From positions 1 to 42,321 of IMG/VR virus record IMGVR_UViG_3300012685_000184: DNA of 42,321 bases. One strand, 5' to 3'. Below, in pieces: positions 1-42,321 of this stretch; position 1 is the stretch's first letter, and every line of letters starts with the position of its first letter. Position numbers and translations under genes: made by a program. This DNA is from a virus. The notes beneath the pieces are model-generated. The model ran no database searches, was not told the origin of the DNA, and saw only the letters and a list, made by a program, of their open reading frames with translations.

Positions 1-19
1 GTCCTTTCATCAGAAGTGA
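1..19 (+). CDS. 3' end of small gene that begins at 42209
   Basis: These bases are the tail of the gene open at the right edge of the window. Its last codon begins with the final two bases of the window and is completed by base 1, giving Glu, and then Ser-Phe-His-Gln-Lys-stop with TGA at 17-19. The TGA overlaps the GTG start of the next gene at 16 (GTGA), the same junction style seen at 573 and 755. Joined, the protein would have 43 residues. Function unknown. Confidence 0.7.
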
Positions 20-576
20 AGTTCCTGCTCCAACGTGTTGAAGAGGATGCAAGAGGTACGCGATGTCTGACGATGGCAGAAGTTACGCTCTGTTTGAAAG
101 CATTGAAATTACTAGCCGAGAGCGCCGCACCTGCGGCGCCTAGATGTACCTGCCTTGAACGCGCTGATGGAATTGGACCGATGAATGATGTACACGACTC
201 TCAATGTCCCGCCGCACGCTCCAGCGAAAAGGATGCGCCCGCGAGAAAAGTATTGCCAGATACCGATGCAATGCTTTCTGTGAGAGTGGAATATGCCCCT
301 GGCACAGAAGTGGCTCAGGTTTGTTTCACGGATTCAGATGGCTATGAACAACGGCATTGGGTATCGCAGGAAGCCTTATCCACCGATGCAATCAGGAGAG
401 AGGCGCTGTGGCTGCGAGAAGCGCTAGAACAGATTGCAAATTTATTCTCCGTGGGTATAGCAGATTCAGTGCACGGGCCTGAGAATGTGCGTCAGCAGAC
501 TATGAAGTGCTGGCAGATAGCGCGTGCCGCTCTCGCCGCCTCGCCAGCGGGCAGAGCAGAGCAGGAGCCGAAGTGA
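16..576 (+). CDS. hypothetical early phage protein, 186 aa
   Basis: No family recognised. The GTG at 16 is chosen because it overlaps the stop of the preceding gene (GTGA), as for the two following genes; ATG at 73 in the same frame is the alternative and would remove 19 residues. The N-terminal third is Ala/Cys-rich and probably poorly ordered. The C-terminal half holds a predicted helical stretch around residues 125-175 (ALWLREALEQIANLF near its start). The protein sits at the end of the early operon with other small soluble proteins, so an accessory early role is inferred from position only. Confidence 0.6.
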   Translation: MKFLLQRVEEDARGTRCLTMAEVTLCLKALKLLAESAAPAAPRCTCLERADGIGPMNDVHDSQCPAARSSEKDAPARKVLPDTDAMLSVRVEYAPGTEVAQVCFTDSDGYEQRHWVSQEALSTDAIRREALWLREALEQIANLFSVGIADSVHGPENVRQQTMKCWQIARAALAASPAGRAEQEPK

Positions 577-758
577 AACAACTGTTCATAGATTATCTTG
601 GCTGGCGTATCCACGAAAGCGCCAAAAATGGTTATTTAGCCTGGAACTTGAGGCGCGGATGGGAAAGTCCGCATCTATATGGCATCACACAAGCCGAGTT
701 GAAACGGAAGATTCGAGCAAAGGCAGGCAGTGCCAGCGAGAAGGGAAGTGGAAAGTGA
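573..758 (+). CDS. small hypothetical early protein, 61 aa
   Basis: Starts with GTG overlapping the previous stop in GTGA and ends by overlapping the next GTG at 755, so it is translationally coupled on both sides. An in-frame ATG at 507 lies deep inside the upstream gene and is less likely. The peptide has a Trp/Tyr-rich N-terminal half (DYLGWRIHESAKNGYLAW) and a basic C-terminal tail, as in small DNA-binding or regulatory phage peptides, but no motif identifies a function. Confidence 0.55.
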   Translation: MKQLFIDYLGWRIHESAKNGYLAWNLRRGWESPHLYGITQAELKRKIRAKAGSASEKGSGK

Positions 759-910
759 GCGACCGTAAACATAAATATGAAGTAGCGGGATGCTTTTTTG
801 TTGCGATGCTTTGCATGACAGGCTCAAACATTTGGCAGAAGTTGATTTCTGCGACCTTCGTTGCGATTGTCTTCTGGCTGATAACGATGCCCAAGGAGCA
901 TCGGCCATGA
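755..910 (+). CDS. small membrane protein, 51 aa
   Basis: GTG start overlapping the previous TGA. After a short polar N-terminus (SDRKHKYE) the sequence carries two hydrophobic segments, roughly residues 10-22 and 31-43 (SATFVAIVFWLITM), ending in a polar tail. It looks like a small inner-membrane protein with one or two helices. Position inside the early operon argues against a holin; superinfection exclusion or host modulation is possible but unproven. The stop overlaps the ATG of the next gene. Confidence 0.5.
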   Translation: MSDRKHKYEVAGCFFVAMLCMTGSNIWQKLISATFVAIVFWLITMPKEHRP

Positions 911-1194
911 GCACCGGCAAAGAACTTGCACGGGAAGCCATCGAACAGGCTTGCAAGGAGATTTGTGCCAAAGCTGGAACAATTACAGCGTGGCCACCGA
1001 ATTTCGGTGAAGTGATGCTTGAGCATGTGGCCCGCTACGGAGCACAGCAGCGTCTGGAAGAAGCGGAGTGGTGGACACGCTACGATAAGGACGACAAAGA
1101 ATGGCAGGCGCTTGCAAAACAGCGCGTCTCTAAACTGGAGCGTGAAGCCGAGAGCTTAGGCGCAACCAGCGCCGCGAAGGATGGTGAGAAATGA
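907..1194 (+). CDS. hypothetical early protein, 95 aa, helical
   Basis: Starts at ATG 907, overlapping the preceding TGA as ATGA. The chain is soluble and mostly helical: an N-terminal helix (KELAREAIEQACKEICAKAG), a central Trp-rich part (LEEAEWWTRYDKDDKEW) and a charged C-terminal helix with coiled-coil character. The end overlaps the next gene by 4 bp. No catalytic motif is visible and I do not recognise a family. Confidence 0.6.
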   Translation: MSTGKELAREAIEQACKEICAKAGTITAWPPNFGEVMLEHVARYGAQQRLEEAEWWTRYDKDDKEWQALAKQRVSKLEREAESLGATSAAKDGEK

Positions 1195-1499
1195 GTTCCC
1201 ATTTTAGGCGTCACGCGCCAGAAACAAAGCGCGCGAACTTTTCACGTATTGGTGAAGGCCGTGCGCGAGTGAAGCTTGAAGCCGAGGTCTGTACTTTCTG
1301 CTCGATGAAGAGTGTCACACGCTGCGAGTTCCCAAGTTGCAACCTTCCGCTATGCGGAAAGCATCGCGTCCGGAAAGCTGGCGGAAATCTTTGTGATCAA
1401 CACAAAACGGCAGTTTTGAATCAGTTTGTTGCGATACCCAATCTTCATTTCGGCGACTGCGGAATAGCGTGGCCACACATCGAAAAACTTCGCACTTGA
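1191..1499 (+). CDS. Cys/His-rich zinc-binding protein, 102 aa
   Basis: The chain carries a dense set of metal ligands: CTFC near residue 35, then a CEFPSCNLPLCGKHR stretch near residue 46 and CDQHK near residue 70. This arrangement resembles a B-box or treble-clef zinc finger that binds two zinc ions. The N-terminus is basic (RRHAPETKRANFSR), compatible with nucleic-acid binding. It is the last gene of the early run before an 88-bp gap. Function unknown; zinc binding is inferred from the ligand spacing. Confidence 0.6.
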   Translation: MSSHFRRHAPETKRANFSRIGEGRARVKLEAEVCTFCSMKSVTRCEFPSCNLPLCGKHRVRKAGGNLCDQHKTAVLNQFVAIPNLHFGDCGIAWPHIEKLRT

Positions 1500-1587
1500 C
1501 GTAACGCCGCCATTGCATGTAACTTCCGAACTCATCAGGTCGCAACCCTATATGGGAACTCAGTGCGTCAACTGAGGAAAATTCTGA
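1500..1587 (+). promoter_or_regulatory. intergenic gap between early and adhesion genes; weak promoter candidate
   Basis: This is the only noncoding gap between the early operon and the first structural gene, so a middle or late promoter here would make sense. TTGACG at 1496-1501 matches a -35 box, but at normal spacing only poor -10 candidates (GTAACT, TAACTT) follow. GAGGA at about 1574-1578 could serve as ribosome-binding site for ATG 1588. The promoter call is tentative. Confidence 0.2.
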
Positions 1588-1863
1588 ATGCCCTTGGTGT
1601 CGCTCAGTTCGACGATCCCGCTTTATGATGCGAACGGAGAATTCCTTGGGCACATTCACTTCAATGAAGCAAGAAGACTCGATAGCGTCGGCGATCTCAC
1701 GCTTCGCGAAAAAGGAACAGGCCGCCGGCGTCGCGTCACTTCCGCAAAACTTCATCCCCGGGTAAAACTCGATTGGATGAGAATCCCGTCGGGCGGTTTC
1801 ATCGTTTTGCAGCTTATCAACAAAGCCGAATTCGAAAATCGAAGGAGAAAATCTCGTGAATAG
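1588..1863 (+). CDS. hypothetical protein upstream of the fibre module, 91 aa
   Basis: ATG 1588 follows a GAGGA ribosome-binding site. The N-terminal part (TIPLYDANGEFLGHIHFNEA) looks like a short beta-rich segment; the rest is strongly basic, with an RRRRV run near residue 47 and a charged RRRKSRE end. It overlaps the following fibre-domain gene by 8 bp, so it is probably co-translated with it. No family recognised; a small regulator or a structural accessory protein are both possible. Confidence 0.5.
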   Translation: MPLVSLSSTIPLYDANGEFLGHIHFNEARRLDSVGDLTLREKGTGRRRRVTSAKLHPRVKLDWMRIPSGGFIVLQLINKAEFENRRRKSRE

Positions 1864-2446
1864 ATTCTATAGGAACACTCGCCTTGAGAAGCATGCACCC
1901 CTTGGCGCACCCCCGAATCCTGGCGGTTCGACTCCCATCACGGGAAACACGTTGCAATCCGGAACCGCCGGATCTCTCGCTGTCACACCGCAAAACGCGC
2001 AAGGCTTGCAAGGCGCTTTCGGACTTCAGTACGTCGATGTCACGCTATCCTCTGCGCAGATTCTCGCGCTATTCACGACCGCAGTAACGCTTGTTCCCGC
2101 ACCGGGGGTTGGATTCTTCATCAACCCGATTTTTGTCAAGATGACTTTCGTCGGCGGCGGCGTAGCATATCTCGACGGCGGCGGTGGGGCTGTCACTTTC
2201 GCTGTCGGCGGTTTGAGTGATGCTCTCGCATCGAACGCGATCTTTCTCGTGACCGTTTCTCCGAATCGTCGTACGCAAGTTCTTTCATGGGCTGCGGCCG
2301 CGATTGGAGTGGGCATCACCGGCACGGCGGCGAATCCGCCCACGGAAGACAATGCGGTATTCACGATCGGGAAAGCCACAGCAAACTTCACTGCTGGCAC
2401 CGGCACGATGCGGCTCACTGCGTATTATACGATTGAATCGTCGTAA
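1856..2446 (+). CDS. stand-alone fibre-tip domain protein, 196 aa
   Basis: From about residue 58 to the end this protein matches the last 135 or so residues of the tail fibre at 19250-20608. Shared blocks include LVPAPGVGF, GGGVAY, FLVTVSPN followed by two basic residues, NPPT followed by an acidic pair and N, and FTAGTGT (FAAGTGT in the fibre). The N-terminal 55 residues are unrelated and Gly/Pro/Thr-rich. It is therefore a separately encoded copy of a trimerising or receptor-binding tip. GTG 1856 overlaps the end of the preceding gene. It heads a cluster of virion-surface proteins. The structural role is inferred; the paralogy is seen directly. Confidence 0.65.
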   Translation: MNRFYRNTRLEKHAPLGAPPNPGGSTPITGNTLQSGTAGSLAVTPQNAQGLQGAFGLQYVDVTLSSAQILALFTTAVTLVPAPGVGFFINPIFVKMTFVGGGVAYLDGGGGAVTFAVGGLSDALASNAIFLVTVSPNRRTQVLSWAAAAIGVGITGTAANPPTEDNAVFTIGKATANFTAGTGTMRLTAYYTIESS

Positions 2447-2517
2447 AGAGATTTTCGCTCTAAATCGGCGCATGGGTCTTGGACAGGATTTTTGCGCCAG
2501 TTCTCCGGAGAAAAAAC

Positions 2518-3210
2518 ATGCCGAATTACGCTGTGCAATCGCCGACGAATCCCATGCGAGGGCTTCTGCGCGGAGACACCGGCTACTCTTTCGGCGCACT
2601 CACTCCCGCAACCATCGCCGCATCGCCTGGCGGTTTATCCCGCGCCGCCAGCGGTATCGTCACGCTTACCACGTCGGCACCGCATAATTTCGTGCCCGGG
2701 GAAACACTGACCGTCATCGATTCGGGCCCGGCAACGGGCGGTTTGATCGTTGCCGTCGGAGGGACACGCTTCGGCGGAAACTACTTAATTCAAGCCATTC
2801 CTTCGACGACTACAGCAACCCTTCTTCCTCTCGATGAAATTATTTTGCATCAACCAACAGACACTGGCGGCGGCGGGAGAGCGGTGTCAATCGCCGCAGA
2901 AGCTCCTGCAATTCTCACCGCCGGGAAAGCCTTCGGGCTTCAGACCGGCGATCAATCGCGACCGCGTGCAAGTATTTCGGTCGATGGAATCTTGCTCGCG
3001 GCGCCAGGTGTTTTCGAAGTCGACATTCAAGGGGCCGCGGTCGATGCGGACACCGAATATGCGACGGTAACGAATGGAGTCATCTCAGCGGTCGATGCCA
3101 CGAATTTCAACTTCCATTTCGATGGTGGATTAGTCGAATCAAATTTTATCCGGCTGTTCATCCGAGCTCGCGCGAACGCGGTCGGCTTCGTTGGCCGAAT
3201 CAGAGGATAA
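2518..3210 (+). CDS. putative tail/virion structural protein, 230 aa
   Basis: Start ATG 2518 is preceded by a GGAG ribosome-binding site 7 bases upstream; an in-frame start at 2479 has none. The protein is rich in Gly, Ala, Thr and beta-branched residues. One segment (SAPHNFVPGETLTVID, about residues 53-68) is typical of phage tail beta-sandwich domains that recur in tail and fibre proteins. The C-terminal 90 residues (beginning near RASISVDGILL) form another beta-rich unit. It lies 6 bp from the tailspike gene and probably forms part of the same adhesion apparatus. Specific role unknown. Confidence 0.55.
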   Translation: MPNYAVQSPTNPMRGLLRGDTGYSFGALTPATIAASPGGLSRAASGIVTLTTSAPHNFVPGETLTVIDSGPATGGLIVAVGGTRFGGNYLIQAIPSTTTATLLPLDEIILHQPTDTGGGGRAVSIAAEAPAILTAGKAFGLQTGDQSRPRASISVDGILLAAPGVFEVDIQGAAVDADTEYATVTNGVISAVDATNFNFHFDGGLVESNFIRLFIRARANAVGFVGRIRG

Positions 3211-3216
3211 CTTTCC

Positions 3217-5325
3217 ATGCCGAACAATTCCGATTCTCCGCCAAACACACAGGATTTCATCGTTTTACCAATTAAGCCGCCGAATCCCCCGGCAGGAACG
3301 ATTCGATTTTTTGCTACGGGCGGGGCATTGTCAGCCATCGATTCTGGAGGCAATTCAGCATTGAGCGGCGGCGTGACATCGGTTGCGACACTTGCTTCTG
3401 CTTTGCCCTGCGTCGCTGGTGTCACCGTCGTTCAGCTAAATGTCGCGCCTTTCACGATTTTCCGGTGCGTTGCGCCGCTCGACGGTGGAGCAAATTTCTT
3501 TGTTCCTGACAGCTATCCGAACAATGTCATTGATCCGATGGCTTATGGTTGCCGCTTCAATTCCCACATTTCGGCGATTCCCACGTTTACGAATGCAAGC
3601 AATGTCATCACCTGCGCAGACTGCAATTTTACAGGGCTAGATTATCTCGGTCGCCCGATTGCCCGCATCGGGCAGCAAGTCTTCGGCACGAACGCCACAA
3701 ACGACACATCGCAAGCCTCATCGACTGTAATCCTAGCGCAAACAACGATTCTCGCAATCGATAGCGCGACACAAATTCGAACGGTAGGGAATGCCACGGC
3801 TACGACATCCGCTTCGGGTTTTCTGGCATGGGGTGATCGCGACACTGCGCCAGCGGCATCCGTTCAAAGCGTTTCGAATGATCCAATGTTTGCCGCATGG
3901 ACAGCAGCGGCAACCAATTGCCTTCCTCTCGTGATGCCGGGCGGTATTGGCTGGTTTGAACAGCCCGAATGGAATACTTTTCCTGCCGTTGGAGGATGTG
4001 GAACAAGCAATTCTGTAACAAATACACGACGTGGTTTCTCCGTCCAAGGTCAAGGCCCGAACGAAACCATCGTGCTTATCGCTCCGAGCCTTGACCCGAC
4101 AAAATGTACGGGAGGACCAGCCGGGCACCAGATTGGATGTTATGCGTCTGGGCCAAACATGTATCTAAAAGGTTTCCAACTTCATGGACTTGGCAACAGC
4201 GCACCGGGAGCGGGATTTAATGGTAAAAGCTTGGTATTCCTTTCTGGCTTTTCTCCTGGGATCAACTTTCAAGTCGATAGCGTTTATATCTTTGGATTTG
4301 GAGCGAATCAAGGAAACGGGCAAATACAAGCGGGGTCACTTACAGGCCTAAACGTAGGTGATGGAATCAATCAAGGGATTTCGGGCGGAACGATTTCTAA
4401 TTCCATTGTAGAAGCAGCCGGCTCGGTAGGTGTTTACCTTCATCCCGGAGCTGGCGGTACGACGAACATTGGATTGGTTAATTTTTGGGTTGCTGTTTGC
4501 CGCACATGCCTCGTCATGGATAGCGGGGTGATTAGTTCCTCAAACGGATTGTACGGTTTCACGTTTGGTGCCGTTTCGGCGTACTCAGGTTCGGCGGTGG
4601 TCATTAGCGCCGGTGGCGCTGGCGCATCAGCGGTTATCTTCAATTCCGCAAATGACGCCATCCCTTATGCGACTACGGTAAGCGCGGGAGCGGCGCAATT
4701 AAACATCTGCCCGAATGCTGGCGGCGCGAATTGTGGAGCCAAAGTAAATCTTACCAATACGGAAATAATAAATACATCCGCTGGCAACAGCGGTATCTTT
4801 TATTCAAACGGTGCAGAACTTTCGATGTCCAATGTGTTTCTCCAGGCACCTTTTGGAATTGTGGGTAATGGTTCTGGCGGGAACTGTGTAGGCAATGGAG
4901 CTTGTAAGATTCACGATGCAGGCAACAATCGCTTCGTTTCGAGCAGCACTGTATACACCGATGTGGCGGGCACAACCGTAGATGGTTGGGGTGCGACTGC
5001 AGCAGGGAATCCCTATGGCACGCGAACCGCTTGCAACGTCAACAGTGTTTCCCCCGCCGCCTGCGGCTCCGCAATCACGGGATCGTTTGTCATCCCTACG
5101 ACGACGACGACTTATACCGTCAATACCACGGGCGTCACTGCGAATAGCAAGATTCTTCTGTTCCCGAGAACATATACCGGAGAATTGCCAGGAGCGCCGA
5201 CATGCGTCACTCCAGCGATTACGAGCGAGCCTACGATCTCGGCAAAAACGGGTGGTACGAGTTTCGTTGTGGCTTTGGCGTCTACCGCAGGCCAAACCTG
5301 TTGGGACTATTTGATTATGAATTGA
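3217..5325 (+). CDS. tailspike-like beta-helix protein, 702 aa
   Basis: Large Gly/Asn/Ser/Thr-rich protein with the low-charge repetitive character of right-handed parallel beta-helix (pectate-lyase-fold) tailspikes. Residues about 200-470 show repeated short strands and Asn/Gly turns, for example GISGGTISNSIVEAAGSVGV. The N-terminal 60 residues (Pro-rich, NSDSPPNTQDFIVLPIKPP) would be the virion-attachment segment, and the last 90 residues a Thr-rich C-terminal domain. Several Cys pairs such as CRTC are unusual for a spike. It probably binds and may hydrolyse a surface polysaccharide. No catalytic residues can be assigned by eye. Confidence 0.65.
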   Translation: MPNNSDSPPNTQDFIVLPIKPPNPPAGTIRFFATGGALSAIDSGGNSALSGGVTSVATLASALPCVAGVTVVQLNVAPFTIFRCVAPLDGGANFFVPDSYPNNVIDPMAYGCRFNSHISAIPTFTNASNVITCADCNFTGLDYLGRPIARIGQQVFGTNATNDTSQASSTVILAQTTILAIDSATQIRTVGNATATTSASGFLAWGDRDTAPAASVQSVSNDPMFAAWTAAATNCLPLVMPGGIGWFEQPEWNTFPAVGGCGTSNSVTNTRRGFSVQGQGPNETIVLIAPSLDPTKCTGGPAGHQIGCYASGPNMYLKGFQLHGLGNSAPGAGFNGKSLVFLSGFSPGINFQVDSVYIFGFGANQGNGQIQAGSLTGLNVGDGINQGISGGTISNSIVEAAGSVGVYLHPGAGGTTNIGLVNFWVAVCRTCLVMDSGVISSSNGLYGFTFGAVSAYSGSAVVISAGGAGASAVIFNSANDAIPYATTVSAGAAQLNICPNAGGANCGAKVNLTNTEIINTSAGNSGIFYSNGAELSMSNVFLQAPFGIVGNGSGGNCVGNGACKIHDAGNNRFVSSSTVYTDVAGTTVDGWGATAAGNPYGTRTACNVNSVSPAACGSAITGSFVIPTTTTTYTVNTTGVTANSKILLFPRTYTGELPGAPTCVTPAITSEPTISAKTGGTSFVVALASTAGQTCWDYLIMN

Positions 5326-5329
5326 ATCA

Positions 5330-5938
5330 ATGGAAGAGCTAGGGTTACTTCCGCGCGCCGAAAAAGATCAGGAGTATCTTACGACGCATGGAATCCAAAA
5401 GATTCCTAAGACGGGAATTTCGACGGTCACTCTTTCTGGGTATCTAACGAGTCCGCGGTGTTGGGCGAAAGAGATAGGGGAAGAACAGCATATCTTCCAT
5501 ATCCAAAATGATGAAAAAGAGATTATTATCTACGACGCGCATCCGGGCTCTGAAATCGAATGGGAATGTCACGGCTTTGCTCGCAAAACCGGAGATGCAA
5601 TCCGCACGGTGAAAATAGAAATTGGAAGCGATATCAATGGAGATGGCAAGGTGGAAAAATTCCGGATGTATGTGGCGAAAGGTTGTCCACACTGCGAAGC
5701 GGCACTTACGTTTCTAAAAAATAAAAATTTGTCCGTGGAAGTGATTGAGGTCGGTTTCGATCCAATCTTGCAAGCGGGGATGCGAGCGATGTCGAACAAT
5801 CAGGGCTTGCCTCTTCCCGTGACTGTCTCATTCGCCACTCAAGAGGTCATTATCGGAAATGATTCCGCCCAACTTGAGCGCATTGCCTCTGCTGCTCTTA
5901 GCAACGGTGCAAGCGCATCTAACCCTGCTGTTCAATAG
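5330..5938 (+). CDS. two-domain protein with C-terminal glutaredoxin-like domain
   Basis: The last 95 residues are glutaredoxin-like: strand FRMYVAK, active-site CPHC at residues 119-122, a following helix, then LPLPVTV with the likely cis-proline at 163, and IIGND near 175. This fold reduces disulfides or ribonucleotide reductase. The N-terminal 100 residues are unrelated and unrecognised, with an acidic DINGDGKVE stretch at 101-109 that resembles a calcium-binding loop. No clear ribosome-binding site precedes ATG 5330. The gene overlaps the next by 80 bp. A phage redox protein may support nucleotide synthesis or the disulfides of the secreted proteins nearby; the second idea is speculation. 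Confidence 0.7.
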   Translation: MEELGLLPRAEKDQEYLTTHGIQKIPKTGISTVTLSGYLTSPRCWAKEIGEEQHIFHIQNDEKEIIIYDAHPGSEIEWECHGFARKTGDAIRTVKIEIGSDINGDGKVEKFRMYVAKGCPHCEAALTFLKNKNLSVEVIEVGFDPILQAGMRAMSNNQGLPLPVTVSFATQEVIIGNDSAQLERIASAALSNGASASNPAVQ

Positions 5939-6182
5939 TGGAAAGATTTTTGATCGGCTCTTTTTCACTGCGCGCCTAAAAGAACTTCGAAGCTGTCCAA
6001 TGTGTCTCGGCTTTTGGACGGCCCTGATTCTCTCGATCGCTGCGGGGATCTATCATCCGATCGACATTCTAGCGATTGCTGGAATCGGGCATGTGATCTT
6101 TCTCGCGCGGGAAAAGTATCTCCCATGCGACAAGTGCAAGCTTCCGGATCCGATTCCGTTTCGAATATCGGGACATCCATGA
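5859..6182 (+). CDS. small membrane protein resembling DUF1360, 107 aa
   Basis: Residues 6-30 form a hydrophobic helix, then comes SCPMCLGFWTALILS (about 45-59), the hallmark Cys-Pro-x-Cys-x-Gly-Phe-Trp motif of the DUF1360 membrane family found in phages and bacilli, then a second helix (IDILAIAGIGHVIFL). A second Cys pair, CDKC, lies near the C-terminus. ATG 5859 is used because later starts would remove the first helix expected for the family, although this makes an 80-bp overlap with the preceding gene. Function of DUF1360 is unknown. It sits between a thiol-redox protein and a secreted protein. Confidence 0.6.
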   Translation: MIPPNLSALPLLLLATVQAHLTLLFNSGKIFDRLFFTARLKELRSCPMCLGFWTALILSIAAGIYHPIDILAIAGIGHVIFLAREKYLPCDKCKLPDPIPFRISGHP

Positions 6183-6943
6183 AAAACATTCTTCTTCTCG
6201 CGTTGATGTTTTGCGCTTCAAGCCTCAATGCTCAGGTAAATCCGTCCTTTGAAATCACTGCTTCACTTCCGCTTTCTGACGGTGCAGGCGGATTCTGGAA
6301 CTACGGACCGATCCCCGGATGGACGCTTTCCGGTGAAGGCGGACTATGGATGCCAGGGGCGAAGTATTTCCCGAGCGTTCCGGATGGGAAACTGATCGCG
6401 TGGCTCAACAAAGGTTCGATCTCGCAGGATTTAGGTGTTCCCCCGGGAGCGAACACAATTTATATGCTGACGGTTTCGATTGGACGCCGCACTGACCTCC
6501 TGGCAAATTCGTATACGATCTCGCTGAACAGCGGCGCGACCGTTTTGTGTGTGGCCAGCGGCAACAGCAGTATCATTCCGCCCGGAACATTCCAGCAGGA
6601 AAGCTGTACATTCACGAGCGATGCAAATCCGGCAGCGGGAAATCTATCTATCTCGATCATGAGCGTCGGCACGCAAATCGATCTTGACGCAGTGACGCTC
6701 ACGAAAGCGCCCGCAAAGCCGTTCGACTATGTATTGCCGGGCTTGGGTACGGTGACCTTTCCAATGCAAGCACCGCCAGTTTGCACGCCTGCGGACGGCG
6801 CATGCAGCATCGTAATTCAAGCATGTTTGCCCGACGGCGTAACCTGTCTCAACGGACTCGGGACCCTTTCGCTGGTAAAGACTTTCTCGCTTCCGACGCC
6901 GCAAGTTTTGACGGTGCCGGTTGCGGTCGCGACGAATCCGTGA
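6179..6943 (+). CDS. secreted DUF642-like carbohydrate-binding protein, 254 aa
   Basis: ATG 6179 overlaps the previous stop (ATGA) and opens a clear signal peptide: MKN, a hydrophobic core, and a probable cleavage after Ala18 (SLNA|QV). The mature part starts NPSFE and continues with IPGWTLSGE, PDGKLIAWLN, GSISQDLG and an IDLDAVTLTKA end. This is the signature order of the DUF642/galactose-binding-like fold found in secreted plant and bacterial wall proteins. The last 85 residues contain four Cys, including the pair in CTPADGAC. A phage-encoded exported protein of this type is uncommon. It is the last gene before a strong terminator. Confidence 0.6.
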   Translation: MKNILLLALMFCASSLNAQVNPSFEITASLPLSDGAGGFWNYGPIPGWTLSGEGGLWMPGAKYFPSVPDGKLIAWLNKGSISQDLGVPPGANTIYMLTVSIGRRTDLLANSYTISLNSGATVLCVASGNSSIIPPGTFQQESCTFTSDANPAAGNLSISIMSVGTQIDLDAVTLTKAPAKPFDYVLPGLGTVTFPMQAPPVCTPADGACSIVIQACLPDGVTCLNGLGTLSLVKTFSLPTPQVLTVPVAVATNP

Positions 6944-6968
6944 CAGAATTCCGGCATCAGGTAGAAAG

Positions 6969-6999
6969 ACTCTAAGAGCCATCTAACTTAGAGTTTTTT
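6969..6999 (+). terminator. Rho-independent terminator after the accessory cassette
   Basis: Perfect 8-bp stem ACTCTAAG (6969-6976) / CTTAGAGT (6987-6994) with a 10-base loop, followed by five more T (6995-6999). It separates the accessory cassette from the terminase genes. Because the terminase genes lie immediately downstream on the same strand, either a late promoter is nearby or read-through/antitermination operates here. Confidence 0.8.
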
Positions 7000-7008
7000 A
7001 CATCAGGT

Positions 7009-7290
7009 ATGGCGAAGGGCAAAAAAACAGGTGGGCGCAAGCCCGGTACGCCGAATAAAGTCGCTGACAGCATCAAAAGTTTGCTGAACAGCCTTCTTCC
7101 CGAAGATCGCCTCGCGAAAAATTGGAATTATTTTCTAAACCACAAAGACGACGCGTATCGATGGAAAGCGCACGAGTTGGCGAACGCGTATATGTTTGGG
7201 AAACCGGCAATGCCCATCATTGGCGCTGAAGACGCGCCGCCGGTGCATATCGACATCAGCGCCATCCCGCGGAAGCGCGAACGTGCCTAA
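7009..7290 (+). CDS. terS: putative small terminase subunit, 93 aa
   Basis: The N-terminus KGKKTGGRKPGTPNK is a basic leader common in phage packaging-associated proteins. Helical segments follow (VADSIKSLLNSLLPEDRLAKNW and the region around WKAHELANAYMFGK). It lies directly upstream of the large terminase and overlaps it by 8 bp, the usual place of the DNA-recognition subunit. At 93 residues it is short for a small terminase, so it may be a reduced version or only the DNA-binding part. Function rests mainly on position. Confidence 0.55.
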   Translation: MAKGKKTGGRKPGTPNKVADSIKSLLNSLLPEDRLAKNWNYFLNHKDDAYRWKAHELANAYMFGKPAMPIIGAEDAPPVHIDISAIPRKRERA

Positions 7291-8848
7291 CACAGCGGCA
7301 TCAGTGGCCATCGGCGATTTTTATACGCCACGGCCCGTACAAGCAAAGTTTCACGAATCCACCGCAACCTATCCACTGATGGAGGGTGGGCGAGGCGGCG
7401 GCAAGAGCATGGCGCTTTTGTGGGAAGCGATCTCGGAATGCCTGCTGGTGCCGGGCTGTAACTGCTTACTCTTGCGGCGCACGCTGACAGCCGTAGAGAA
7501 AGGCGGCATCGAAGATCATTTCACGAAATACGTTCCGAAATCGCTCTATCGGAGTTTCAATCAGTCGAAACACATCGTCGTATTTCACAACGGTTCGAAG
7601 CTTTTTTTCGGCCACATCCGAACCGAGAAAGACCTCTTGCAGTATCAGGGCGCTGAGTTCCTCTACATCGGATGGGAAGAGCTGACGCAGTTCACGTATT
7701 CGCAGTGGGACTTCATGAAGGGCTCGAATCGCTGCCCGATCAAATCGTTCACACTCGACCACGTGGAATGGCTGACGAAGCCGCGCATGGCTGGCGGAAC
7801 GAATCCCAACGGCAAAGGTTCGGGATGGGTGAAAGCTCTGTGGATCAAAAAGAAGCCGCCGGCGGGGATGTTCATCCCAGACTATGATCCTCGCGACTAT
7901 GAAGCGATCCATTCGACGTACGAAGATAACCCGACATACGCGAACGATAAGGACTACATCGCGAAGCTTCATTCGATTTCGGATCCAGTACTCCGCGAGG
8001 CTTGGATTCCTGGCTCATGGGATATCTTGGCCGGGCAGTTCTTCCAGAATTGGGATGAGTATCTTCATGTCATCGGCGGCAAGGATTCGCGACTTGGGCT
8101 TTCCGATATCCGGTACATGGATTGGCAGCCGCGCTGGATTTCGATTGATTGGGGATTCCAGCATGCCTGTGTGATTCTCTGGTGGACAATCGTCGAAGTA
8201 CCGTCGAACTTCCCCGATGAAAAGGGCCAAGACCAGAAAAAGAAAGTCATTCTCTGCTATCGGCAACTGGTCTGCCGGAAGCTGAACGAAGAGCTTTTGA
8301 GCGAGCAAATCGTCGCCGCGAATCATACCGGCGAAATCTTCGACAAGATCGAACATATCTATTTGAGCCCGGATCGCTTTGTCGCTAGCGGATCGGGAGC
8401 GGATGCAATTCACTCTATCGCCGACAAGATGGGCGACGTCTTCGTGCGCTACGATCTGCCGCGGCCCGAGCGTGCGAACAACCGCCGCGTAGACGGCTGG
8501 CGGCTGTGCTATACACTTCTCGACACGGAAGGCGTCGCGGTGTTAGCCTCATGCCGCGATGTCGTCGATTCCCTTCCGAAGTTGATGCGTTCGGAAAAGG
8601 ATGTCGAAGACGCCGAAAAAGAAGGGGACGATCTCTTCCTCGACGTATGCGAGAGCTTCCGATACGGGCTGATGAGTTACGCGACGACGGCTCCGATCCC
8701 GCGCGATGTCGCGAATCAGGAACGCATCCAAGCGATCAAAGACCCGACGGCGAAGTACATGGAATATCTCCGGATCACCGCAAAGCCACAGATCGACGAT
8801 ATCGTGATTCCAATTCCCGCGCGCGGTCCGTCATGGCGGCGGCGGTGA
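7283..8848 (+). CDS. terL: terminase large subunit (packaging ATPase/nuclease), 521 aa
   Basis: Motor that cuts and translocates phage DNA into the prohead. The Walker A motif GGRGGGKS is at residues 35-42 and the Walker B-like FLYIGWEE at 126-133, with the catalytic acidic pair at its end. The nuclease half begins with WISIDWGFQHACVI near residue 290, whose Asp is the first metal ligand, and a second acidic site lies around SGSGADAIHSIADKM. GTG 7283 is chosen because it overlaps the small subunit gene and leaves a usual N-terminal length; an upstream ATG at 7196 would lie mostly inside the small-subunit gene. Confidence 0.93.
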   Translation: MPNTAASVAIGDFYTPRPVQAKFHESTATYPLMEGGRGGGKSMALLWEAISECLLVPGCNCLLLRRTLTAVEKGGIEDHFTKYVPKSLYRSFNQSKHIVVFHNGSKLFFGHIRTEKDLLQYQGAEFLYIGWEELTQFTYSQWDFMKGSNRCPIKSFTLDHVEWLTKPRMAGGTNPNGKGSGWVKALWIKKKPPAGMFIPDYDPRDYEAIHSTYEDNPTYANDKDYIAKLHSISDPVLREAWIPGSWDILAGQFFQNWDEYLHVIGGKDSRLGLSDIRYMDWQPRWISIDWGFQHACVILWWTIVEVPSNFPDEKGQDQKKKVILCYRQLVCRKLNEELLSEQIVAANHTGEIFDKIEHIYLSPDRFVASGSGADAIHSIADKMGDVFVRYDLPRPERANNRRVDGWRLCYTLLDTEGVAVLASCRDVVDSLPKLMRSEKDVEDAEKEGDDLFLDVCESFRYGLMSYATTAPIPRDVANQERIQAIKDPTAKYMEYLRITAKPQIDDIVIPIPARGPSWRRR

Positions 8849-8873
8849 TGTGGGGCGAAGATGGGCTCTTTTG

Positions 8874-9041
8874 ATGAAAAGACTGATATTTTTCATGGCA
8901 ACTTTTCTTCTGGCTGGCTGTGGGATTCGCGGCTATAAGTTCGCAATGCATCCTGGGGACAAGAATGATACCAGTGCGGGCGATATCACTCATGCAAGCG
9001 AACCTGGCGCACGGGTTGTCATTCCGAAAAAGCACAAGTGA
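8874..9041 (+). CDS. small lipoprotein, 55 aa
   Basis: MKRLIFFMATFLLAGC is a compact type II signal peptide with lipobox LAGC; lipidation would occur at Cys16, leaving a 40-residue mature chain rich in Asp, Gly, His and Lys. It is not proline-rich, so it does not look like an outer-membrane spanin (Rz1), and it is far from the lysis genes. It overlaps the next gene by 4 bp. A role at the host envelope, such as blocking superinfection, is only a guess. Confidence 0.6.
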   Translation: MKRLIFFMATFLLAGCGIRGYKFAMHPGDKNDTSAGDITHASEPGARVVIPKKHK

Positions 9042-9397
9042 AACGCGATCTCTATCTCGACAAGTACATTCGGCTTCTTGAACAAAACGCCGCGCGCGCC
9101 TATAAAGACCTCGACCGTGAACGCAAGCGCGTTGACTTTCTCGAAGGCAAAGTGGAGCGTCTCGAACTCGTGGTGATGGCGGCGAAGAGCGATGCTGGCC
9201 GAGAATACGTCGACCGCACAGATAGGGTCTTAGCTTCGCCGCCGATAAGGAAACCTCCAGTCACTGCCGCACGCACTGATACAAAACTGAGTTTTTCCGA
9301 GATTCGTTCGAAGTGGAATTCGCTCTCACCCGATGAGCAAGCAAAAGCGGTGAAAGACGCCGATCTCGTCGTCGAACCGAAAGGAAGTGAAGCATGA
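9038..9397 (+). CDS. coiled-coil hypothetical protein, 119 aa
   Basis: GTG 9038 overlaps the preceding stop (GTGA). The first 60 residues are a long charged helix with heptad character (KYIRLLEQNAARAYKDLDRE and the following ERKRVDFLEGKVERLELVV), followed by a flexible Pro/Thr segment and a C-terminal SFSEIRSKWNSLSPDEQAKA helix. It belongs to the run of small genes between terminase and portal and overlaps its neighbours on both sides. Function unknown; a minor virion or packaging accessory protein is possible. Confidence 0.6.
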   Translation: MKRDLYLDKYIRLLEQNAARAYKDLDRERKRVDFLEGKVERLELVVMAAKSDAGREYVDRTDRVLASPPIRKPPVTAARTDTKLSFSEIRSKWNSLSPDEQAKAVKDADLVVEPKGSEA

Positions 9398-9843
9398 AGG
9401 CAATGACATCGCATGATGGAAAGATGCACGGCAACGCGCAGGTGGTCGAGCGTTACGATGAATCAAAGGGCAAAGGCAAACCGAAAGCGCGTGGCGGCGA
9501 ATCCGGCGGCGCTCACGAAGATAGCGGCCACGATGAGATCAAGGGTATCGTCGGCGAACATGGTCCAGCTACGTCCTATTCAATTTCGACGACGCATGAA
9601 GACGGGCATGTACATACAGCGCATCACGAATCGCACGACATGGCGCGAGAACACTTGGCCCATGCAGGCGGCGTTTCCGATTCTGGCGATCTAAACGAAA
9701 GTCATGGCGGGATGCAGGAAGAAGACACTACAGAACGTGCCAGCATGCGCGGCGGAATCGAAGAACGCCCGAACGCGGATCATCTAGGCGGCGGCTTCAT
9801 GCCCGAACATCATCCCGATGACCGCATGAAGCGTCGGCGGTGA
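9394..9843 (+). CDS. histidine-rich low-complexity protein, 149 aa
   Basis: The protein is extremely rich in His, Gly, Glu and Asp, with His clusters such as THEDGHVHTAHHESHD near the middle and MPEHHPDD near the end. It has almost no hydrophobic core and is probably disordered or folds only on binding metal. ATG 9394 overlaps the preceding stop as ATGA, and the end overlaps the next GTG. Similar His-rich proteins of unknown role occur near phage head genes. Metal binding is a reasonable but untested inference. Confidence 0.6.
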   Translation: MKAMTSHDGKMHGNAQVVERYDESKGKGKPKARGGESGGAHEDSGHDEIKGIVGEHGPATSYSISTTHEDGHVHTAHHESHDMAREHLAHAGGVSDSGDLNESHGGMQEEDTTERASMRGGIEERPNADHLGGGFMPEHHPDDRMKRRR

Positions 9844-10013
9844 AACCTCAGAATGAAAAGCTTTCGCATGCCGCCGTGAAGTATGAGCCCAAAGCGGCCC
9901 ATCTTTTCGAGCGGTGTGCGAGATGTAAGCACTTCATCCGACCGAGAAGCTGTCAGCTCGTCAAAAGTCCGATTGCTCCCGCCGGATGGTGCGTCAGGTT
10001 CGAAAGAAAATAA
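9840..10013 (+). CDS. four-cysteine HiPIP-like small protein, 57 aa
   Basis: Read directly from the DNA: GTG 9840 overlaps the previous stop (GTGA) and the frame runs to TAA 10011. The chain has four Cys in CARC, SCQLV and WC contexts at residues 26, 29, 38 and 51, followed by an RF motif. The spacing C-x2-C-x8-C-x12-C with GWC near the end resembles small high-potential iron-sulfur-like proteins often found among phage head genes. The metal could equally be zinc. It is followed without a gap by the next gene (TAAATG). Confidence 0.6.
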   Translation: MKPQNEKLSHAAVKYEPKAAHLFERCARCKHFIRPRSCQLVKSPIAPAGWCVRFERK

Positions 10014-10172
10014 ATGCCTTTTGAATCCAAAGCGCAGCAACGCTTCCTTTACGCGCATCCCGAGAAACTGAGCGGAAAATCAAAGCTGAAAGAATGGGCA
10101 AGCGCGACGAACTTCTCGGAGCTTCCGGAAAAGAAAGGCCGCAAAAGCTTAAGGTGGAGAAATGGCAAGTAA
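10014..10172 (+). CDS. small conserved-type phage protein, 52 aa
   Basis: ATG 10014 directly follows the preceding TAA. The N-terminus MPFESKAQQRFLYAHPEKL is of a recurrent phage type that begins with a P-F-x-S-K-A-Q-Q-R signature, followed by a short linker and NFSELPEKKG. Such proteins are usually annotated as hypothetical and lie near structural genes. The end overlaps the next gene by 11 bp. Function unknown. Confidence 0.6.
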   Translation: MPFESKAQQRFLYAHPEKLSGKSKLKEWASATNFSELPEKKGRKSLRWRNGK

Positions 10173-10353
10173 GCATTGGATGGCGGGTGTCGCGAGCAAG
10201 ATCAAGAAAAGCGGGTACAAAGGCGTGTTCAAAGCCGCCGCCGCCCGCGCTGGCAAATCTACGCGCGAATATGCCGAAGAGAAAAAACATTCGAGTGGCA
10301 AAACCGGCCAACGGGCACGTCTCGCTTTGAGTTTTATGGCGGCCAAACACTGA
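10162..10353 (+). CDS. small basic phage protein, 63 aa
   Basis: Strongly basic helical protein starting MASKHWMAGVASKIKKSGYK. It contains KSTREYAEEKKHSSGKTGQR and ends in a short hydrophobic helix (LALSFMAAKH). Proteins of this size and style recur beside the preceding P-F-x-S-K-A-Q-Q-R type protein in phage head clusters. The high Lys/Arg content would allow DNA binding. Its stop overlaps the ATG of the next gene (TGATG). Confidence 0.6.
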   Translation: MASKHWMAGVASKIKKSGYKGVFKAAAARAGKSTREYAEEKKHSSGKTGQRARLALSFMAAKH

Positions 10354-10553
10354 TGGAGCTTCCGCCCAAAGCTTTACATGCGCTCATCGACATCAAGAAG
10401 GAACTGTTGTCCCCGCGTGAAGTCGAGGAAGTGCCTGAGAAAAGCCAGGAGAAGGCCGCGCCGCCTGCTACTTTCAATCAACGCCATGCGCGGCCAAGCA
10501 GTGCCTATCAGCGCGGATGCCAGCGCCACAATTTTTGGAGTCCGGTGCGCTAA
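10353..10553 (+). CDS. hypothetical protein upstream of portal, 66 aa
   Basis: ATG 10353 shares bases with the previous stop, and the TAA at 10551-10553 directly precedes the portal ATG. The first 35 residues are helical (LPPKALHALIDIKKELLSPR); the remainder is Pro/Arg/His-rich and probably disordered. No family recognised. Tight coupling to the portal gene suggests a small head-assembly accessory role, by position only. Confidence 0.5.
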   Translation: MELPPKALHALIDIKKELLSPREVEEVPEKSQEKAAPPATFNQRHARPSSAYQRGCQRHNFWSPVR

Positions 10554-13049
10554 ATGCCAGTTGAAGAACTAGACCTCACCGACGAACTCGACGAATCCGC
10601 CGAAGACGAACGCAACGAATTTCTTCCCGGCGAACTCTGTGCCGTCGATGCTACGAACAGCCGCGTCGAACTCGTCGATGATGAGTTTGGCACCCGCGAA
10701 GAGAAAATTGGTTGTCTCAAAGGACTCGGCAACAAAGCCGGGCAGCGCGATCTCACATCGCGGCGGCTCGAAGTTCGTGATTGCTGGAAAGCACGGTATT
10801 TCTACCGCGGGAATCAGTATCTCCTGCCAGGGAAAAACGGTGCATGGGTGATGCCGCATCAAGTTCTGATGGGCGGGCAGTCCTACGACGACCAGAATCA
10901 GGAAACAAATATCTATCTCGCGTTTGCCGATACGATCAATGCGGCGCTGACGGCCGGGCTTCCCTCGGTGCGCTTCGAAGCGGACGATCCGACAAATCCC
11001 GCAGACATTGCCGCAGCCGAAAACAGTGAAGGCGCTCGCCGCCTGATCGAACGCGCCAACGACATGATCGTGATTCAGGAAGACATCGCGCGCTATTTAT
11101 GGACCGATGGCCGTGCATGTGTCTACACCCGCTATGTGATCGATGGCCAGCGCTTCGGCTACGCCCCTGAAGGCGCGTCGGATATTGACGATGAGCTTTC
11201 TTACTTGCCAGCGATGCCCGGCGGCCACGACGAAGAACTTGATTCCTCTCTTGCCCCGCAAAAGCGGCTTCCCCGCGGCCAGGAAGTGATTGAAGCTTTC
11301 GGAGCAATCGAGACAAAGCTTCCGATGCAGTGCAAATCGATTCACGCGGCGGACTATCTGATCCTGTCGCAAGAAATCGATATCACCAAGGCGAAGTCGA
11401 AGTATCCCCACGTTGCCGATGAAATTCAGCCAATGAAGACGCCTACGGCTGAAAGCGAGTACGAACGCCTGGCACGCACATCGATCATGATGGGCATACG
11501 TCCATCGAACATGACGAATGATGCGATGACCTACAACGTCACCGAAGCCCTCGCATGGGTGCGGCCATCGTTCTTCCGTGAAGAGACAGATGACAATCTT
11601 CGCAACTGGCTGTACGACAATTTCCCGAAAGGCGCGATGGTCGCGCAGTGCGGAACCACGCTCTGCGAAGCGCGCAACGAATCGCTCGACGATCATTGGA
11701 CGCTGATCCATACGAGACCTGGCGACGGAATGCACCGCCCGGGAAACGGCACGCCGCTGATCCCGATGCAGGAAAAGCTGAACGATTGCATGGACCTCGT
11801 ACATGAGAGTTTCATGCATCTGATCCCGATCACTTGGGTGGATTCCGACGGCATTGATGCGCAAGCACTGAACGAAATCCAGCGCGCGCCCGGACAATAT
11901 CGCCGCCTGAAACGCAAGCCCGACAAAGAACTCTCAGCGAATTTCTATACCGAAGAACAGATACAGATTGCGCAAGGGCTTCTCATGTACCTCGATAAGC
12001 TCTTCGGCGAATGGGCGCAATTCCTTGTTGGCGCATTCCCCGCTCTCTTTGGTGGGAATACCGGATCGAACGATACTGCAAGCGGGATTCAAGGGCAACG
12101 CGATCAGGCGCTTGGGCGTGTCGGGCTGACTTGGCGAAGCATTCGTGCCGGGTACGCGCGTATCATGCGCCAAGCGGTACAGTGCGCCGCAGAGTTCCGC
12201 AATTCGCCGATGGCTGGCGAAGTTCCCGGCGCAGGTGGCGTGAAAAATCATATCTCCGTAAATCCCGAAGACCTAAAAGGGAATATCCGATGCTTCCCTG
12301 ATAGCGATGAAGGTTTCCCAGAATCATGGATTGCACAACGCGCCGTATGGCAAGCCGCTGCCGCGCAAGCGGAAAAGAATCCCATCTTTCAAGCGATTTT
12401 CTCGAAGGTGCGGAATCTGATGATCGCCAAGGATAAGATCGGCCTTCCCGATCTTGTGATTCCCGGAGCTGATGCTGCCGTCAAGCAAGCCGGCGAGATC
12501 ATGGAAATGCTGGCCGCCGGCGCGCCGGTGCCGAATCCCGCAATCGCCAAAGCGGAAGCGACCGCACCGCCGATTCCAGATACTTTCTCGCCCGAAGAAA
12601 AACAGCAAGCGATCCAGGCCATGCAGCAAGCACTTGCGAAGATTCCACCGGTGATTTCGACCGTTCAAGTCTTCCGGCTCGACAACGATGCCGCGCACAT
12701 GGATGAGATCGAGACTTGGGCCGAGAGTCCGAAAGGCATCCGCGCGCAAGTTGAAAATCGCGATGGCTTCGATAACGTGATGACGCATTACGATGAGCAT
12801 TCGGCAGCTCTGGCACAGAAGCAAGCGGCGAAAGCACAGCCGCCGGAAGCGAAGCCGCCAAGCGAATCGATGAATTTCAAAGACCTTCCGGCAGATGGAC
12901 AAGTGCAGATGGCGGCGAAGGTGGGAATCAAACTTGACGCCGGGGCATTACAAGCTGAAGATGCTGAAGACAAACGGCAGAAGGCCGAAACCGCCGCCGC
13001 GAAAACGAAATCAGGTGATCAGGGAGAAAAACCCGCGCTGGTACAATAA
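10554..13049 (+). CDS. portal protein, 831 aa
   Basis: Forms the dodecameric ring at one head vertex through which DNA is packaged and ejected. After an acidic N-terminal tail (DLTDELDESAEDE) the chain shows portal features: RDCWKARYFYRGNQY near residue 75, ETNIYLAFADTINAAL near 122, and a long central region with many aromatic residues. The C-terminal 250 residues are helical and Ala/Gln/Glu-rich, as in the barrel of long podovirus portals. The length (831) exceeds the 725 residues of the P22 portal. It lies between the terminase genes and the scaffold candidate, the canonical position. Confidence 0.85.
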   Translation: MPVEELDLTDELDESAEDERNEFLPGELCAVDATNSRVELVDDEFGTREEKIGCLKGLGNKAGQRDLTSRRLEVRDCWKARYFYRGNQYLLPGKNGAWVMPHQVLMGGQSYDDQNQETNIYLAFADTINAALTAGLPSVRFEADDPTNPADIAAAENSEGARRLIERANDMIVIQEDIARYLWTDGRACVYTRYVIDGQRFGYAPEGASDIDDELSYLPAMPGGHDEELDSSLAPQKRLPRGQEVIEAFGAIETKLPMQCKSIHAADYLILSQEIDITKAKSKYPHVADEIQPMKTPTAESEYERLARTSIMMGIRPSNMTNDAMTYNVTEALAWVRPSFFREETDDNLRNWLYDNFPKGAMVAQCGTTLCEARNESLDDHWTLIHTRPGDGMHRPGNGTPLIPMQEKLNDCMDLVHESFMHLIPITWVDSDGIDAQALNEIQRAPGQYRRLKRKPDKELSANFYTEEQIQIAQGLLMYLDKLFGEWAQFLVGAFPALFGGNTGSNDTASGIQGQRDQALGRVGLTWRSIRAGYARIMRQAVQCAAEFRNSPMAGEVPGAGGVKNHISVNPEDLKGNIRCFPDSDEGFPESWIAQRAVWQAAAAQAEKNPIFQAIFSKVRNLMIAKDKIGLPDLVIPGADAAVKQAGEIMEMLAAGAPVPNPAIAKAEATAPPIPDTFSPEEKQQAIQAMQQALAKIPPVISTVQVFRLDNDAAHMDEIETWAESPKGIRAQVENRDGFDNVMTHYDEHSAALAQKQAAKAQPPEAKPPSESMNFKDLPADGQVQMAAKVGIKLDAGALQAEDAEDKRQKAETAAAKTKSGDQGEKPALVQ

Positions 13050-13072
13050 CGCGGAGATCAGGGAGAGACGAA

Positions 13073-14383
13073 ATGGCAGATGGTGAAGATCTTGGACTCA
13101 TTGACGGATCAGGTACCGGAGAAGAAGAAGTCGGCGGGGGGAATGAAGAAAGTTTCATTCTTGAAGAAGGTGCCGACGAAGGCGCTGACAAGGGCGGTGA
13201 TGCGGCGGGCGGTGCAGATGATCAGGCGGGCGCTGATGGGGGCTCGCGTGCCATCGTCAAAGTCGAGCCCCTCGAAGTCCGGAAAGCTCTCCGCGAAATC
13301 TCGACGGCCAATCCGGAATTTGCGAAGAAATTCCCGACGCTTGAAAAATCCGTAACTCGCGCACTCTTCCAAAGCGGACAAGTCGAAAAGTTCGGCGGCT
13401 TGCAGAAAGTTGCCGAAGCTTTTGAAGCCCTCGAAGTGCATGGCGGCGTCGAAGGCTTGCAAGAGATGGCCGATGAAGTTGCCGCTGGCCGCGAACTTGA
13501 GATCGGCTTCAAACGCGGTGATCCGAAAATCGTCGATGGATGGGCGAAAGATTATCCCGATGGCTTCGCAAAACTCGTGCCTGTGGCTTTCGATAAGCTT
13601 GAGAGTCTAAATAAAGATCGCTATGAAGCGGTCGCAAGCTACGTCATTCGGAAAGTTTTCGAATCCTACGGCGTCTACAACACCGTTGCCGCGCTCGGAG
13701 AAGCGCTCGGAACTCTGGAAGCTGGAAAAGATGCGGGCGCGATCAAACTCTTCAACCAGATTGCGAAGTTCCTGACGGATTCAAAAGCCCTTGCAGACAA
13801 AACACGCGACTTTGCCCGAAGTTCCCGCGATGATGAGAACGACGAGCGCGAGACGGAACTCGAAGAAGAGAAAAAGAAAATCTTCTATGGCAGCGTGCGC
13901 GCCGATGTGAATACGCAAGTAATCAGTGCAATGAACCGCCTGATCCGTACGGAATTGAACGGTTCAAAGATCAAAGTCACAACCGCCAACCGGCTTCGCA
14001 AGGAGATCAATGCCGAACTCTCTCGTGTCGTGAATTCGCAGTCGGGATATGCCGATAGATACGTCGCTGTGATGGATGCGCGCAACAGAGATCGTGCCGT
14101 GAATTTCATTCTGTCGAATGCTAGGAAATATCTCCCCCGCGTCGTGAAGCAACTGATCGCCGAATTCAATCTTCGCCGGGGATCGGGATCGGGCGGCGGG
14201 AATGGCACCCGACGGGAGGCTGCAAACCGCGGCGGAGGCGATGGAGCAACTTTCATTGGACGGCCGAAAACAGCGGATGTCGACTTTTCACGCACCGATA
14301 AAGCCATCTGGCTTTCGAGCATCAATGCAGGCAAAGCGACCGGGCCGATCTATTTGAAGAACGGCAAAGCGGCGAAGTGGTAG
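13073..14383 (+). CDS. putative scaffold protein, 436 aa
   Basis: The N-terminal 65 residues are extremely acidic and Gly-rich (for example EEEVGGGNEESFILEEGADE). A long helical middle section is rich in Lys and Glu, and a basic Gly-rich C-terminal region contains RRGSGSGGGNGTRREAANRG. Its place between portal and major capsid and its helical, charged composition fit an internal scaffold that directs capsid assembly. No protease motif is visible. The ribosome-binding site is AGGGAG at 13060-13065. Function is inferred from position and composition. Confidence 0.6.
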   Translation: MADGEDLGLIDGSGTGEEEVGGGNEESFILEEGADEGADKGGDAAGGADDQAGADGGSRAIVKVEPLEVRKALREISTANPEFAKKFPTLEKSVTRALFQSGQVEKFGGLQKVAEAFEALEVHGGVEGLQEMADEVAAGRELEIGFKRGDPKIVDGWAKDYPDGFAKLVPVAFDKLESLNKDRYEAVASYVIRKVFESYGVYNTVAALGEALGTLEAGKDAGAIKLFNQIAKFLTDSKALADKTRDFARSSRDDENDERETELEEEKKKIFYGSVRADVNTQVISAMNRLIRTELNGSKIKVTTANRLRKEINAELSRVVNSQSGYADRYVAVMDARNRDRAVNFILSNARKYLPRVVKQLIAEFNLRRGSGSGGGNGTRREAANRGGGDGATFIGRPKTADVDFSRTDKAIWLSSINAGKATGPIYLKNGKAAKW

Positions 14384-14401
14384 AATGTTCCACGCCGAAC
14401 A

Positions 14402-14554
14402 ATGGCGCGGATGATGCTCAAAAGAAAGAAGATTTCGCGAGTAACAGTACTAAGACGCCGTAGCGAAGCATCCAAAAAAGGATGGAGATCGCGCAAGCGT
14501 CAATGCGCAGCAATCAAAAAAAGATTCGCGTTCACCAAGTCCGGTGTGGGCTGA
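14402..14554 (+). CDS. small highly basic protein, 50 aa
   Basis: A short open frame in the otherwise empty stretch before the capsid gene: ATG 14402 to TGA 14554. The product starts MARMMLKRKKISRV and contains LRRRSEASKKGWRSRKRQ. The S-E-A-x-K-K-G-W core is a familiar phage motif, which favours a real gene. About a third of the residues are Lys or Arg, so nucleic-acid binding is plausible. No good ribosome-binding site is seen (GTTCCACGCCGAACA precedes it), which lowers confidence. Confidence 0.4.
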   Translation: MARMMLKRKKISRVTVLRRRSEASKKGWRSRKRQCAAIKKRFAFTKSGVG

Positions 14555-14717
14555 CTCCACGCTAAAAAGCTGAAAGACCAGACAAGCTGTAACGCGATGC
14601 AGTGAGTACAGTTGCAAAACTGTACCGCTACTCCGCTAAATACCCGGCAGAGCGAAGCCGGCTGAATCAGGCAGCAAAACCGCAGCGAGTAAGCTCCAAA
14701 AACAAGGGGGCTGCTTT
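14555..14717 (+). ncRNA. structured leader upstream of the capsid gene (candidate cis-regulatory RNA)
   Basis: This noncoding stretch contains a perfect 8-bp hairpin GTACAGTT-GCAA-AACTGTAC (14606-14625) closed by a GNRA-type tetraloop, and a 5-bp stem CCGGC/GCCGG (14644-14648 with 14657-14661). A weak stem GCTCC/GGGGC (14693-14697 with 14707-14711) has a 3' strand that covers the AAGGGGG ribosome-binding site of the capsid gene. No long ORF covers it. An untranslated leader controlling capsid synthesis is the simplest reading. The hairpin could also be a dyad operator. Confidence 0.4.
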
Positions 14718-16046
14718 ATGGCAGCTCTAAATGAAGCCGCAGTACAAGCGGTAGAACTGGAAACCGTTCGCGAAGAGATCCCCGATCTCATGCTGACGGA
14801 AGACACGTTCTACGCGCGCATCAAAAAGGCGGGCCGCGTTTTGCCGATGTCGACTTCGACAGGCGGCGGCGCGGGTTCCTCTTTCGATGCGACGGGCCGG
14901 CCATCACTCCGCGTTCCGATGCGGATTCAGGCAGGCTCGACACACCAGCAATTCTCAGCGGATGGCGGCGACATGGGCCGCGGCACAGGAAGCATCTATG
15001 CCGCGCAATTCTTGACGCCGATTTCATTCTCTGAAGCTTGCGAGATCACGGCGCAGGCATTGTGGTCGACCGAAAGCTGGAAGAAGTCGCGCGTGCAAGT
15101 GAAAGCTTCTGAGTTCACTCACACGCTCGAACAATTCAAATCGAATCTCGACGCTGATCTGCAAGGCGATGGATCCGGAACACTGGCGACAGTGACAACG
15201 GCTTCTTCGGCTTCCGGTCCGGCGGGGGCTTCTTTCTCGAACATCATCGTTTCGAATGCGAATCAGTTCTTCGACAATCAGATCGTGCAAGTTTTCCCAT
15301 CTGTCGGCGGCGCCACTCGTGGCGCGTTTCAGATTTCATTCGTCGATGGCGTGGTGAATACGATCTTTTCCGCTCAAGCATTGCCAGCCGGAACGACTAC
15401 GGGCGATCTGCTCGTGGTCAACGGTGCAAGCGCCGCCGCGGGCTCTTCGATCCAAGGCATCAAAGCTTATCAGGTGAACGGAAATTCGGGCACTTTGAAC
15501 GGCTTGGCTCGGTCGAACTTCCCCGGACGTTTGTCCACTCCGACAGTCAATCTGGGCGGCGCGGCGATTACCCCTGCAATCGGGCGGCTCGTCGTGTCGA
15601 AGATTGCTCTCGCCCTCGGCAACGAAACTCCCGCTCTCGCTGATCTCGTCTGGTACATGAACGTCGACCAAGCGGCCGCAATCGAGAATCTCGCGATTCA
15701 GGTTGCGATCACCAATCAGCAAGAGATCAAGGGCGACAGTTCCCAAGACATGCTGAAAAAGTACGCTCCGTCCACTTTCGTGGGCTACGATATCGTGAAG
15801 AGCGTGCATGCCACACCGGGCCGCATCGATGCACTGTGCCTCAAGTATTGGGGCATCGGCGAATTGAAGGCCGCGGACCTCTATGACGTAAACGGGCAGA
15901 CCATCTTCCCGACGATTGGAGCATCCGGCGGCATCAATGCCGCGACAGTGTTCTATTTCGTAACATCGCTCAATGTGTTCAATTCGAATGTGCGCGCAGG
16001 GGCGTTTGTGAGCAACGCGCAAATTCCAACCGGCTATTTCAGCTAA
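14718..16046 (+). CDS. major capsid protein, 442 aa
   Basis: Position after portal and scaffold, a strong ribosome-binding site (AAGGGGG) and length fit the major head protein. The N-terminus is helical (ALNEAAVQAVELETVREEIP). A Gly/Ser-rich loop (STGGGAGSSFDATGR) and many beta-rich segments follow, as in HK97-fold capsid proteins, and the chain ends with VRAGAFVSNAQIPTGYFS. No protease cleavage signal can be assigned. The stop is followed by three consecutive hairpins before the co-chaperonin gene. Confidence 0.8.
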   Translation: MAALNEAAVQAVELETVREEIPDLMLTEDTFYARIKKAGRVLPMSTSTGGGAGSSFDATGRPSLRVPMRIQAGSTHQQFSADGGDMGRGTGSIYAAQFLTPISFSEACEITAQALWSTESWKKSRVQVKASEFTHTLEQFKSNLDADLQGDGSGTLATVTTASSASGPAGASFSNIIVSNANQFFDNQIVQVFPSVGGATRGAFQISFVDGVVNTIFSAQALPAGTTTGDLLVVNGASAAAGSSIQGIKAYQVNGNSGTLNGLARSNFPGRLSTPTVNLGGAAITPAIGRLVVSKIALALGNETPALADLVWYMNVDQAAAIENLAIQVAITNQQEIKGDSSQDMLKKYAPSTFVGYDIVKSVHATPGRIDALCLKYWGIGELKAADLYDVNGQTIFPTIGASGGINAATVFYFVTSLNVFNSNVRAGAFVSNAQIPTGYFS

Positions 16047-16047
16047 T

Positions 16048-16148
16048 CCTTGACCGTTGACCGCGGCAGCGAGTAGAATCCGCGACAAGGTTGGGCAGGG
16101 AACCGGCTTTCAACTCTCCCCGGTTCCCCGCTCTCCGATTCAGGGAGC
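16048..16148 (+). ncRNA. three-hairpin leader masking the ribosome-binding site of the GroES-like gene
   Basis: Hairpin 1 is a two-part stem: CCTTG (16048-16052)/CAAGG (16086-16090) and CGCGG (16062-16066)/CCGCG (16080-16084). Hairpin 2 is a perfect 9-bp stem GGGAACCGG (16098-16106)/CCGGTTCCC (16120-16128). Hairpin 3 pairs 16130-16135 with 16143-16148, including one G-U pair, and contains the AGGGAG ribosome-binding site of the gene starting at 16155. Masking of that site would limit translation until melted. There is no T-run, so simple termination is less likely. Confidence 0.5.
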
Positions 16149-16154
16149 TTTCAG

Positions 16155-16457
16155 GTGATTCGTTATCAGCCGCTTGCCAATTTTGTTTTGCTTGAACGCA
16201 TTGACGATGCTTTAGATGCTTCACCGGGCGGTATCGTGATTCCCCAAATCAGTCAAGTCGCTTCAAACAAAGGCCGCGTGATCGCCGTCGGCGAAGGATA
16301 CATCATTGGCGACAAACTCGTGCCGATCCCGCTCGAAGAAGGCGACATCGTTTTGTTTTCGAAGTACGGCGCGGAGGATATTTCATTGGATGGGAAAGAT
16401 TGTTTGCTCTTGCGATACGATGAGATCAAGCTGAAAGAAAAATTGATTGTGTCATGA
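16155..16457 (+). CDS. phage co-chaperonin, GroES-like, 100 aa
   Basis: Length and order of segments match the Cpn10/GroES family: PLANFVLLERIDDA strand, then a Gly-rich mobile loop ending in GGIVIP (residues 25-30), then KGRVIAVGEG, then EEGDIVLFSKYGAEDISLDG, and a final LLLRYDEI. GroES forms a seven-membered lid on host GroEL. Phages such as T4 (gp31) encode their own version to fold capsid protein. Its location right after the major capsid gene supports that role. GTG 16155 follows AGGGAG, which lies inside a hairpin. The stop overlaps the next ATG. Confidence 0.85.
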   Translation: MIRYQPLANFVLLERIDDALDASPGGIVIPQISQVASNKGRVIAVGEGYIIGDKLVPIPLEEGDIVLFSKYGAEDISLDGKDCLLLRYDEIKLKEKLIVS

Positions 16458-17206
16458 GCTGGATTCTTCCAAGTTACGAAAAACTTCGTTGCCCGCCGGA
16501 ATACCAGGCGCACGTCACGGCCGCTGGTGGGAAGAATCGCTTCGGCGATCCGAACTTCCGATTGGTCTGGGGGCAATCTGAAACCGAATTCGTGTATGGC
16601 ACGGATGTCAACGGCCGCAAGGGTCAACACGTCATTTTCAAGCATGGCGGAATTCCTGCATGGTTCATGGAATCGTGGAAGCCGCCGGAATGCTTCGGAA
16701 CACGGGCGCTCTGGTATTCGATGTCGTGGGATCAGGATACGAAGACTCATACGCTCGGCGAATATCCCTGGCGCGGGCTGTACTTGCCGTGCCCATTCAA
16801 TCTCTACGTGAAGAAAATCACCGGCGGCGGTACGCGCTACGGAGTTGCTGACGCTCACGGACATCGCAAAGTGATCGAGGAGTCCTCGCGCATGGTGATC
16901 GATGCGATGCCGCTGAACCACTACATCATCGATCTCGTGGTGCCGAACATGCTGAAAGAGATCGATGTAACTTACGAGCAGAAGCGCGTGGCGATGGCGA
17001 ATCGCCGTTTTGCCGAAAGCGAAGCGGCGCGGAAACTGGCGTATGATGCCTATCTCGATGCGGCACCGGCATTCTTCGGTGCCGCAGGCACTTACGAATC
17101 GAATCGCGAGCGATGGATGCAGCGGCTCAAGGAAAAAGCTGCTGGCATGAAACTCACCAAAGAAGATATCGAGCGAATCATGGGCAAAGGACACAAAGTC
17201 CATTGA
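16454..17206 (+). CDS. hypothetical head-region protein, 250 aa
   Basis: ATG 16454 overlaps the GroES-like stop. The first 120 residues are rich in Trp, Tyr, Gly and Pro (for example NFRLVWGQSETEFVYG and IPAWFMESWKPPECF); the C-terminal 100 residues form charged helices, including EQKRVAMANRRFAESEAARK. No family is recognised. It lies in the head-to-connector block and is probably a virion or assembly protein. The stop overlaps the next gene's TTG start. Confidence 0.65.
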   Translation: MSWILPSYEKLRCPPEYQAHVTAAGGKNRFGDPNFRLVWGQSETEFVYGTDVNGRKGQHVIFKHGGIPAWFMESWKPPECFGTRALWYSMSWDQDTKTHTLGEYPWRGLYLPCPFNLYVKKITGGGTRYGVADAHGHRKVIEESSRMVIDAMPLNHYIIDLVVPNMLKEIDVTYEQKRVAMANRRFAESEAARKLAYDAYLDAAPAFFGAAGTYESNRERWMQRLKEKAAGMKLTKEDIERIMGKGHKVH

Positions 17207-17550
17207 GCAATATCGACCGCGAATGGTTCCAAGTTCATCTCGAAGAGATGGCCGAAGAAGGCCGCGATGTGCAACTCTATTCCGTCAATGGACAAACACT
17301 GTTTCCTTTGTGGAGTTCCAGCGGCGGCTTGTTGACGGATGCGGCTGTATTTCCGATTCTCCGCGGATCAGGGGATCGCTGCCCGGCATTCACTGGACAA
17401 TTTCCGATGGAAGACGGCGAAACGCTTGAACTTGGGAATGGATGGGTCGCAACGTGCGTGCGGCTCGGTTATCATCTTACAGCGCATGAGAAAATCGCAA
17501 AGATTCAAGCAGCCGAAACTAAACTTCGGCAACATATCAGGGAGAAATAA
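17203..17550 (+). CDS. hypothetical protein, 115 aa
   Basis: TTG 17203 overlapping the preceding TGA (TTGA) is chosen as start; an ATG at 17113 in frame would make a 94-bp overlap. The N-terminal half is acidic and helical (DREWFQVHLEEMAEEGRD), the middle contains VNGQTLFPLWSSSGG, and the end is a basic helix (ETKLRQHIREK). The VNGQTLFPLWSSSGG stretch resembles VNGQTIFPTIGASGG in the major capsid protein (about residues 393-407). Function unknown. Confidence 0.6.
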   Translation: MSNIDREWFQVHLEEMAEEGRDVQLYSVNGQTLFPLWSSSGGLLTDAAVFPILRGSGDRCPAFTGQFPMEDGETLELGNGWVATCVRLGYHLTAHEKIAKIQAAETKLRQHIREK

Positions 17551-17553
17551 ACA

Positions 17554-18348
17554 ATGCCACACGGAACACCCGCAGCGGTTCATGCTGCACGAGAACTGGA
17601 AGCGAAAATCGATGGCCCGGTAGTCTACGCGCCGGATCAGGCCGCGCAAGAAGCCCTCGCCCAAAAAGGCGGCGAAATCTACATTTTCAACGTTGGTCCG
17701 ATGGAGCAAACGGTCGAGAAAGGCTCCGCTGGCCGCTTCACCGTGAAAGCCTGCGAAATCGGCGAACCGTACAGCGAGCCTCTTGTGCTGCAGCGGCTCG
17801 TGGGCGATTCCTATGTCGTTGAAAACGAGATGAAAACTCACTACGTCTCAGGTGAGTTCATGGCGCGAGACATCATCCACCCGACAATCGGCGCGACTTG
17901 GAGCTTCGGCCAGAATCTCGACGATTTCGGCGTCTTCTGGACAAAGAACAAGCAGCCGACGGAAACGGAACTTGCTGCAGCGCGCGCCAAGATGGAAATC
18001 ACCTTCCGCAAGCTTCTCGCGATGGCCACGACGATTGAAGTCAACGGCAATCTGAACGACATCACGCCATACATGCGGATTGCGGCAACGTATTTCGGCG
18101 AAGACCGCCCGTGGAACCGCATGTACCGAAAGCATGAAGCTTGCCCAGGATGCGGGGAAAACATCAAGCAGGGAATCATCCGGCATTCTTGCGGATACAT
18201 TTTCGATCCTGACCGCGCATTGCTCGCGGGCATGATTACCCCGGAAGCGCACAAAACGATGATGGGACTTCGTGGCTATGCGGAACGTCCAAAAGAAATC
18301 GAGCGGCCAGGAAACGGAAAACGCGACCGCGCGCGCACGGCAAAATAA
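17554..18348 (+). CDS. hypothetical protein with zinc ribbon, 264 aa
   Basis: The first 160 residues are a mixed alpha/beta region (EIYIFNVGPMEQTVEKG, VGDSYVVENEMKTHYVSGEF). Around residue 195 lies CPGCGENIKQGIIRHSCGYI, a zinc-ribbon-like arrangement with a third Cys and a His. The C-terminus is basic (EIERPGNGKRDRARTAK). It follows the preceding gene by 3 bp and precedes a strongly folded 113-bp gap. It is in the virion block, yet zinc ribbons are unusual there. No family recognised. Confidence 0.65.
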   Translation: MPHGTPAAVHAARELEAKIDGPVVYAPDQAAQEALAQKGGEIYIFNVGPMEQTVEKGSAGRFTVKACEIGEPYSEPLVLQRLVGDSYVVENEMKTHYVSGEFMARDIIHPTIGATWSFGQNLDDFGVFWTKNKQPTETELAAARAKMEITFRKLLAMATTIEVNGNLNDITPYMRIAATYFGEDRPWNRMYRKHEACPGCGENIKQGIIRHSCGYIFDPDRALLAGMITPEAHKTMMGLRGYAERPKEIERPGNGKRDRARTAK

Positions 18349-18366
18349 AAACTCAAATTGATCTTC

Positions 18367-18440
18367 GGGGAACGGCGGCCGAAACTCACGTGAAAACCTG
18401 ATCACGCGAGAGGCCGTGCGCTTCGGCGCTTGCGTTCCCC
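18367..18440 (+). ncRNA. candidate three-way-junction RNA
   Basis: P1: GGGGAACG (18367-18374) pairs perfectly with CGTTCCCC (18433-18440). P2: CGGCC (18376-18380)/GGCCG (18412-18416), then an internal loop, then 18385-18393 with 18402-18410 (nine pairs with one A-C mismatch), closed by an 8-base AAACCTGA loop. P3: GCGC-TTCG-GCGC (18418-18429), a classic UUCG tetraloop hairpin. Together they form a closed three-way junction of 74 bases filling the gap between two genes. It ends 21 bases before ATG 18462. Its role (attenuator, leader or stable RNA) is unknown. Confidence 0.55.
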
Positions 18441-18461
18441 GTCGCATTTTTCGGTGAATCT

Positions 18462-19253
18462 ATGCCTGACGTACAAATAGGATCGTATCCCATCGCGAGT
18501 GATGTGCTCCAACTGGCGCGCGCTGGCGTGAACGACATGCTGAAGTCGACGGCGGGTTCGATCCTGACGGATACCGCTGCCTTCACAACGGTCTATCTGA
18601 ATGCCGCGATCCGTCGCACCCAACGCTATCTCGCGAACAACGGAATCACTTCAAACATTCGCGATAATGTGATTCTTTCGAACCTCTCACCAGCCGTCGG
18701 CTCCGATCCTTCGATTCAAGTGTACGTTGATCAGAACGGTTACTTCGACGGCGCGAATAACAATCCGAATCCGAAGCTTCCCGCTGATCTGATCCTGATG
18801 CTCGAAATGTGGGAACGGCAATCGGGATCGGGCGCGCAGTTTATCTACATGCCACAGCCGCAAGAAGGGCTTGAGTCGCGGATTCCCGGCTCGTATTTCG
18901 GCCAATGGGAATGGCGCGAAGATCGCATCAATATGACTGGTTCTACGGCTACAGAAGACCTCCGATGCCGCTATGAAGCCTCACTCGCCCGCATCGCAGC
19001 GGGCGCGGATATGGCGAAGACATCAATCCCCATTCGTGACGGCGAGGATGTGCTCGCCGCCGGTGTCGTGTATCAGTACGCGCGCACTCGCGGATCAACG
19101 CTTCGCCAGGAAGCGAAACAGTGGTGGCAGGATGAAGCCGACGAGCTGGTGAACCGATGGGTGCGTCGCGATCAGCGCATTGGGTACCGCCCACGCGGAT
19201 ATCGCGCCGGCGCAGGTAGAATCGATGGCGGTCTGATGGGGACAACGAAGTGA
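18462..19253 (+). CDS. putative head-tail connector protein, 263 aa
   Basis: Helical N-terminal part (SDVLQLARAGVNDMLKSTAG, TDTAAFTTVYLNAAIRRTQR) typical of connector or adaptor proteins that dock under the portal, followed by a mixed middle and a Trp-rich helix (LRQEAKQWWQDEADELVNRW). The C-terminus is basic and Gly-rich. Its position between capsid genes and the tail fibre fits a head-tail adaptor. The family is not certain. The stop overlaps the next GTG. Confidence 0.55.
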   Translation: MPDVQIGSYPIASDVLQLARAGVNDMLKSTAGSILTDTAAFTTVYLNAAIRRTQRYLANNGITSNIRDNVILSNLSPAVGSDPSIQVYVDQNGYFDGANNNPNPKLPADLILMLEMWERQSGSGAQFIYMPQPQEGLESRIPGSYFGQWEWREDRINMTGSTATEDLRCRYEASLARIAAGADMAKTSIPIRDGEDVLAAGVVYQYARTRGSTLRQEAKQWWQDEADELVNRWVRRDQRIGYRPRGYRAGAGRIDGGLMGTTK

Positions 19254-20608
19254 GCACACAATTCCGAGCTGACGGCCGAGTTCAATCGACGCAGGGTGCC
19301 GCGCTTTCCGGTATTTCGATTGCGGTACTGACGCAGCCTGCTGTCACAACTACGCAACCGGGTTCGCCGCTTGCAACGCTCTTCAATGCGGCGCTCTCGA
19401 ATGCGGCAACAGTGACAGCCGCTTCTTGGCTTGCGGGCGCGATCGCTTTCACTTTGAATGCGGTTCCGGCCGATGTCGTTCCCGGCTCGTACATCAATGT
19501 GACTGGAGTCAATCCATCCGGTTATAACGGCATCTGGCAAGTCGTGAGCGTTCTCGGGCTTGTTGTCACCGTCACGACTCCGTTTACGCTGACGGCAATC
19601 GCGAATCCTGGCACATACATCGGCGCAGGAACGGTCGCAACGTCGGCGCTTCCGAATCCGTTCTTTTCGGATACGCTCGGAAACTTCTTTTTCTACGCGG
19701 CCAGCGGCATCTATACGGTGCAAATCTACGGATCGTTGCTTCCGACGCAGCTTGTGCTCGCCGATCAGAACGTCGTTGCAGGCGGCGGTGCGGGATCGGT
19801 AACTTCTGTGGCACTGACGGCGCCGGCTGAATTCACGGTGACCGGCTCCCCGGTCGTTGCTGCTGGCACTCTCGCGATCACTAAAGCGAATCAATCGGCG
19901 AATCAGGTCTACGCCGGGCCGAGCGGTGGCGGGCCGGTTGCGCCGGGCTTCCGGGCGCTGGTAACCGCCGATCTGCCCGCTGGCACAGGTACAGTGACAT
20001 CCGTTGCCTATACGCTCGCGGTACCGGCCGCACTCTTCAACGCCGCAGGGATTGCAGGCTCTCCCGTCACGACGACGGGAACGATTGCGGTCACATTGTC
20101 GCTTGCGAATCAGGCGGCAAACGCCATCTTTGGCGGCCCAAGTTCAGGCGGTGCCGCTCCGCCGACGTTCCGTGCGCTCGTGCCTGCAGACATGCCGACA
20201 GGCGTGCAATTCACATCAACGACTCTAAGCTCGGCGAATCTGCTGGCGCTGCTTGGCACCCCGATCTCGCTTGTACCCGCGCCAGGTGTCGGATTCGTGA
20301 TCGTGCCATTGATGATCACTATCGAATTCTTCGGCGGCGGCGTGGCTTATACCGATGCGGGCGGCGCGGTAAGTTTCAGTGCGGGAAGCGCATCGGGGCC
20401 TTTGCCGAACAATAATATCTTCCTCGTGACCGTTTCACCGAACAAACGTTTCCAGACTTTTTCCTGGCCAGGCGCTACGGATACCGCAGGCAATCCGCCG
20501 ACGGATGAAAATGCCGCGCTCACGATCAGCAAGGCCACTAACAATTTCGCCGCAGGTACCGGAACGGCGAAGATCATCGTTCACTATTTCGTAGTTCCCA
20601 CGAATTAA
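19250..20608 (+). CDS. tail fibre protein, 452 aa
   Basis: Low-charge, Ala/Thr/Gly/Val-rich chain in three parts. The N-terminal 180 residues probably attach to the virion. The middle holds two related units of about 65 residues, the first with VTSVALTAPAEFTVTGSP and PSGGGPVAPGFRALVTADLP, the second with VTSVAYTLAVPAALFNAAG and PSSGGAAPPTFRALVPADMP. The last 135 residues are the tip domain also encoded separately at 1856-2446. GTG 19250 overlaps the previous stop. It likely binds the host receptor. Confidence 0.75.
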   Translation: MSTQFRADGRVQSTQGAALSGISIAVLTQPAVTTTQPGSPLATLFNAALSNAATVTAASWLAGAIAFTLNAVPADVVPGSYINVTGVNPSGYNGIWQVVSVLGLVVTVTTPFTLTAIANPGTYIGAGTVATSALPNPFFSDTLGNFFFYAASGIYTVQIYGSLLPTQLVLADQNVVAGGGAGSVTSVALTAPAEFTVTGSPVVAAGTLAITKANQSANQVYAGPSGGGPVAPGFRALVTADLPAGTGTVTSVAYTLAVPAALFNAAGIAGSPVTTTGTIAVTLSLANQAANAIFGGPSSGGAAPPTFRALVPADMPTGVQFTSTTLSSANLLALLGTPISLVPAPGVGFVIVPLMITIEFFGGGVAYTDAGGAVSFSAGSASGPLPNNNIFLVTVSPNKRFQTFSWPGATDTAGNPPTDENAALTISKATNNFAAGTGTAKIIVHYFVVPTN

Positions 20609-20623
20609 AAAAGGAGAAACCAG

Positions 20624-21019
20624 ATGGCGGCTGCAACTTTCAGATTCAATATCACGAACAAAGTACCGCTCGGCGAAGACACGCAAGACTGTATTCGCTA
20701 CTTCGGCACGGTCACCTTCAGCGCGGCGGCTGACACGTACTCAACGGGCGGAATGCTTGCGGCATCCGGATTTGCAGCGTTGAGTCTCGGGCCGTATAGC
20801 GACCGCGATCCGATTCTAGCTGTCGTACAGTCGAAAAGCGGGAGCGGCTTCCAGTATCTTTACAACACCGCGACGAAAAAACTCATGGTGATTGCTGGCG
20901 GCGGTTCCGGGACGGCCGCACCTGTCGAAGTGACGAACAACACGGCGCTGAACGCGACGACACCACAGATTTTCACCGATCTCGTTGTCTTCGAACTCAC
21001 CATTCCCAAAGGAAACTAG
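20624..21019 (+). CDS. putative minor virion protein, 131 aa
   Basis: ATG 20624 follows AAAGGAG with good spacing. The protein is beta-rich (TFRFNITNKVPLGEDTQD, YFGTVTFSAAADTYSTGG, FQYLYNTATKKLMVIAGG) and Thr/Ala-rich without charged clusters, like small decoration or tail proteins. It sits 6 bp before the giant tail gene. A virion role is inferred from composition and neighbours. Confidence 0.6.
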   Translation: MAAATFRFNITNKVPLGEDTQDCIRYFGTVTFSAAADTYSTGGMLAASGFAALSLGPYSDRDPILAVVQSKSGSGFQYLYNTATKKLMVIAGGGSGTAAPVEVTNNTALNATTPQIFTDLVVFELTIPKGN

Positions 21020-21025
21020 CGACCG

Positions 21026-24000
21026 ATGAATAATCCCGCTGGAACTCTGCCCGTTCCCCTGACGGTGTTCGGGGGAGCGGTGACGGAAATGGCGCCGGAA
21101 GATCTGCCAGAAGGCGCTTCACCATTCAATCAAGACGTAGACTATTTGCCTGGCGCTGTGCTTACGCGCGGCGGACGGCAAAGTGTCTATTCCTTCAATG
21201 GCTTGTTTGCCGAAGATCTCGCTGGCTTCGCGATTACTGTCCCCACATCGCCAGGCGCTGAACCTTGGGTCGCGCCACTCAACGCTACGCTGAACATTCC
21301 GGGCACGTACGCGATTGTAACGCTCAATGCCGGTGCTGGCGGCGGTCCGGGCTTGGCGCTTGACAAAGCCGTATTTGCAAACGGGTCAAGTGCGCTTGCT
21401 TCGGCATCCGCGACACCAGCGCGGGCAGGTGAAGTGGCACTCTATCTTTCTGAGATTTCCGCAGCCGGGAGTCCTCTTGGGGCCATCAATCCAGCGACGG
21501 GATGGAGCTTGCTCGACAATCCGAACGGTGCACTTTCTTCGCTCTACGCGAAGTACATCCCTGACGGGAACCTGATCACCGAAACGCAAACGTTGGTAAA
21601 TTCCGCATGGGTGACGGCGCTTATCCTGCTTGGAAGCTCGAATGCCGGAACCCCGGTGATGGTGCAGAAGCAGGTGATCAATTCCGGAGCTTTTGCGGCG
21701 GGCACCTATTCCGCGACATTCCCGGCGCCAATCACCGCGGGAAATGCCATCGTCGTCGTCTACTGCAAGAACAATTCGACGCAGGCACTTTCAGGCGTTT
21801 CTTGCACGGATTCGAAATTGAATCCCTATACTCTGCTCGGGATTACGAGAAACGGTCTCGCCGAAGAGACTGCTTTGCTGGCGACCAATGCCGCCGCCGG
21901 AACCACACAGGTAAATTTCACCTTCGCCGTCGGCTTCGGCGCGGGCACGATTGTCGCTTATGAAATCTCCGGGATCGGTTCCCTTTCCGCCACGCAAGGT
22001 ATTTCGCAAGTCCTGAAGGCGTCTAATTTCAATTTCAATATTCCTGTTACGCAATCGATCATCGGCGTACAGGTAGAAATCAGTGGGCATCAGACTACCC
22101 GGCCAGTGGATGCAATCCTGGCGGTGACGCTTTCGCCGCCTGCCGGTTTGATTCCCGGACCGATTGCCATTCGAGAGATCGATGTGCAGCTTCCGCTCGT
22201 TGATGCGCAAGTCACAGCGGGATCGGCAACCGAATTGTGGGCATTGCCGTTGACTCCCGCAATTCTGAACAATCCGAATTTCGCCGTGAACATCCTCGCA
22301 TCAGCTGCCACGCTGCAAACCTTCGATGTCTACGCGATTAAGCTGAAAGTGTTCACATCGCCGCAGCCCCCGGCGAATTTCAACTACATCAAAACCTTTG
22401 AACAGACGAGCGGCCAGATTGACACTCTGGCGCTTGATGCCAATGGCGTGCTGTGGGATGAGAACGTCACTTCGACACCAAACATTTTAAACGGCATCTA
22501 TACCGGGATCACGCCAAACACTTTCGCGAAAAGCGTCACTTTCGAGGATGTCGAATATATCGCACTCTCGAATTTGCTTACTGGCACGGACATTCCGCGG
22601 CATTGGGATGGAACTTTTCTCGACCGCGTTTCTCAGGTTGGGCCAGGCGCACCACCTTCGGTGAACGCGACTTCGACGATCTTCCAGATTGCGCCGACGC
22701 CAAACGGCATCACGCAACTTCCGCCGGTCACGATTGGAGACGTTGGCGGCGGTGGCGGGCATGGCGGGATCAGTTCGCTTCTATGGTCGGCGGGACCGGG
22801 AAACACTTCGACCGGGAACACTCTGACACTCTATTACGGGAGAGTAACAGTAATTCCCGTCGATCCGAATATCGTGGCAGGGCAAGGGATTCGCATACAG
22901 GGTTTGCCATTGATCAATGGCCAGGACCCCAACGGTACATACATAGTAACTAGCGTGGGATCGGGAGTCCCGCCGAATCCGAACTTCGGAACGGCGAATC
23001 AGTATTTCACAGTCAAGGCGGCAAGCTCACAGTCGGCATTCTTCTTCCAAGCGAACAACCCGATTGTGGGATCTTCCTACCAAGTAACGCTGGCAACGCT
23101 TACGACATTGATCCCACTTCCGAATACGCAGATCGGATCGCAAATCACCGTCTCGGGCGTTCCGGTAGCGGCATGGAATGCGGTTTGGACGGTGCTTGCA
23201 ACGCCGAATGCTGGAACGCTCGCGATCACCCAGACGCAACTTTCAGGGAATGTGGCGACATATACCTTCACACTGATTTCAGGAGTCGCTCCAACCGTCG
23301 GGCAGCAAGTGACGATTGTCGGATGTTTGAACGGTCCGATCGTCGGCGGTACCAGTATTTTTAATATCTCAAATGGCATCGTTGCGGCCATCGGTGCGAA
23401 TCAGTTTTCGGTGAACATCACCGCCGGGGATGTCTTGCCAGCCGCCGAGAGCGGAAACGCTACAGTCAACGGCACGAAGTTTCAATTCGATCCGGGCATC
23501 GTCTTCGCTGGCACCGGCACGAATCCAATCTTCGGAAATTCCGGAGGCGGTCAAGTGGTTGTCGGCGGTGCGGGACTTGGCGCGGGCTTGCGCAAAGCGG
23601 TCTTGATGTTCCTGACGCGGAATGGCCTGATCAGCCCGGCATCGCCGCCAGTGACGTTTTCAACCACTGGCGGTTCGACTTCGCTCGCATTTCTGAACAT
23701 TGCAATCGGTCCGCCGGATGTGACTGCACGGATCATCGCGATTACTGGCGCTGGCGGAGACAATTTCTTTTGGATGCCGCAACCGACGATCACGCAGGCC
23801 AGCGGCCAGAACGTTACATACACATCCTCGAAGATCGCGGACAATACCAGCACGCAAGCGGTGCTCACATTCACGGATGCGATCCTGCTCGCAGGTACCG
23901 CAATTGATACCCCGGGGAACAATCTTTTCAATCAGATCGAACTCGGCTCTTCGCTCGGATTTCTGACCTATGCGAACCGGCTGATCGCGATTGGAGAACA

Positions 24001-25648
24001 GAACAAGATTCAGAATCTTTTGAACCTGTCTTTCGATGGCGGCATCGGCATTGGCACGGGCGGCGTCGGAACTTCGCCGCTCGGGTGGACGGTTGATCCG
24101 ATTCTCGGCGGCGGCGGAAGTTTGCTCGTCTCTCCGGTCTTCGGCAATAGCTATTACATCCGCAACGCGACCGGCGGCGTTCAAGCGACCTACGGGATGA
24201 TCGAGCAAGGCGCATTCATCGACGCCTATCAGGTACCCATCCTTCAGCCGCTCACGAAGTATTCAGTGCGGATCACTGCCAGGTGTCCGAGCGGCGCGGC
24301 ATCGGGAAATCTCGCTGTCGATTTCTTCTCGCCACTGCAGAACCGCATCTTCGGAAGTTTCACGGTGCCGCTTGCGAGCATGAGTTCGAATTTCGCAATC
24401 TTCACCGGCACCTTGCTGACAACGACATTTTCAACGGTGCCGGCCGATCTTCTTTTCCGTGTGTATACAACGAGTTTGCCGAATAACAGCGATTGCGAAA
24501 TTGATCGCGTCGAGCCGTTTCCGACATTGCAGCCGGTCTTTTCGACGCAACTGCGCGCGAGTTATGCCGGGAATCAGGAAGCGTTCGATCTTGTGACCGG
24601 AGCATTCGGGCCGAATCAGAATCAGCAACCGCTAAATGGGGCTTTCGTGATGTACGACGTTCTCTATGCGCTCAAAGAAAAGAGCATGTTCTCGACCTCG
24701 GACAATGGCGTCACGGAACCGAATGAATGGAACTTCCGTGAAGTCTCTCCGAAAGTCGGTACGGTCGGGATTCATTCCTATGATTCCGGAGAAGGATGGG
24801 CCATCACTGGATGCCGTCCGGGGTTGTACTTCTTCGAAGGCGGCGAGCCGACGAAGATCTCGCAAGAAATCCAGAGCGTCTGGGATCTCATCAACTGGAA
24901 ATACGGGCATACGATCTGGGTGCGGAACGATGAACAACTGAAACGCATTACTGTGGGCGTGCCGATTCCGACGCCGAATCCATTCATGCCCGAGTTCCCC
25001 CTGAACGCGAATCCCACCAGCCCTAATGTGATCCTGATGTGCAGCTACCGGGAATTGAATACCGGAAGCGAACTCGCGCATACCGGGCCGATCCGTTCGA
25101 CTTTCAGCGGCCGATTGATGTCACCCGAACCGGCGCGCAAATGGAGTTTCTGGAATATCGCCTGTCCGTACGCCGATTTCATCAGCCGCGCTAACAACCA
25201 ATGGCCGGAATTTTTCTGCAATGGCTACGCGAACTCGAAAATCTTCCAGCTTTCATCAGTCGAACTAGACGATGACGGCGCGGCGATCAATTCGTTCTAT
25301 GTGACTTACGGTTTTGTGAAGCCCGAAATGGCCGAAGCGAAAGGGCTCGGACTCTTCGGCATGGAACTCGACTATTTGACAATGCTGATTACCGGGAACG
25401 GTTCGATTCTCCCACAAGTTTACGCCGACAGCGTGCAGGATCCGCTTCCTTTCCAGCTCGATACTTTGCCGATGCAGGCGTTCTCGCAAGGTGACTGCGA
25501 GCTTGCGGTGAACATCACGGCAAACCGATTCTTCATTCGTGTCGGCTCGAATGCCGTAGGGGCTTCTTTCCGGCTTTCGAAAGTCGTTGCAGCACTTAGC
25601 AAAGGCGCATGGAGCGAGATCCGCGGCACGAATGTCGGCGCCGGATAG
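21026..25648 (+). CDS. giant tail protein, 1540 aa
   Basis: Largest gene in the window. The N-terminus reads FGGAVTEMAPEDLPEGASPF then NQDVDYLPGAVLTRGGRQ. This opening is common in short-tailed phage structural proteins that start with a defined-site motif and continue as beta-propeller or needle-hub proteins. The middle 900 residues are Gly/Thr/Ile/Pro-rich repeats of beta sandwich type. The last 300 are more globular (EPARKWSFWNIACPYADF, VQDPLPFQLDTLPMQAFSQG). No tape-measure coiled coil is present. A tail hub or nozzle is the best guess. Confidence 0.65.
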   Translation: MNNPAGTLPVPLTVFGGAVTEMAPEDLPEGASPFNQDVDYLPGAVLTRGGRQSVYSFNGLFAEDLAGFAITVPTSPGAEPWVAPLNATLNIPGTYAIVTLNAGAGGGPGLALDKAVFANGSSALASASATPARAGEVALYLSEISAAGSPLGAINPATGWSLLDNPNGALSSLYAKYIPDGNLITETQTLVNSAWVTALILLGSSNAGTPVMVQKQVINSGAFAAGTYSATFPAPITAGNAIVVVYCKNNSTQALSGVSCTDSKLNPYTLLGITRNGLAEETALLATNAAAGTTQVNFTFAVGFGAGTIVAYEISGIGSLSATQGISQVLKASNFNFNIPVTQSIIGVQVEISGHQTTRPVDAILAVTLSPPAGLIPGPIAIREIDVQLPLVDAQVTAGSATELWALPLTPAILNNPNFAVNILASAATLQTFDVYAIKLKVFTSPQPPANFNYIKTFEQTSGQIDTLALDANGVLWDENVTSTPNILNGIYTGITPNTFAKSVTFEDVEYIALSNLLTGTDIPRHWDGTFLDRVSQVGPGAPPSVNATSTIFQIAPTPNGITQLPPVTIGDVGGGGGHGGISSLLWSAGPGNTSTGNTLTLYYGRVTVIPVDPNIVAGQGIRIQGLPLINGQDPNGTYIVTSVGSGVPPNPNFGTANQYFTVKAASSQSAFFFQANNPIVGSSYQVTLATLTTLIPLPNTQIGSQITVSGVPVAAWNAVWTVLATPNAGTLAITQTQLSGNVATYTFTLISGVAPTVGQQVTIVGCLNGPIVGGTSIFNISNGIVAAIGANQFSVNITAGDVLPAAESGNATVNGTKFQFDPGIVFAGTGTNPIFGNSGGGQVVVGGAGLGAGLRKAVLMFLTRNGLISPASPPVTFSTTGGSTSLAFLNIAIGPPDVTARIIAITGAGGDNFFWMPQPTITQASGQNVTYTSSKIADNTSTQAVLTFTDAILLAGTAIDTPGNNLFNQIELGSSLGFLTYANRLIAIGEQNKIQNLLNLSFDGGIGIGTGGVGTSPLGWTVDPILGGGGSLLVSPVFGNSYYIRNATGGVQATYGMIEQGAFIDAYQVPILQPLTKYSVRITARCPSGAASGNLAVDFFSPLQNRIFGSFTVPLASMSSNFAIFTGTLLTTTFSTVPADLLFRVYTTSLPNNSDCEIDRVEPFPTLQPVFSTQLRASYAGNQEAFDLVTGAFGPNQNQQPLNGAFVMYDVLYALKEKSMFSTSDNGVTEPNEWNFREVSPKVGTVGIHSYDSGEGWAITGCRPGLYFFEGGEPTKISQEIQSVWDLINWKYGHTIWVRNDEQLKRITVGVPIPTPNPFMPEFPLNANPTSPNVILMCSYRELNTGSELAHTGPIRSTFSGRLMSPEPARKWSFWNIACPYADFISRANNQWPEFFCNGYANSKIFQLSSVELDDDGAAINSFYVTYGFVKPEMAEAKGLGLFGMELDYLTMLITGNGSILPQVYADSVQDPLPFQLDTLPMQAFSQGDCELAVNITANRFFIRVGSNAVGASFRLSKVVAALSKGAWSEIRGTNVGAG

Positions 25649-25657
25649 GAAGGGAAA

Positions 25658-26254
25658 ATGCTCGACAGGTCGCAATTCCTCAAAGAAATCAAAAACCGCG
25701 ATCCGAAACTCGGGCTCTTGCTCGAAAATATAATCGATGGGATCGATAGCATCTCGAATCACGCGGGACTCGATCCGAAGGGCAAAGTCGCGCCGCCAAA
25801 GGCACTGGCCGGGGTGAATATCCGTGCGGGATCGGATCACGTCCATGTCACACTCACGGACAATTCGCAAGTGAAGAAGAACGTGAATTACTTCGTGGAA
25901 TGGAGCGCGAACGATCCAGCATTCGCGAATCCCCATGTCGAGCATCTCGGCCCGTCCAGAGGAAGAATGCTGGCACTTCCGGCAAAGGATAACGGCGGCA
26001 ATCCGATTCAGTACTACTTCAAGGCTTACAATCAATATCAGGGCTCGGATCCGCAATCGAAGCACACTTTTTTCGGCACGCGGCTCGCCCCGACTCCCGT
26101 CACACTCACAGGTGCCAGTCAGCTTACGCCTTTGCCATCGGCGGGAAGCGGAACAGGGAAACCGGACGGCTCGCAATCGGGGTCGGGGCTCGGCGTTGTA
26201 CTCACGCGGCCGCCACTCGGCCCGAAACGCAGCCCAGTTCCGCGCGCGGCATGA
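25658..26254 (+). CDS. virion protein with FN3-like domain, 198 aa
   Basis: ATG 25658 follows GAAGGGAAA. After a helical start (LDRSQFLKEIKNRDPKLGLL) comes a beta-sandwich-like domain at about residues 50-145 (DHVHVTLTDNSQVKKNVNYF, VEWSANDP, IQYYFKAYNQY) with fibronectin type III pattern. The last 50 residues are a Pro/Gly/Ser-rich tail that is probably flexible. It lies in the tail block and overlaps the next gene by 4 bp. Surface display is plausible. Confidence 0.6.
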   Translation: MLDRSQFLKEIKNRDPKLGLLLENIIDGIDSISNHAGLDPKGKVAPPKALAGVNIRAGSDHVHVTLTDNSQVKKNVNYFVEWSANDPAFANPHVEHLGPSRGRMLALPAKDNGGNPIQYYFKAYNQYQGSDPQSKHTFFGTRLAPTPVTLTGASQLTPLPSAGSGTGKPDGSQSGSGLGVVLTRPPLGPKRSPVPRAA

Positions 26255-26631
26255 AGATTCGGAGTTATACCGGGAAAGACTTCGACCGCATCCGGCAATT
26301 TCATTCCGAAGCCAAATTCGGTTTCGAAATGTGCGATCCGAGCGATGTGCGCGTCCTCATTAGGGAATGCCTCGTCGACGATGAAGGCATCGTTCGCATG
26401 GCCGCTTTCGGCAGAGCGCAAGTAAACGCCTATTTGCTCGTCGACGGGACCTGGAAGACACCGGAAGAGCGGCTCGAAGCCATCGAGATACTGGAATTCG
26501 CAATGATCGAAAAAGCGAAGGCGCTTGGGCTCGATCAAGCGACCGCACAAGTCGATCCACGATTCGGGCAACGGCTGAAGATGTTCGGATGGGATAAGAG
26601 CATCGGAGAAACCTGGCACAAGGAATTCTGA
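26251..26631 (+). CDS. GNAT-like acetyltransferase-fold protein, 126 aa
   Basis: Starts KIRSYTGKDFDRIRQFHSEA, the alpha1 opening of GNAT-fold proteins, followed by a central strand with VRMAAFGRAQVNAYLLVDG and a helix (EERLEAIEILEFAMIEKAKA), and ends with FGQRLKMFGWDKS. The acetyl-CoA loop R/Q-x-x-G-x-G/A is not clear, so activity may be lost. Phage proteins with this pattern recur just before internal-virion genes; their role is unknown. ATG 26251 overlaps the previous stop. Confidence 0.6.
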   Translation: MKIRSYTGKDFDRIRQFHSEAKFGFEMCDPSDVRVLIRECLVDDEGIVRMAAFGRAQVNAYLLVDGTWKTPEERLEAIEILEFAMIEKAKALGLDQATAQVDPRFGQRLKMFGWDKSIGETWHKEF

Positions 26632-26633
26632 CT

Positions 26634-27293
26634 ATGATATTTCACACAAAAGTCGTGATGGATATCCGGACAGGCGAGATCCTATCGAAAGATCTTCCGC
26701 ATCTCTATGATGGCCCGCTTGAGTTCGCCGACAAAAAAGCGAAGAAGATGGCGCAGCAAGCCGCGCAAACGGCGGGAAGCGAGTCCGCGCGCTACGGAGC
26801 CCAAGCTTCCGACATCGGCTCGACGCTAGTCCCTGAATTTCGCCGCGAAGCTACATCGCCAATAGGATTCAATCCGAACGATCTGAACGCAACGCTTGTC
26901 GCCGGGGAACAAGGGGCTGGCGGCGCTGCGGGGTCTCTCGCCGGTGAAGCAGGCTTACGAGCATCGCGGTCGCGGAATACCGGGGCGCTCTCAGGCGTGC
27001 TTGGGGAAATCTCCCGAAACAAGGGTCGGCAACTTTCTGAAAACGCGTTGAATGTGCAAGGAATGAACATGCGCGAGAAAGCGCGCCAGAAAACAGAAGG
27101 ACTTCATGGCCTTGAGAGTGTTTATGGTACTGATGTCGGCGCCGGACTTAAGGAAGCGAGTCTTGTGCCTGAAGATATTCATGCGATGCTCGAAGCCAAC
27201 AAAACCGGCTGGGGCAAGAACCTGATGAATTGGGTACAAACTCTCAGCGGTGCCGGAACTGCAGCGGCGGGCTTGAAAAACGCTTTCGGATAA
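26634..27293 (+). CDS. putative internal virion protein, 219 aa
   Basis: Short N-terminal region, then an Ala/Gly/Gln-rich helical body (KKMAQQAAQTAGSESARYGA, GLRASRSRNTGALSGVLGEI) and a C-terminal hydrophobic helix (NWVQTLSGAGTAAAGLKNAF). Proteins of this type line the inside of short-tailed phage heads and are ejected with the DNA to form a channel across the envelope. ATG 26634 lies 2 bp after the preceding stop; ATG 26658 is an alternative. First of three probable ejection proteins. Confidence 0.55.
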   Translation: MIFHTKVVMDIRTGEILSKDLPHLYDGPLEFADKKAKKMAQQAAQTAGSESARYGAQASDIGSTLVPEFRREATSPIGFNPNDLNATLVAGEQGAGGAAGSLAGEAGLRASRSRNTGALSGVLGEISRNKGRQLSENALNVQGMNMREKARQKTEGLHGLESVYGTDVGAGLKEASLVPEDIHAMLEANKTGWGKNLMNWVQTLSGAGTAAAGLKNAFG

Positions 27294-27299
27294 AATTTT

Positions 27300-28901
27300 A
27301 TGGTTGACACCTCGGCAATCGATCCCGAACTTTTGAAACGCTTGACAGGTCACAGCGATCTTGATCTTGCAATGGCGATTGATGCTGCGCGGCCGCGTGT
27401 TGCTACAGTTGCGCCGGAAGCCGGGGAAGCTCCGACGCTTGAACGCGCGAACGCGGCACCCACTCCAATCGGTGGAATGGGAGCCCTGCCGGAAGTGAAG
27501 GGCCTACCGAATCTCTCTGTCAGGGAACAGAAGCGATTGCCGGTGCTTTCGCCGGGCGTTACTGCGGGAACCGCCGCCGATTATGAAAATCAGCTTACCC
27601 GGCTTCGCACGCCAAGCGAACCGGCAACGACAGGACTCGGCAAGCTCGGCCATGTACTGTCCCGAATCGGAAACATTGCTGGCGACATCGTTGCGCCTGG
27701 CGTCATGGCGAACATTCCCGGCACGGATATCAACAAGCGACTCGAAACCGGTGCCGTAGAACGGAAACTTGCCGATGCGAAGAAAGCGGAAAGCGAAGAG
27801 ACGGAACGCGCTGCAACGACGGGAGAAGTGCAGGCACGTACGAAGAAGATCGAAGCCGATACGGAAGCACTGCAAACGGCCAACAAAGAAAATCTCGTCA
27901 CCGATGCGCAAGGCAACGTCACCGGATGGAAGGGCAACCACGGCGAACTTCATTCGCTCGAAGAGGCGGGCACGCCACAAGCCATCAAGGACATCGCCGA
28001 AGCGACGGCCAATAAACAGGTGCCGAAATTCGAGAAAACTGACAATGGCAATATCGTCGAGTTGAAGACGGACAAGACTGGCAAAACGACAAGCGAAATC
28101 GTCTACAAAGGCGATCCCAAGGTCGAGACCGAACTCGTGCACGGGCACATGGTTGCCGGTGTTCCTCATACTTTGCTCGTGAACAAACGGACAGGCGAAA
28201 CGGTCAAAGACCTCGGCGCGGAGAAAATGCCCAGTGAAGCGGCGGCGAAAGAACATAACATCGAAGTCGTCAAAGCTTTCGACAAAAACAATAAGCCGCA
28301 TCTACTTTCGAAAGAGGACGCTGAAAAAGAAGGCTATTCGCATGTCACGAAGGCCAGCGAGAAGGCCATCAATGACGCAACCACACATCACGTCACGCTG
28401 AATGACATGCAAACGAAACTCAACGATGTGGTCGCATCCCGCAAAGCGCTTGATCAGGATGCCGCGCAGCGAGTCATCATTGCGCGCGCGCTTCGGAGCA
28501 TCGATAAATACTCCACACCTGGCCAACTCCTTGATTCTGGGATTCTCGCTGGGGCAACTCCGCAAACACAGGAATACATTCAGTCGGTGCTATCACTCCG
28601 CGAATCGGCTCTCGGATTGCCGAAAGAAATCACGGGAGGATCGCGTGTCTCGGAGATTCAAGCGTCAGCCTTGTGGGGGACACTCCCCGGCGGCGCGTCA
28701 CTGAACGGTGACTATGCACTCAATCTGTCGAAGAAGTTTCAGGCGAACATCGACCGGCTTCGCGAACGTGCTCCGGAAGTACGCGGTATCAGTCAAACCG
28801 ATCCCCATCCGGATCTTGGAGCGAAAACTCCCGGCGTTGTTCGGAATCCGGATGGCACGGTCGATTGGAATAAGACTCTTGGAATTGAAAAGAAACCCTG
28901 A
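27300..28901 (+). CDS. putative internal/ejection virion protein, 533 aa
   Basis: Long, mostly helical and charged protein. Residues 90-190 hold a Lys/Glu-rich coiled coil (NKRLETGAVERKLADAKKAE and following), the middle is Lys/Asp/Thr-rich, and the C-terminal 150 residues are helical (DAAQRVIIARALRSIDKYST). It lies between two other likely internal proteins and has no enzymatic motif that I can recognise. The stop overlaps the next ATG (TGATG). Ejection function is inferred from position and composition. Confidence 0.55.
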   Translation: MVDTSAIDPELLKRLTGHSDLDLAMAIDAARPRVATVAPEAGEAPTLERANAAPTPIGGMGALPEVKGLPNLSVREQKRLPVLSPGVTAGTAADYENQLTRLRTPSEPATTGLGKLGHVLSRIGNIAGDIVAPGVMANIPGTDINKRLETGAVERKLADAKKAESEETERAATTGEVQARTKKIEADTEALQTANKENLVTDAQGNVTGWKGNHGELHSLEEAGTPQAIKDIAEATANKQVPKFEKTDNGNIVELKTDKTGKTTSEIVYKGDPKVETELVHGHMVAGVPHTLLVNKRTGETVKDLGAEKMPSEAAAKEHNIEVVKAFDKNNKPHLLSKEDAEKEGYSHVTKASEKAINDATTHHVTLNDMQTKLNDVVASRKALDQDAAQRVIIARALRSIDKYSTPGQLLDSGILAGATPQTQEYIQSVLSLRESALGLPKEITGGSRVSEIQASALWGTLPGGASLNGDYALNLSKKFQANIDRLRERAPEVRGISQTDPHPDLGAKTPGVVRNPDGTVDWNKTLGIEKKP

Positions 28902-30454
28902 TGGCTGACGAACTCAGCGCGCAAGAACTTCAGCAACTCAAAGAGATTGCGAAAGCTTTGCCTGCCGGACATCCGGCACAAAATAAAGTCAATCTCTTGC
29001 TGAGTTCGCAACCAACACAATTCGAGAAAGAACGCACACCAGAAGGATCCGCTTTATGGCGGGGAACAAAAGCTGTGGCGGGCGATGTCGTTGGCGCGAT
29101 AAAGGGCATGGCCGAAGCTGTTCCAGGCATGAAAACGATCCGCGATATCGGTTCCGGGGAATTCGGGAAAGCGGCACTTGATGTCCTGCCGGGCGTGAGT
29201 GAAACGCAGAATGCATTCACTCGATTGCGTGACATCGGCCACGCGGATACCGAACGCAAGCAAGCTGGATATAGCCCACTATATCGCGGCGCATCCGCAG
29301 TCGGCCAAGCCAGCGGCGTGATCGATCCTACCGCAATGGAAGAATTGGCCAAGCATGGCGACACTGCGGCAATCGCCGGGCATACTGTACTGCCACTGAT
29401 CGGGGCTGCCGTTGGAGCCGATGAAGCTCTCGGCGGCAAAGCCCGCGCAGCTCTGAGCAAAGCCAAAACTACCTTGCCCAACATTGAATCCCCCGACTTC
29501 GCCGGAATCACCAAGAAGAATCCTGCATTGACGCGGCTCATACTCGGAGATCGACTTTCCGCACTCAAGGAACTTTTCTCGAAAGGAAAGGAAGAAACAC
29601 CGAAGTTGGACCCATTCGCCGGTGCAACGTCTTCGGCCAAACCCATCGGATCAGCTGAACTCCCGAAACTTGAACCGACTACCGCACCGGAAACAATCAA
29701 ATCAATCGGTCAAGCGCAGCAACCCGCGCAGGTAGCGCCGACTCGGTTGCCGACACTTTTCGAGAAGGGAACTCGGCCTGCAACGCTGAAGATGCCCGAA
29801 CTCATCGATCAAGCCGCAGGAGTGAAGCCGCTGAAGCCCGATGTGCCGCTCCGGGAGCAACTCACGCCGCAACCGACAGAGATCGGTGAAGTGGTCGATC
29901 CGATCAAGGCGAAGTATCCTGATCCAGCAGTACGTCAGATGGTGCGCGCGAATGGCGAGAGAATTTACGAAGCCGCGAAGAGCAAACCGGAAACAGTGAA
30001 AGCTCTTCACGATCTGACACGCGTCGATCTTCGTCAGGCACTTATTGCTGCTGGTGAAGACATGGGACAAACCACGGTGAGCAATTCGAAGTTTGCCGGT
30101 GAAGGAAGTATCCCGCGTGAGGAAGCTTTCAATCGACTACTCGACAGAGGAATCACTCCAGAGAAGATTCTTGAACTGGCGAAGAAAACGCACAAGCTAA
30201 GCGAAAAAGCCGAACTCATGGGCGCGCCGCGGAAGACTCTTGGGCCAGAATTCGAAGAAGGGGAACGGGCGCATGAAGTCGAACGTAACAAGAGCATTCT
30301 TCGCAATCCAAAAGCGACGCTAGAAGATCGCCGAATCGCGCAGCAACGGCTCGATGAAGCCCTTGTCCCTGAAGCACCGGCGAAGGCATCTAATCTGCCA
30401 GCACAACGTGCCGCACGCCAACGCGCCGCACGAATCAGAGAGGCGCGGCCATGA
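28901..30454 (+). CDS. putative internal/ejection virion protein, 517 aa
   Basis: N-terminal helix LSAQELQQLKEIAKALPAGH, then Gly/Ala-rich weakly hydrophobic stretches (GTKAVAGDVVGAIKGMAEAV; AGHTVLPLIGAAVGADEALG) that could insert in membranes, then a Pro/Thr-rich linker, and finally helices ending in a basic run (PAQRAARQRAARIREARP). The amphipathic segments fit an ejection protein that crosses the cell envelope. ATG 28901 shares bases with the previous stop. The end overlaps the holin candidate by 4 bp. Confidence 0.55.
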   Translation: MADELSAQELQQLKEIAKALPAGHPAQNKVNLLLSSQPTQFEKERTPEGSALWRGTKAVAGDVVGAIKGMAEAVPGMKTIRDIGSGEFGKAALDVLPGVSETQNAFTRLRDIGHADTERKQAGYSPLYRGASAVGQASGVIDPTAMEELAKHGDTAAIAGHTVLPLIGAAVGADEALGGKARAALSKAKTTLPNIESPDFAGITKKNPALTRLILGDRLSALKELFSKGKEETPKLDPFAGATSSAKPIGSAELPKLEPTTAPETIKSIGQAQQPAQVAPTRLPTLFEKGTRPATLKMPELIDQAAGVKPLKPDVPLREQLTPQPTEIGEVVDPIKAKYPDPAVRQMVRANGERIYEAAKSKPETVKALHDLTRVDLRQALIAAGEDMGQTTVSNSKFAGEGSIPREEAFNRLLDRGITPEKILELAKKTHKLSEKAELMGAPRKTLGPEFEEGERAHEVERNKSILRNPKATLEDRRIAQQRLDEALVPEAPAKASNLPAQRAARQRAARIREARP

Positions 30455-30717
30455 ACTTCTTCCGTGAAGCTTTCAGCGAAAATGGAGCGGCAAGCTCCAG
30501 CCGATTGATGATGGCCTACCATGCCCTTGTTGGAAGTTCCTGGGTGTCCTACGTTGTTTGGAAAAATCACGCGGTGCCCGATGCGGTGACACTTGCGGGA
30601 ATCACCGCTTTCGTGACAGCGCCCTATGCCGTGAACGCTTTAAAGGGAGCAGTAACGGCCTTCGCTCCTAAACCAAATGGAGGATCGCCAAGTGCAAATA
30701 CCCCCGCTACCGGCTGA
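30451..30717 (+). CDS. small membrane protein, holin candidate, 88 aa
   Basis: Hydrophobic segments at about residues 20-42 (MMAYHALVGSSWVSYVVW) and 45-72 (AVTLAGITAFVTAPYAVNAL), followed by a polar C-terminus (KPNGGSPSANTPATG). Two helices with a short tail and a position at the start of the lysis block fit a class II holin, which would open the inner membrane for the muramidase encoded 1.3 kb downstream. The end overlaps the next gene by 26 bp. Not certain: the neighbouring membrane proteins are alternatives. Confidence 0.5.
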   Translation: MNFFREAFSENGAASSSRLMMAYHALVGSSWVSYVVWKNHAVPDAVTLAGITAFVTAPYAVNALKGAVTAFAPKPNGGSPSANTPATG

Positions 30718-30943
30718 TCAGGCTGCTTCACATTTTTTCTGGATTGCTCTTCCGGTGATTCTCACGCTCGGCACGAGTCAATGGTTGGTGTACCTAGCGA
30801 ACAAGAAACGCGGCCAAGAGAAAGACAATCGCCTTGCCACACTACTTGAAAATTATCGGCTTCACGATCATGGCGAATGGAAAGACGAAAACAGTGAAGG
30901 CGCATTGCATGCCGAAAATATGCGGTTCCCAAGAGAGCGTTGA
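30692..30943 (+). CDS. membrane protein of the lysis block, 83 aa
   Basis: GTG 30692 is preceded by GGAGG (about 30679-30683) with good spacing, which decides the start against the ATG at 30677. One hydrophobic helix (FFWIALPVILTLGTSQWLVY, residues 16-35) is followed by a charged cytoplasmic-type tail (NKKRGQEKDNRLATLLENYR). This N-in or N-out single-span design occurs in holin partners or antiholins. Role unproven. Confidence 0.5.
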   Translation: MQIPPLPADQAASHFFWIALPVILTLGTSQWLVYLANKKRGQEKDNRLATLLENYRLHDHGEWKDENSEGALHAENMRFPRER

Positions 30944-30963
30944 ATTGTGGTAGGATTCCGCGC

Positions 30964-31146
30964 ATGGCTTTCAACCTTTCTGAGTATGTGAATGTTCGTT
31001 ATGCCGTGATGCTTCTCGGCGTCGTGCTCTTCGGCATCGGAATCCTGATGGGCTGGCATGAGATTCGAACGCTCGTGAAAGTGTTACTCGTTTTAGGGGC
31101 GATTGCTTTCTTCGTCGGACTGAAGTTGTCGAAGATTTACCCTTGA
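30964..31146 (+). CDS. small two-helix membrane protein, 60 aa
   Basis: ATG 30964 is used; an upstream TTG at 30940 would overlap the previous stop and add eight polar residues. Two hydrophobic helices are visible: YAVMLLGVVLFGIGILMG (about residues 13-30) and LVKVLLVLGAIAFFVGL (37-53). It is the most compact holin-like protein in the block. It could be the holin, with the earlier proteins as regulators. The stop overlaps the following TTG. Confidence 0.5.
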   Translation: MAFNLSEYVNVRYAVMLLGVVLFGIGILMGWHEIRTLVKVLLVLGAIAFFVGLKLSKIYP

Positions 31147-31733
31147 CCCTGGATTATCACCATGTGGCCCTGTACGGCGGCGTCGCTCTTGCAGCGGCGG
31201 TTGGAGCTTACGGCTATCACATTCGAAGCGTCGATGTCGCCGAAGCGAAAGCCAAAGTTCAGGCGCAAGAGACGATCATCGCCACAATCGAGAAACGCCA
31301 GGCCGATAGAGAACAGCAATTCAAGGATGAAATCTCGAAGCTTCTCGCAATGAAGTCGACGCCAGCAACAACGCCAACGCAGATTATCGAACGCATCCCG
31401 CAATACTTTCCACAGCTTCAACCTACCTTACAGCCGCAACTCAATCCACAAACCGGACAGATCGATACCACGAAGCCCGCGCAACTTGTCTTCGATGCGC
31501 CACAAGCAAAAATCCTGAACGATACGCTTGTCGATTGCAAAGTGTGCCAAGTCGAGCGCGACAAGTTGAAGCTCGATCTTGCCGATCAGAAATCCGTCAC
31601 TGCCGAGCGCACGAAAGAAGTCGAGACTTGGAAGACGGCCGCTAAAGGCGGCTCGATCTGGAAGCGTTCGGGCCGAGTTTTGAAGTGGGGGATTATCTTT
31701 TTCGGAATCGGGTACGCGGTGGCAAAACATTGA
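31143..31733 (+). CDS. spanin-like membrane-anchored coiled-coil protein, 196 aa
   Basis: TTG 31143 overlaps the previous TGA (TTGA). The N-terminal hydrophobic segment LYGGVALAAAVGAYGYHI (about residues 10-27) is followed by a coiled coil (AEAKAKVQAQETIIATIEKR) of about 45 residues. Then come a Pro/Gln linker (YFPQLQPTLQPQLNPQ), a CKVC pair, a second charged helix and a hydrophobic C-terminus (VLKWGIIFFGIGYAVAKH). Position beside the endolysin and the anchor plus coiled coil suggest an inner-membrane spanin or a fused unimolecular spanin. No embedded Rz1-type lipoprotein frame was found. Confidence 0.5.
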   Translation: MTLDYHHVALYGGVALAAAVGAYGYHIRSVDVAEAKAKVQAQETIIATIEKRQADREQQFKDEISKLLAMKSTPATTPTQIIERIPQYFPQLQPTLQPQLNPQTGQIDTTKPAQLVFDAPQAKILNDTLVDCKVCQVERDKLKLDLADQKSVTAERTKEVETWKTAAKGGSIWKRSGRVLKWGIIFFGIGYAVAKH

Positions 31734-32179
31734 AAGAAAACTTCGATATCGCGTGGGCCGGATTGTTGAAGAATGAAGGCGGATATTCGAACAATCCCGC
31801 CGACCCAGGTGGAGAGACGAATTTCGGCATCACGAAGCGCGTCGCGTTGCAGCATGGTTACACCGGCGACATGCACGATCTTCCGCTTGAACTTGCGAAG
31901 TCGATTGCCAAAGCCGAATATTGGGACTCTGTTGGCGGCGACGATCTCCCTGCCGAACTCGATTTCCAAGTCTTCGATGCTTCCTACAATTCCGGGCCTT
32001 CTCGCGCCGAGAAATGGCTTGGACAAGCGCAGCAACCGCTGACTGATGACGTGGACAAAATCATCATGCGCTTTGATGCGTATCGCCTACTTTTCCTCGA
32101 TTCGCTTCCTACCTGGCCGAGTTTTGGAAGGGGTTGGGCAAAGCGCATCGCACAGAATCTCTTGCGCGCAGCCGTCTGA
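31730..32179 (+). CDS. GH108 muramidase endolysin, 149 aa
   Basis: Cleaves the glycan of host peptidoglycan to release progeny. The N-terminal third carries the family signature: NEGGYSNNPADPGGETNFGI, in which Glu16 of EGGY is the catalytic acid, followed by TKRVALQHGY. The C-terminal half contains FDASYNSGPSRAEKWLGQAQ typical of the partner peptidoglycan-binding domain of these lysozymes. TTG 31730 overlaps the preceding TGA. No signal peptide is present, so a holin is needed for release. Confidence 0.85.
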   Translation: MKENFDIAWAGLLKNEGGYSNNPADPGGETNFGITKRVALQHGYTGDMHDLPLELAKSIAKAEYWDSVGGDDLPAELDFQVFDASYNSGPSRAEKWLGQAQQPLTDDVDKIIMRFDAYRLLFLDSLPTWPSFGRGWAKRIAQNLLRAAV

Positions 32180-32198
32180 TTCGGATACACTCCCCGCT

Positions 32199-32253
32199 GT
32201 CTCCCTCTTCTGAGAGACTTGTTTCATGGTGGGCCGGTCCGGACAACCGGCCC
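32199..32253 (+). promoter_or_regulatory. double hairpin leader before the acidic protein gene
   Basis: The 100-bp gap after the endolysin holds hairpin GTCTC (32199-32203)/GAGAC (32214-32218) and a perfect 8-bp hairpin GGGCCGGT (32231-32238)/ACCGGCCC (32246-32253) followed by GCTCCCCTTTT. The second could act as an attenuator or a weak terminator for the late transcript. The ribosome-binding site AAAGGA at about 32267-32272 lies beyond both stems. A separate promoter cannot be excluded. Confidence 0.45.
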
Positions 32254-32279
32254 GCTCCCCTTTTCGAAAGGAAACATTT

Positions 32280-32720
32280 ATGGGATTCGACACTGAACTT
32301 CTTCCCGCCGAAGCGATTCGCGAAATTCGTGCGCGTGGTTGCACTACTCCCGGCGTTGCCGAACTGATTGTGAAGCATCATGGCGCACAGCACGTTCTTC
32401 TCAACTTGCATCGCGTCGAAGAACTCGGCTCCGAACTCGCGAACTCCGATACCGCTGAAGGTGCGGAGATGCGAGCGAGCCTGGCGCATGCAAGCGAAGA
32501 ACAGGTCGAAGTGGCGGAAGGGAAACAAACGCCGCCGGAAGTCACGGAAGAAAGTTCCAAGCCGGAAGCAGCCCCCGCGGAATCTGCTTCGGTCGCTGCA
32601 GACATGGCCGATGTTGCAGCCGCGGCGGAATCTGCGGCGGAAACTCCCGCTCCCGAGAGCGCGGGGACCGCCCAAGAAAGTACCGTTCCGCAAGGGGAAG
32701 GGCAGGCGCAAGGAACCTAA
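32280..32720 (+). CDS. acidic hypothetical protein, 146 aa
   Basis: ATG 32280 follows GAAAGGA. The first 60 residues look folded (LPAEAIREIRARGCTTPGVA, then VKHHGAQHVLLNLHRVEEL). The remaining 85 are very acidic and low in complexity, mostly Glu, Ala, Pro and Ser (PEAAPAESASVAADMADVAA). It is a single gene between a double hairpin and a bidirectional terminator, so it may be expressed apart from the lysis genes. No family recognised. Confidence 0.6.
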   Translation: MGFDTELLPAEAIREIRARGCTTPGVAELIVKHHGAQHVLLNLHRVEELGSELANSDTAEGAEMRASLAHASEEQVEVAEGKQTPPEVTEESSKPEAAPAESASVAADMADVAAAAESAAETPAPESAGTAQESTVPQGEGQAQGT

Positions 32721-32737
32721 GCGAGCGGATAACGAGG

Positions 32738-32784
32738 AAGCCCGCCGACCATCCGTGCACTCCACGGGCAACCAGCGGGCTTTT
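32738..32784. terminator. bidirectional terminator between convergent genes
   Basis: The outer stem AAGCCCGC (32738-32745) pairs with GCGGGCTT (32775-32782), followed by two more T (32783-32784), with an inner hairpin CCGTG/CACGG. The A-rich left flank and T-rich right flank let it work in both directions. It sits where the plus-strand late operon meets the three minus-strand genes. Confidence 0.8.
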
Positions 32785-32805
32785 CGTTTCTTAGGCAGAA
32801 AATTG

Positions 32806-32994
32806 TTAACCGAAGATTTGTTCAATCAACCGTTCAAGTCCGAAAGCGATCACAAACAGCGCCCCGGCGAATACAATCGTCAACAAATGAAACGCGTATG
32901 GGTGATGCGCATAGAAATCGATAAACCAGTCGTCGATCCGCCTGAGTTCCGCCTGCCTTCGTAACTTCCGCGCATTCTTTTCCCAAACATCCAT
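32806..32994 (-). CDS. small membrane protein, 62 aa
   Basis: Minus-strand gene ending 22 bp from the bidirectional terminator. ATG at 32994 overlaps the stop of the pentapeptide gene; a GTG at 32997 is an alternative. A basic N-terminus (EKNARKLRRQAELRR) precedes one strong transmembrane helix (FHLLTIVFAGALFVIAFGLE, about residues 35-54). It looks like a tail-anchored inner-membrane protein. Function unknown; it is made from the divergent operon, away from the lysis genes. Confidence 0.6.
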   Translation of the reverse strand: MDVWEKNARKLRRQAELRRIDDWFIDFYAHHPYAFHLLTIVFAGALFVIAFGLERLIEQIFG

Positions 32995-33392
32995 CACGAT
33001 TCCTTCTTGGCATTCCAGAGCAATCTTGAAATCTTGATGATGTGTTCAATGTGAAGTTTGTAGATTTCTATATCGAGCGGAGAATAGCCTTCTCTTTTTC
33101 CAATGGCGTCAGCGTGCTTTTGCCACTCGTCGAAGGTGTAAACGTGACAGCCGATTTGAAGTTTGCCGTCATGTGTCGTGCAAAGCCAATGATGATGGCC
33201 ACTGATTTGAATCGGAAATTTCCCTAATCCCTTCGCGCCTCTGAGGTACGCGCCTTCGAGGTTCGCGCCTCTGAGGTTCGCGCCTTCGAGGTTCGCGCCT
33301 TAAACGGCGGCTTCTAAGGCGAGTTTCCAACTTTCTGTTTCAATAGAAAACAAAACGGAAGAATCAAACCGCGATTTGATCTCAAATTTCAT
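32994..33392 (-). pseudogene. pentapeptide-repeat protein gene broken by an in-frame ochre stop
   Basis: From ATG 33392 (ribosome-binding site GGGAG just upstream) the frame reads MKFEIKSRFDSSVLFSIETE and reaches EAAV, then TAA at 33302-33300. Beyond the stop the same frame, still intact, gives GANLEGANLRGANLEGAYLR (pentapeptide repeats), then GAKGLGKFPIQISGHHHWL, IGCHVYTFDEWQKH and GYSPLDIEIYKLHIEHI, ending at 32994. The whole span is 133 codons. This is the usual layout of phage pentapeptide proteins, so one substitution (for example AAA to TAA) would explain the break. No ATG, GTG or TTG restart follows the stop nearby. The cause may be mutation, sequencing error or stop readthrough. Confidence 0.75.
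33232..33300. repeat. tandem 15-bp coding repeats (pentapeptide units)
   Basis: Four and a half near-identical 15-bp units on the minus strand encode G-A-x-L-x pentapeptides. Units alternate between two sequence variants, giving a 30-bp period (GAGGTTCGCGCC alternating with TCGAGGTTCGCGCC on the plus strand). They lie immediately downstream, in the sense of the gene, of the in-frame stop. Units are multiples of 15 bp, so expansion or loss does not disturb the frame. Confidence 0.85.
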
Positions 33393-33393
33393 T

Positions 33394-33573
33394 TCATCTC
33401 CCGTTGATCAGAGTTTTCTTGTGATGTGCACGCCGAAGGTGTGTCTCGATGGCTTGCTGTGCGCGAGCCGCGTGCCGCATCCGCTTTCGGGAATCTTCGA
33501 AATAGATTCCCACCCACGGGCAGATTCGGCAGCGTACGACAATACGTTTCGGATTTCGAGTATAGGCGCTCAT
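33394..33573 (-). CDS. small C2H2-like zinc-finger protein, 59 aa
   Basis: First gene of the minus-strand operon. ATG 33573 has AGGGAG upstream at good distance and matches the predicted transcript start; ATG 33603 is an in-frame alternative that overlaps the -10 region. The chain contains CRIC near residue 16 and, after a basic helix, IETHLRRAHH, so two Cys and two or three His can bind one zinc. High Arg content (KRIVVRCRICPWVG, SRKRMRHAARAQQ) suggests DNA binding. Function unknown; a regulator of the divergent promoters is possible. Confidence 0.6.
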   Translation of the reverse strand: MSAYTRNPKRIVVRCRICPWVGIYFEDSRKRMRHAARAQQAIETHLRRAHHKKTLINGR

Positions 33574-33591
33574 GGCGTTGCTCCCTGCCTT

Positions 33592-33640
33592 ATTATCTCT
33601 CATAAATCCTCTTGACTGTCAATAGAAGTTATGAGATATG
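33592..33640. promoter_or_regulatory. divergent promoters with central dyad operator
   Basis: The palindrome TTGACTGTCAA (33612-33622) gives a -35 box in both directions: TTGACT on plus, TTGACA on minus. Outside it, TCTCATAA (33598-33605) and TTATGAGA (33629-33636) are perfect mirror images about the same centre, base 33617. Candidate -10 boxes are AGATAT/GATATG (plus) and AGATAA/GATAAT (minus), which overlap the outer arms. The dyad lies 20 bp upstream of the ribbon-helix-helix gene, whose product is the likely binder. Confidence 0.7.
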
Positions 33641-33656
33641 TTCATAGGGAGGCTCA

Positions 33657-33824
33657 ATGGCAGTCAAAAAAAAGAACACTTACGGGCAGATCGCTATCTA
33701 CCCAAATGAAGAAATTCGCAAAAAGATCGAAGAGGAATCGGTCAAGCGCCGCCGGAAGCTCGGACCGACAGTGCTTGAAATTTTGATCGAATACTTCGCG
33801 AAGCCAGCGGCGAAGAATGCTTAA
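33657..33824 (+). CDS. ribbon-helix-helix (Arc-like) regulator, 55 aa
   Basis: Read from the DNA: ATG 33657 with strong AGGGAGG ribosome-binding site. After a basic start (AVKKKNTYG) comes GQIAIYPNEEIRKKIEEESV, the beta strand plus first helix of an Arc/MetJ fold. KRRRKLGPTVLEILIEYFAK forms the turn and second helix. RHH proteins bind as dimers to paired half-sites, and the dyad just upstream fits autoregulation of both divergent operons. At 55 residues it equals Arc in size. The stop overlaps the next gene by 8 bp. Confidence 0.8.
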   Translation: MAVKKKNTYGQIAIYPNEEIRKKIEEESVKRRRKLGPTVLEILIEYFAKPAAKNA

Positions 33825-34056
33825 CTCCGAGTATTCCGTGACATGCGACCGCTGCAATGGCCGCATGTTCATCGACGAGCGTCTTTGCCAGAAATGCCAG
33901 GGCGAAGGGCGAATCATGATCGTTGAACGCCGACAATCGCGATTCTGGAAATGGCTCAAATGTCAGCTCGGAATCACGGGCTGGCAGGAACGACGCCAAC
34001 GTCAGCGGCGCGATGAGGCCAGATGCAATATGGGGAAGTACAGTAAGAAGATGTGA
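33817..34056 (+). CDS. small double CxxC zinc-finger protein, 79 aa
   Basis: ATG 33817 overlaps the RHH gene by 8 bp. CDRCNGR (from residue 10) and CQKCQGEGR (from about 24) form a DnaJ-type zinc-binding pair with the Gly-rich second half. The C-terminus is very basic (VERRQSRFWKWLKC, WQERRQRQRRDEARC). It probably binds nucleic acid. Expressed from the early promoter together with the regulator. Confidence 0.6.
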   Translation: MLNSEYSVTCDRCNGRMFIDERLCQKCQGEGRIMIVERRQSRFWKWLKCQLGITGWQERRQRQRRDEARCNMGKYSKKM

Positions 34057-34099
34057 TAGATTTCACAGCGTCCGAAACTCTCTCAGAAAAGGGGAATAA

Positions 34100-35194
34100 A
34101 TGTCCGAATCGAATCAAGCTCTGACCGTTTTTCAGCAAATCGATAATGAATCTTTCAAAAATCAACTTGCCCGCGCTCTCCCGAACACGCTGAAGCCTGA
34201 CCGCATGGTCCGCCTGGCGCTTACCATGCTCAAAAAGAACGACAGGCTTCAGAAATGCTCGCCGATTTCTGTGATGGCATGCGTTGTCGAAATTGCGCAG
34301 CTCGGGCTTGAACCGGAAGGTGTGCTCGGCCACGCCTACATGGTGCCATTCGGCGATCAATGCACGCTGATCGTCGGCTATCGCGGGTTCATGCACCTGA
34401 TGTATCAATCGGGGATCGTGACAGAAATCTCAGCCGAGATCGTACGCAGACCCGACAAGTTTCAGCGTGTACTTGGCACGCAGCGAGGACTTTTGCATGA
34501 ACCGGCACCAATTCCCGAAAAAGACGAAGAGAAAAACTGGATTGGTGCCTATGCTGTGGCGGGTTTCCTGAACGGCAAAACAGCATTCGAATATCTCGAA
34601 AAGGTAAAGATTTATCAAGCGCGCGCGCGCTCCCGCGGCTACCAGCAATATGTGAAGGGCGACGCAAAATCAACGCCCTGGGTAACTGATCCGGAAGAGA
34701 TGTGGAAGAAGACACCAATCCGACGGCTTGCAAAGCGGATGCCGATGTCGACTTCGGATCGGCGCGGGGAACTTCTTCGCGCGGTGATGCTTGACGAATA
34801 TGGGGAACGGAAGAATCTCTTGATCCCCACGCTTTCCGGCTTTGAAGTGAATCCTGATCCACCAGAAGACGATACGAACGGTGAGCCGATCAAGCCGACT
34901 GAAGAAGTAAAGAATTCCGAACCTGTAAAAAAATCAGCACCAAAGTCCGCGGGCAAAAAAGCTGCGGCACCGCCGAATCCAACTGTGCCAAAAGCGCAGA
35001 TCCCGAAGGAAGACGATCCCTTCATCACCACAAAGGAACAAACCGACCTCTACAACAAAGCGGCGGTGTGCGGCTGGCGAATCCCTGATGATCTGAAGAA
35101 GTACTTGCAAAAGAAATTCAAGATCGATAGCGTGCTCCTTGTTCGGCGTTCATTCTTACCCGAAATCTATAAAACTCTCGAATCGGGGACGTGA
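34100..35194 (+). CDS. recT: RecT-family single-strand annealing protein, 364 aa
   Basis: Anneals complementary single strands during phage recombination and replication. The N-terminal core has the family features: ARALPNTLKPDRMVRLALTM, CSPISVMACVVEIAQLGLEP (the conserved QLGLEP block), LIVGYRGFMHLMYQSGIVTE and, later, YAVAGFLNGKTAFEYLEKV. MWKKTPIRRLAKRMPMS is the typical C-terminal end of the core. A Pro/Lys/Ser linker (KSAPKSAGKKAAAP) and a small terminal domain follow. The partner exonuclease gene starts 3 bp downstream, the usual pair. Confidence 0.9.
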   Translation: MSESNQALTVFQQIDNESFKNQLARALPNTLKPDRMVRLALTMLKKNDRLQKCSPISVMACVVEIAQLGLEPEGVLGHAYMVPFGDQCTLIVGYRGFMHLMYQSGIVTEISAEIVRRPDKFQRVLGTQRGLLHEPAPIPEKDEEKNWIGAYAVAGFLNGKTAFEYLEKVKIYQARARSRGYQQYVKGDAKSTPWVTDPEEMWKKTPIRRLAKRMPMSTSDRRGELLRAVMLDEYGERKNLLIPTLSGFEVNPDPPEDDTNGEPIKPTEEVKNSEPVKKSAPKSAGKKAAAPPNPTVPKAQIPKEDDPFITTKEQTDLYNKAAVCGWRIPDDLKKYLQKKFKIDSVLLVRRSFLPEIYKTLESGT

Positions 35195-35197
35195 TCC

Positions 35198-35842
35198 GTG
35201 TCCGGTGGCGTACCCATCGAATTCAGTTTCGACGAATGCACTCACGTTTACACCACGCCAACCGGCCTGGTGCCCGGATGCACGCGCATACTTTCTTCCG
35301 GCGGACTCGTCTCATTCGACTTCGTACAGAAAGACATTCTTGAACGCAAGAGTGAACTCGGGCGCGAAGTGCACAAAGCTTGCCATCTTTACAACCAAGG
35401 GAAAGATTTCACGTGTGATGCGCAAGTCGAAGGCTACTTGCAATCCTGGCGGCTATGGTGCGCAACGATGAAATTCACGCCGCGGCTTTCGGAACATCGC
35501 CAGATCGCCACAGTGAATGGGATGCTCTATGGGATGCAGATCGATGCCGAAGGGCTCGTCGCTGGCGATGATTCGATTATCGATATGAAGATCGGCCAGG
35601 TGATGTCGCATCACGGAATACAGCTTGCCGGATACGCGGCCGGGCTGTATCATCCGCGCCTTGAAACCCCGATGGGCCGCTTTCGTACGCGGAAGCGCAT
35701 CATTGTTCAATTGCAAGAAAATGGAACGCTCGCGAAAATTCACCCCTTCGATGAAAAGTCCGACTTCGATGTGTTCGTGAGCGCGTTATACGTGACGACA
35801 TGGAAAATGCGTCACGAGAAAGAATACAGGGAGATACCATGA
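35198..35842 (+). CDS. PD-(D/E)XK exonuclease of the RecE/lambda-Exo type, 214 aa
   Basis: Resects DNA ends to give single strands for RecT. GTG 35198 lies 3 bp after recT. The motifs are in order: a helix with GREVHKACH (residues 55-63), then YGMQIDAEG with Asp116, then DSIIDMKIG with Asp129 and Lys131 of the D-x-K pair, then GIQLAGYAAG with Gln142 and Tyr146. This is the canonical nuclease core. At 214 residues it is a minimal version without accessory domains. A C-terminal basic segment (GRFRTRKRIIVQLQENG) may contact DNA. Confidence 0.8.
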   Translation: MSGGVPIEFSFDECTHVYTTPTGLVPGCTRILSSGGLVSFDFVQKDILERKSELGREVHKACHLYNQGKDFTCDAQVEGYLQSWRLWCATMKFTPRLSEHRQIATVNGMLYGMQIDAEGLVAGDDSIIDMKIGQVMSHHGIQLAGYAAGLYHPRLETPMGRFRTRKRIIVQLQENGTLAKIHPFDEKSDFDVFVSALYVTTWKMRHEKEYREIP

Positions 35843-36522
35843 GTACACCGCAATTTGTTTTGCCGTCCGCGCCGGATCAACGCCAGGCCGCACTGCTCGT
35901 CAAAAGTCTAACAAAGCAATCGGAAGGCTATGTGATCACCGATGAAGACGGTTTCATCGCTTCATGGGCTTTGATCGAGCGACATGATGCCGCCATCACG
36001 AAGATCGGTGAATGGTTCAATCCATTTGTCGATGGACTTCACAAGTTGCACAAGATGGCGATTGGGCTTCGCGCGCAGTTTCTCGATCCCATCGTGAATT
36101 CGAAGAGAGCACTTCTAGGTGAGCGTGCGAAGTATCGCACCGAACAGGAACGGGCCAAGAAAGAAAAAGCCGACCGCGATGCCGAGATTCTCCGCAAGGC
36201 GCAAGCGAAAGAATTGGAGAAAGAAGCGAAGAAGATCGAAAAATCCGGCGACGTCGAAACTGCGTCAGTTCTCCGGGAACAGGCGGCGACTTTGCCCGCA
36301 CCAATCGTGCCGATTGCGCCAGCGGTATCGAAGCAAGCCGGTTCGGTACTGAAAGCTTCGTGGAAGTTCGCGGTCGACAATGAAGCAATCGTGCCGCACG
36401 AATACTTCACGCTCGATGAATCCAAGATCCGTCGCGTCGTGAATGCACTCGGCGACAAGGCGAACATCTCTGGTGTGCGCATCTGGCAGGAAACAGCCGA
36501 GCATTCGCGGACGTCGCGCTGA
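35839..36522 (+). CDS. coiled-coil protein of the recombination cluster, 227 aa
   Basis: ATG 35839 follows AGGGAG and overlaps the nuclease stop. The central 80 residues are a highly charged coiled coil (KYRTEQERAKKEKADRDAEI, LRKAQAKELEKEAKKIEKSG). The C-terminal globular part includes WKFAVDNEAIVPHEYFTLDE and KIRRVVNALGDKANISGVRI. Proteins of this design recur next to RecT and the exonuclease in phages; their function is not established. Possibly a recombination accessory factor. Confidence 0.7.
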   Translation: MSTPQFVLPSAPDQRQAALLVKSLTKQSEGYVITDEDGFIASWALIERHDAAITKIGEWFNPFVDGLHKLHKMAIGLRAQFLDPIVNSKRALLGERAKYRTEQERAKKEKADRDAEILRKAQAKELEKEAKKIEKSGDVETASVLREQAATLPAPIVPIAPAVSKQAGSVLKASWKFAVDNEAIVPHEYFTLDESKIRRVVNALGDKANISGVRIWQETAEHSRTSR

Positions 36523-36725
36523 TGGTGCCGACAGAAGAGATCACGGCGGAGCGCTTGGCTGGATGGTCAAAGAAACTCTCCGCCCAGCATGCCACTCCGC
36601 TATTGTTGGTCGCAGTTGGGCACGATCATGTTTCCGGCCAAGTTGTCGTGTGCATCCCTGAAGGCATCGACAATGACATGCTCCGTGCGCATTTACTGTT
36701 CGTACTGAAAGAACTGCCGCGATGA
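36522..36725 (+). CDS. small hypothetical protein, 67 aa
   Basis: ATG 36522 shares a base with the previous stop (TGATG). The chain is mostly helical with a short beta segment in the middle (TPLLLVAVGHDHVSGQVVVC) and a helix at the end (DNDMLRAHLLFVLKELPR). Single Cys, no motif. Overlaps the next gene's ATG as ATGA. Function unknown. Confidence 0.5.
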   Translation: MVPTEEITAERLAGWSKKLSAQHATPLLLVAVGHDHVSGQVVVCIPEGIDNDMLRAHLLFVLKELPR

Positions 36726-36973
36726 TCGACGATATCTGCCGCCGCTGCACTTCTCCAAACGGGCTGATTGCTTGTTCGGCTTGCGGCACATTTTTCTGCG
36801 GGCATTGCTTCAGGCTTCACGATTGCGTGCTCGGCGCAAGGCGTGAAGAAAACGGTCTCGGCCGAGCATACGAAATGGAAAGGGAGATTCGGAATGACAA
36901 AAAAAGTAGGGAGCGTTACCTCGGCGCGGTTGCTCAAAAACCGCCCGCTCGATCAAGACAAAGACTCCGCTGA
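36722..36973 (+). CDS. small double CxxC zinc-finger protein, 83 aa
   Basis: ATG 36722 overlaps the previous stop. Two Cys pairs lie close together: ICRRCTS near residue 5, then ACSACGTFFCGHCFRLHDC near residue 17, enough ligands for two zinc ions in a RING or B-box-like fold. The basic C-terminus (REIRNDKKSRERYLG) overlaps the next gene by 80 bp in a different frame. Such long overlaps are unusual, so the true end may be functionally dispensable. Function unknown. Confidence 0.55.
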   Translation: MIDDICRRCTSPNGLIACSACGTFFCGHCFRLHDCVLGARREENGLGRAYEMEREIRNDKKSRERYLGAVAQKPPARSRQRLR

Positions 36974-37541
36974 AGTTCGGTCGCCTGGCGTGATTGCCCA
37001 AGCCGCGGCCGAACTCGGGCCCGAACATATCGAACAGCCACGGCAAGCCGAATTGCTCGCAGCACCCGAAGAAGCCACGCACCCGGTCGCCGTTCAGAAT
37101 GGCCGGATGCTTGCGACTTATGTCGGACTCGGACTGGAACGGGATAAGGACGGGGAAAGACTTGTGCATCTGAATTTTTCTTTCCCACTTGAAGCGGCGC
37201 ACAATGGCCATATTCCGAAAAAGGTCAAAGAAGCATGGGAGTGGCTCTCCTTCACGCACAATAAGGCAATACAGATCGCGGAATTGCCAGGAGTGACACT
37301 CGATATCTATCTTGATCCGAAGGAAAAGAAAGCTGAATTGCACTTGATCGGGGCTGAGTTTACGAAGGCCATCGTGCAGGTGATCGAAGAAGTCGGCAAA
37401 GGCCAAGCAAAGATGGTGACGCGATTCGGCTTTCGTCTGCGCGTCGAAAGAACGAAGCAGGTGATCGATTGGGCCGCTTGGCACGATGGCGATTCCTTTT
37501 GGCTGCGAATGCCGTCGACGCAAAAATCAATCGGTGAATAA
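36894..37541 (+). CDS. hypothetical protein, 215 aa
   Basis: ATG 36894 has AGGGAG 6 bases upstream, which decides it against the longer frame from 36768. The N-terminal 70 residues are charged and Ala/Glu-rich (PGVIAQAAAELGPEHIEQPR). The C-terminal 140 form a mixed fold with GERLVHLNFSFPLEAAHNGH, VTLDIYLDPKEKKAELHLIG and a final FGFRLRVERTKQVIDWAAWH. No family recognised. It belongs to the recombination/replication operon. Confidence 0.65.
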   Translation: MTKKVGSVTSARLLKNRPLDQDKDSAEVRSPGVIAQAAAELGPEHIEQPRQAELLAAPEEATHPVAVQNGRMLATYVGLGLERDKDGERLVHLNFSFPLEAAHNGHIPKKVKEAWEWLSFTHNKAIQIAELPGVTLDIYLDPKEKKAELHLIGAEFTKAIVQVIEEVGKGQAKMVTRFGFRLRVERTKQVIDWAAWHDGDSFWLRMPSTQKSIGE

Positions 37542-37543
37542 TC

Positions 37544-37918
37544 ATGGAAAACGTCAAAGAAAAACTCACCGCCGCGATTGAAATCATCGTGCAAGAAGGC
37601 ATTTCGAAAGAACCGGGAGCTGCGCGGTTCATGGCTGAAAGAATTGTCGTTCTGATTGCCGATTTCGTGAAGAGTGTCGCGCCGGGCCCGACAGGAGAAT
37701 TCCCGGAAGGCAAACTGAACGAACGCGATGAAGGCCAGCTCAAGATGCTGATTTCAGCTAATGAGAAAATGATTCAAATCGATTTCGGAAAGCCAATCGC
37801 TTGGTTTGCGATGCCGAAACCGGAGGCGCTGACTTTCGCCTTCAATGTGCTCGAAAAGTGCGGCGTGAAGATCGAACATCAGATTCAGCAAGACCCGACG
37901 CAGGGAGAGCCCGCATGA
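37544..37918 (+). CDS. hypothetical protein, 124 aa
   Basis: ATG 37544 is 2 bp after the previous stop. N-terminal helix KEKLTAAIEIIVQEGISKEP, a central GEFPEGKLNERDEGQLKMLI segment and a C-terminal part with PKPEALTFAFNVLEKCGVKI. No catalytic motif. The end overlaps the next ATG by 4 bp. Function unknown. Confidence 0.55.
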   Translation: MENVKEKLTAAIEIIVQEGISKEPGAARFMAERIVVLIADFVKSVAPGPTGEFPEGKLNERDEGQLKMLISANEKMIQIDFGKPIAWFAMPKPEALTFAFNVLEKCGVKIEHQIQQDPTQGEPA

Positions 37919-38172
37919 TCGAGATCATCGTTCCGGGCGATCCGGAGTATCGCGGCGCAAACATTGCAGCCGAGGATCGAGTGCATCCGTCGCACATTTG
38001 GGGACGCGCTGCGCAACACATCATCCATGATTTGAGAGTTCCTTACTTTGCACGAATCGAAGCAGCCGTCGAGTGCTGGCGTGTATATGCCACCATAGTG
38101 AAACTCGGCATTCCGCCGCAACGGGCTCCCGTCAAATGGGGCTGGAACAAAGGATGGCCGAGTCAACGCTGA
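37915..38172 (+). CDS. hypothetical protein, 85 aa
   Basis: ATG 37915 overlaps the previous stop (ATGA). The chain is compact and Trp/His-rich (IEIIVPGDPEYRGANIAA, HPSHIWGRAAQHIIHDLRVP) and ends in a basic Trp motif (VKWGWNKGWPSQR). No family recognised. It is followed 15 bp later by a strong ribosome-binding site for the next gene. Confidence 0.5.
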   Translation: MIEIIVPGDPEYRGANIAAEDRVHPSHIWGRAAQHIIHDLRVPYFARIEAAVECWRVYATIVKLGIPPQRAPVKWGWNKGWPSQR

Positions 38173-38187
38173 CTCTAAGGGGGATAC

Positions 38188-38460
38188 ATGGAAGAAGGTC
38201 AAGAAACGAAGAAAGTCGCGCCAGCAAGCCAGGAAGGGGCAAGACGCACCGCTACAGTCGATGAGCTAACCAAAACCGAGCCGAAGATACTGAAACCGAC
38301 GTGTCCGGGGTGTGGCTCGGACCCCCTTGGGATCATGCGCCTTCGCTACGATTTCCCCGATGGCGTAGTCGTCGAAGTGCTTTTTTGCATGAATCCAGAC
38401 TGCCGGACCGCGATTGGCGCCCAGATTATCGGTGTCGAGCCGGTTCGCAGGCCGAAATAA
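38188..38460 (+). CDS. zinc-ribbon protein, 90 aa
   Basis: ATG 38188 follows AAGGGGGA. A flexible N-terminal 35 residues (QETKKVAPASQEGARRTATV) is followed by PTCPGCGSDPLGIMRLRYDF and then VLFCMNPDCRTAIGAQIIG. These two Cys pairs in a C-x2-C and C-x4-C arrangement make a zinc ribbon. Last gene before a 159-bp gap with a possible promoter. Function unknown. Confidence 0.6.
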   Translation: MEEGQETKKVAPASQEGARRTATVDELTKTEPKILKPTCPGCGSDPLGIMRLRYDFPDGVVVEVLFCMNPDCRTAIGAQIIGVEPVRRPK

Positions 38461-38499
38461 GGTTTCCCACATTTTCACCTGTTTTGCACAGAAAAGAAG

Positions 38500-38575
38500 T
38501 GGACAGTGCCCGCGCAACGATATAGAGTCCGCAGTGCTGAATCGGGGGCGAGCCTGAGGATGCTTCGTCCTCGCC
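38500..38575 (+). promoter_or_regulatory. gap with candidate promoter and competing hairpins upstream of replication gene
   Basis: TGGACA (38500-38505) and TATAGA (38521-38526) form a weak -35/-10 pair with 15-base spacing. Downstream, GGCGAG (38547-38552)/CTCGCC (38570-38575) and GAGGA (38556-38560)/TCCTC (38568-38572) are two stems that share bases and cannot both form. The remaining part of this 159-base gap shows no gene. A regulated leader for the DUF1376 gene is possible. Confidence 0.35.
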
Positions 38576-38619
38576 GACAGGTTTTCTCACTCTCCCCTTT
38601 TCAGCCAAGAGGCATTCCA

Positions 38620-39495
38620 TTGCTCTATTACCGCCGATTCCCCGGCGACTATGCGAATGATACCCGCCACCTGACTTTCGTGGAACACGGTGCCTATACC
38701 TTGCTCCTTGATTACTGTTACGCCACAGAAAAACCACTGCCAAAAGATAGGCAAGAAATTTACCGAAAGACATGTGCCCATACCCAAAAAGAGCGAGCCG
38801 CCATCGATCTTATTTTGGCCGAGTTTTTCAACTTGACTAGGCGTGGTTTCGTTCAAGCAAGAGTCAAGGAAGAAATCTTGCGTACAAACAAGAAATCTGA
38901 GGCTCGCCGCATAAGTGGTAGAAAAGGCGGGCTTAAGCGTCAAGCAAATGCTAAGCAAATGCTAAGCAAAACCCAAGCATCCCAGACTCTAGACTCTAGA
39001 CTCCAGACTCTAGAAGAAGCAACACCTAAAGAAAGAGAAGAGAAACCCAACTACGCGCCTGCGGCGCTTGAAGTCGTACCAATCTCGCTTTGGCTTTCTT
39101 TTGTCGAAATGCGAAAGAAAATTCGTAAACCCCTAACTGAACGTGCCGGAGAAATGATTCGAAATAAACTGCGATGGTTTCAAGAGCACGAAGGTGCAGA
39201 CCCCATTGAGATTTTGGAACAATCAGTGATGAATTCATGGGCCGGGATTTTCCCCGTGAAAGGGAATCAAAATGGCACACGACAAACAGGAAGTCGAGAA
39301 CAGGAACGAGCCGAGCGAAGTCAGCAAGCCATCGAAAGAGCTCTCGGACGTCGTAGCGGATTGGCTGATGCTTTACGGGCAGACTTACCGGGAAGAGATC
39401 ACTCAAGAAATGGCGCTGCTTTACCAGAAAGCACTGAGCGACATCCGTCCGGCGATTCTGCACAAGGCATTCCTGCGAGCGGCAAAAAATTGTAA
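38620..39495 (+). CDS. DUF1376 (YdaU-type) replication-associated protein, 291 aa
   Basis: The N-terminal domain (YYRRFPGDYANDTRHLTFVE, HGAYTLLLDYCYATEKPLP) is DUF1376, found in phage replication initiators and helicase-loader loci. A linker at about residues 100-130 is encoded by short tandem DNA repeats, and a C-terminal domain includes VPISLWLSFVEMRKKIRK. TTG 38620 has AAGAGG upstream at 7 bases; in-frame ATG 38560 and GTG 38506 are alternatives. The last 74 codons overlap the next gene in another frame and are Arg/Glu-rich (EQERAERSQQAIERALGRR). Confidence 0.75.
   Translation: MLYYRRFPGDYANDTRHLTFVEHGAYTLLLDYCYATEKPLPKDRQEIYRKTCAHTQKERAAIDLILAEFFNLTRRGFVQARVKEEILRTNKKSEARRISGRKGGLKRQANAKQMLSKTQASQTLDSRLQTLEEATPKEREEKPNYAPAALEVVPISLWLSFVEMRKKIRKPLTERAGEMIRNKLRWFQEHEGADPIEILEQSVMNSWAGIFPVKGNQNGTRQTGSREQERAERSQQAIERALGRRSGLADALRADLPGRDHSRNGAALPESTERHPSGDSAQGIPASGKKL
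38942..39014. repeat. two tandem repeat arrays inside the DUF1376 gene (candidate origin)
   Basis: AAGCAAATGCT is repeated perfectly at 38942-38952 and 38953-38963, with a partial third copy AAGCAAA at 38964-38970. AGACTCT is repeated four times at 38984-39011 (the third ending in C), followed by AGA. An AG-rich stretch follows. Repeats in the middle of a replication-initiator gene recall the lambda O gene, whose iterons form the origin. The origin role is inference only; the repeats also lie in a linker-coding region. Confidence 0.7.
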
Positions 39496-39670
39496 GTTCC
39501 GCCCAACCCCCGCAGAAGTACGTCTTGCCGCAGAAGTTGAGTTCGAAAAAGCAGGGATTCCACGGCGTGAGGATTGTGAATCATGCCGAGGAACTGGATG
39601 GAAAATGGTGGGGCGACCAGATGGACTCGGAATGATGGCAATTCTCTGTGAGTGCCGCAAGGCCGCATGA
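39272..39670 (+). CDS. replication-region protein with C-terminal zinc finger, 132 aa
   Basis: ATG 39272 is preceded by AAGGGAA. It begins 224 bp inside the preceding gene in another frame. The helical body includes KELSDVVADWLMLYGQTYRE and KALSDIRPAILHKAFLRAAK, then CKFRPTPAEVRLAAEVEF, as in phage proteins acting with replicative helicases. The C-terminal CESCRGTGWKMVG and LCECRKAA form a DnaJ-like zinc site. Its stop overlaps the rusA ATG. Loader or initiator partner role is inferred. Confidence 0.65.
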   Translation: MAHDKQEVENRNEPSEVSKPSKELSDVVADWLMLYGQTYREEITQEMALLYQKALSDIRPAILHKAFLRAAKNCKFRPTPAEVRLAAEVEFEKAGIPRREDCESCRGTGWKMVGRPDGLGMMAILCECRKAA

Positions 39671-40029
39671 ATCGACTTCTCATCAATGCGATTTTCCCGG
39701 GCGAGCCGGTTGCGTGGGAACGTGTGATGCTGCGCGGGCCATACATGATCAAGCCGAAAAAGACGCGCCAAGCGCAAGCCAAACTTCGCCGGCAATTGAA
39801 AATGATCTCCCCGACACTTCGAGTGAATGGGCTCGCGCGCTTCGGAACGCAGTTTGTATTCTCAATCGCCGGTGGCGCAAAGGATGGTGATAATCTGCAA
39901 AAACTCGTATGGGACGCGTTCAACGGGAAAATTTGGAAAGACGATCGACAGATTGATGAATGGCAAGGTCGCGTAATCCGTCACGCCAGCGTGTCTCAGA
40001 TTCACATGATTGTGTATGTAATAGAATAG
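39667..40029 (+). CDS. rusA: RusA-family Holliday junction resolvase, 120 aa
   Basis: Cuts four-way junctions formed in replication and recombination. ATG 39667 overlaps the previous stop as ATGA. The family signature is clear: FPGEPVAWERV at the N-terminus, then AKDGDNLQKLVWDAFNGKIW (residues 71-90) and KDDRQIDEW. Acidic residues at positions 75, 83 and 92-93 are the metal ligands. The length of 120 matches E. coli RusA. Confidence 0.88.
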   Translation: MNRLLINAIFPGEPVAWERVMLRGPYMIKPKKTRQAQAKLRRQLKMISPTLRVNGLARFGTQFVFSIAGGAKDGDNLQKLVWDAFNGKIWKDDRQIDEWQGRVIRHASVSQIHMIVYVIE

Positions 40030-40041
40030 GAAAGGGGAACC

Positions 40042-40497
40042 ATGAAGCAAGAAGACAGACAGAAACTTTTCGATAAATTGATGGAGGGCGCGGCCGAGCA
40101 ATCTGAAGGCAACACGACTGCGCTGAAACTTTTCGCGCAATCGACAACGGAAGACCTCGATAAGATCGAGCCACTAATCGACGAGATGGTCAAAGACGCG
40201 ATTTCTCTGCATTGGAGCGAGAAAGATCAGACCTGGATGTTGCCAGGGATTCTGATTTCTTTCCATGAAGCCGTGCAACTTCTAACTTTTCTGAAATTCC
40301 ACGAATGGCACGAACCGCGGCCAGGGTACCATGAGTGCCCGGAATGCAAGATCGAATTCTCGGCGACTCCAGAGAGTTTTCGCCGACACAGGGATCGCTG
40401 TCGCGTCGGCGAACTAATCAAGATTCTTCAGGCCAAAATCACAATGTACGAAGGGAGCAAAAATCATGCCATTCCCGACCACGCGCCAAGCACTTGA
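40042..40497 (+). CDS. C2HC zinc-finger protein, 151 aa
   Basis: ATG 40042 follows AAAGGGGA. The N-terminal 90 residues are helical (EDRQKLFDKLMEGAAEQSEG, LDKIEPLIDEMVKDAISLHW). A single classic finger occurs at HECPECKIEFSATPESFRRH followed by RDRC (about residues 96-119), giving Cys, Cys, His and Cys ligands. The C-terminus is a helix. It overlaps the next gene by 32 bp. Probably nucleic-acid or protein binding; function unknown. Confidence 0.65.
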   Translation: MKQEDRQKLFDKLMEGAAEQSEGNTTALKLFAQSTTEDLDKIEPLIDEMVKDAISLHWSEKDQTWMLPGILISFHEAVQLLTFLKFHEWHEPRPGYHECPECKIEFSATPESFRRHRDRCRVGELIKILQAKITMYEGSKNHAIPDHAPST

Positions 40498-40729
40498 AGA
40501 AAACGGATATTCTTTCAATCACTCAAAAGTTTGCCCGTCCTGCAATGTGACAATCGAGATGTGGAACACGCCGAAAGGGAATATTATGCCGCTGGATTTC
40601 AAACAGAAAGATGGCAGCGAATTCTGCGAGCCGCACTTCGCGAGTTGCAAGGATCCCGTGCAGTACAGTCGGCGGTTGCAAAAGAAAAAAGAGAAAACCG
40701 CCACTGGCGAAGATCCGATTATTCCTTAG
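40466..40729 (+). CDS. Cys-rich hypothetical protein, 87 aa
   Basis: ATG 40466 begins 32 bp inside the previous gene after GGGAGC. The chain contains CPSCNVTIEMWNTPKGNIMP (from residue 23), then FCEPHFASCKDP near residue 53; the Cys pair plus His and Cys can bind one zinc ion. This pattern (CxxC, Trp, TPKG, P-L-D, then H-F-x-x-C) recurs in small phage proteins of unknown role. The C-terminus is Lys-rich. Confidence 0.6.
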   Translation: MPFPTTRQALEENGYSFNHSKVCPSCNVTIEMWNTPKGNIMPLDFKQKDGSEFCEPHFASCKDPVQYSRRLQKKKEKTATGEDPIIP

Positions 40730-40736
40730 CCGCGAT

Positions 40737-40788
40737 CTGCCTTCGGGCGGGCAGCCACTCTAGAAAGGGGTGTGCTTTTTGACACACC
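40737..40788 (+). promoter_or_regulatory. two small hairpins in the gap before 40841
   Basis: CTGCC (40737-40741)/GGCAG (40750-40754) and GGTGTG (40769-40774)/CACACC (40783-40788). Neither is followed by a T-run, although the second loop itself contains TTTTT. They may be an attenuator. TTGACA at 40780-40785 has no matching -10. The remaining bases up to 40840 hold only the ribosome-binding site AGGAGG of the next gene. Confidence 0.35.
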
Positions 40789-40840
40789 GAGCTTTACGTT
40801 TGTTGGGTGGCGACTGCATCAGAAAGTTTGAGGAGGCGTT

Positions 40841-41128
40841 ATGAAAGTAAGAGTCACAAGACAGGACATCGAAGATGGGCGCTACAGGGCTGGGAGTTGC
40901 TGCGGTTGCCCGATTTGGCACGCGCTGGCTAGACGCCTTCATATCTTGGAGGCAGAAACACATGAAACGTATCTAGAAATTCCGACCGTTTACAAAGCAA
41001 AAATCGGCAGGATTGTCATTCCTCTTCCGACAGAAGCAGTTGAGTTCCAAAAGGCACTAATGAAAGATGCCGGCGCAAAGGTTCGTCCATTTGAGTTTGA
41101 AACGGACGTAGAAGTAATGGGGCGATAG
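40841..41128 (+). CDS. hypothetical protein, 95 aa
   Basis: ATG 40841 follows a near-consensus AGGAGG, one of the strongest ribosome-binding sites in the window. The N-terminus KVRVTRQDIEDGRYRAG is followed by SCCGCPIWHALARRLHILEA, a Cys-rich motif seen in small phage proteins that begin with V-T-x-x-D-I. The remainder is a mixed fold (KIGRIVIPLPTEAVEFQKAL). Function unknown. Confidence 0.65.
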   Translation: MKVRVTRQDIEDGRYRAGSCCGCPIWHALARRLHILEAETHETYLEIPTVYKAKIGRIVIPLPTEAVEFQKALMKDAGAKVRPFEFETDVEVMGR

Positions 41129-41186
41129 CCGAAAACTGAATCAGCGCTGAGGTGAGTGAAACCGGAAAGGGGTGTGGGAGCACGCG

Positions 41187-41663
41187 ATGCCCTATGAAGG
41201 CGCAAAAGACGGTAAGCATTACTGGCTGACGCCGCCAGATTTGATGGCGAAGCTACAGGCTGAGTTCGGCTTTGACTTCGATCCGTGCCCGTATCCGCTA
41301 CCGGACGGTTTCGATGGGCTGACTGCTGAATGGGGATCCTCGAATTACGTCAACCCGCCATTCAAGGGGCCAACAGCGTGGGTGCGGAAGGCGATTGCTG
41401 AATCACAGAAAGGGAAGCGCGTCGTGCTGGTGTTCCCGATGGACAAGTGGATTCATTTGCTGCTGGAGGCCGGGGCGCAGGTTCGCAATCTAAGGGACGT
41501 ACGTTGGTGCGCGACAGAGGACGGCTTGCCAGGCAAAGGAACAGGCAGACACATCGCAGCGTTCATTTTGGAGCCAACGAAATGCCGGTATTGCGGAGAA
41601 CCAATGCTGCATTGTATGCGCTTCCCCGCTTGTCGGGCGGCGGGCCCGGCGCGGAGGCCCTGA
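41187..41663 (+). CDS. Dam-type DNA N6-adenine methyltransferase, 158 aa
   Basis: Transfers a methyl group to adenine in DNA, protecting phage DNA from restriction or marking it. The phage Dam family order is seen: WLTPPDLMAKLQAEFGFDFD (from residue 13), DPCPYP at 32-37, then WGSSNYVNPPFKGP with the catalytic NPPF at 56-59, then VLVFPMDKW. The C-terminal 25 residues add a Cys-rich tail (CRYCGEPMLHCMRFPACR). ATG 41187 has GGGAG upstream; GTG 41172 is a possible alternative. No cognate nuclease is seen. Confidence 0.8.
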   Translation: MPYEGAKDGKHYWLTPPDLMAKLQAEFGFDFDPCPYPLPDGFDGLTAEWGSSNYVNPPFKGPTAWVRKAIAESQKGKRVVLVFPMDKWIHLLLEAGAQVRNLRDVRWCATEDGLPGKGTGRHIAAFILEPTKCRYCGEPMLHCMRFPACRAAGPARRP

Positions 41664-41869
41664 TGTCTGACTCGCCGCGCGATAACGAAGGTTACGATCC
41701 GCTGGAAGATGAACAGGCTGCACTTGAGCAAATGCAAGAATCGCTAGAATGTGGCGAAGATTACGAACCGGAAGTCTGCCCGCACTGCGGCAAAGAGTAC
41801 GAAGATTTTAGCGACATCGGCTGCGGGCATTGCGACAGGCGCAGCCCTGAATGGGGAATGTTTTCGTGA
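41663..41869 (+). CDS. acidic zinc-ribbon protein, 68 aa
   Basis: ATG 41663 shares bases with the methyltransferase stop. The first 40 residues are highly acidic (DPLEDEQAALEQMQESLECG), then VCPHCGKEYEDFSDIGCGHC forms a zinc ribbon with two CxxC pairs about 14 residues apart. It is coupled to the methyltransferase gene and could act with it. Function unknown. Confidence 0.6.
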   Translation: MSDSPRDNEGYDPLEDEQAALEQMQESLECGEDYEPEVCPHCGKEYEDFSDIGCGHCDRRSPEWGMFS

Positions 41870-41891
41870 ACTCGCGCACTCGGAGGACAAG

Positions 41892-42212
41892 ATGAGCGTG
41901 GAAATGAATGAAATAACTGTACGTGATGTTTGCGAAGCACTGCATCGTTGGTTTCATGAAAGCCGTAATGTTAGTGGCCCAACAGGTCTATCCATGTGGG
42001 ACAGCCAAATGACGTGGGGAGACGCTGTACAAGAGGCGTTGGCTCGTGCTGATGCTTCGATTGGAGTACGCAACAAACTCAAAGATGTAGCGCGTTGGGC
42101 GAACGGGTTCCTGTGGCGGAAGATTCGCTTCGATGAGTACGATCGCACGATGAGCAAAAAGGAAAGCGGTGCCGTGATGCCCTCTAACTCGCGTGGGAAG
42201 GCCAGGGGATGA
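41892..42212 (+). CDS. hypothetical protein, 106 aa
   Basis: ATG 41892 follows GGAGG at good spacing; the longer in-frame start at 41751 overlaps the previous gene. The chain begins SVEMNEITVRDVCEALHRWF, continues with GPTGLSMWDSQMTWGDAVQE and ends in a basic tail (MPSNSRGKARG). Helical with several Trp. The stop overlaps the final gene's ATG (ATGA). No family recognised. Confidence 0.6.
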   Translation: MSVEMNEITVRDVCEALHRWFHESRNVSGPTGLSMWDSQMTWGDAVQEALARADASIGVRNKLKDVARWANGFLWRKIRFDEYDRTMSKKESGAVMPSNSRGKARG

Positions 42213-42321
42213 GCGACAAAGCAATGGAGGAGTTGATCGAGAAGGTGCTCACAAAGCAATGGCTCCATAAACGCAAAAGTATCCAAGGCGCGGGCTTCGG
42301 AGGTTCTACGGTAATTTCCGA
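42209..42321 (+). CDS. small hypothetical protein, open at window end
   Basis: ATG 42209 overlaps the preceding stop as ATGA. The visible 37 residues include MEELIEKVLTKQWLHKRKS and GAGFGGSTVIS, and no stop occurs before the window edge. The last two bases plus base 1 complete a Glu codon, and the frame then closes at 17-19 as described for the first entry, for 43 residues in all. Function unknown. Confidence 0.6.
   Translation, partial: MSDKAMEELIEKVLTKQWLHKRKSIQGAGFGGSTVIS

Follow-up and report, generated by a model that had tools for sequence, protein, structure and literature searches.

The window analysed here, the whole 42,321-nt stretch of IMG/VR virus record IMGVR_UViG_3300012685_000184, carries a 113-nt spacer (18349-18461) between two virion genes, 17554-18348, which stops directly before it, and 18462-19253, which starts after it (Table 1; genes are named by their first position). 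The spacer holds no + strand gene, and the claim of an initial sequence-only reading, that a gap between two virion genes lacks any gene, held for this strand. No tRNA was found, Rfam 15 gave 0 matches at gathering threshold in the window, and the structured element within the spacer matches no described RNA family.

The surrounding genes give the spacer its context. The homologues of gene 13073 have acidic, low-complexity N-termini, which are typical of scaffolds; from this and from its position we infer a scaffold, while the protein itself gave no family match above the family cut-off. An AlphaFold model of the gene 17554 product (pLDDT 82, pTM 0.59) had no PDB match below E 0.39. Genes 13073, 16155 and 17554 together resemble an assembly set, an inference in which the scaffold role is itself inferred. 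As separate observations, the Cpn10 gene (16155-16457) lies directly after the capsid gene and is kept across much of the phage group; the likely tail protein encoded at 19250-20608 has a C-terminal module that recurs at a second place in several genomes (L190, L192, L195); and upstream of the terminase genes, 5330-5938 and 6002-6943 encode a glutaredoxin-like domain protein and a protein with a match (E 1e-24) to the HpiC1 cyclase family.

Table 1. Coordinates of the RNA element, the complementary boxes and the associated genes within the window
Feature	Position	Strand	Basis or remark
Two AUCAGGU boxes (6956, 7002) ahead of gene 7009, which lies just upstream of terminase; provisional target	6956..7008	+	in closest relatives
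Box AUCAGG, first of three before gene 13073	13010..13015	+	complementarity
Box UGAUCAGG, second of three before gene 13073	13016..13023	+	complementarity; 8-nt match to loop region
Box GAUCAGG at RBS of gene 13073	13056..13062	+	complementarity
Acidic protein directly before major capsid protein, inferred scaffold; putative target	13073..14383	+	position; acidic N-termini of homologues
Major capsid protein; anchor for relatives, possible fourth target (box 14666)	14718..16046	+	PHROG 14242
Two UCAGG boxes at start of co-chaperonin gene 16155	16140..16155	+	complementarity
GroES-like co-chaperonin (Cpn10); putative target	16155..16457	+	Pfam PF00166, E 2.8e-18
Box AUCAGG at RBS of gene 17554-18348	17536..17541	+	complementarity, recurrence across phages
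Gene upstream of element, zinc-ribbon-like protein; putative target and host cistron	17554..18348	+	C-x2-C zinc-ribbon pattern
Entire conserved RNA element, from CUUC flank through closing stem and arm(s) to GUCG flank	18363..18444	+	fold, homologous spacers, found once per genome by model R1
Closing stem P1, 5' strand (CGGGGAACG)	18366..18374	+	covaries in 18 elements
Main arm	18375..18417	+	P2 18375-18380/18412-18417; internal loop 18381-18384/18411; P3 18385-18393/18402-18410; apical loop; fold and four-sequence comparison
Putative antisense seed CCUGAU, apical loop	18397..18402	+	unpaired loop 18394-18401; complementary to AUCAGG boxes, covaries with boxes across phages
Optional UUCG-capped second arm P4 (GCGC-UUCG-GCGC), creates three-way junction	18418..18429	+	fold; missing in about half of homologues
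Closing stem P1, 3' strand (CGUUCCCCG)	18433..18441	+	covaries in 18 elements
Downstream virion gene, not a target	18462..19253	+	loop complementarity at chance

Folding of 18367-18440 gave -39.5 kcal/mol, with the minimum free energy (MFE) structure at a frequency of 0.81 in the ensemble and the MFE and centroid structures in agreement. Dinucleotide shuffles of the same stretch averaged -25.4 +/- 3.0 (z -4.7), none of the 200 being as stable, and the fold was kept inside 151 nt of context, for which z was -2.5. The sequence-only reading had described a mismatch-free 8-bp closing stem, a long arm with an internal loop and a UUCG-capped arm; all three held on folding, and the energy lay far outside the shuffled range, as that reading had required. 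The closing stem (GGGGAACG/CGUUCCCC) gains one C-G pair (18366-18441) and so reaches 9 bp (18366-18374 with 18433-18441); the conserved flanks that border it, CUUC (18363-18366) and GNYG (18441-18444), give a further closing C-G. In the main arm, a 4x1 internal loop (GAAA x A) leads into a 3-bp helix, which is followed by a 1x1 mismatch and a 5-bp helix closed by the loop AAACCUGA.

Searches with the flanking proteins found only one relative, whose capsid protein is 94% identical to that of the window, and a capsid search led to many more. The major capsid protein served as anchor for relatives, the gene-19250 protein adding one more lineage pair; the records are IMG/VR metagenome contigs. No flanking-gene or capsid-protein relatives were found among annotated phages, and L159, the sole match among genome contigs, was without the element. 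In another 22 distinct relatives the same spacer, flanked by the same gene pair, is occupied by a structured element that is present once per genome, which with the window makes a set of 23 distinct elements. Orthologous spacers with a strong hairpin or three-way junction extend to lineages at ~37-45% capsid identity. The element is absent from other phages at ~35-40% capsid identity in which the two neighbouring genes are both present and in order, and, where the spacer was readable, from those at ~30%.

What the family keeps constant is the closing stem, a single long arm whose apical loop shows CCUG, and the CUUC and GNYG flanks. The UUCG-capped second arm that creates the three-way junction is present in 8 of the first 18 homologues; the junction emphasised by the sequence-only reading is real in the window but is not the conserved feature. 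Separately, the flanks CUUC (18363-18366) and GNYGC (from 18441) are kept in nearly all homologues though weakly paired, and are a possible processing or protein site. A covariance model built from four elements found unseen ones at E 4e-4 to 1e-7. It placed a single copy, on the correct strand, in each genome, and the clades that have diverged most lay near or below its limit. A simple pattern scan (GAAACTCN{8,30}GAGAGGYCG) over viral contigs was rejected, all matches but one true relative being due to chance.

The stems have been maintained by compensatory change. Among the four closest elements, 97.8% of cells pair and five pairs carry changes on both sides, whereas sliding the partners by 1-3 columns leaves pairing at only 32-53%. 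Changes between relatives include GCGC/GCGC to GUGC/GCAC, G-C to A-U and C-G to U-A, so that the second test set by the sequence-only reading, compensatory stem changes in relatives, was also passed. A MAFFT alignment of all 18 elements was not structural and was replaced by a comparison in a fixed register set by hand, in which the main stem comprises 143 Watson-Crick pairs, 15 G-U, 0 A-C and 1 other. The presence of G-U without A-C is the trace expected of selection on the + strand RNA, and not on the opposite strand or the DNA; the + strand RNA is therefore the functional form. The strong inverted repeat, and in the window a U-rich run six bases past the stem, could be taken to indicate a transcription terminator or else a site that acts at the DNA level, for instance a cruciform or a repeat bound by protein. 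However, the 15 G-U against 0 A-C pairs speak against any DNA-level site; as for a terminator, there was no + strand terminator call, many homologues lack a U-tract, and the criterion for an intrinsic terminator (a G+C-rich hairpin with a U-tract at once after it) is not met by the element. We consider this reading all but excluded.

A further possibility is a hairpin between cistrons that serves RNase III cleavage or mRNA stability, like those of the T7 late operon; it would only set mRNA ends, and its loop would have no partner. The position between cistrons directly after a stop codon, and the long paired stem in all homologues, are in its favour; it nevertheless leaves the conserved CCUG loop and its covariation with distant ribosome-binding sites (RBS) unexplained, and as a sole function it is unlikely. 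RNase III cleavage may still hold additionally, as a release route for an antisense RNA.

It is the loop that connects the element to other genes. Its sequence is the reverse complement of AUCAGG, a box that is repeated, often in tandem, at the RBS of gene 17554 across phages; such boxes also stand before the co-chaperonin gene 16155 and, as three copies in the window, before gene 13073. Across phages the complementarity to the RBS boxes of these three genes amounts to 6-12 nt, with matches of only 5-8 nt in the window phage itself. Tandem boxes number 71 on the + strand against 22 on the - strand, and boxes are rare before genes 9394, 10554, 16454, 18462, 19250, 20624 and 21026. Some boxes are partly structured in local folds. 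Boxes are missing before gene 16155 in L125, L129 and L134-L136, and at gene 17554 in L146 the match is only 4 nt. Because the boxes overlap Shine-Dalgarno (SD) sequences, their CAGG(AG) core is in part to be expected, and distant phages without the element also have ACAGGAGA at these sites.

Loop and box nevertheless change together. Across phages, CCUGAU is found with AUCAGG, UUCCCUG with CAGGGAA and UUCUCCUGGUUU with AAACCAGGAGAA; further covarying loops and boxes are CUCCUGAU with AUCAGGAG, CCAUCCUGA with UCAGGAUGG and AUUCUCCUGU with ACAGGAGAAU. The matching reaches into flanks outside the SD sequence, which also covary (AAACC/GGUUU, AU/AU and CA/UG). As a measure we took a 12-nt window of the loop and determined its longest exact complement within the 45-50 nt that precede the start codon. 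Gene 13073 had a mean match of 7.06 against 5.71 when loops were permuted among phages, an observed value reached by 0/10000 permutations; the corresponding values were 6.50 against 5.64 for gene 17554 (1/10000), 6.21 against 5.43 for gene 16155 (14/10000) and 5.41 against 4.85 for the capsid gene (19/10000). Combined over these genes, own against permuted loops gave z 5.3 (0/5000), and dinucleotide-shuffled target leaders gave 4.2-4.6. Seven control genes together fell below their permuted mean and showed no loop fit; loop complementarity in the leader of gene 18462 was not above chance. Duplex energies likewise favoured own over cross-class pairs at targets and not at controls. These permutations do not fully model phylogeny; the result remained significant with one phage per clade (2/20000) or one per 6-nt core (64/20000). 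A genome-wide count of boxes near crudely called starts gave a modest enrichment per genome, orthologue-based starts being cleaner.

These data also bear on whether the element is a protein-binding operator, recognised by a coat or zinc-ribbon protein, with a loop that merely resembles the 16S anti-SD sequence and so matches any RBS. The conserved CCUG, the conserved CUUC/GNYG flanks and the C-x2-C zinc-ribbon pattern of the neighbouring protein would suit such an operator. Against it, gene 20624 and other genes with a strong SD sequence match the loop only at chance level, and the matching extends into covarying flanks outside the SD sequence, which makes this explanation very unlikely.

Two further genes may belong to the target set. 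The capsid gene is no more than a tentative fourth target, since its box seems to fall close to where a small upstream reading frame ends. At 14666-14671, ~45-50 nt before the capsid gene, a UCAGG-type box covaries with the loop and, judged by eye, apparently overlaps the end of that frame. For gene 7009, covariation of the boxes with the loop was not significant, though the boxes are present in the closest relatives. Between these two AUCAGGU boxes, ahead of the large terminase gene, we also observed a terminator-like hairpin at 6966-7001 (CUCUAAG...CUUAGAG, then UUUUUU).

Before the last scan we wrote down the prediction that any new phage with the element would show a loop/RBS match of >=6 nt. 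It was met in each of the four new phages whose apical loop could be read (4/4), with 8, 12, 7 and 11 nt at the gene 17554 orthologue, against 4.58 +/- 0.47 for shuffled leaders (0/5000) and 5.90 for random loops of the family (4/5000). In L242, a complement of 10-12 nt, identical or nearly identical to AAACCAGGAGAA, stands before the scaffold-position gene, the co-chaperonin gene and the gene 17554 orthologue. A fifth new phage, L246, showed a weaker, 6-nt match by eye. In that phage (L246:10243-10350) the CCUG seed apparently no longer sits in the apical loop, having shifted to the three-way junction.

Taken together, our findings establish a conserved structure, its + strand RNA as the functional form, its position, and the covariation of its loop with the boxes. 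The proposal of the sequence-only reading that this is a structured regulatory RNA is supported, with strong added support from the loop/RBS covariation; its alternative of a stable processed RNA is neither confirmed nor refuted here. The reading we favour, at a probability of roughly 0.75, is that of an antisense RNA embedded in the late operon of an uncultivated soil phage and controlling assembly factors. Pairing in the cell, repression, processing and the action of one RNA on several sites in trans are inferred from sequence alone, there being no expression data. Under this model, once the late transcript is made the hairpin, either within the mRNA or excised from it, would display an anti-SD loop (CCUGAU in the window phage) that would pair with the AUCAGG boxes over the RBS of the scaffold-like gene 13073, the co-chaperonin gene 16155 and gene 17554, and perhaps also at the capsid gene and gene 7009. 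Pairing would mask the RBS and lower translation, and assembly factors needed early or in small amounts would be turned down as late transcripts build up. The element would be transcribed after its targets, which would amount to a delayed negative feedback.

Two variants of this model concern the manner of pairing. It is possible that pairing is strictly within one mRNA, the loop folding back on upstream RBS and shaping the polycistronic message with no free small RNA. The element and its putative targets lie on one strand among contiguous late genes. The distance from the boxes down to the element is ~0.8, 2.2 and 5.3 kb within what would be a shared transcription unit, and we found no promoter or terminator of its own for it (17400-18900, + strand), in the absence of transcript data. 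However, a single loop cannot act on several genes simultaneously when each has up to three boxes, and because each transcript has one loop facing several boxes we favour a freely acting RNA, without excluding pairing in cis. Alternatively, pairing might activate, by opening an inhibitory structure, protecting the mRNA or recruiting ribosomes. The partly structured state of some boxes would allow this, and the direction of regulation cannot be read from the sequence; yet since the boxes overlap the SD sequence itself, pairing should compete with 16S rRNA and hinder ribosome binding, and we regard activation as unlikely.

Extending the antisense reading, it is tempting to speculate that the element represents a phage RNA of a new class, structured, antisense and placed between virion cistrons, in which one seed and repeated RBS boxes control several assembly genes (scaffold, co-chaperonin, adjacent gene and possibly capsid), and in which seed and boxes coevolve such that each phage lineage has its own pairing code. 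We lean towards this joint claim, though only slightly. The balance of scaffold, chaperone and capsid from one late transcript is usually credited to RBS strength or translational coupling. If true, an antisense RNA recognising several assembly genes would form a simple circuit at the post-transcriptional level that governs timing and stoichiometry, and loop/box covariation would offer a general route to such circuits in uncultivated phages from sequence data.

The open-access literature we searched contained no phage RNA controlling scaffold or co-chaperonin genes, and each known system resembles the element only in part. The late intercistronic RNase III sites of T7 are irregular hairpins between phage cistrons and share the placement of the element; in contrast to it, they are not known to possess an antisense loop or loop/RBS covariation. 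The CI RNA of satellite phage P4 is a stem-loop RNA produced by processing; its exposed sequence pairs with complementary sites that are repeated within the same transcript, an arrangement that the element recalls. The P4 RNA differs in acting on the early leader through transcription termination in immunity, and its position and targets are unrelated. The c4 antisense RNA of phages P1 and P7 (Rfam RF01695) is a structured RNA whose loops pair around the RBS of a gene of the same phage (PMC12197685); it is a small RNA made by processing and represses the gene it targets. The element also shows, in a loop, sequence complementary to RBS of its own phage, and would work alike without being a member: RF01695 had no match at gathering threshold over the window and none up to E 10 for 18340-18470. 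Furthermore, c4 controls an antirepressor in immunity, while the putative targets of the element are upstream assembly genes of the late operon, with one seed for several genes. Finally, OppZ and CarZ of Vibrio cholerae are sRNAs derived from 3' UTRs that pair with and repress cistrons of their own operon, thereby setting stoichiometry (PMC7398697, PMC9438474); release by RNase E and reliance on Hfq are traits of this type. The element is similar in that it appears, by covariation only, to pair with RBS of its own operon and would be carried in the operon's own transcript, for which we have no transcript data. It does not lie at the operon's 3' end, gene 18462 and further + strand virion genes coming after it, and is instead the 3' flank of an internal cistron. 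The element differs from OppZ and CarZ in belonging to a phage virion operon, in its intercistronic position, and in being highly structured with its putative seed in an apical loop.
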